The notes under the pieces: generated by a model
The model's database searches: none
Told to the model about the DNA's origin: nothing
Seen by the model: only the letters and a program-made list of their open reading frames with translations
Made by a program: the position numbers and the translations under genes
In this document: piece by piece, positions 1-34,253 of the stretch
Layout: each line of letters opens with the position of its first letter
Numbering within the stretch: the stretch's first letter is position 1
Assembly: GCA_913009415.1 (NCBI GenBank)
Contig: CAJVYM010000014.1
Span: forward strand, 1 to 34,253
Length of the DNA stretch: 34,253 nucleotides
Source: an uncultured bacterium
GTDB lineage: Bacteria > Bipolaricaulota > Bipolaricaulia > UBA7950 > UBA9294
Direction of reading: 5' to 3'

Positions 1-66
1 TTGATCTCGCTTGGTAGCTTTCTGAGATTACACAGCAATCACCGCATTGACGGCTCATGGATCTCC

Positions 67-102
67 ATTCTTCGTGTCCTTCATGCTTTTCGTGGTGAAT
101 TC
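67..102 (-). repeat. Second copy (single arm) of the CACCACGAAGGAC family
   Basis: Minus strand reads AGAATTCACCACGAAAAGCATGAAGGACACGAAGAAT; shares AGAATTCACCACGAA with 19914-19928. Confidence 0.75.
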
Positions 103-137
103 TTGGCATCAGTCCCGCGTGAACCGGAACTAGAGGT

Positions 138-192
138 CACTACCCACTCCTGTCTGCCTCGCCGGCACAGGCAGGCGAAACGACAAGGAACC
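138..192 (-). repeat. Dispersed palindromic repeat, copy 1
   Basis: Minus strand ggttccttgtcgtttcgcctgcctgtgccggcgaggcagacaggagtgggtagtg matches 29253-29306 with few differences. Confidence 0.88.
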
Positions 193-251
193 AAGAAATC
201 AGAATGCGGGCGCGTTTTCCAAAGTTGAGGGAAGCGCGCCCATTTTTTTGC

Positions 252-917
252 CTATGATTCTGCGTGTTCTCCGAGGCCCGGGATGTGCACCTTCTTCTCC
301 AGTAGGCGTAGCAATTGCGTGATGATGAACACCAGCGCCAGATAGAACAGAGCGACGACGACGTATACCTCGAAGTAGCGGAAGTTATGCGATGCGATGC
401 GTTTTCCCACTCCCATCAGGTCGAGGAGCGTGACCGAGAAGACGATCGACGAGTACTTGAGCATGAGGATCAGCTCGTTTGACCACGAGGGAATGACGAT
501 ACGAAACGCCTGCGGGAGCACGATGTAGCGGGCCGCCTGTGTCAAGGTCATCCCCATCGAGCGGGCGGCGAAGAGTTGTCCGCTCTTTACCGCCTGGATC
601 GCTCCGCGGAAATACTCGGCTTGGTAGGCAGCGGTGTTCAATCCCAGCGCGAGGACACCGCTGGTGAACGCCGAGAAGCTGATCCCCCAGGCGGGGAGGC
701 CGTAGTAGACCATCAGCAATTGCACCAACAATGGGGTGCCTCGGAAGAGCTGGATGTAGATACTGGCCGGTATGGACAGCCACTTCCCGCCGTAGACTCT
801 CATCAGCGCTAGGATGACGCCGAGCACGAAGCCAAACGCAATACACGTTACCGTGATCTCAAGGGTTAGGATGAGTCCGTGCGCCAGTAGAGGGAGCCAC
901 GACCATGAGAAGACCAT
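252..917 (-). CDS. Polar amino-acid ABC transporter permease (HisM/GlnP type)
   Basis: 221 aa hydrophobic ORF; EAA-loop-like segment '[49 protein letters not shown]'; start overlaps the ATPase stop (TAATG). Confidence 0.93.
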   Translation of the reverse strand: MVFSWSWLPLLAHGLILTLEITVTCIAFGFVLGVILALMRVYGGKWLSIPASIYIQLFRGTPLLVQLLMVYYGLPAWGISFSAFTSGVLALGLNTAAYQAEYFRGAIQAVKSGQLFAARSMGMTLTQAARYIVLPQAFRIVIPSWSNELILMLKYSSIVFSVTLLDLMGVGKRIASHNFRYFEVYVVVALFYLALVFIITQLLRLLEKKVHIPGLGEHAES

Positions 918-1666
918 TAGTTCGCCTCTCCGTACAGCTCATTGATCTTGTGCAGGAACTCGCCGGTGCGTGTGCGCTGAGGGTTAGAGAACATCTGTCC
1001 GGGTGTCCCCTGTTCCACGATCACTCCGTTCTCCATGAATATGATCTCATCCGCCACCGAACGGGCGAACCCCATCTCGTGGGTGACGACGAGCATCGTC
1101 ATTCCTTCCTTGGCCAAGTTGATCATCACCGTGAGTACTTCACCGATCAACTCCGGATCGAGCGCTGACGTCGGTTCGTCGAACAGGATCAGCTTGGGTG
1201 ACATAGCAAGCGCTCGGGCTATCGATACTCGCTGCTTCTGCCCGCCGGAGAGTTGCGCCGGATACGCGTTTGCCTTGTCGGTCAGCCCAACACGTTCAAG
1301 CTCCTCCATCGCCAGTTTTGTGGCAGCGTCCTTACTCATCCTCTTAACCTTGATCGGCCCGATGCGCACGTTGCGCAACGCTGTTAAGTGGGAGAAGAGG
1401 TTGAAGCTCTGGAAGACGAACCCCATCTCGGCGCGCAACGCATTGATGTTCGCCTTGGGAGCGGTCACTTCCACGCCGTCCAGCCAGACCTCTCCCGCAT
1501 TGGGAGGGCTCAACCGGTTGATACAACGAAGTAGGGTGCTCTTCCCCGTTCCCGATGGTCCAATTACGACCTTTGTCTCTCTCTGTTCAAGAGAAAATGA
1601 GACACCCTTTAATACCTCTAGTCCTCCATATGTCTTGTGAATATCCTTGACTGCAAGCAGACTCAT
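917..1666 (-). CDS. Polar amino-acid ABC transporter ATP-binding protein (GlnQ type)
   Basis: Walker [10 protein letters not shown], signature LSGGQKQR, Walker [14 protein letters not shown]-loop VVTHEM. Confidence 0.97.
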
Positions 1667-2331
1667 ACTTCTCTTGTACCTCCTCTCATCATCTGCAATC
1701 CGGGAATCCTCAACCGCTTCTCCAGCCTCCCAAGCCCCCAGTTTCCCGTGTAGGTAAGCACGAGGAAGATTAGCGCAACGGTCAAGTAGGCAAGCATCGC
1801 TAAGTTATAGTGTCGATCAGTGATAATCCGTACCCTGCGCAGCACTTCATTTAGGCCGACAACATAGGCTAGGGTTGTGTCCTTGACGACAGAGGAAAAC
1901 TCGTTCGACCATCCAGCGATGGAGATGCGCAGCGCCTGCGGAATGATGATGTGGAATATGGCGCGAATGCGGGTCATTCCCATGGAGCGTGCGGCCATCA
2001 TCTGCCCGCGTGGTATCGCTTGCAGAGCGCCGCGGAAGATCTGCGATTGGTACGCCGACGAGCGAAGGCCGAGGGCGAGTGAGGCCGCAAAGAATGGAGG
2101 GATATTGACTCCAAACTCCGATGGCCCGAAGTAGAACAGAAAGAGAAGGACAATCGCAGGGATGCCGCGAAAGATCCATGCATAACCAGAGGCGAGTGTG
2201 CCAAAGAATCGCCCGCCATATACCTGCAGCAAAGCGACCAACGTTCCTACGAGGAGCCCGATGATCAACAGAGCGAACAAGAGTTCTACGTTGATCAACA
2301 CGCCACGCAGGAGCATCGGCATGCTTTTCAT
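1663..2331 (-). CDS. Polar amino-acid ABC transporter permease (second subunit)
   Basis: Hydrophobic ORF with '[48 protein letters not shown]'; 4-nt overlap with the ATPase. Confidence 0.93.
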
Positions 2332-2376
2332 GATAACAGTGATTCCTGCTATGAGAACCTCCCTCTACGAAACGAG

Positions 2377-2406
2377 ACAGGGGCCTCGTGCGGAGGAGGC
2401 CCCTGT
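2377..2406 (-). terminator. Intercistronic GC-rich stem-loop between the solute-binding-protein and permease genes (partial terminator / mRNA stabiliser)
   Basis: Perfect 11-bp inverted repeat ACAGGGGCCTC (2377-2387) / GAGGCCCCTGT (2396-2406), 8-nt loop, weak U-tract on the minus strand. Confidence 0.7.
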
Positions 2407-2424
2407 TAGTGAAGTATGCGTTTT

Positions 2425-3330
2425 CTACTTGGTCGCTTCTTCCGCGAACTTCGCGGCAAACGCCTTTACGTTCTTGTCCACAAGGAGGAGGTCCTTGCTT
2501 GCAAGCCAAGCAGCCTCGATCTTGTCGTTTGTCGGCCCAAAGTAGGCCTTCAGGAGGTTATCCCAGACACTACCCGGGGTGACAACCAACTTTTGCAGCC
2601 CACCAGCCGTTGGCAAGACCTGCAGCCCGAGCTTTGCCATGCCGTCATTGAGCTTGGGTAGAATGCCCTTCGGATCACCCTTGGCGACGAGGAAACCGAA
2701 GTACTCGTTAGTGTTGATCACGCCGGCTATTGTCAGCAAGTTTGGATAGGCGGCCAACGAGGACTGCGATGCGGGTTCATCCTGAATGACAGCGTCAATC
2801 CGCTTATTCACCAGGTCGAGGATCGCGGTCGGGTAGTACTCGTATCCCTTCACTGTAATCCCGATCCCGTTCTTGTCGGCCCAGTCGAATCCGGTCGTGC
2901 CATTCTGCGCACCGACCGCCTTCGTCGGACCCTTCCCGGCGAGGGCACTCACGATGTTCAACCCTGAGTCCTTGCGGATGACAACCGCCTGGTTGGACAG
3001 ATAATACGGTTGTGAGAAGTCGACCGACTTTGCCCGATCAGCGGTAATCGTGAATCCTGATGCACCGATATCCGCCTTTCCGCTCTTCACCGTGTCGATG
3101 ATGGTGTCAAACGAAGTATTCCTGATCTCTACATCGAATCCCTCCACAATCCCGATGCAGCGTACCACATCAAGGTCAAAGCCGAAGAATTGGCCGTCCG
3201 CGGTCACCATCTCAAACGGTGCCCACGGAATATCCGACGCAACGATGTACTTATCACTCGCGAAGGCAAATACCGCTCCCAGGAGCAGGACCATGCTCAG
3301 CGCGACCACACCAATAAACAACTTTTTCAT
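2425..3330 (-). CDS. Amino-acid ABC transporter substrate-binding protein (SBP_bac_3 type), cleavable signal peptide
   Basis: Signal peptide MKKLFIGVVALSMVLLLGAVFAFA; 'IPWAPFEMVTADGQFFGFDLDVV' and 'KADIGASGFTITADRAKSVDFSQPYY' motifs; start of the ABC operon. Confidence 0.95.
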   Translation of the reverse strand: MKKLFIGVVALSMVLLLGAVFAFASDKYIVASDIPWAPFEMVTADGQFFGFDLDVVRCIGIVEGFDVEIRNTSFDTIIDTVKSGKADIGASGFTITADRAKSVDFSQPYYLSNQAVVIRKDSGLNIVSALAGKGPTKAVGAQNGTTGFDWADKNGIGITVKGYEYYPTAILDLVNKRIDAVIQDEPASQSSLAAYPNLLTIAGVINTNEYFGFLVAKGDPKGILPKLNDGMAKLGLQVLPTAGGLQKLVVTPGSVWDNLLKAYFGPTNDKIEAAWLASKDLLLVDKNVKAFAAKFAEEATK

Positions 3331-3521
3331 AGATCACACCTCCCTAATTGCTCCCAGCCTAGCACAATGCGTGCCTTCAAGTCAAGTGCCATCGTCAATA
3401 GTATGGAACCTGACACGTGTCCCGCTTCCACCGGACAAACCTGCAGATCTCCGCGCTCCTCTTTCCCCGCGTGGTGAGGGCGCGTTGCATACCATCCACA
3501 TGAAGCCTTAAGGAGGTTGCC

Positions 3522-4721
3522 ATGGCGCGGATCTATATCTACTTTACAGTCTTTCTCTTGCTGATCGTTTCATTAGCAACAGGGGCAATGGCTGACGATG
3601 CCTGTTGTCCCCCGGGTTCGGGACTGGGGTTTTCGGGGAGCGTCGGACTTGAGGTCACGTTCACTCCGATTCCTCCCCTGTCGTACAACATTGAGTCAGG
3701 GCTGTCGCTCTCCCTCAGTGTGTCCGGCCTCACGTTCACGTCGCGGACAGTCTTTGACCTAGCGGGTTTTCAGTCGCAGGGCGTCTCGGTGGATGTCAGC
3801 TTGGGCTCGGTTCAGATCGGCGATGACATCCTGTTTGACCCGTACTTCAGTTGGAACGATCTCTCCGTTGCTGCGCAGGTCGTGGGGATCGAGATAGGAA
3901 CCGATCTGATACTTGCTGATATTGGAAGCGTGCAGACGCCAGAATACAGCATGGCCGCTGTCCTGAAGCTTTCAAGCGGGGTCAACTGTGGGTTCTCCAT
4001 CACCACGCTCACCGGGTTCGGTGCAACCGACCTCGTGAACATGCTCGGTGGGATCGACGCTCCCTTCTCGCATGACCTATTAAGCCTGTTCTATCATACC
4101 CAAGGGCTCTTTGCGAGCAGCGCATCGACCAAGGTAACCGTTGTCTCCGGCTTCTACTTCGAGGAGGAACTGGTGCGCTTGCAGATGGATTACATGGGGC
4201 TTCTGTCGAGCAGCACTACGTGGTTCAACTTCACTGGGTTCGCAGGGGAAGTCCTGGAGGTCGGCTATCGGTTTGAAGAACCGTCCCTTGCCTTCCTTTC
4301 AGTGATCAAGATCGATGGCTCCTTCTCAGTGAGCGCCCTCGACTTCATCCTCGACTTGCAGATCGATCCCGTGCGCTTCACTAGCCACACGAGCTTCGCT
4401 GCCACGGTACCGCCAGCCACACTGCCGATCTCATTCTCCGGGCAGGGATTCGCCCTCTCATTTGCGGTGTGTGACCAGGTGACGCTGACCTCGACGACAC
4501 TCTTTGATGCCACGTTCATGTTCGCGCAGCAGGACCTGGCTATCGAGGCGAAGATCGATCCGGTCACCTTGACGAGCCTCACCACATTTGATTCAAGCGG
4601 CTTCTCCGGCGAGTGGATCAAGGCGGAAGTTACCTTCTCTGGCGTGAACCTATACACGCGCGCAGGCTTTGACTTTAGTGGGATAATCTCCGTCTCTTTC
4701 GGTTTTGAGCTGACGTTCTAG
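3522..4721 (+). CDS. Secreted repeat-containing beta-rich protein, candidate outer-membrane beta-barrel
   Basis: Signal peptide MARIYIYFTVFLLLIVSLATGAMA; alternating polar/hydrophobic strands; repeated 'VTLTSxTxFDxxGF' units; ends ...ISVSFGFELTF; SD 'aaggagg' upstream. Confidence 0.75.
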   Translation: MARIYIYFTVFLLLIVSLATGAMADDACCPPGSGLGFSGSVGLEVTFTPIPPLSYNIESGLSLSLSVSGLTFTSRTVFDLAGFQSQGVSVDVSLGSVQIGDDILFDPYFSWNDLSVAAQVVGIEIGTDLILADIGSVQTPEYSMAAVLKLSSGVNCGFSITTLTGFGATDLVNMLGGIDAPFSHDLLSLFYHTQGLFASSASTKVTVVSGFYFEEELVRLQMDYMGLLSSSTTWFNFTGFAGEVLEVGYRFEEPSLAFLSVIKIDGSFSVSALDFILDLQIDPVRFTSHTSFAATVPPATLPISFSGQGFALSFAVCDQVTLTSTTLFDATFMFAQQDLAIEAKIDPVTLTSLTTFDSSGFSGEWIKAEVTFSGVNLYTRAGFDFSGIISVSFGFELTF

Positions 4722-4727
4722 AGCGAG

Positions 4728-5411
4728 ATGGCAGAGGAAACGCGCCACCGACAACGAAGCATCGATGACCTCCTTGCGCTGTTGGCGGCGCACCCGGATG
4801 ATGAGGACAAGATTCGCGAGAAGATCCTGGAGCGTACGACGTTCTTGATCGACGATACGATCGATGAGGCTTTCTCTCACAGCGGTTTTTCACATGAGGA
4901 TCTGTTTCGTGCCGGCTACCTCGGCCTGTTGAATGCGACGTACAACATCGAGTTCGCGCGAGAGAAGGAGTTCTACGACTACGCGAAGAACCTGATCAAG
5001 GGAGAAATCCGCCAGCACATCCGAAGCCACGTCAAGCGGGCCGAGTTTCCACACTGGATGAAGGGGTTGAACCGACAGATCGAGGAGACGCAGGTTCGCC
5101 TGCTACGTGAGCTTGATCGGCTCCCAAGCCTTGCGGAGCTCTCGGACGCAGTTAACCTCACCGAGGAGGGGATCGCGGAGATCCTCAAGGCGCGCGAGGC
5201 GCTAAACTACGTCTCGATCGACGAAGTGCAGCGGCGGAACGACCCCCTGCCGGAGATCGACCAATCGAAGATCAGGAACAAGCGACCGGAGGCATTTCCC
5301 ATCCAGTATCGGATTCGAATCGCAACCGCGCTGGAGAAACTTGGAGATCTGCAGCAGTACCTGTTCAAGAACCTCTTCTCATCGGAGCACGATCAACAAA
5401 GCGATCGGTGA
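4728..5411 (+). CDS. Sigma-70-family-like protein with regions 2 and 3 and no recognisable region 4
   Basis: 'EDLFRAGYLGLLNATYNIEFAREKEFYDYAKNLIKGEIRQHIRSH' (region 2); 'FPHWMKGLNRQIEETQVRLLRELDRLPSLAELSDAVNLTEEGIAEILKAREALNYVSID' (region 3); C-terminus ends shortly after 'ATALEKL'. Confidence 0.75.
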   Translation: MAEETRHRQRSIDDLLALLAAHPDDEDKIREKILERTTFLIDDTIDEAFSHSGFSHEDLFRAGYLGLLNATYNIEFAREKEFYDYAKNLIKGEIRQHIRSHVKRAEFPHWMKGLNRQIEETQVRLLRELDRLPSLAELSDAVNLTEEGIAEILKAREALNYVSIDEVQRRNDPLPEIDQSKIRNKRPEAFPIQYRIRIATALEKLGDLQQYLFKNLFSSEHDQQSDR

Positions 5412-5417
5412 CCTCCG

Positions 5418-6332
5418 TTGAGGGCCGCTCTTTCCACGCGTTTGTGGCCAATCGTGCGTGCCCTTGCCCTGCAGGCGCTCGATTGGAGTGGCTGGGCCGC
5501 GTTTCTGCCCACACTCGCCGTCTTGGCCGTTACCTCTCATACCTTCGGTTGGCCATCGCTCAGCCCGGATCATGCGCACCTGCTGATCACCCCGGAGGTG
5601 CGCGTTTGGCTGATGGTGATCGCTCAACTCACTGGACTGTCGATGTTCGTCCTTTCCTGGCGGCTGATAGAGCACAAGACGCTCCCCGACATGCTCCTGG
5701 ATCACTCCCGTGACCTGTTGCGCCCGCTCATGCTCGGCCTCTCCTCCGGGGCGGGGGCGATCTCCCTGGTCGCGCTGGGGATTATGGCAAGCGGATCCCT
5801 GCGCCTAACATGGGGAAGCCCCGCCATCTCGGGGCACGCCACACTTGCGGGAGTGGGCTTCCTGATCGCCACTTCTTTCCTCGGACCGCTCACAGAGGAG
5901 ATCGAATCGCGCGGATACCTGTTTCAAAACGTCTTCCGCGGCTGGGGAACTGCAGTGGCAACGATCGTCACCGCGCTCGTCTTTGCCGCCAGGCACCTGC
6001 AGAATCCGAACGTGAGCGCACTCGGCATCATCAACATCGCTCTCATCTCGATCGGGCTAACGCTGGGGATGTTGCGCCTACGGTCACTGTGGTACACGAT
6101 TGGGTGGCACATCGCCTGGAATTTTTCTCTCTTGTTCATTTTCGGATTTGCAAACTCTGGCTATTCTCTGGAAACGTTCAGCCTTTCTGGAATGAGTCTC
6201 TTCTCCTCTACACTATCCGGGCGAGCTTGGCTGACCGGTGGCGGCTTCGGCCCCGAGGGGAGCGTTGTTGCTACCAGCGTGATACTGCTTCAGATCGTTA
6301 TTATGTGGAGAATTCCCGCCAAGGCTTCTTGA
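5418..6332 (+). CDS. CPBP-family (CAAX/Abi) intramembrane protease, TTG start
   Basis: Multi-TM protein with 'TEEIESRGYLFQNVF', 'FAARH' and 'GWHIAWNF' motifs. Confidence 0.85.
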   Translation: MRAALSTRLWPIVRALALQALDWSGWAAFLPTLAVLAVTSHTFGWPSLSPDHAHLLITPEVRVWLMVIAQLTGLSMFVLSWRLIEHKTLPDMLLDHSRDLLRPLMLGLSSGAGAISLVALGIMASGSLRLTWGSPAISGHATLAGVGFLIATSFLGPLTEEIESRGYLFQNVFRGWGTAVATIVTALVFAARHLQNPNVSALGIINIALISIGLTLGMLRLRSLWYTIGWHIAWNFSLLFIFGFANSGYSLETFSLSGMSLFSSTLSGRAWLTGGGFGPEGSVVATSVILLQIVIMWRIPAKAS

Positions 6333-6357
6333 CAGGCAGGCCGGGCTGGCCTATAGT
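6329..6357 (+). promoter_or_regulatory. Sigma-70-type promoter for the tRNA / RNase H-like transcription unit
   Basis: TTGACA (6329-6334), 17-nt spacer, TATAGT (6352-6357); -35 overlaps the stop codon of the upstream CPBP gene. Confidence 0.8.
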
Positions 6358-6372
6358 CGATTATTGTAATAA

Positions 6373-6444
6373 GGGTCCATAGCTCAGCGGCAGAGCAACC
6401 GGCTCATAACCGGTCGGTCCCAGGTTCGAACCCTGGTGGGCCCA
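6373..6444 (+). tRNA. tRNA with CAT anticodon (elongator Met, or Ile2 if lysidine-modified); no encoded CCA
   Basis: Cloverleaf: GGGTCCA/TGGGCCC acceptor, GCTC/GAGC D-arm, ACCGG-CTCATAA-CCGGT anticodon arm, CCAGG-TTCGAAC-CCTGG T-arm, discriminator A. Confidence 0.95.
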
Positions 6445-6450
6445 CAGGAC

Positions 6451-6972
6451 ATGGAAAAGCTGTTTGTATACACCGACGCACGTGCGCAGAATGATCCGGG
6501 CGAAGCTGGGATCGGTATAGCGATTACCGACAAAGACGGAAACGCCATCGAGGAGATCGCGCGCCTCATTGGGCGTGCTACGTCGCGGATCGCACGTTAC
6601 CGTGCCCTGATCGAAGGCGCACGAGCAGCACTCGCCTACTCTCCGCAATCAGTGATCTTCTTCTCCAACGACCAACACCTGGTAAACCACTTAAACGGGG
6701 TGTTTGCCACCAGGGAGCCTCACCTCAAACACCTCTTGGAGATCGCACGTGGGATCCTGGAGAACTTCCCGCAATGGCGAGTGAACTTCATCGATCAGAA
6801 CGTGAACCAGCAGGCTTCTCATCTCGTCGAACAGGCGTTTCACGACAACGCTCGGGCAAAGATGAGTCGTGAGCACCTGGAGCTGCGTCTACTGGCGCGC
6901 GTAGCCACACTCGACGATGCTCGCCTGGAGCAACTGATAGAGTTCGCCGAGAGGCTAGAGAAGAGAGACTGA
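6451..6972 (+). CDS. RNase H-like (RNase HI / reverse-transcriptase-like fold) protein
   Basis: 'KLFVYTDARAQNDPGEAGIGIAITDKDGNAIEEIARLIGRATSRIARYRALIEGARAAL'. The listed ORF start at 6436 lies inside the tRNA; the ATG at 6451 is preferred. Confidence 0.8.
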   Translation: MEKLFVYTDARAQNDPGEAGIGIAITDKDGNAIEEIARLIGRATSRIARYRALIEGARAALAYSPQSVIFFSNDQHLVNHLNGVFATREPHLKHLLEIARGILENFPQWRVNFIDQNVNQQASHLVEQAFHDNARAKMSREHLELRLLARVATLDDARLEQLIEFAERLEKRD

Positions 6973-6974
6973 CG

Positions 6975-7433
6975 ATGCGCATCGTCTTGCAGCGTGTCAG
7001 CAGGGGAGAGGTGCGTGTCGACGGGCAGGCGGTCGCCGCGATAGGAAGAGGGGTCGTCCTTCTTGTTGGCTTCACTCACGATGACAGCGAGGATCTCTTC
7101 GCGCGCGCAGTGGATAAGATCGTTGATCTACGGATCTTCGAGGATGAAGGCGGGAAGATGAATAGATCGTTGCGCGATATCTCAGGTGAGGTCATCGCAG
7201 TCCCTCAGTTCACGCTGTACGGGAGCACGAAGAAGGGGCGTCGGCCAAGCTTCGCCCATGCCGCCCTCCCGCAACACGCGGCGAGGTTGTTTGATCTATT
7301 CGTCGATGCGCTGAGCAAAACAGGGGTGCCGGTGCAGAGTGGCGTATTTGGCGCTCACATGGAAGTTGACTTGATAAACGACGGGCCGGTCACGTTCGTT
7401 CTCGACCTTGCGCCTCCTGTTAGGAGCGGCTAA
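6975..7433 (+). CDS. dtd: D-aminoacyl-tRNA deacylase
   Basis: 'MRIVLQRVSRGEVRVDG', 'VPQFTLYGSTKKGRRPSF', C-terminal 'NDGPVTFVLD'. Confidence 0.96.
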   Translation: MRIVLQRVSRGEVRVDGQAVAAIGRGVVLLVGFTHDDSEDLFARAVDKIVDLRIFEDEGGKMNRSLRDISGEVIAVPQFTLYGSTKKGRRPSFAHAALPQHAARLFDLFVDALSKTGVPVQSGVFGAHMEVDLINDGPVTFVLDLAPPVRSG

Positions 7434-7529
7434 ACTCTCTTTAACAATTGGATTGCAAATCAACTTCTGCAAGGCATTTCTCTCTTGCTAAGAAACTTTG
7501 TAGGGTGTTCTTAAGTATAAGGAGGAACA

Positions 7530-7718
7530 ATGGCGGTCCCCAAATATCGTACTTCGCGCTCTAAGGGGCGGATGCGGCGCACGCACTACGGCGCGAGCGT
7601 ACTGGCATCGATGGAATGTCCCCACTGTCACGAGCCGAAGCTCCCACATCGCGTATGCCCACACTGCGGATATTACAACGGAATGGAAATCGTCGCTAAA
7701 TCCAAGGGAGAGGACTAG
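7530..7718 (+). CDS. rpmF: 50S ribosomal protein bL32
   Basis: 'MAVPKYRTSRSKGRMRRTHY', two CxxC zinc motifs (CPHCHEPKLPHRVCPHCGYYNG), SD aaggagg. Confidence 0.96.
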   Translation: MAVPKYRTSRSKGRMRRTHYGASVLASMECPHCHEPKLPHRVCPHCGYYNGMEIVAKSKGED

Positions 7719-7734
7719 CGCCAACAAGAATGCG

Positions 7735-7762
7735 GGCTGGTCCTGATGTGTTGGGATCAGCC
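7735..7762 (+). terminator. Possible terminator hairpin downstream of rpmF
   Basis: GGCTGGTCC ... GGATCAGCC imperfect stem (one G-U), no clear T-tract. Confidence 0.4.
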
Positions 7763-8104
7763 TGAACGCTTCTCCTGGTTCCTCAATTCCTGTTTTCCCG
7801 ATTTTCTTTTTTCTCCATCTGCTTTCTTGCTTCGTTCCTTCTCTATCGCTACATCCACGCAAGGATGAGTCTCTTTGCAGGCCGTGCGCTTCCTGCGTCG
7901 CTTGATGATGCGTGAGACAAGGCTGCCGCCGAACTGACCGATAAAGCCCGCTAGCAATGCGACAAGCACCCACTTAAGCGTATGCCAGACCGAACTCTTC
8001 TTCGTTTGACCACTATGCTAATGAAGCCGTGTATGTGGATAAGCAGGGCTACGTTATTGACTTTTCCGGGCAATCCGTAGAGAATGGTATCAGGAGAAGA
8101 GAGA

Positions 8105-9484
8105 ATGTCGGGTAAAGAACGATCAAGCGACATCCACAACGAAGCCGTTCGCGACCAATGGCGGGAGGTCCTGGCGAAGCTGCAGGATCGGATCCTGCGC
8201 GCTTGTCTTCCCAAGGACGTGCAGGCGATCTCTCTTTCTGCCGACCGGTTGGCGATCTCAGTGGACAGCGAGTTCAAGAAGGAGTACTGCCTGCGCAAGC
8301 AGACGAAGCTGGAGGCTGCGGTTGCTGCTGTCATCGGAGAGCGGGAGGTGGTGATTGGCGAGCCTCCGCTTGTCGAGCAGGCAAGGCAGGAGGAACAGAA
8401 GCCGGGGACGAACGCCCGCATCGTCGTCCTGGGGATCGGCGATGGTGGCGTAAATGCAGTGGGACGGATGAAGAAGGAGAAGCTGCAGGGGGTCAGGCTG
8501 ATCGCTGTAGACACGGATAAACAGGTGCTGGGGATCGCCAATACGGATGAGACCCTGCAACTTGCGGCCGATGTCACCGGCGGACGAGGAGCCGGAGGGG
8601 ATGAGAACAAGGGACGGAAGGCGGCTCTTGATTCCCGCTGGGAGATTAACTCCATCGTCAAGGGGATGGATCTCGTCTTTATCACCGCTGGCTTTGGCGG
8701 GGGGACGGGAACCGGCGCAACGCCGGTGATCGCTGAGATCGCTAAGGAGAGCGGGGCGCTGACGATTGGAGTCGTGACCAAGCCGTTCACGTTTGAGGGG
8801 ACTGTGCGCGCGGAGCGTGCGGAGCGGGGCCTTGCCGAGCTGCGCAAGTCGGCTGATGTGTTGATTGTCATCTCCAACGATCGTCTCCTGGAAACGGCGT
8901 CCAAGGGGCTGGCTGTGACGAAGGCGTTTGAGATCGCGGATGGAGTACTCCACCAGGGTGTGCGTGGAATATCGGATCTCGTCACGGTGCGTGGCTTGGT
9001 GAACCTCGACTTTGCTGATATCAATAACGTCCTCTCAGGAGCCGGTGAGGCAATGATGGGGATGGGAACGGCGAATGGAGAGCAGCGCTCCCTCACCGCC
9101 GCGAAACTGGCGACGACGAATCCTCTCCTCGAAGGCGGGTCGATCCGTGGCGCAAGAAGGATGATCATGAACGTCACCGGCGGGAGCGATATGACGCTGG
9201 GTGAGGTGACCGCCGCTGCTGACCTCATCCGGCGCACCGCGGCCACAGAGTGTGATCTTGTCTTCGGTGCCGTTGTGCAGGAGGGATTCACAGATGGGAT
9301 CAAGATCACTGTCATCGCCGCGGATTTTGGTGAACCAACAGACGAGGATAGTGAGCGCAAGAAGAGAGCGTCGCACCGGGAGCGGATTACAATTGGAAAG
9401 GATCTCGATGTTCCGACATTCCTGCGCCGTGAGCAACAGCAAAAGAGCAATTCTTCCGAACAGCAAGGCGCTCGACAAGGTTAG
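8105..9484 (+). CDS. ftsZ: FtsZ with N-terminal DnaA-domain-I/DnaX-C-terminal-like extension
   Basis: Tubulin signature AGFGGGTGTGATP, PFTFEG, NDRLLE, GVRGISDLVTVRGLVNLDFADI, NVTGGSDMTLGEV; C-terminal peptide DLDVPTFLRR. ATG at 8105 has SD ggagaagaga. Residues ~15-90: 'QWREVLAKLQDRILRACLPKDVQAISLSADRLAISVDSEFKKEYCLRKQTKLEAAVAAVIGEREVVI'. Confidence 0.93.
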   Translation: MSGKERSSDIHNEAVRDQWREVLAKLQDRILRACLPKDVQAISLSADRLAISVDSEFKKEYCLRKQTKLEAAVAAVIGEREVVIGEPPLVEQARQEEQKPGTNARIVVLGIGDGGVNAVGRMKKEKLQGVRLIAVDTDKQVLGIANTDETLQLAADVTGGRGAGGDENKGRKAALDSRWEINSIVKGMDLVFITAGFGGGTGTGATPVIAEIAKESGALTIGVVTKPFTFEGTVRAERAERGLAELRKSADVLIVISNDRLLETASKGLAVTKAFEIADGVLHQGVRGISDLVTVRGLVNLDFADINNVLSGAGEAMMGMGTANGEQRSLTAAKLATTNPLLEGGSIRGARRMIMNVTGGSDMTLGEVTAAADLIRRTAATECDLVFGAVVQEGFTDGIKITVIAADFGEPTDEDSERKKRASHRERITIGKDLDVPTFLRREQQQKSNSSEQQGARQG

Positions 9485-9500
9485 CCGCGTGATTCACAAC

Positions 9501-12242
9501 ATGTCGCTCCAAGATGAGAATGCCGCACTCAAGTGGGAGAACACCGAACTTCGCCGCCGCTTGCAAGAGATAGAGAAAGATTCCAACTCGCGAATCACAC
9601 AGTTTCCTGATTTGGCCATCGACTCCGACGCCTGGGTGTGGCGGATCGACATGGGTGGCAGGTACACCTTCTCCAGTGACGTAGTGGAGAAGATCCTCGG
9701 CTACGCACCAGACGAGATGATCGGCCGTCCATTCTATGCCTTCTTCCATCCTGAGGATCGGGAGAGATTGCGCGTGCTTGCCATGGACGCGATCGCCTCC
9801 GGTCAGCCATTTCTCAGCTTGCGCAACCGCAACGTACGCAAGGACGGAACCAGTGTCATCCTGGAGACGACGGCATTTCCCATCGTCTCCGAAGGTGGCG
9901 AGATCGTCGGCTACTACGGGGTGGATCGTGACGTCACCGCCCTCGTGCGGGCAGAGACTGCAAAACGTGAGAGTGAGGTCGTCTTTCGGCATATATTCGA
10001 CGAACTGGGGGACGCCGTGTATCTAGCCGTATGGGAGGATGACGGGAGTCGCCGGGTCGTGGAGGCGAACAAAGAAGCACTGAGACGCGTCGGTGGCAGG
10101 AGCGAAGACGTGATCGGAAAGGATCTCTTGAGTAATTTCCCTCTTAAAGGGATCGAGCCCGACCTGAAGACGATCCAAGACACTCTTGATCGTGGGGACA
10201 CGGCGCGGTACGTCATAAATAGGGTTGCCTCAGATGGTCGTGACAGGTGGGAGGAGGTGGTGGAGGTACCGATCCCTCACCACGGCGGGTCAGCAAGCCT
10301 CTCCGTCAATCGGGATATCACAGCCCAGAAACGCTCTGTAGACGAGCTGCGCCTCGGCCGCGAGCAGTGGCGAGCACAGTACAAGGGGACACCGCTTCCC
10401 ACGGTGACGTGGCGGTACATAGATGGCGACTTTGAACTTATCGACTACAACGATGCCATCGAGGATCTGACCGGCGGTAGGATCACCTCCTTCATTGGGG
10501 AAAGGGCAAGCGAGATGTACCCCGAGCAGCCCGGGATCTTACGTGCAATGAGAGAATGCTACGAGACGCACCGCACCCTTCAAGGAGAGATGGAACATAA
10601 TTTTGTCACCACGGGAGAGGTGCACACGCTATGGGCAACCGCCGGGTTTGCTCCACCTGACCTTGTCCTCGTGCACTTTGCCGACATCTCGGATCGCAAG
10701 ATGATGGAGCGGAAGCTACGGGAGGCAAACGAGGATCTACAGCGGATCCTCGACGTGATGGGGGAGGGTGTTGTCGTGTTGGACGCGCAGGGGCGAATGA
10801 CACGATTGAACAAGAAAGCCTGCGAACTGTTCGGTCGTGCGGAGGACAAGATCTTGGGCCATGATTACTCCTTCTGGACGCACCCCGATTCTCGCGATCT
10901 TCTGGCATCTGAACAACGCAAACGCAGGCGCGGTAAGCGCAGCGCCTACGAAGCTCGCATGTTGAGAGACGATGGAACGCCCTTCTGGGCACATATCATC
11001 GCCGTCCCGGTGATCGACGCTGACGGGAAGTTTCAGGGGTCGGTCGGTTGCTTGAGGGATGTCACGAGGGAGAGGGAAGCGATCGCCAAGCTGCAGCAAT
11101 TGCAGGAGTTTAATGAGGACCTCATCAAGACCGCAGGGGTGTGGATCAATGTCACCGACAAGGACGGAAGGATCGTCCTATGGAACGATGAGGCGAAACA
11201 GATCAGCGGCTACTCGCGCGACGAGGTAGTGGGAAACGACAAGATCTGGGAGTGGCTCTATCCTGATCCCGAGTACCGGGAAAAGGTCTGGCAAGGGCAG
11301 CAAAACATCCAGAAGACAGAGGACGCTGCGCGGCGAATCGAGACGGTAATTCGGCACAAGAGCGGCGAAGAGAGAGTCATCCAGTGGTACGGGCGCACCC
11401 TGTACGATCATGATGGAGCGTTGGACGGCTGGGTGATCGTCGGGCACGATGTAACACAGACCAAGCACAACGTGCAACGCCTGCAGGACTATGCCGCGCA
11501 GGTGGAGAGGCTCAGTCGCGAGAAGACGCGTTTTCTCTCGGTTGCATCACACGAACTACGCACTCCGCTGACGATCATCCGGGGCTTCATCGATCTCCTG
11601 TCGGAGGAGAAACTGCGCAGCAATCAGAGGGCGAAGATCGAACGCATCCAGGCACAACTTGACAGGTTTACGAAGCTCCTCGATGATTTGCTCAGTGTTT
11701 CCCGAATCGATGCCGGGAAGAGCCACCTCTCGCCAGCGTTCGTCGATCTCTTGGAGATCACGCAAAAGGCAGTCGAGCTGTTGGGCCCAGAAGCGATGGC
11801 CCATGGGGTTAAAATTGGATTTGGTGATAAGCACGACTCGGTGATCGTCTACGCCGATCCCGAAGGAGTGATGCAGATTCTCACCAACATACTGCTCAAC
11901 TCCATCAGCTATACCCCGAGCGGTGGCGAGATAAAGGTCTCCGTTACTGGTGACTCCAGTGGGGGGCAGGTTTCGGTTTCGGATACGGGGATTGGCATTT
12001 CCGAACAGGAACAGGAACTGGTCTTCAATGAATTTCATCGTACAGACAGAGCGCGCAAGATGAAGGCGAACGGCAGCGGCCTTGGCCTGGCTATTGTCAA
12101 GCGGCTGCTGAAAGAAATGAACGGTGAGATCTGCGTGAGAAGCGCGGGGGAGAACAAGGGGAGCACGTTCTTGATCAGCCTTCCGGCGAGTGCTCCACAG
12201 CAAGGTAAGAGGGGGAAGGCGAATGCGGATTCTGATCTGTGA
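9501..12242 (+). CDS. Cytoplasmic multi-PAS sensor histidine kinase (about 5 PAS, HisKA, HATPase_c)
   Basis: Repeated PAS units each ending 'DRDVTAL / NRDITAQ / FADISDR / LRDVTRE / GHDVTQT'; H-box SVASHELRTPLTIIRGF; N/G boxes LTNILLNSISYTPSGG, DTGIGIS, GSGLGLAIVKRLL. ORF opened at 9252 but ATG 9501 fits after the ftsZ stop. Confidence 0.93.
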   Translation: MSLQDENAALKWENTELRRRLQEIEKDSNSRITQFPDLAIDSDAWVWRIDMGGRYTFSSDVVEKILGYAPDEMIGRPFYAFFHPEDRERLRVLAMDAIASGQPFLSLRNRNVRKDGTSVILETTAFPIVSEGGEIVGYYGVDRDVTALVRAETAKRESEVVFRHIFDELGDAVYLAVWEDDGSRRVVEANKEALRRVGGRSEDVIGKDLLSNFPLKGIEPDLKTIQDTLDRGDTARYVINRVASDGRDRWEEVVEVPIPHHGGSASLSVNRDITAQKRSVDELRLGREQWRAQYKGTPLPTVTWRYIDGDFELIDYNDAIEDLTGGRITSFIGERASEMYPEQPGILRAMRECYETHRTLQGEMEHNFVTTGEVHTLWATAGFAPPDLVLVHFADISDRKMMERKLREANEDLQRILDVMGEGVVVLDAQGRMTRLNKKACELFGRAEDKILGHDYSFWTHPDSRDLLASEQRKRRRGKRSAYEARMLRDDGTPFWAHIIAVPVIDADGKFQGSVGCLRDVTREREAIAKLQQLQEFNEDLIKTAGVWINVTDKDGRIVLWNDEAKQISGYSRDEVVGNDKIWEWLYPDPEYREKVWQGQQNIQKTEDAARRIETVIRHKSGEERVIQWYGRTLYDHDGALDGWVIVGHDVTQTKHNVQRLQDYAAQVERLSREKTRFLSVASHELRTPLTIIRGFIDLLSEEKLRSNQRAKIERIQAQLDRFTKLLDDLLSVSRIDAGKSHLSPAFVDLLEITQKAVELLGPEAMAHGVKIGFGDKHDSVIVYADPEGVMQILTNILLNSISYTPSGGEIKVSVTGDSSGGQVSVSDTGIGISEQEQELVFNEFHRTDRARKMKANGSGLGLAIVKRLLKEMNGEICVRSAGENKGSTFLISLPASAPQQGKRGKANADSDL

Positions 12243-12882
12243 GGACGAGCCGGACATCATCACGATCCTCTCTTCATCGCTCGTCGCTGAAGGATACGAT
12301 GTGGAAAGCGTCTTAACCGGAGAGGATCTCATCGAAAGGTTCACGAGGATACCTCCCGATCTCGTGCTTCTGGACGTCAAGCTCCCTGGGATCAATGGAT
12401 GGGAACTTCTGGACTGGATCCGCGCGCACAGCAACTGCCCGGTGATCATGCTCACCGCCTACGGGCGGATCGTTGACAAGGTCCGTGGACTTTCCCGTGG
12501 AGCGGATGATTACATAACGAAGCCCTTTAAGCTGGTTGAGGTTAAGGCGCGCATCGAAGCTGTGTTGCGTCGCTCAACCCTCGCGGAGGAGCGACAGCCC
12601 TTGGAGATCGACGACGTGCATAAGGTGATCATCTTGAGAGGGAAGGAGGTGTTCGTATCACCCAAGGAATACGCGTTGGCCAGCCTACTAGCCTCGGACC
12701 CGGGGCGTGTCTTCTCGCGTGAGGAGATCCTTTCTCACCTGTGGCCTGATAATCGCTACGCCACTTCCCAGGACGTGCAGAAGTACGTATACCTGCTGCG
12801 CAAGAGGGTAGAGGAAGACCCTTCACACCCCAAACTCGTGTTAACGGTACGCGGCTTCGGTTACCGACTGGCCAATTACTGA
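12223..12882 (+). CDS. OmpR/PhoB-family response regulator
   Basis: Receiver 'MRILICEDEPDI..DLVLLDVKLPG..TAYG..TKPF' plus winged helix 'EYALASLLASDPGRVFSREEILSHLW..VYLLRKRVEEDP..VRGFGYRL'; start overlaps the kinase stop. Confidence 0.96.
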   Translation: MRILICEDEPDIITILSSSLVAEGYDVESVLTGEDLIERFTRIPPDLVLLDVKLPGINGWELLDWIRAHSNCPVIMLTAYGRIVDKVRGLSRGADDYITKPFKLVEVKARIEAVLRRSTLAEERQPLEIDDVHKVIILRGKEVFVSPKEYALASLLASDPGRVFSREEILSHLWPDNRYATSQDVQKYVYLLRKRVEEDPSHPKLVLTVRGFGYRLANY

Positions 12883-12886
12883 TCAC

Positions 12887-15334
12887 TCACTTTGCGACGC
12901 TGATCGTATGAGAGACAGTAGCCAGTGCGCCATCATCGTCGATCACGACGAGACTCACAGTGTACGTTCCAGGGGCAGTGTAAGTGTGTAGGGGACTATG
13001 CGTATCCCCGCCATCACATCCATCGACACTTCCCGGGCAGAACGTTCCGTCGCCGAAGTCCCAGGCTACATGCACAATCTCGCCAGATGGGCTCTTGTCG
13101 TACGACTGGTCATGGAACGTTACCGGGTCACCGGCGTGCACGCCCGTGGGGAGCTCAAACTCCGCGACGGGCAAGGCATTAGCTACGGTGATCTGTTTCG
13201 TGTACGCCGCGGATGTTGCCCCATCGTTGTCGGTCACGATCAGGCTGACTTTGTAGGTGCCATCGTCGGGGAAGGTGTGATGAGGGCTGCTCTCGGTCGA
13301 GGCCGTTCCATCGCCGAAGCTCCACTTCCAGGATGAGACCACCCCATCCGTATCGGTCGATGTATCTGTGAAGACTACCGCATCGGCATCGGTCGGTTTA
13401 TTCGGAGAGAACGTAAAAGATGCGGTCGGAGGTCGGTTGTGCACGATGATCGTCACCTGGTTGGATAGGGCGGTGGCACCATTGTCATCCGTCACCTGTA
13501 ACCTCACTTTGTAGGCACCATTTTTGGGATAACTGTACGTGATTGTGGGACACGTGGTTTCCTTCTCGAAGGTCCCGTTTCCATCCAGATCCCAGTGGTA
13601 AGAGACAATCTTTCCTGCGCGTGACGGGTTCTTGTCGTCGTTGGACTTCGACCCGTCGAACGTGACCGTGTCGTTCGTCTTCACATCTATCTTTCCCTCG
13701 TTGCCATTTGCAGTGATGTGAGCGCGCGGAGGGACGTTAGTTACTGTGATCTTAGATGATATCGTCGTTTCCGAGCCGTTGTTGTCGCTTACGGTAAGTG
13801 TTACGGTGTATGTTCCAGTGTCACTGTAGGCATGCTGTGGGGACTTCTTGGTGGAGGATGTCCCATCGCCGAAGTCCCACTTCCAAGATGAGATCGTGCC
13901 GTCATCATCATGCGAATGATCTGTAAACTGAACAATCTCTGCCTGCTTTGGAGAGAAGTTCGAGGCCTGGAACGCCGCCGCCGGTGGGTAGTTCACTGTC
14001 ACTCGGCCTACGTAGGGGAGCGAAGCGACCCCACAGTTGTCTATCACCTGGAGCGACACGGTGTGCGTACCGCCCGCCTGGAAGGAGAAGGAGGTGGATG
14101 GAAGGGATGAGGTGTAGTCTACGCTCCCATCATTGTTCACGTCCCAATTGTAGGACACGATATATCCATCGCGATCAAACGAATTTGTGGCATCGAAAGT
14201 GACATCACCACCAACATTCGGGCGGTGCGGGGATGAGGAGAACCTGGCCACTGGGGCGACCGACTCTATCGTTAGTGATTGTGTCTGATAAGAGTGCTCA
14301 TCATTGTTGTCCATGACATCGAGACCCACGGTGTAGTCGCCACAACCGATGTACGTATGGAACGGCGACTGCTGCGGGCTCGTTGTTCCATCGCCGAAGC
14401 TCCACTTCCAGGAAACGATCTTCCCGTCCGGATCGTATGACTCATCAGTGAACAGGAGAGGGTCGAGGCTCTGCAGGACGCGCTTGCCCGCCTTGGAACG
14501 AACGCTGAAATCGACGCGTGGAAGGGCGTTTACGATCACGCGCAAGTTTTTCACCACGTGCGCCACGCCACCATGATCGTCCCTCAGGGTGAGAAGAACC
14601 GAGTAGCTGCCGGTTTGGACGTAGGTGTGACTGAACGTCTGTCCGCGTCCGATCGTCTTGTCTCCAAAATCCCACGCGTAGGCGGCGATCTTGGTTCTGG
14701 CATCGAGAGAAGCGTTTGCGGTGAACAGAACCGGTTCGCCCGGATGCGCCGGATTGGGAGCGAAGGAGAAGGTCGCCTGGGGGGGCGTGTATGAAACCGA
14801 ATTTCTCGCTCCTGGTGTACCGTAGAATTGACCATCATTACTCAGATTTCGCGCACTCGCCCAGTTTCCCGCGTTGTCGGTCCCATTCTCGTTGATGCGC
14901 TCCATCGTGCGCGGTGGATTGCCCGCGCTTCCAGCCGGCCACGCCCCTCCTTGACGATTGGCACTGTCGACCTCGTTTCCTGCTGGGTCGAGGAGGCGGA
15001 GGCTTTCGCCACCATCGCGTAGGGCGCCAGAATAGTAGATCCTGCCTTCGACTTTTTTGTTCTTCGCCGTTGCTCTGTAAAGAACGAGGTACCCGTGAGG
15101 AGCTATCGATCCGCCAAGAGCGGTGTCCGGTGCGCCGTCGGATGAGACCAGGCGCCATCCAGAGAGGTTCACGGCGCTATCGGTTGTGTTGTACAACTCT
15201 ATCCATTCGGCGGTCGGATCACCGGCGCTTCCCGCCCACGCGATTTCACTTATTGCCACATCGCGAGCAATCCCAACAAGGGAGATGGCGAACACCCCGC
15301 CGATGAGCAAGATAACTATCAACGTTGTTTTCAA
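12887..15334 (-). CDS. Secreted lamin-tail domain + seven PKD repeat surface protein
   Basis: TTG start at 15334 with SD GGAGGAG, signal peptide MKTTLIVILLIGGVFAISLVGIA; LTD 'AISEIAWAGSAGDPTAEWIELYNTT'; seven PKD-like units with W-x-FGDG and HTY motifs. Confidence 0.9.
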   Translation of the reverse strand: MKTTLIVILLIGGVFAISLVGIARDVAISEIAWAGSAGDPTAEWIELYNTTDSAVNLSGWRLVSSDGAPDTALGGSIAPHGYLVLYRATAKNKKVEGRIYYSGALRDGGESLRLLDPAGNEVDSANRQGGAWPAGSAGNPPRTMERINENGTDNAGNWASARNLSNDGQFYGTPGARNSVSYTPPQATFSFAPNPAHPGEPVLFTANASLDARTKIAAYAWDFGDKTIGRGQTFSHTYVQTGSYSVLLTLRDDHGGVAHVVKNLRVIVNALPRVDFSVRSKAGKRVLQSLDPLLFTDESYDPDGKIVSWKWSFGDGTTSPQQSPFHTYIGCGDYTVGLDVMDNNDEHSYQTQSLTIESVAPVARFSSSPHRPNVGGDVTFDATNSFDRDGYIVSYNWDVNNDGSVDYTSSLPSTSFSFQAGGTHTVSLQVIDNCGVASLPYVGRVTVNYPPAAAFQASNFSPKQAEIVQFTDHSHDDDGTISSWKWDFGDGTSSTKKSPQHAYSDTGTYTVTLTVSDNNGSETTISSKITVTNVPPRAHITANGNEGKIDVKTNDTVTFDGSKSNDDKNPSRAGKIVSYHWDLDGNGTFEKETTCPTITYSYPKNGAYKVRLQVTDDNGATALSNQVTIIVHNRPPTASFTFSPNKPTDADAVVFTDTSTDTDGVVSSWKWSFGDGTASTESSPHHTFPDDGTYKVSLIVTDNDGATSAAYTKQITVANALPVAEFELPTGVHAGDPVTFHDQSYDKSPSGEIVHVAWDFGDGTFCPGSVDGCDGGDTHSPLHTYTAPGTYTVSLVVIDDDGALATVSHTISVAK

Positions 15335-15562
15335 CTGCTCCTCCTCACACTCTTGCTTGCCTGATGCGCCTATGTACAGAGCGGAACGCACGTACCTCAG
15401 GAGCTATCACCACGATACCAGCTGCATGTTCGTGGGACAAGGTCATCCATCACCACGAGGGCGGACCGCTACCGACGATGTTTGTTACCGTCGGGTTGTC
15501 CGGTCAGCCCCTTGCTGTGATAATAAAGATCCAGAATCTGATGCGTATTTCGAAGGACGAAA

Positions 15563-16411
15563 ATGCCTGAGCTACCCGATCTTGAGATCCTGAAGGAAGC
15601 GTTGGAGTCGCGTATCCTGGAACGCCCAATTGTGAGTGCGCGAGCACTCCGTCCCGGGATCATGAAGACGACCACTCCACCTGTTGACGCACTGAGCGGC
15701 AGGACCTTTACCGGCGTCTCCCGTCGCGGAAAGCACTTGATCCTCTCTTTGGCCCCGGAGCTTCACCTCGTCGTCCACTTGATGCTTGCCGGTCGTTTTG
15801 TCCTTTGCAAGAGTGAGACTAAGATCACCAAGGCTACTGGATTACAGGTCACGTTTTCGGACGGTGAGGACCTACGGTTGATCGAGAACGGTTCGATCAA
15901 GCTAGTCAAGGTGCATGTTGTGATCGATCCTCTGGAAGTGAGCGGGGTTGCGTCTGCCGGCGTGGAGCCGTTGTCTTCGAAGTTCACCGTGCAGTTGCTG
16001 AAAGAGCTGGGACATGGGCGCAGGTGCCACGTGAAGAAGCTGTTGACCGATCAGCGGGCGATCGCTGGGATCGGAAGCGCGTACGCCGACGAGATCATGT
16101 TCGCCGCGCGCATCTCCCCCGTGCGTTACGTGAGTACGCTTTCAGACGATGAGTTCGACCGCCTGCATGACGCCATCGTGAATGTCTTGAGCGAAGCGGT
16201 CGAGGAGATTCGAACTCAGATCGGCAGCAGCCTATTTACCGATGATATTCGTGACTTCTTGAAGATTTACCGGCACACAGGAGAGCCGTGTCCGATCTGC
16301 GGGACGAAGATCGCTGAGATCCGCTATGCGAACACGCGCACTTACTATTGCCCGGTATGCCAAGGTAGCGGCAAAGAGATCGCAGATCGCCGTTCTTGGA
16401 TGACGCGCTGA
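15563..16411 (+). CDS. mutM: Formamidopyrimidine-DNA glycosylase (Fpg/MutM family)
   Basis: N-terminal MPELPDLE, 'RRGKHLIL', H2TH 'LLTDQRAIAGIGSAYADEIMFAARISP', C-terminal zinc finger CPICGTKIAEIRYANTRTYYCPVCQ. Confidence 0.93.
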   Translation: MPELPDLEILKEALESRILERPIVSARALRPGIMKTTTPPVDALSGRTFTGVSRRGKHLILSLAPELHLVVHLMLAGRFVLCKSETKITKATGLQVTFSDGEDLRLIENGSIKLVKVHVVIDPLEVSGVASAGVEPLSSKFTVQLLKELGHGRRCHVKKLLTDQRAIAGIGSAYADEIMFAARISPVRYVSTLSDDEFDRLHDAIVNVLSEAVEEIRTQIGSSLFTDDIRDFLKIYRHTGEPCPICGTKIAEIRYANTRTYYCPVCQGSGKEIADRRSWMTR

Positions 16412-16422
16412 TCCACCCTACC

Positions 16423-17604
16423 CTACAACTTGGCGATGAAGTTAACTACAAAGTCGATCTCTTCTTCTGTGTTGAAGAAGTGGACCGATAGGCGCAGGCC
16501 GCCTCCGCGGGGATGGGCGACGATTCCCGCCTGGTCGAGCTTTTCTTCCAGTCGGCGTGCGTCCTTGGACTTTGACAGGTCATAGGGAATGCTGACCGTT
16601 ACGATCCCCGCTCGTTTTTCGGGCGCAGTGGGGGAGAGGATCGTGATCTTCGTTGCTTGTAGCCGTTCGATCAGGTAGTCCACCAGTTCCGTTATCCGCT
16701 CTTCGATCGCCTCGCTACCAAGCTCCAGCATGTAGGAAAGTGAAGCGGAGAGTCCCTTTATCGCGATCGGTGACACCCCCTCTGGTTGAAACCGCTGCGT
16801 CCCTTTGTGCAAGGGCGCCTCGTCCATCGCGTACTCCTCTCCGGATACGAGAGCGTTCCACACGGCATCGTGTGCGTCGACTGTGATGTCTTGGTAGTCG
16901 ATCGTCGCTGGATCGAGGCTCTCGGCAAGGTTTTCGCGGATGTAGGCAAAACCCGACCCCAATGGCCCGCATAGCCACTTGTATCCTCCCGCTGCCAGGA
17001 CATCTATCCCCATGGCCTGAACGTCAACCGGGAGAACGGCAAGGGACTGGACAGCGTCAACGCAGATCAGTCCTCCAGTTTTGTGAATTGCCTGCGCAAG
17101 GGCGGGGATATCGTTACGAAATCCGCTGGCGAATTCTACATGGCTGACCGCGAGGACGCGCGTCTTGCGATCGATCGCTGCAGTCATCTCGGAGAAGGGG
17201 AGCACCCCATCGTGCGAGCGAACAACGCGTACTTCCACGCCGTGCTTATGGGCCTGGTGGAGCCAGGGAAAGATGTTTGCCGGATACTCGAGGTCGTTGA
17301 TGACGATGTTGTCGTGCCGCTTCCAGTGGATTCCGCCGGCTAAGAGATTGATCCCGGCAGAGGTGCTCGGTGTGACGACGATCTCATCGGGGGAAGCATT
17401 GATCATCTGTGAAGCGAGAGAGCGCACCTCGGCCACCGGATCTGCGTCCCACGCGGCGGTGGCAAAGTCGACTCGCAGTTCCTTAGAATAGCGCTGCATC
17501 GCCACCATCGCCGTGCGCGGAAGCGGTCCCACACCGGCCGACCCGAAGAAGACCATCTTGTGGAGAGCGGGAAAATCATTGCGAATACGTTCAATGTTGT
17601 ACAT
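16423..17604 (-). CDS. Class V aminotransferase / cysteine desulfurase-like PLP enzyme
   Basis: 'MYNIERIRNDFPAL', 'VTPSTSAGINLLAGGI', 'VSHVEFASGFRNDI', 'CVDAVQSLAVLPVDVQAMGIDVLAAGGYKWLCGPLGSGFAYI'; ATG 17604 preceded by GGAGGAG. Confidence 0.9.
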   Translation of the reverse strand: MYNIERIRNDFPALHKMVFFGSAGVGPLPRTAMVAMQRYSKELRVDFATAAWDADPVAEVRSLASQMINASPDEIVVTPSTSAGINLLAGGIHWKRHDNIVINDLEYPANIFPWLHQAHKHGVEVRVVRSHDGVLPFSEMTAAIDRKTRVLAVSHVEFASGFRNDIPALAQAIHKTGGLICVDAVQSLAVLPVDVQAMGIDVLAAGGYKWLCGPLGSGFAYIRENLAESLDPATIDYQDITVDAHDAVWNALVSGEEYAMDEAPLHKGTQRFQPEGVSPIAIKGLSASLSYMLELGSEAIEERITELVDYLIERLQATKITILSPTAPEKRAGIVTVSIPYDLSKSKDARRLEEKLDQAGIVAHPRGGGLRLSVHFFNTEEEIDFVVNFIAKL

Positions 17605-17659
17605 ATGCTCCTCCGATAGTACTCTACTCCTTATGCGCTGATTACGCAATGGGGGAAGC

Positions 17660-17968
17660 CTGAAACCCGGACTGTATGCGAAGATTTACGATATCGTGCG
17701 CCAAATCCCGCCGGGGATGGTGGCGACCTACGGACAGGTCGCCTACATCGTCGGAAGGCCGAGCTATGCCCGTCAAGTTGGATGGGCGTTGGCAGTGCTG
17801 CGTAATGCAGACGTCGATGAGCCTGTCCCCTGGCAGCGGGTGGTCAGTGCCAAAGGCGAGGCGCGCATGGGACGCGAGCAGATGGACTTGCTGGAAGGAG
17901 AAGGCATCGTCTTTGATGAGGAAATGCGCATCGATCTTAACGCCTTCGGCTGGGATGGGCTGATCTGA
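17660..17968 (+). CDS. Alkyltransferase-like protein (ATL; MGMT fold with Trp replacing the acceptor Cys)
   Basis: 'LYAKIYDIVRQIPPGMVATYGQVAYIVGRPSYARQVGWALAVLRNADVDEPVPWQRVVSAKGE'; PWQRVV in place of PCHRV. Conserved residues extend upstream of GTG 17696 to a possible CTG start at 17660. Confidence 0.88.
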   Translation: MKPGLYAKIYDIVRQIPPGMVATYGQVAYIVGRPSYARQVGWALAVLRNADVDEPVPWQRVVSAKGEARMGREQMDLLEGEGIVFDEEMRIDLNAFGWDGLI

Positions 17969-18036
17969 GAGGCCGCGATCGAGTCTTGCCAACGACCGAG
18001 TATCGGTTTAGACTGGGGTGGGAATGAGGAGGAGGA

Positions 18037-18690
18037 ATGAAGAAGGTTCTAGCTTTGTTGCTTATCGTCATGGTCGGGCTTGTCGTAACGTCCTGCTTTG
18101 GGCCGGTTGTGCGGCCAACCGTCGACTTCACGTGGTGCCCGGACGGATCGAGCGGTCTCCTGGGATACCACTTCTTCTCCCAATCGACAACGATCACTGG
18201 ACACTACATCACTACGTTTGACTGGCAGTTCGATGATGGGACGAGCATCGATGACTACTACCGCGACGTGGTCCATCGCTTTCCAAAGGCGGGAACCTAC
18301 TTCGTCACACTCGTCGCCACCGACGATCGCGGTGTCTCAGGAACCGCGTCCAAGGAGGTATACGTCCAATCGGCGGCGTTCATCCGCACGTGGAACCTCT
18401 CGCTCGGTTTCCCGGTGCAGGTGACAGGAGAGGTGGAGAACCGGTGCGATGACACTCTGCCCACGGTTACTATCAAGGCCAAGTTCTACGACGCTGACGG
18501 GTTGAGGCTCACCGATGGGACGGTGGTGATCAACGACCTGGAGCCGGGCGAGCGGGCGGCGTTCACCGTAAAGGCGCAGGAGTACTCGAGTCGCACCTTC
18601 TACGCCACGGTCGCCGTCGAATCATTCACCGTCGATTGCCCGGAGATATTTCGCCCGGTTCCCATGGTACGCGATGCGCCTGATCGCTGA
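18037..18690 (+). CDS. Lipoprotein with PKD domain and FxLYD-like C-terminal domain
   Basis: Lipobox VVTSC after a hydrophobic signal; PKD 'TFDWQFDDGTSIDDYYRDVVHRFPKAGTYFVTLVATDD'; 'QVTGEVENRCDDTLPTVTIKAKFYDADG'. Confidence 0.82.
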   Translation: MKKVLALLLIVMVGLVVTSCFGPVVRPTVDFTWCPDGSSGLLGYHFFSQSTTITGHYITTFDWQFDDGTSIDDYYRDVVHRFPKAGTYFVTLVATDDRGVSGTASKEVYVQSAAFIRTWNLSLGFPVQVTGEVENRCDDTLPTVTIKAKFYDADGLRLTDGTVVINDLEPGERAAFTVKAQEYSSRTFYATVAVESFTVDCPEIFRPVPMVRDAPDR

Positions 18691-19876
18691 TCTGCACATC
18701 CACTCCCGCTTCAGCCGCGCCACCAGCCCGCGGATGGACCTGCCTGCGCTCGCCCGCTGGGCTAAGATCAAGGGGATCGGCCTTCTCGGAACGGGTGACT
18801 TCACGCACCCCCAGTGGCTGAAGGAGCTGCGAGATGGCCTCGTCCCGGAGGGAAATGGGCTCTACCACCACGACGATGTCCGTTTCATGCTCACCACCGA
18901 GATCAGTGCGATCTGGAGCCAAGATGGAAGGGTGCGCAAGGTACATTTGCTCGTCCTCGCCCCTGCGATTGAGGCGGTGGAGCGGATCAACCGCGACCTT
19001 TCCCTAATCGGCAATCTCGCCTCCGATGGCCGACCGATCCTCGGCATCTCCGCGCAGCGCTTGGCGGAGGTGGTGTGGAATGCGGAGGAGACCGCCGAGC
19101 TGATCCCGGCACACGTGTGGACGCCGTGGTTCTCGCTCTTTGGCTCGCGTTCGGGATTCGATTCGCTCGAAGAGTGCTTCGGGCCGTACACAAAACGCAT
19201 ATTCGCCATCGAGACCGGCCTATCGAGCGATCCGCCGATGAACTGGCGCTTATCCGCTCTCGATCACCTCACGTTGATCTCCAACTCCGATGCGCACTCC
19301 CCGAGCAAACTCGGGCGCGAGGCGACGCTGTTCGATCTTCCCGATCCGAGCTACGCTGGCGTAATCGATGCCATGAAGACGCGCGATCCATCGCGATTCT
19401 TGGGGACGATCGAGTTCCATCCGCAGGAGGGGAAGTACCACTACGATGGCCATCGCAAGTGTGGAATTGTCCTCTCACCCCGCGAGGCGATAGCGCACGA
19501 CAATATTTGTCCCGTGTGCGGCAAGCCCTTGACGATCGGGGTGCTGCACCGCGTGGAGGATCTCGCTGACCGCGACGATGGCCGCGCTGCGCTTGTCCGT
19601 CCTCCTTTTCGTAGCCTTGTACCTCTGGAGGAGATCATCTCACAAGCCTTGAAAGTGGGGGTGAAGACAAAAACTGTCTCTCGCGAATATACCCACCTGA
19701 TCGAGGAATTCAGGGACGAATTCCGCATCCTCCTCGACCTTTCGCAAGAGGAAATGGAGGGCCGTGTCCCGTCGCGCATCCTGCGGGGGATCATGCGCGT
19801 AAGATCCGGCGATGTGCAGATCTCGCCCGGCTACGACGGCGTCTACGGCCAGGTACGTATCCCGCTCGACTTTTGA
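18674..19876 (+). CDS. EndoQ-like PHP-domain endonuclease
   Basis: 'MRLIADLHIHSRFSRATSPRMDLPALARWAKIKGIGLLGTGDFTHP', 'ISNSDAHSPSKLGREATLF', zinc ribbon-like 'HRKCGIVLSPREAIAHDNICPVCGKPLTIGVLHRVEDLADR'. Confidence 0.88.
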   Translation: MRLIADLHIHSRFSRATSPRMDLPALARWAKIKGIGLLGTGDFTHPQWLKELRDGLVPEGNGLYHHDDVRFMLTTEISAIWSQDGRVRKVHLLVLAPAIEAVERINRDLSLIGNLASDGRPILGISAQRLAEVVWNAEETAELIPAHVWTPWFSLFGSRSGFDSLEECFGPYTKRIFAIETGLSSDPPMNWRLSALDHLTLISNSDAHSPSKLGREATLFDLPDPSYAGVIDAMKTRDPSRFLGTIEFHPQEGKYHYDGHRKCGIVLSPREAIAHDNICPVCGKPLTIGVLHRVEDLADRDDGRAALVRPPFRSLVPLEEIISQALKVGVKTKTVSREYTHLIEEFRDEFRILLDLSQEEMEGRVPSRILRGIMRVRSGDVQISPGYDGVYGQVRIPLDF

Positions 19877-19917
19877 TCAGTGGTCGAGCGGCCTGCACAG
19901 TAGCAGACAAGCGAGAA

Positions 19918-20003
19918 TTCACCACGAAGGACGCGAAGATTACGAAGGAGTTAAAAGCGAACAGCTTGATCCATCTTTTTATCTTCGCGTTCTTCGTGGT
20001 GAA
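19918..20003. repeat. Long inverted repeat of the 'CACCACGAAGGAC' dispersed family
   Basis: Arms 19918-19940 TTCACCACGAAGGACGCGAAGAT and 19981-20003 ATCTTCGCGTTCTTCGTGGTGAA: 22 of 23 complementary. Confidence 0.9.
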
Positions 20004-20036
20004 ACAGTCTCTTGCTTCTTTGGAAACATCGGCAAG

Positions 20037-20411
20037 CTAGGCGATACGAAGGATCTCCTTTGTTCGTTCCACCTGATCGACGGTCAGGATGACCTGATTC
20101 TTCTCCACGGCTGCGTACACAGAGAGGACATTGATCTTCTCTCTGCTCATGCGTCCTAGCAGTGTTGCCAGTTCGCCCGGTCGATTGGTGAGATCAAGGA
20201 CTAGCGCCTCATTCTCTTCGTAGTCAACTCCAGCATCGCGCAGGACCTTGCGCGCCTTCCCGGGGTTGTCCGTCACAAGACAGACTACCCCTTCTTCCAG
20301 CACGGTCGCCCCGGCGATCCCTTCGATGTTGACGTGTTCCTTTCCCAGAGCCTCGGCGATCTCTACCAGGCTCCCTGGGCAGTTCCCAATGGTGAACGAG
20401 AACTCCTTCAT
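20037..20411 (-). CDS. Tandem ACT-domain regulatory protein
   Basis: 'MKEFSFTIGNCPGSLVEIAEALGKEHVNIEGIAG..' and 'LVLDLTNRPGELATLLGRMSREKINVLSVYAA'; ATG 20411 with SD GGAGGTGATT. Confidence 0.88.
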   Translation of the reverse strand: MKEFSFTIGNCPGSLVEIAEALGKEHVNIEGIAGATVLEEGVVCLVTDNPGKARKVLRDAGVDYEENEALVLDLTNRPGELATLLGRMSREKINVLSVYAAVEKNQVILTVDQVERTKEILRIA

Positions 20412-20747
20412 GATAATCACCTCCACCAATATCATAGCGCGGCGTGTGCTTCGCGAGCAAGTGGTTGTGTTGTGCCCCACATACAGCTTCTGGCTCAAGT
20501 GGATTCAAGGACCTGCCCCAGGCCAAACCATGCGCGATCTCTTGCTTATCCAGAGCGTCTTACATCTTTTATGCTACCTCTTCAAGGAGGGAACATGTAG
20601 GAGGTTGCCCTGTTGAGTTGTTTTGTTGGTGTGCAACAGCAGCCAATATCACTTTCCTGCCCAGGAAAATCCTCGCCGTCCTGGAAGACGGAGGCCTGAT
20701 CCCGATGCGAGAGGAGAGCTGGAAAAAGGATGAATGCCTTGGTGCCC

Positions 20748-20776
20748 TTGACAATCTCTGTGTGCCGTGCTAGCCT
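20748..20776 (+). promoter_or_regulatory. Candidate sigma-70 promoter for the HicB-like gene
   Basis: TTGACA (20748-20753), 17-nt spacer, TAGCCT (20771-20776). Confidence 0.5.
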
Positions 20777-20797
20777 CAAACAAGAGAGTAATTGTCG

Positions 20798-21028
20798 ATG
20801 TTCCCTAAAGTTCTGATGAGTGGGCTAACATATAGGTTGACAGCAACGATCTGGAAAGAGCCGGAAGGGTATGTTGCCAGGTGTTCCGGACGCGGAGTAG
20901 CAAGCGCAGGCGATTCTCCTTCTGATGCGCTTGCAGACCTGAAGGAAGCGACTGAGCTCTACGTGGAGAATATTATATCAATAGACAATCTAATTACGAT
21001 CAAACCGTTTTTCCAGGTCTTCTCTTGA
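20798..21028 (+). CDS. HicB-like antitoxin-family protein, no adjacent HicA
   Basis: 'LTYRLTATIWKEPEGYVARCSGRGVASAGDSPSDALADLKEATELYVEN' matches the HicB partial RNase H-fold pattern. Confidence 0.78.
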   Translation: MFPKVLMSGLTYRLTATIWKEPEGYVARCSGRGVASAGDSPSDALADLKEATELYVENIISIDNLITIKPFFQVFS

Positions 21029-21053
21029 CAGTAGAGGAATGGAGTCGTAGAAT
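21025..21053 (+). promoter_or_regulatory. Sigma-70-type promoter upstream of the HD-GYP gene
   Basis: TTGACA (21025-21030), 17-nt spacer, TAGAAT (21048-21053), overlapping the HicB-like stop codon. Confidence 0.7.
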
Positions 21054-21146
21054 GTGTAAGGTTGGGAGGATGATTACCCGGTGAGAGGGAGATTTTGTGT
21101 AGAATAAGAAGTTCGGCTCTCAAAATTACTCTGATAATTGAAACGT

Positions 21147-22418
21147 ATGAAAAAAAATATTAATAAAATAATTTTTAGAAATCTAATTTTAGGCGGGATA
21201 ACGATTTCTATCCTCATTGGTATTCTAATATATCTACTTGAACATAAGCGTATTTATGATGATGTAGGAAAATTAGTTTTTCGAGAAACAATAAAATGCA
21301 CTGAACATTATAGTGACTATTACGCTAATCCCTCTAATTCATCACTATCAAATCTAAGGAAAGTTATACAAAATAGCCTTGATCATGATTTGTTTATCAT
21401 AATTGAAATCTATGATGATAAATTGAACAGAATAATTATCGAAAGCATAAAAGATAGTAACGAATTAGTAGATGAACTAGACAGTAAGTTTTCCAGTTTT
21501 ATTATGTCAGGAGAAATTGCTTATAAGAGAACTTATGTAAATGGCCAATTGTATATCAAAGTGATGTTACCTATCCGAGACAACAATAAAGGTAAAATTA
21601 TTGGTCATTTTGAAGGAATATACCATGTAAGAAATGACAAAATGGTTGAGATTAGAAATCAAATCATTTTGTCAGTATTGCTATCTGTATTTATTGTTAT
21701 TCTCACTACTGTTTTACTGTATCCAATTATTCTTCAATTAAATAAGAAACTTGCTATACGCTCTTATGAGTTACTAGAAGCAAATATTGATACTATCAAG
21801 TCACTTGGCAGTGCGATAGCCAAAAGGGATAGTGGTACAAATGCACATAACTATCGTGTTACAATTTACTCTGTTAAGCTTGCAGAAAAAATAGGATTAG
21901 CTAAACCCGATATCCAGGCATTGATAAAAGGTGCCTTCCTCCATGATATTGGGAAAATAGGCATCAGTGACACTATTCTTCTAAAGCCAGGCAAACTTAC
22001 TAATGATGAATTTGAAACAATGAAGCAACATGTTGTTTTAGGTGTGGAGATAATCGAATATAACAAATGGTTGAAAGATGCTATAGATGTTGTACTTTAT
22101 CATCATGAAAAATTTGATGGAAGTGGTTACGTAGAGAAATTCAAAGGTATAAACATACCTGTAAATGCAAGAATATTTGCAATATCTGATGTTTTTGATG
22201 CCCTAACTTCTAGCCGTCCATATAAAGAAGCTTTTTCTTTTGATAAGTCGATGGAAATTTTAAAAATGGGCGATGGATCACACTTTGACCCTGAATTTAT
22301 AGCAAAGTTTAAGCAAATAGCGAAAGAAATTTATGGGGAAATTAGCGGTCTTGAAAACGAACAGGTCTTAAGTAAGCATTTGGATGCACTACTAAGCAAA
22401 TATTTTGATATTAACTAA
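21147..22418 (+). CDS. Membrane-anchored HD-GYP domain protein (putative cyclic-di-GMP phosphodiesterase), low GC
   Basis: Two TM segments flanking an extracytoplasmic region; 'FLHDIGKIGISDTILLKPGKLTNDEFETMKQHVVLGVEII', 'VLYHHEKFDGSGYVEKFKGINIPVNARIFAISDVFDALTSSRPYKEAFSFDKSMEIL'. Confidence 0.92.
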   Translation: MKKNINKIIFRNLILGGITISILIGILIYLLEHKRIYDDVGKLVFRETIKCTEHYSDYYANPSNSSLSNLRKVIQNSLDHDLFIIIEIYDDKLNRIIIESIKDSNELVDELDSKFSSFIMSGEIAYKRTYVNGQLYIKVMLPIRDNNKGKIIGHFEGIYHVRNDKMVEIRNQIILSVLLSVFIVILTTVLLYPIILQLNKKLAIRSYELLEANIDTIKSLGSAIAKRDSGTNAHNYRVTIYSVKLAEKIGLAKPDIQALIKGAFLHDIGKIGISDTILLKPGKLTNDEFETMKQHVVLGVEIIEYNKWLKDAIDVVLYHHEKFDGSGYVEKFKGINIPVNARIFAISDVFDALTSSRPYKEAFSFDKSMEILKMGDGSHFDPEFIAKFKQIAKEIYGEISGLENEQVLSKHLDALLSKYFDIN

Positions 22419-22433
22419 CTAATAGGCAGGCAG

Positions 22434-22511
22434 GTTGAACTCAAATTAGCTGAACAAATCACTGCACTGGATTTTTACTCCGCTACGCTCCGTAAAAACC
22501 AGTGAGTTCAA
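22434..22511. repeat. Nested imperfect hairpin downstream of the HD-GYP gene
   Basis: Inner arms CACTGG(a)TTTTTAC 22465-22478 / GTAAAAACCAGTG 22492-22504; outer arms TTGAACTCA / TGAGTTCAA. Confidence 0.8.
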
Positions 22512-23006
22512 TCGTTCACGATTCTAGTGGATCGCATGGCAAATGAGTGGGGCCTGCTTGCTGCGGCGATACACGGCACCTTTTCAGGCTCTTCCCTCTA
22601 CTTTGGGCCGGGGATGGATCTCGTTCACGGCTGGATTCAACCCTATTCCTGACAACTTTGCGTCTTGCAGCCGCTTCTCCATCTCGCGCTGTCCTGATTC
22701 CTGATCGGTAGCTCCTTGTGTATTGAACGTCCGCACCGATCAGGCCTTCGACGGGGATTCGGTTCGGCTCGTGCGAAGATCGTTTCCTGTTGGTGTTTGG
22801 ATGCCTGCGAAATAGCATTCAATGGATAGGGATCCCTGTCAAGCAGCAAGCTACGTTCTCATCCGACAGAGCACCTGAGGTGGATGTCAGTTTTTTCTCT
22901 GTGAGTAGAAGGACATCTTCAGCACCCATCAATTGATTCCTCGCTGTTGCACAGAGGGTACGCCACGGCGATACTTCATTGACCTGGGAATCTGGGAGGC
23001 ACCCCT

Positions 23007-23998
23007 GTGGAACTTAGACCGATCGATCTGCCGCGCGATCTGACGACTTTGGGCGAGATGATTTTCGACACGTTTCAGTATCTGGAGAATCCGCAGTGGA
23101 GCGTGCAAACCGACGAGAAGGAAGAGATCTCTCACATGCTCAAGAGTTTTCGCCGGATCTGGCCCCTTATGCGGGTTGCGCAGATTCTCGCTCCATCGCT
23201 GCGCGACATGTTCCGAGGCTACGTCGCCCTAGAAGACGGTAGGATCGTGGGCGTGACGATCGTTCAGCGCATGGGACGACGCACGCATGGGTTGTGGGAA
23301 CGGTCGGTGTTCTTCCTGGGTACAGGCGGCGAGGAATCGCACGCGCCGCGATCGAAAAGTCGCTCGCCCTGTTGCGGGAGCACGGGGCGGAGAGGACCTG
23401 TCTTGGCGTGATCAACGGCAATACGCCCGCGCAACGGCTCTATGAGAGCCTCGGGTTTGAGGTCTATGATGCCATGACAGACTACTCGCTGAGCGACCCA
23501 ACACTACCGTCCGTACCACGTCTCCCCGCGGGGTTTACCATTTCCCGCCTCGCGCGCTCGGATTTGGAAGACCAGAATGGCCCTAGAAAAGCAAATCGTG
23601 CCTGAGGAGGCCCGTACTTATGAGCCGATCGAGAAGGGGCGGTTTCACCATCCACTGGTTCTTCGGCTGCTCGTTCCGATCATGAATCTCCTTCAACGTA
23701 AGGAAGAGGAGGAGTATGTCGTACGCCAGGATAGCGATGATCAGGTGATCGTTCGCTGCAAGTATTCCGCATCGCTGCGAGGAAAGGGCGTGAACGGAAT
23801 CTCCGTTCGGCTTGACCCCGCATACCCTGAGCTTGCTGAGCCTATCGTCAGGCTGATGCTGCACAAGGTGGTATAAGAGTCCGGTGCTGCGAGTAGAGAT
23901 CGCTGTACCGCGCTGGATGCCCGCAGTCGTCGAGGCGGCTGAGTCACTCGGGTTCGAGAAGCGGGTGGAGTACCTGAAGATGGGATTGGTGTTGTAAT
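23007..23998 (+). pseudogene. GNAT-family acetyltransferase, disrupted by about three frameshifts
   Basis: Consecutive coding fragments in changing frames: 'MELRPIDLPRDLTTLGEMIFDTFQYLENPQ..' then 'VVGTVGVLPGYRRRGIARAAIEKSLALLREHGAERTCLGVINGNTPAQRLYESLGFEVYD' then 'MALEKQIVPEEARTYEPIEKGRF..' then 'LRVEIAVPRWMPAVVEAAESLGFEKRVEYLKMGLVL*'. Confidence 0.8.
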
Positions 23999-24212
23999 CC
24001 GCAGAACTCACTAATGATCCGCCAATGGATCCATACGCATTCTGAAGGACTTCTTTCCCTGCGGGTTGGAACTGCTCGCTATTCCATTGCTGCGATTTGG
24101 AGTTACCAACGCACTCCGGAAAGCCGTCTCCAGAGGTAGAACCACGTTGAGCGATGAGTAAGCGGCATTCCGTTAGTTTGAGGCGTTCGCCATTCCATCG
24201 GCTGCTGTAACT

Positions 24213-24231
24213 CTGTCAATATACTAGACAG
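24213..24231 (+). promoter_or_regulatory. Candidate operator dyad overlapping a TATACT -10 element upstream of ldh
   Basis: CTGTC-AATATACTA-GACAG inverted repeat, TATACT at 24220-24225; -35 not convincing. Confidence 0.4.
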
Positions 24232-24350
24232 GTGTGGCCATTCGCCCCGAATCTGAATTGCCCGGGAGGAAAAGTTGCGAAGAGATCGCAGGTTTAGTAC
24301 ATTCCATTAGTGAGGACATGGCCGTGCGAATGTCAAGGGGGGAGATGATA

Positions 24351-25310
24351 ATGCCAAAGGCCTCTTGGAAAAGACGAAAGGTGACGGTTGTCGGTGCCGG
24401 TGCTGTTGGCTCTACCTTCTGCTACACGCTTGCTCAGAGCGGCCTTGCCGAAGAGATCGCTCTGATTGACCAAAACAGCGATCTTGTCCGTGGGCAAGTG
24501 CTCGATTTGAACCATGGGCAGTTGTTCTTCCCCTCCGTCGACATTCATGTTGGTGACAAGAGCGACTACCGCGATACGCAGCTTATTGTGCTCACCGCGG
24601 GATCGAAGCAACGGCCAGGGGAGACACGGCTTGATCTCTTGCAGAGGAACGCGTCCATCATTGAAAGCATCGCATCCGACGTTGCCAATGCCGGCTCACA
24701 TGGCGTTCTGCTTGTAGTCAGTAACCCGGTAGATGTGTTGACGTATGTTGCCCTCAAGACAACCGGATGGCCGCGTGGGCGGGTGATCGGCTCCGGAACA
24801 GTTCTCGACAGTGCGCGCTTCCGTTATCTCCTCAGCAGGCACTGCCAAGTTGATACGCAAAACGTGCACGGCTACATCCTGGGAGAGCACGGAGACAGCG
24901 AATTTGCGGCCTGGTCGATGACTCGTATTGGCGGTATGGACATCGATTCATACTGCTCCATCTGCGGCTTTTGTGATGATTGCGTAGGCATGCGGAATCA
25001 GATCGAGCAGGAAGTGAGAGAGTCTGCATATCACATCATCAACTACAAGGGCTCGACGTGCTTTGCCATCGGCTTGGCTCTGGTGCGGATTACTGCGGCC
25101 ATTTTGCGTGGCCAGAAGAGCGTCCTCAGCGTATCTACCCTGCTACAGGATGAATTTGGCCTGAGCGACGTTTGCCTGAGTGTGCCTTGCATAGTGAGCG
25201 AGAACGGCGTGGAACGAATCGTTGCTGGGCATCTACAGCCGGAAGAAGATGAGTCTCTCTCACGGTCCGCGGCGTTGTTGCGACAGGCAAACAAGAGTCT
25301 TGAGCGGTAA
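24351..25310 (+). CDS. ldh: L-lactate dehydrogenase (LDH/MDH superfamily)
   Basis: 'VTVVGAGAVGSTFCYTLAQSGLAEEIALID', 'TAGSKQRPGETRLDLLQRN' (Gln at the LDH-type specificity position), 'SNPVDVLTYVALKTTGWPRGRVIGSGTVLDSARFR', 'GEHGDSEFAAWS'; ATG 24351 with SD-like ggggggagatgat. Confidence 0.92.
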   Translation: MPKASWKRRKVTVVGAGAVGSTFCYTLAQSGLAEEIALIDQNSDLVRGQVLDLNHGQLFFPSVDIHVGDKSDYRDTQLIVLTAGSKQRPGETRLDLLQRNASIIESIASDVANAGSHGVLLVVSNPVDVLTYVALKTTGWPRGRVIGSGTVLDSARFRYLLSRHCQVDTQNVHGYILGEHGDSEFAAWSMTRIGGMDIDSYCSICGFCDDCVGMRNQIEQEVRESAYHIINYKGSTCFAIGLALVRITAAILRGQKSVLSVSTLLQDEFGLSDVCLSVPCIVSENGVERIVAGHLQPEEDESLSRSAALLRQANKSLER

Positions 25311-25839
25311 GAGAGCCCGTTGCACTATATCGACGTAGAGATCCGGCCGAACCGCGGGATCGTGGTGTGGTCTTGTAATCGACCAACGCCATCCATTCAT
25401 CACATCACATTTCTTGGCCGTAGAGAGTTGCCAGAGCATACCGCCCTTTATCAGCACGGAAGTCCCCCACGATCTTCGAAGACCACTTTCTGACCCCACA
25501 CGTACGGAGAGAGTTAGGAAGGAGTGAATGTTGCATTGGAAGGCGTGATGCTAAAGCCTTCACACAGAGGCGAGTTCATCGGGTCTGTCTTGTGGCACAC
25601 AGGCAGCTTCATCAAGCAAGCATTCTACTTGATGGGGTCTACCTATCACTGTGCCGAATCTAATGGTAGATCCTCTTGTGCGGAGCGTAGGCCACAGATC
25701 CAGGTAGAACATCTGCTGTTGAACATGTTGGCGATGGCGATATTATGTAGGGTCCTTGCTACCGCGGCATCGCTGTTGGCAACAAGCACAATAGTGTTTC
25801 TTATGTAGGAATACATAAAAGCGTATAAAGGAGCGAGAG

Positions 25840-27045
25840 ATGTTCAACACCGGTAATACCGCGTTCATGCTCGTCGCCACCAGCCTCGTCATGTTGATGA
25901 CGCCCGGACTGGCCTTCTTCTACGGCGGGCTTGTGAGCAGGAAAAACGTGCTCACGATAATGCTTCAAAGTTTCGTCTCCATGGGTTGGACCACCATCCT
26001 ATGGGTCACGATTGGATTCAGCCTTTGTTTTGGCAAGGATCTCGGCGGGATCATCGGAAACGGCCAGTATTTCCTTCTGCACGGGATCAGTCTTAAGAGC
26101 GCATTGGGACACGGTACAGGCATTCCGATGCTTATCTTTGTCGCCTATCAGATGATGTTTGCGATCATAACTCCAGCGCTGATCACCGGTGCGTTCGCTG
26201 ACCGCGTGAAGTTCAAGGCGTACATGATCTTCCTCACGTTGTGGCTTCTGTTCGTCTATTTCCCTCTGGTGCACATGGTTTGGGGGGGGGGAATCCTTCA
26301 ACAGTGGGGCGTCCTCGACTTTGCCGGAGGAATCGTCGTTCATGCTAGCGCTGGGTTCGCCGCTCTTGCTTCTGTCTTTTTCGTCGGAAGAAGGAACGTT
26401 AAATCAAAGCCACACAGTATCCCTCTCGTTGCTCTTGGTACCGCACTTCTTTGGTTTGGCTGGTACGGATTTAACGCCGGTAGCGAGCTTCAGGCGAATG
26501 CAATCACGGCGAATGCGTTCCTTAATACCGATGTTGCCGCCTCGTTTGCTGCCATTACTTGGCTCGTCCTGGCGTTTATCTTCGAGAAAAAGCCGAAGAT
26601 GATCGGAATGCTTACCGGTGCTGTCGCCGGCCTGGCAACGATCACTCCGGCTGCGGGGTACGTCAGTGTGCAATGGGCGATGGTAATCGGTATTGCCGCC
26701 TCCCTTGCCTGCTACATCGCTGTTACGTATAAGAACAAACGTGGCTGGGATGATGCCCTGGATGTGTGGGGAGTGCATGGAATTGGGGGCTACATTGGGA
26801 TTCTGCTCCTTGGTCTGTTTGCCAGTAAGGTGATGAATCCCGGCGGAGCAAATGGTCTCATCTACGGTGGTAGCGTGTTCTTCCTTAAGGAATTCGTCGC
26901 GGTGACGATGATCGCGTTGTATGCGTTCTTATTTACCTATGGGGCTCTGTGGCTGATTAGCAAAGTAACAAAGGTCCGCGTCTCCGCAGAGGAACAGGAA
27001 AACGGCCTTGATGCCGGAGAATTAGGCGAGTCAGCTTACCTATAG
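25840..27045 (+). CDS. amt: Ammonium transporter (Amt/MEP family)
   Basis: 'NTAFMLVATSLVMLMTPGLAFFYGGLVSRKNVLTIMLQSF', 'DFAGGIVVHASAGFAALASVFFVGRR', 'DVWGVHGIGGYIGILLLGLFA'. Confidence 0.97.
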   Translation: MFNTGNTAFMLVATSLVMLMTPGLAFFYGGLVSRKNVLTIMLQSFVSMGWTTILWVTIGFSLCFGKDLGGIIGNGQYFLLHGISLKSALGHGTGIPMLIFVAYQMMFAIITPALITGAFADRVKFKAYMIFLTLWLLFVYFPLVHMVWGGGILQQWGVLDFAGGIVVHASAGFAALASVFFVGRRNVKSKPHSIPLVALGTALLWFGWYGFNAGSELQANAITANAFLNTDVAASFAAITWLVLAFIFEKKPKMIGMLTGAVAGLATITPAAGYVSVQWAMVIGIAASLACYIAVTYKNKRGWDDALDVWGVHGIGGYIGILLLGLFASKVMNPGGANGLIYGGSVFFLKEFVAVTMIALYAFLFTYGALWLISKVTKVRVSAEEQENGLDAGELGESAYL

Positions 27046-27131
27046 CATAAGAGGAGCCGCTTCGAGCTCGGAGTGAAACGATATGCCCACCGCATGCGTA
27101 TGTTAAGTAAACGTATGCCGGGGTGAGAAGA

Positions 27132-29249
27132 ATGAAACGGCTCCTTTCTCTATCGTTGTTCGTTGTTGTGCTTCTTGGGCTCTTTCAGACGGTCGTATTC
27201 GCTGATGGGATGATCCTTCCCGATCATCCGGAGCGTGGTTGGCTCACCGTGACCTACCATCACGTCTCGGTAAGCATCGAAGATGGTATTGTGATCACGC
27301 GCGTAGATCAGGAGTTCCTCAACAATACGTCGCAGCCGATCGAGGGGCGCTACGTCTTTCCTCTCCCGCACGGGGCTGTTGTCTCGGATTTCTCGATGTG
27401 GGTAGACGGAGAGAGGCTCGAAGGAAAGGTCCTCGCAGCCGATGAGGCGCGCGATATCTACGAGGACTACGTGCGCCGCGTTCTCGATCCGGCGCTTCTG
27501 GAGTACATCGGCCGCGACACCCTTTCTGCGAGGATCTTCCCCATCCCCGCCGGTGGAACACGGCGGATTGAGCTGTCGTACACCGAGGTGCTGCGGGCAG
27601 AAAGCGGGATCTATCGCTACCTTTATCCACTGGACACGGAGCGCTTCTCCGCTTCTCCGCTGGAGGACGTACAGATCAGCGTCGATCTGAAGACGTCGAG
27701 CCCGCTGCAGGCGGTCTATTCCCCGACGCATAAGATCACCGTCAGCAAGAACACCGACAAGCATGCTCTCGTTTACTACGCTGAGAAGAATGTGCTGCCG
27801 CACAGGGACTTCATCCTCTACTACTCTGTGCTTCCGGAGGAGATGGGGATGACTCTCCTCCCCTACAAGGCGGCCGGCGAGGATGGGTTCTTCCTCCTCA
27901 TTGTCTCTCCTACTGTTAAGGGAGAGGAAACGGTGATCCCAAAGGACCTTGTCTTCGTCCTCGATACCTCAGGGAGCATGTCCGGAGAGAAGATCGTGCA
28001 GGCAAAGGAGGCGCTCAACTTTGTCCTCCAGAACCTTAACCCAGAGGATCGCTTTGCTGTTGTTGCATTCAGCGATTACCCGCGCGCGCAGAGTACCGAG
28101 CTGTTGCCGGTCAACCAGGAGACGATGAGCCAGGCGGCTGATTGGGTGAGCAAGCTCTACGCTGATGGGGGGACGAACATCGACGAGGCGCTGGTCACGG
28201 CTCTTTCTCTGTTTGAAGCAAACGATCATCCGCACTACGTCATCTTCCTCACCGATGGCGAGCCGACGGTCGGAAAGATTGATCCGCTCTCGATCATCTC
28301 CGATACCAATGCTGCAAACACCGTAGGTGCACGCATCTTCTCGTTTGGTGTTGGATACGACGTGAACACCATACTCCTCGATCGCCTGGGGCAGGAGAAC
28401 CACGGAACGACGGTCTACGTCACTCCCGATGAGAACCTAGAAGGGGCGATTTCCTCCTTCTACCGCAAGATCGCCTCGCCCGTTCTCACATCCCCGACGA
28501 TCACGATAGATGGAGTTGAGACGTACGATACCTACCCGAACCCTCTTCCCGACATCTTTCGTGGATCGCAGCTTCTCCTTGCCGGACGGTATCAGGGTGG
28601 CGGGGAGGCGACGATCACGCTGAGCGGCGATGTGGGAGGAGAGACCGCCTCGTTCATCGCGAGGCGCGCCTTTCCCGATCTTGCCCTTGAAGCGGATTTC
28701 CTCCTGCGCGTGTGGGCGGGACGTAAGATCGCCTATCTCCTCGATCAGTTGCGCCTCTACGGGGAGAGCGAGGAATTGGTGGATGAGGTGATCGCGCTCA
28801 GCAAGAGGTACGGGATCATAACCCCATACACCTCGTTCCTCGTTGAAGAGGGAGAGATGTCCGCAGACCAAATGGCACAGAGCGTGAAGCAGACAGCCGC
28901 AGCACCTGCCAGTGGAAAGCAAGCGGTTGCCGGCGCATCGGCGGTGCGTAACCTGGCCGAGGATGAGGCTGCCCCGCCGGAAGGACAAATGGTGAGAACC
29001 GTCGACGATCGCACCTTCTTCCTCAAAGATGGCATCTGGATTGAGAGCACGTACGTCGATGAAGAGACAGTCAAGATCGTGGCGTTCAGCAGCGCGTACT
29101 TCGATCTTCTCACCTTGAAGCCAGAATTGGCCCCCTTCTTCGCCCTCGGTGATCGAGTGATCGTCAAGGTGGGAACTGCCTACCTTGAGATCGGTTCGGA
29201 AGGGGCAGAGGTACTCACTAGTGAGATCAAGAATCAGATTATGAAGTAG
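27132..29249 (+). CDS. Secreted VIT + von Willebrand factor A domain protein (inter-alpha-trypsin-inhibitor-like)
   Basis: Signal peptide MKRLLSLSLFVVVLLGLFQTVVFA; VIT 'VDQEFLNNTSQPIEGRYVFPLPHGAVVSDFSMWVDGERLEGKV'; MIDAS 'FVLDTSGSMSGEKIVQAKEAL', 'FLTDGEPT'. Confidence 0.92.
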   Translation: MKRLLSLSLFVVVLLGLFQTVVFADGMILPDHPERGWLTVTYHHVSVSIEDGIVITRVDQEFLNNTSQPIEGRYVFPLPHGAVVSDFSMWVDGERLEGKVLAADEARDIYEDYVRRVLDPALLEYIGRDTLSARIFPIPAGGTRRIELSYTEVLRAESGIYRYLYPLDTERFSASPLEDVQISVDLKTSSPLQAVYSPTHKITVSKNTDKHALVYYAEKNVLPHRDFILYYSVLPEEMGMTLLPYKAAGEDGFFLLIVSPTVKGEETVIPKDLVFVLDTSGSMSGEKIVQAKEALNFVLQNLNPEDRFAVVAFSDYPRAQSTELLPVNQETMSQAADWVSKLYADGGTNIDEALVTALSLFEANDHPHYVIFLTDGEPTVGKIDPLSIISDTNAANTVGARIFSFGVGYDVNTILLDRLGQENHGTTVYVTPDENLEGAISSFYRKIASPVLTSPTITIDGVETYDTYPNPLPDIFRGSQLLLAGRYQGGGEATITLSGDVGGETASFIARRAFPDLALEADFLLRVWAGRKIAYLLDQLRLYGESEELVDEVIALSKRYGIITPYTSFLVEEGEMSADQMAQSVKQTAAAPASGKQAVAGASAVRNLAEDEAAPPEGQMVRTVDDRTFFLKDGIWIESTYVDEETVKIVAFSSAYFDLLTLKPELAPFFALGDRVIVKVGTAYLEIGSEGAEVLTSEIKNQIMK

Positions 29250-29252
29250 GAA

Positions 29253-29306
29253 GGTTCCTTATCGTTTCGCCTGCCTGTGCCGACAACGCAGACAGGAGTG
29301 GTAGTG
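29253..29306 (+). repeat. Dispersed palindromic repeat, copy 2 (immediately downstream of the VIT/VWA gene)
   Basis: ggttccttatcgtttcgcctgcctgtgccgacaacgcagacaggagtggtagtg; near-identical to the reverse complement of 138-192. Confidence 0.88.
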
Positions 29307-29415
29307 GTTTTCTAATTGCGGTTTGCACATTACGGATGCCAAAGAAAAGATCTATGCCTAGTTTCCCTGCTTGATATTGGCATAGGTATCGGGCAGAGCT
29401 ACTGTACGGTTAGGC

Positions 29416-30180
29416 GTCGCGGTAGGGACACCCGTCGCCGGGTGCCCCCCGCACAGATCCGGACGTGAGGAATTACGCTCATCCGGCTCCTACCTCGGGT
29501 TAATGACGCGGAAGCGTTAACTGCTTCCCGCACTCGCTTCAGTCCCTGTGACACACCTCTGGGCTCAATGTAGGTACTTCCTCTTGGCTGTATCCGCGGT
29601 TTCCCGCTTCGTGCCCGTTTAGAGTTCACCATATCGCTCCCTCCGTCTCTGTGTCCGGCGTGTGCTGGACTCAAACGAGTTCCCCTTGGTCAGGCCCCTT
29701 CCCTCCACCATCTCCGCCGGTCGGTGGCCGGTCTTTCCCGGTTGAGAACCTTTGTTCGACGGCTTCTATGGTACTATGGGCCTGTCCGACTGCCCGGTCA
29801 CGTACATGCTGGGATTGTGGTCACAGACCTTCCCCAGCCGGACTGAGCTAAGGACCCACTCAGTCGCTTCCGGGCTCTCCCGGTTCCCGCGCATGGAGCT
29901 TCTACGCATGCAGAGGGTCTCGGACTCCGTGGGCCGGTACGCACCTCGCCTAACGCTGCGCACCGTGTTGTCTTCCCCATATGAGTACAAGGTCGACGCA
30001 CCAAAAGGCTGATTTCGGAGCTCAATACCTCGCCTGCGCAGCCCCGCGCCAACGCTTCGCCGCCCCCTTACACGGGTAGCCGACGCATGACTCGGGTCCG
30101 TAGCGGCTCGCTACGCCTTACTACGTGGTGGACTTTCACCACCTCCTCCATGCCGGTTTTTACCGGCGCTTTCACCCACT
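29416..30180 (-). mobile_element. Group II intron, apparently lacking the intron-encoded protein (boundaries approximate)
   Basis: Minus strand: 34-nt domain V-like GAGCCGGATGAGCGTAATTCCTCACGTCCGGATC (29456-29489), domain VI-like GGGCACCCGGCGACGGGTGTCCCTACC, 'GGTGGTGAAAGTCCACCAC' domain I-type motif near the 5' side (~30130-30148), GTG-type 5' end near 30175-30184; no RT ORF within. Confidence 0.7.
29456..29489 (-). ncRNA. Group II intron domain V (catalytic hairpin)
   Basis: 34-nt hairpin GAGCCGGAT...GTCCGGATC with AGC catalytic triad and CG-type bulge. Confidence 0.72.
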
Positions 30181-30244
30181 CCACTATCGATGCCGGCAGT
30201 AGATACAGCTGTTGTTCATCGTATGCTAGAAAGTTGTATGCCAT
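30172..30244 (-). pseudogene. N-terminal fragment of an IS1182-family transposase, interrupted at the group II intron
   Basis: 'MAYNFLAYDEQQLYLLPASIVEWV' resembles IS1182-type N-termini (MAYNF..YDQ.QL.LLPPS..EW.); reading continues into intron sequence. Confidence 0.6.
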
Positions 30245-30489
30245 CTCACGTCCCTCAACACGATTAGATGTATCTAGTATATTCATCCGTTACTAGAGAG
30301 ACAAGTTGGTTTGTCGGACAGGCTCTTTATACCGGCTGAAGGTAGGCCGTGTCCACTTTCTTGCTCCCAGGTACGCAAATTCCGGATGAACCATCATTAA
30401 GTTGAAGACGCGCAGTAGGCAAGGTTTACACAACAGGCTCAATTGCAGCTTACGTTCCCTTATGCCTTGATCGGGCGTAGGCGCTCTGG

Positions 30490-32088
30490 CTAGGTGACGG
30501 ATTGCAGCGCCCGCCGGGCGCACTCCATGCCATCGAGCGCTGAGCTGACAATTCCCCCAGTGTAGCCCGATCCCTCGCCCATCGGATAGAGCCCCCTCAC
30601 ACCAGTGGATTGTCTGGTCTCCGGGTCGCGCAAGATGCGCACCGGGCTGGAACTACGGGTTTCGACACCGTAGAGAAGGACATCCTCGTGTCGGATGCCA
30701 TTCAGTTCGCGAAGCATCTTCGGAAGCGTGCTGCGAAGCGTCCGAACGACATCGTCGGGGAGGAGGCTTGCCACGTTGGCCGGCACGGCGCGCTTACAAG
30801 AACGAGCTTCGGAGATGCCTGCGGGCTTGCGCCCCTTAAGGAAGTCAATCAGCGGTTGTGCCGGCAGTCCGTAGTTTCCACCGCCTGCAAGAAACGCCGC
30901 ACGCTCCATGGTCCGCTGAAAATCGACTCCGGCAAGGGCAGCGTGTGGTCCGCCGACCGGGTAGTCATCCGGGCCAACGGGCACGAGAATAGCCGCGTTT
31001 CCGAACGGTTTGGCTCGACTCGAGTAGCTCATTCCGTTGGTCGTTAGCAGGCCATCGGACGATGCGCAGGACATCACGAGTCCGCCAGGGCAGGTGCAGA
31101 AACTGTAGCAACCTCGTATTGTCTGTCCGGGCTTGCGAGTCAGTCGGAAGCCGGCGCTCCTAAGCCTCGGGTGCTTCGCCCAGCGGCCGTACTGGGCAAT
31201 GTTGAGCAGACTCTGCGGCATCTCGGCTCGCACGCCGACCGCAAACGGCTTGACGGCCAGCGGCACACCCGACTCAGCAAGCATCGTGTAGATGTCGCGT
31301 GCGCTGTGCCCGGTGGCGAGGAAACACTGGTCGGTCGCGATCTCCTCGCCTGAGACCGTAACGCCGCGCAACGCGCCGTCTTCGATGTGCAGGCCCTCGA
31401 GGTGCGCGCCAAACCGAACTTCGCCTCCGAGTTCTTGGATTCGGTTCCGCAGCGTAGGGATGATTCGGCTAAGCACATCACTCCCGAGGTGCGGTTCGGC
31501 GTCAATCAGGATATCGGGCGAGGCACCACAATCGACCAGAATCTGAAAAAGGCGGTGAATCGCGCCTCGGTCCTTGGAACGTGCGGTCAGCTTACCATCG
31601 GAGAAGAGCCCGGCGCCACCTTCGCCGTAGAGAACGTTGCTGTCGAGGTTAAGGACCCCCTCCTGCCAGAACATCTCTACCTGGTCGCTACGAACTTGGA
31701 CATCCGCTCCCCTCTCGATGAGGAGAGGTTTCCATCCAGCTTCGGCGAGCGTCAGCGCCGCCACCAAACCGGCTGGCCCCGCTCCAACCACTATCGGGCG
31801 ATGCTCCCTCGGTGCGATGTGCGGGATCACTGGTATTGGTACTGGCGGGGCGGCCAGATCAATACGCCCCGGCGCAAGCGGCGGTGTGGCCTCACCGAGA
31901 TAGTCAACCTCGGCCGACAGCACGAAGCGGGGCGGCACGTCCTTGCCGCGAGCATCGATCGATTTGCGTAAGAGGACAAGCCGATCGAGCTCCTCCTCAC
32001 GGCAGATCAGTAGCCGAGCGATCGTTGCGAGCACGTCCTGCTTCTCATAATCCAGTTTGACCGAGATCTGGTTGATTCGTAAGCGCAT
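30490..32088 (-). CDS. NAD(P)/FAD-dependent oxidoreductase (COG2509-type)
   Basis: 'PIVVGAGPAGLVAALTLAEAGWKPLLIERGADVQVRS', 'NVLYGEGGAGLFSDGKLTARSKDRG', 'CYSFCTCPGGLVMSCASSDGLLTTNGMSYSSR', 'GLYPMGEGSGYTGGIVSSALDGMECA'. Confidence 0.93.
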   Translation of the reverse strand: MRLRINQISVKLDYEKQDVLATIARLLICREEELDRLVLLRKSIDARGKDVPPRFVLSAEVDYLGEATPPLAPGRIDLAAPPVPIPVIPHIAPREHRPIVVGAGPAGLVAALTLAEAGWKPLLIERGADVQVRSDQVEMFWQEGVLNLDSNVLYGEGGAGLFSDGKLTARSKDRGAIHRLFQILVDCGASPDILIDAEPHLGSDVLSRIIPTLRNRIQELGGEVRFGAHLEGLHIEDGALRGVTVSGEEIATDQCFLATGHSARDIYTMLAESGVPLAVKPFAVGVRAEMPQSLLNIAQYGRWAKHPRLRSAGFRLTRKPGQTIRGCYSFCTCPGGLVMSCASSDGLLTTNGMSYSSRAKPFGNAAILVPVGPDDYPVGGPHAALAGVDFQRTMERAAFLAGGGNYGLPAQPLIDFLKGRKPAGISEARSCKRAVPANVASLLPDDVVRTLRSTLPKMLRELNGIRHEDVLLYGVETRSSSPVRILRDPETRQSTGVRGLYPMGEGSGYTGGIVSSALDGMECARRALQSVT

Positions 32089-32241
32089 GGTATGCCTTTT
32101 TCTTGCAGTGAGAATTCATACCCATTATACAGCGAGGCACGATGCCGCACATCACAAGGGATAGGTCCATACTAGAGAGCGAGACCTGAGGGCGAATGAC
32201 AGGCCTCGCTCCAACTGGCGAACGGCCATAAGCCCTACTCT

Positions 32242-32472
32242 CTACCGGTGACTGGGCCCGGAGGTGACCCTTACGGATCTTGCTTTCAATTGATCGATCT
32301 CCTCCTTAGGGACTCCCAGCTCTTCCATCATCGCCTCTCGGCAGAATTCGCTGCGGTGAATCGGCAAGGCGCTTTCGCTCTGCCATCCCATTGATCCTCC
32401 GGCTATCACGATCAGTCCACTGAGTGTCATCGCGCCTGCTAACAACAAAATGCTTATCACTTGCTTCTTCAT
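32242..32472 (-). CDS. Small secreted/membrane protein of unknown function
   Basis: Signal-like MKKQVISILLLAGAMTLSGLIVIAGG; upstream SD-like GGGGG at ~32482. Confidence 0.55.
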   Translation of the reverse strand: MKKQVISILLLAGAMTLSGLIVIAGGSMGWQSESALPIHRSEFCREAMMEELGVPKEEIDQLKARSVRVTSGPSHR

Positions 32473-32823
32473 CCAATTACCCCCTCTGTGTTAGGTCAAA
32501 ACGCAACTGTCACGGTACCCTGCGGTTATGAAAAGAGGGTGAAAGCGTTGTGGAGATTCGGTGTCGACCATGCTGAGACAGATTAAGCAGCTTGCTGGCT
32601 AACGATAGGGTTACTCATGGCGCGAGCTGGCCTTAAGGCGATGTCACGCAGCGTATATGAGCGTTATGAATATGGCCCAAGATGCTGCTACGGCATGTCC
32701 CTTACGCACACCAATCCGAAAATAGGTGCATCTGAATTCGTAACAGAAGGAACCTTTAGTTGCAGCTTCCTATGAACTGGCGCAACAACTGTCTTACAGA
32801 TTGCTCTTCCCGCCGGGAGTGTG

Positions 32824-33025
32824 TCAATACTCTCGTTGTAGGAAAGTGAGGTTGTCCAGGCTCCGCGCGAGATCTAGCTCGTACCGTGTTGGATTGGCTT
32901 TCGCCAGACGCCTGAGCATCTTCACTGCCTCCTGGATCGCCTTTAGCGCGCTCGGACGGTCGCCCGACTCGCTCAAATGAGCGGAGAGGTTATTGAGACT
33001 GCCCGCGCGGTCTGGCTCGTACCGT
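32824..33025 (-). pseudogene. Remnant of a TPR (kinesin-light-chain-like) repeat protein
   Basis: Minus-strand translation RYEPDRAGSLNNLSAHLSESGDRPSALKAIQEAVKMLRRLAKANPTRYELDLARSLDNLTFLQREY*; upstream reading frame not maintained. Confidence 0.72.
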
Positions 33026-33886
33026 CATGTCTGGAGAGCCAGGCGCGAGATCGAGGTAGTTATGGCGGAGGCTTGCCTGGTGCCACGACTCTCCACATAA
33101 GACACTAGAGAACCACTTCATATTTCTTGATGCTAGTGGTATAATATGATTTGTGTATCCCGAACAGAAGGAGGTAAAGCAGGGGTTGGAACCCAAGATC
33201 TGTTTTTTTAGGTAAGCACAGATCTTCTCTGAGTCAACGGTGCTCCTTGTCTTAGAGTAAATTATCCAATGAATGATGGAGGAGCTCAATCGCACATCCG
33301 CTACTTGGTTAAGCACCGATTTTCGCGCGGGTATAACCGTCACAGCGATATAACATTTGACCGACAGTGGGATGCTACCGAAACTTCAGGACAAGGTTAG
33401 ATCCTCCAGGGCCAGGCAGCTGTTGTGGGCAAGCGTTCTACGAACGAGGCACGCAGGGCTTCGTAGCGCTGTTGCCAGTCGTTCTCAGGATGAGCCTAAA
33501 GAAGCTAGTATCGCGCATGGATAATATTATATGCTATGACGCTTACATGTCAAGTTCTCGAAACATAAAACTTAATCATTGACATGCATCCCTCGCGAGG
33601 AGCAATTGTGCTAAAACGTCAATATGCTGAACTGGCCGGAATTAGCACATAACTTGTGCGTTCATACTGGTGAAGGAAGAAACTCATTGTTTGTGTTCTA
33701 ACAGTTGGATGGTTTACTCAAACCGTCATACGTACTAACATCCGTCTACGGTATGCCAAGCTGCGACAAGGAAGGCAAAGCAGTTAGTATGGCCTCTTGC
33801 GGGATTGAGACGCTAGACAGATGCACACCAATCAGCCAAAATCATTAGCCCAAAGTTCGCGCGAAAATCGATGTTAAGGAGATTTT

Positions 33887-34180
33887 ATGAAGAAGATCGT
33901 TCTGATAGTAGGCGTATTGCTTTGCCTCATGTTCATCATTGTGGCTACTCCTCGTGCTCAAGTGCCGCGAGTCGCTATTAAACTGCAGCAGATAGCTTTC
34001 CCTTGGGGAAACACGTGGGGACTAGTTCAGCTAAGGTTCCCGCTAGGATCTCTCACGGTTAGCCCTACTGTGGGAATCAGTTATTATGGTCTACCCAACA
34101 CCTTAAAGTATCTATACGTTGGCATTGAGGAAGTGTCCCCCTGGTTGTTAAAACTTGACGATGGCCTCAGGCAGCGGTAA
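33887..34180 (+). CDS. Small secreted hypothetical protein
   Basis: Signal-like MKKIVLIVGVLLCLMFIIVATPRAQ; SD aaggaga upstream. Confidence 0.6.
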   Translation: MKKIVLIVGVLLCLMFIIVATPRAQVPRVAIKLQQIAFPWGNTWGLVQLRFPLGSLTVSPTVGISYYGLPNTLKYLYVGIEEVSPWLLKLDDGLRQR

Positions 34181-34214
34181 AGCTGTCGAAAGAAAAGAAA
34201 AAGGAGGCCACCGT

Positions 34215-34253
34215 ATGAACAAAGGTAGCGTTTTACAGGCGCTTGGTCAAGTA
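34215..34253 (+). CDS. 5' start of a CDS running off the window
   Basis: AAAAAGGAGGCCACCGT ATG AAC AAA GGT...; strong SD. Confidence 0.35.
   Translation, partial: MNKGSVLQALGQV

Follow-up and report, generated by a model that had tools for sequence, protein, structure and literature searches.

Results

A tRNA gene and an RNase H-fold gene lie head to tail behind a promoter

The window, the whole stretch of 34,253 nucleotides analysed here, comes from an uncultured bacterium of the Bipolaricaulota. The locus under study comprises the following features:

6329..6357, plus strand: sigma-70-type promoter, TTGACA-17-TATAGT, near-consensus and in the same place across the family
6373..6444, plus strand: tRNA-CAU, assigned as tRNA-Ile2 by elimination; discriminator A6444, CCA not encoded
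6445..6450, plus strand: spacer CAGGAC, 6 nt from discriminator to start codon, the predicted 5' leader of the processed mRNA
6451..6972, plus strand: RNase H-fold protein (RVT_3), 173 aa, with three of four catalytic positions changed and a helical C-terminal extension
6975..7433, plus strand: dtd, D-aminoacyl-tRNA deacylase, starting 2 nt past the stop codon of the RNase H-fold gene

The promoter matches 11 of the 12 consensus bases, a pattern expected 0.02 times per window, and is the sole promoter match between 5400 and 8000. Its -35 box overlaps the TGA stop codon (6330-6332) of the upstream CPBP-protease gene, and its end lies 15 nt before the tRNA, which was called by ARAGORN at 6373-6445 and by Rfam at 6373-6444 (RF00005, 68.2 bits). 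The ATG of the RNase H-fold gene occupies 6451-6453. The first-pass annotation had described a near-consensus promoter about 15 nt before a tRNA-CAT, a discriminator at 6444 and an ATG at 6451; the promoter was found as described, and both positions were exact, with the six bases CAGGAC between them. It had also proposed that this promoter serves tRNA and CDS alike. Comparison with relatives supports this, as a near-consensus promoter before the tRNA is kept across the family loci, and no promoter was detected between tRNA and CDS. In nearly all family loci, dtd follows the RNase H-fold gene within a few nucleotides. The anatomy and its conservation make a single co-transcript of tRNA and CDS highly likely, and tRNA and protein gene apparently share one promoter in Bipolaricaulota.

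Elsewhere in the window, both on the minus strand, are the only other promoter match (TTGACA-N16-TATAAT, 33526-33553) and a group II intron match of full model length (RF02005, 154 bits, 29915-30136), next to which no reverse transcriptase ORF was noted in the ORF list.

The genome carries three CAU tRNAs, the other two of which lie in a tRNA cluster and were read as initiator and elongator Met. Because the tRNA at 6373-6444 is distinct from both, and a TilS homologue scoring above its cut-off is present, we assign it as tRNA-Ile2, by elimination within a draft genome that is ~91% complete; lysidine modification is predicted. CCA is encoded by 18 of the 47 distinct tRNAs read from the genome, this tRNA not being among them.

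The short gap between tRNA and start codon is conserved

A homologue of the RNase H-fold gene was found in 54 of 60 related genomes, and its best named relatives were Bipolaricaulota records (81-90% identical). A tRNA-CAU lies 3-11 nt before the start codon in all 30 same-family loci, which span ~50-100% protein identity and include one, L026, whose contig begins within the tRNA. Among the named Bipolaricaulota loci, the tRNA is no more than 123 nt from the CDS in 46 of 49; of the remaining three, one has it at a distance of 480 nt and two are truncated at a contig end, the 3' half of the tRNA being still present in one of these. In other phyla, none of 31 loci has a tRNA within 400 nt of the homologous gene. 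By these comparisons, the tRNA-CDS arrangement is not due to chance. Synteny in relatives, which the first-pass annotation had named as a check, was found: the arrangement, a tRNA abutting a same-strand CDS, is conserved in every same-family locus and in most of the phylum.

Gap length ranges from 2 to 123 nt across the phylum. The gaps of 3-11 nt form one clade in the protein tree, corresponding to the order of this genome, and short gaps have arisen independently outside it, in L174 and L187, each with 3 nt against 26-43 nt in their relatives, and in L169/L185 (10 nt). Individual values include 37 nt in L172 and L173 and 29 nt in L175. The spacer sequences are not conserved among the family loci.

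ATG 6451 is the start codon and lacks a usable Shine-Dalgarno sequence

The gap lengths among relatives occupy all three frames, so the frame does not run on from the tRNA, and a start inside the tRNA (the in-frame GTG at 6436) was ruled out by this variation of the gap modulo 3. A true start further downstream, which the first-pass annotation had allowed for, was likewise ruled out. Although the gap varies in length, the ATG and the N-terminal residues are kept, with conservation in the alignment from Met1 and Lys3 onward. The predicted structure (mean pLDDT 93.1) has its first beta-strand starting at residue 3, so that a downstream start would remove a core strand. ATG 6451 is the true start.

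No fitting Shine-Dalgarno (SD) motif for this ATG was found in the spacer or the tRNA end. AGGA (6446-6449) is only 1 nt from the ATG, and GGTG, in the T-arm/acceptor stem, lies at a distance of 12 nt and is base-paired within the tRNA; the earlier view that there is no room for an SD or a second promoter thus holds. An SD-like motif is rare among tight spacers (2 of 28) but not among wider ones (13 of 23), and the spacer in the window has none at usable spacing. Since some f3 lineages with a wider gap are also without an SD, SD-less initiation need not depend on the short leader.

SD sequences were found elsewhere in the genome, for example before the ATG of rpmF in the window (AAGGAGGAACA). 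Statistics were taken from ~420 kb of the genome and the tRNA loci. Among 46 unambiguous starts in the ~420 kb, 21 had an SD-like match of at least 4 bases (30% in shuffles) and 8 had a 6-base match (2.5% in shuffles). SD translation is, on these counts, in use in this genome.

A second conserved tRNA-CDS pair is tRNA-Pro(UGG)-dnaX (L071, at G000:C108 with the tRNA at 467-540, and L119-L148). Its apparent 6-nt gap made it a candidate near-leaderless case, which was rejected when alignment placed the start codon 13-28 nt from the tRNA. The aligned start codon is mostly GTG, mostly behind an SD-like spacer, and the spacers in family loci (13-28 nt) are mostly purine-rich. Because this spacer is longer and SD-like, only the tRNA-Ile2 pair, of those examined, has the 3-11 nt gap.

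These comparisons bear on whether the spacing has any functional meaning. The gene could simply hitchhike on transcription of the tRNA in a compacted genome and be weakly translated, a reading with which the free drift of gap length and sequence across the phylum agrees, as does the same tRNA-CDS habit of dnaX with its SD-bearing spacer. The gap of the tRNA-Ile2 pair, however, has been held short through a whole order, and tRNA-Pro-dnaX has kept its longer spacer, which makes simple compaction very unlikely.

Leaderless initiation appears to be available in this genome

A leaderless mRNA is defined as one with a 5' leader of <10 nt (PMC4681348). RNase Z cleavage behind A6444 would leave a predicted leader of 6 nt, and the mRNA would fit this definition if the predicted 5' end is correct; the 9-11 nt leaders of some family members are at its edge. 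The claim that tRNA 3' processing leaves a near-leaderless mRNA is supported by comparison.

Counting TATAAT-like hexamers whose last base lies 4-11 nt ahead of a candidate start gave 26, versus 11 in shuffles; the count is small, considered up to 4 starts for each ORF and relied on simple shuffling. On L083, L084, L088, L093 and L100, the distance from a -10 hexamer to the start codon of a gene is 4-9 nt, which hints at leaderless transcription in Bipolaricaulota. Leaderless-type promoters precede, as judged by eye from translations, a likely hslV and genes for a Fur-type regulator, an aconitase-family enzyme and a DeoR-type regulator. These results suggest that leaderless initiation is available in this genome.

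The apparent presence of such promoters raises the alternative that a separate promoter within the tRNA gene directly makes a leaderless transcript of the CDS. Bases 7-13 before the ATG, however, belong to the acceptor stem and T-arm and contain no TANNNT in the window and the family sequences listed, and no promoter match was found inside the tRNA gene. We consider an internal promoter extremely improbable.

Predicted tRNA processing and start-codon accessibility

Thermotoga maritima RNase Z cuts behind the discriminator where the precursor lacks CCA. Where CCA is encoded, the cut falls after the CCA (Minagawa et al. 2004, cited in PMC7479834). The genome encodes a homologue of the Thermotoga-type RNase Z, at 268.7 bits (E 5e-80), below the NCBI curated cut-off of 507.

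Folding predictions gave about equal accessibility of the start codon in precursor and cleaved RNA for most of the 24 sequences. An RNA structural switch was rejected as a candidate, with similar accessibility with and without the tRNA and a leader fold z-score of 0.20.

The equal predicted accessibility would also suit translation beginning on the unprocessed precursor, with the ribosome loading ahead of tRNA cleavage, while the RNA is nascent or partly unfolded, so that tRNA folding or cleavage would compete with expression. This reading is weakened by the tRNA itself, which contains no conserved SD at usable spacing, several members having no GGTG at the distance of 10-13 nt from the start. 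Moreover, with only 3-11 nt between its end and the AUG, a folded tRNA would fall within the footprint of the 30S subunit. Translation of the precursor is therefore unlikely, and initiation on the cleaved mRNA is preferred.

The RNase H-fold protein is conserved but has a degenerate active site

The first-pass annotation had called the gene RNase H-like. For the fold, this description stands: the protein matches Pfam RVT_3 (58 bits), and its predicted structure matches Halobacterium RNase H1 in Foldseek (E 6e-16), with TM-scores by target length of 0.95 to the Halobacterium-type RNase HI (4e19) and 0.89 to LC11 RNase HI (3u3g); profile comparison gave E 5e-25 and 2e-29, respectively. Catalytic residues, however, are missing. 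The D-E-D-D residues of RNase HI are replaced by D-R-N-S, and, unlike 4e19 and 3u3g, whose fold it shares, the protein carries a helical C-terminal extension of ~40 residues.

Four outgroups have D-E-D-D at the catalytic positions and most Bipolaricaulota outside the order have D-E-D-H. Inside the order, the positions are D-E-D-P or further eroded, and erosion has occurred repeatedly. Catalytic loss tracks the tight gap only partially, many tight members keeping D, E and D at the first three positions.

Omega for the CDS was 0.03-0.15 in pairs of close relatives, some with saturated dS, indicating that the gene is under purifying selection, which is probably not selection for RNase H catalysis. 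Because a separate gene in the genome scores as an ordinary RNase HI (169.5 bits for RNase_H), housekeeping RNase H activity likely resides there.

The homologous gene neighbours rnpB in 14 of 31 loci of other phyla

In 14 of the 31 non-Bipolaricaulota loci (L198-L228), the homologous RNase H-like gene lies directly upstream of the RNase P RNA gene on the same strand. A tRNA-Ile2-like CAU tRNA lies upstream, also on the same strand, in L199, L211 and L220, of which two are Nitrospirae records and one is from Deltaproteobacteria. The order in the two Nitrospirae records is tRNA, Nif3-like gene, zinc-ribbon gene, RNase H-like gene and rnpB, the Nif3 and zinc-ribbon names having been assigned by reading translations. 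The rnpB gene lies elsewhere in Bipolaricaulota: all 14 family genomes compared carry it on the same contig as dnaX, at a distance of 2-8 kb from that gene. The Bipolaricaulota fusion may, on this gene order, be a condensed remnant of a tRNA/RNase H-like/rnpB neighbourhood.

The neighbourhood bears on the claim of the first-pass annotation that tRNA maturation could switch expression of the downstream gene. In such a switch, rates of RNase P and RNase Z cleavage or tRNA folding would set the levels of the protein and of DTD, perhaps with feedback from the RNase H-fold protein on tRNA processing. The outgroup location beside rnpB is a link to tRNA processing; in addition, the tight coupling has been held over an order and has shrunk independently elsewhere, and the protein is under selection though its active site is lost. 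Folding predictions, however, yielded no alternative RNA structure, the spacers lack sequence conservation, and constitutive processing explains the data as well as a switch would and, together with genome compaction, accounts for the anatomy. The claim of a switch did not gain from the analysis, and we regard it as quite unlikely.

Discussion

The reading that we favour, with a probability of roughly 0.6, is that tRNA and mRNA are made as one transcript, from which RNase P and RNase Z release the tRNA and an mRNA whose leader is 6 nt long; this mRNA is translated by leaderless-type initiation with dtd coupled to it. One sigma-70-type promoter would give a single transcript of tRNA-Ile2(CAU), the RNase H-fold CDS and dtd. 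RNase P would cut the 5' end of the tRNA and, because CCA is not encoded, the Thermotoga-type RNase Z would cut behind discriminator A6444, which would leave 6 nt of leader on the freed mRNA (3-11 nt across the family). Since this leader is too short for an SD, leaderless-type initiation at the AUG of the freed mRNA is proposed, and dtd, 2 nt past the stop codon, would be reached through translational coupling. Synthesis of DTD and of the RNase H-fold protein, probably non-catalytic, would thereby be tied to a single-copy tRNA. We infer the cleavage site, leaderless initiation and the coupling to dtd from the arrangement of the locus.

In animal mitochondria, excision of tRNAs at both ends sets the 5' ends of mRNAs, which have few or no leader bases. 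The Bipolaricaulota locus resembles this tRNA punctuation in that tRNA excision would set the 5' end of a short-leader mRNA, and cutting of the tRNA probably creates the messenger 5' end much as it does there. It differs in lying on a bacterial chromosome behind a dedicated promoter, with one tRNA before one operon and processing that is predicted, and in a genome that also uses SD translation. A fuller bacterial counterpart, in which 3' processing both makes and gates the leaderless mRNA and the pseudoenzyme acts back on tRNA-Ile2/RNase P processing, is a speculative and rather improbable extension.

In Escherichia coli, the thrU-tufB and metY-nusA operons likewise place a tRNA and protein genes behind a single promoter; there, the stretch from the tRNA to the start codon is long enough to hold an SD, whereas only 3-11 nt are available here. 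Leaderless mRNAs of Streptomyces and Propionibacterium are similar to those predicted here in having no SD and, in most members, a leader of <10 nt; their 5' ends, however, come from the transcription start (PMC4681348, PMC3848588), and the end predicted here comes from tRNA 3' processing. In the open-access literature, we found no report of a leaderless mRNA derived from tRNA excision in bacteria and none on this gene neighbourhood.

That this RNase H paralogue recurs in several phyla beside either tRNA-Ile2 or rnpB suggests that it may have an undescribed function in tRNA metabolism. If the favoured reading is true, this locus would be a conserved bacterial case in which tRNA excision, not the promoter, sets the 5' end of an mRNA and its mode of initiation. 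It would link leaderless translation, tRNA processing and operon design in a little-studied phylum, in which tight-gap and wide-gap lineages provide a comparison made by nature.
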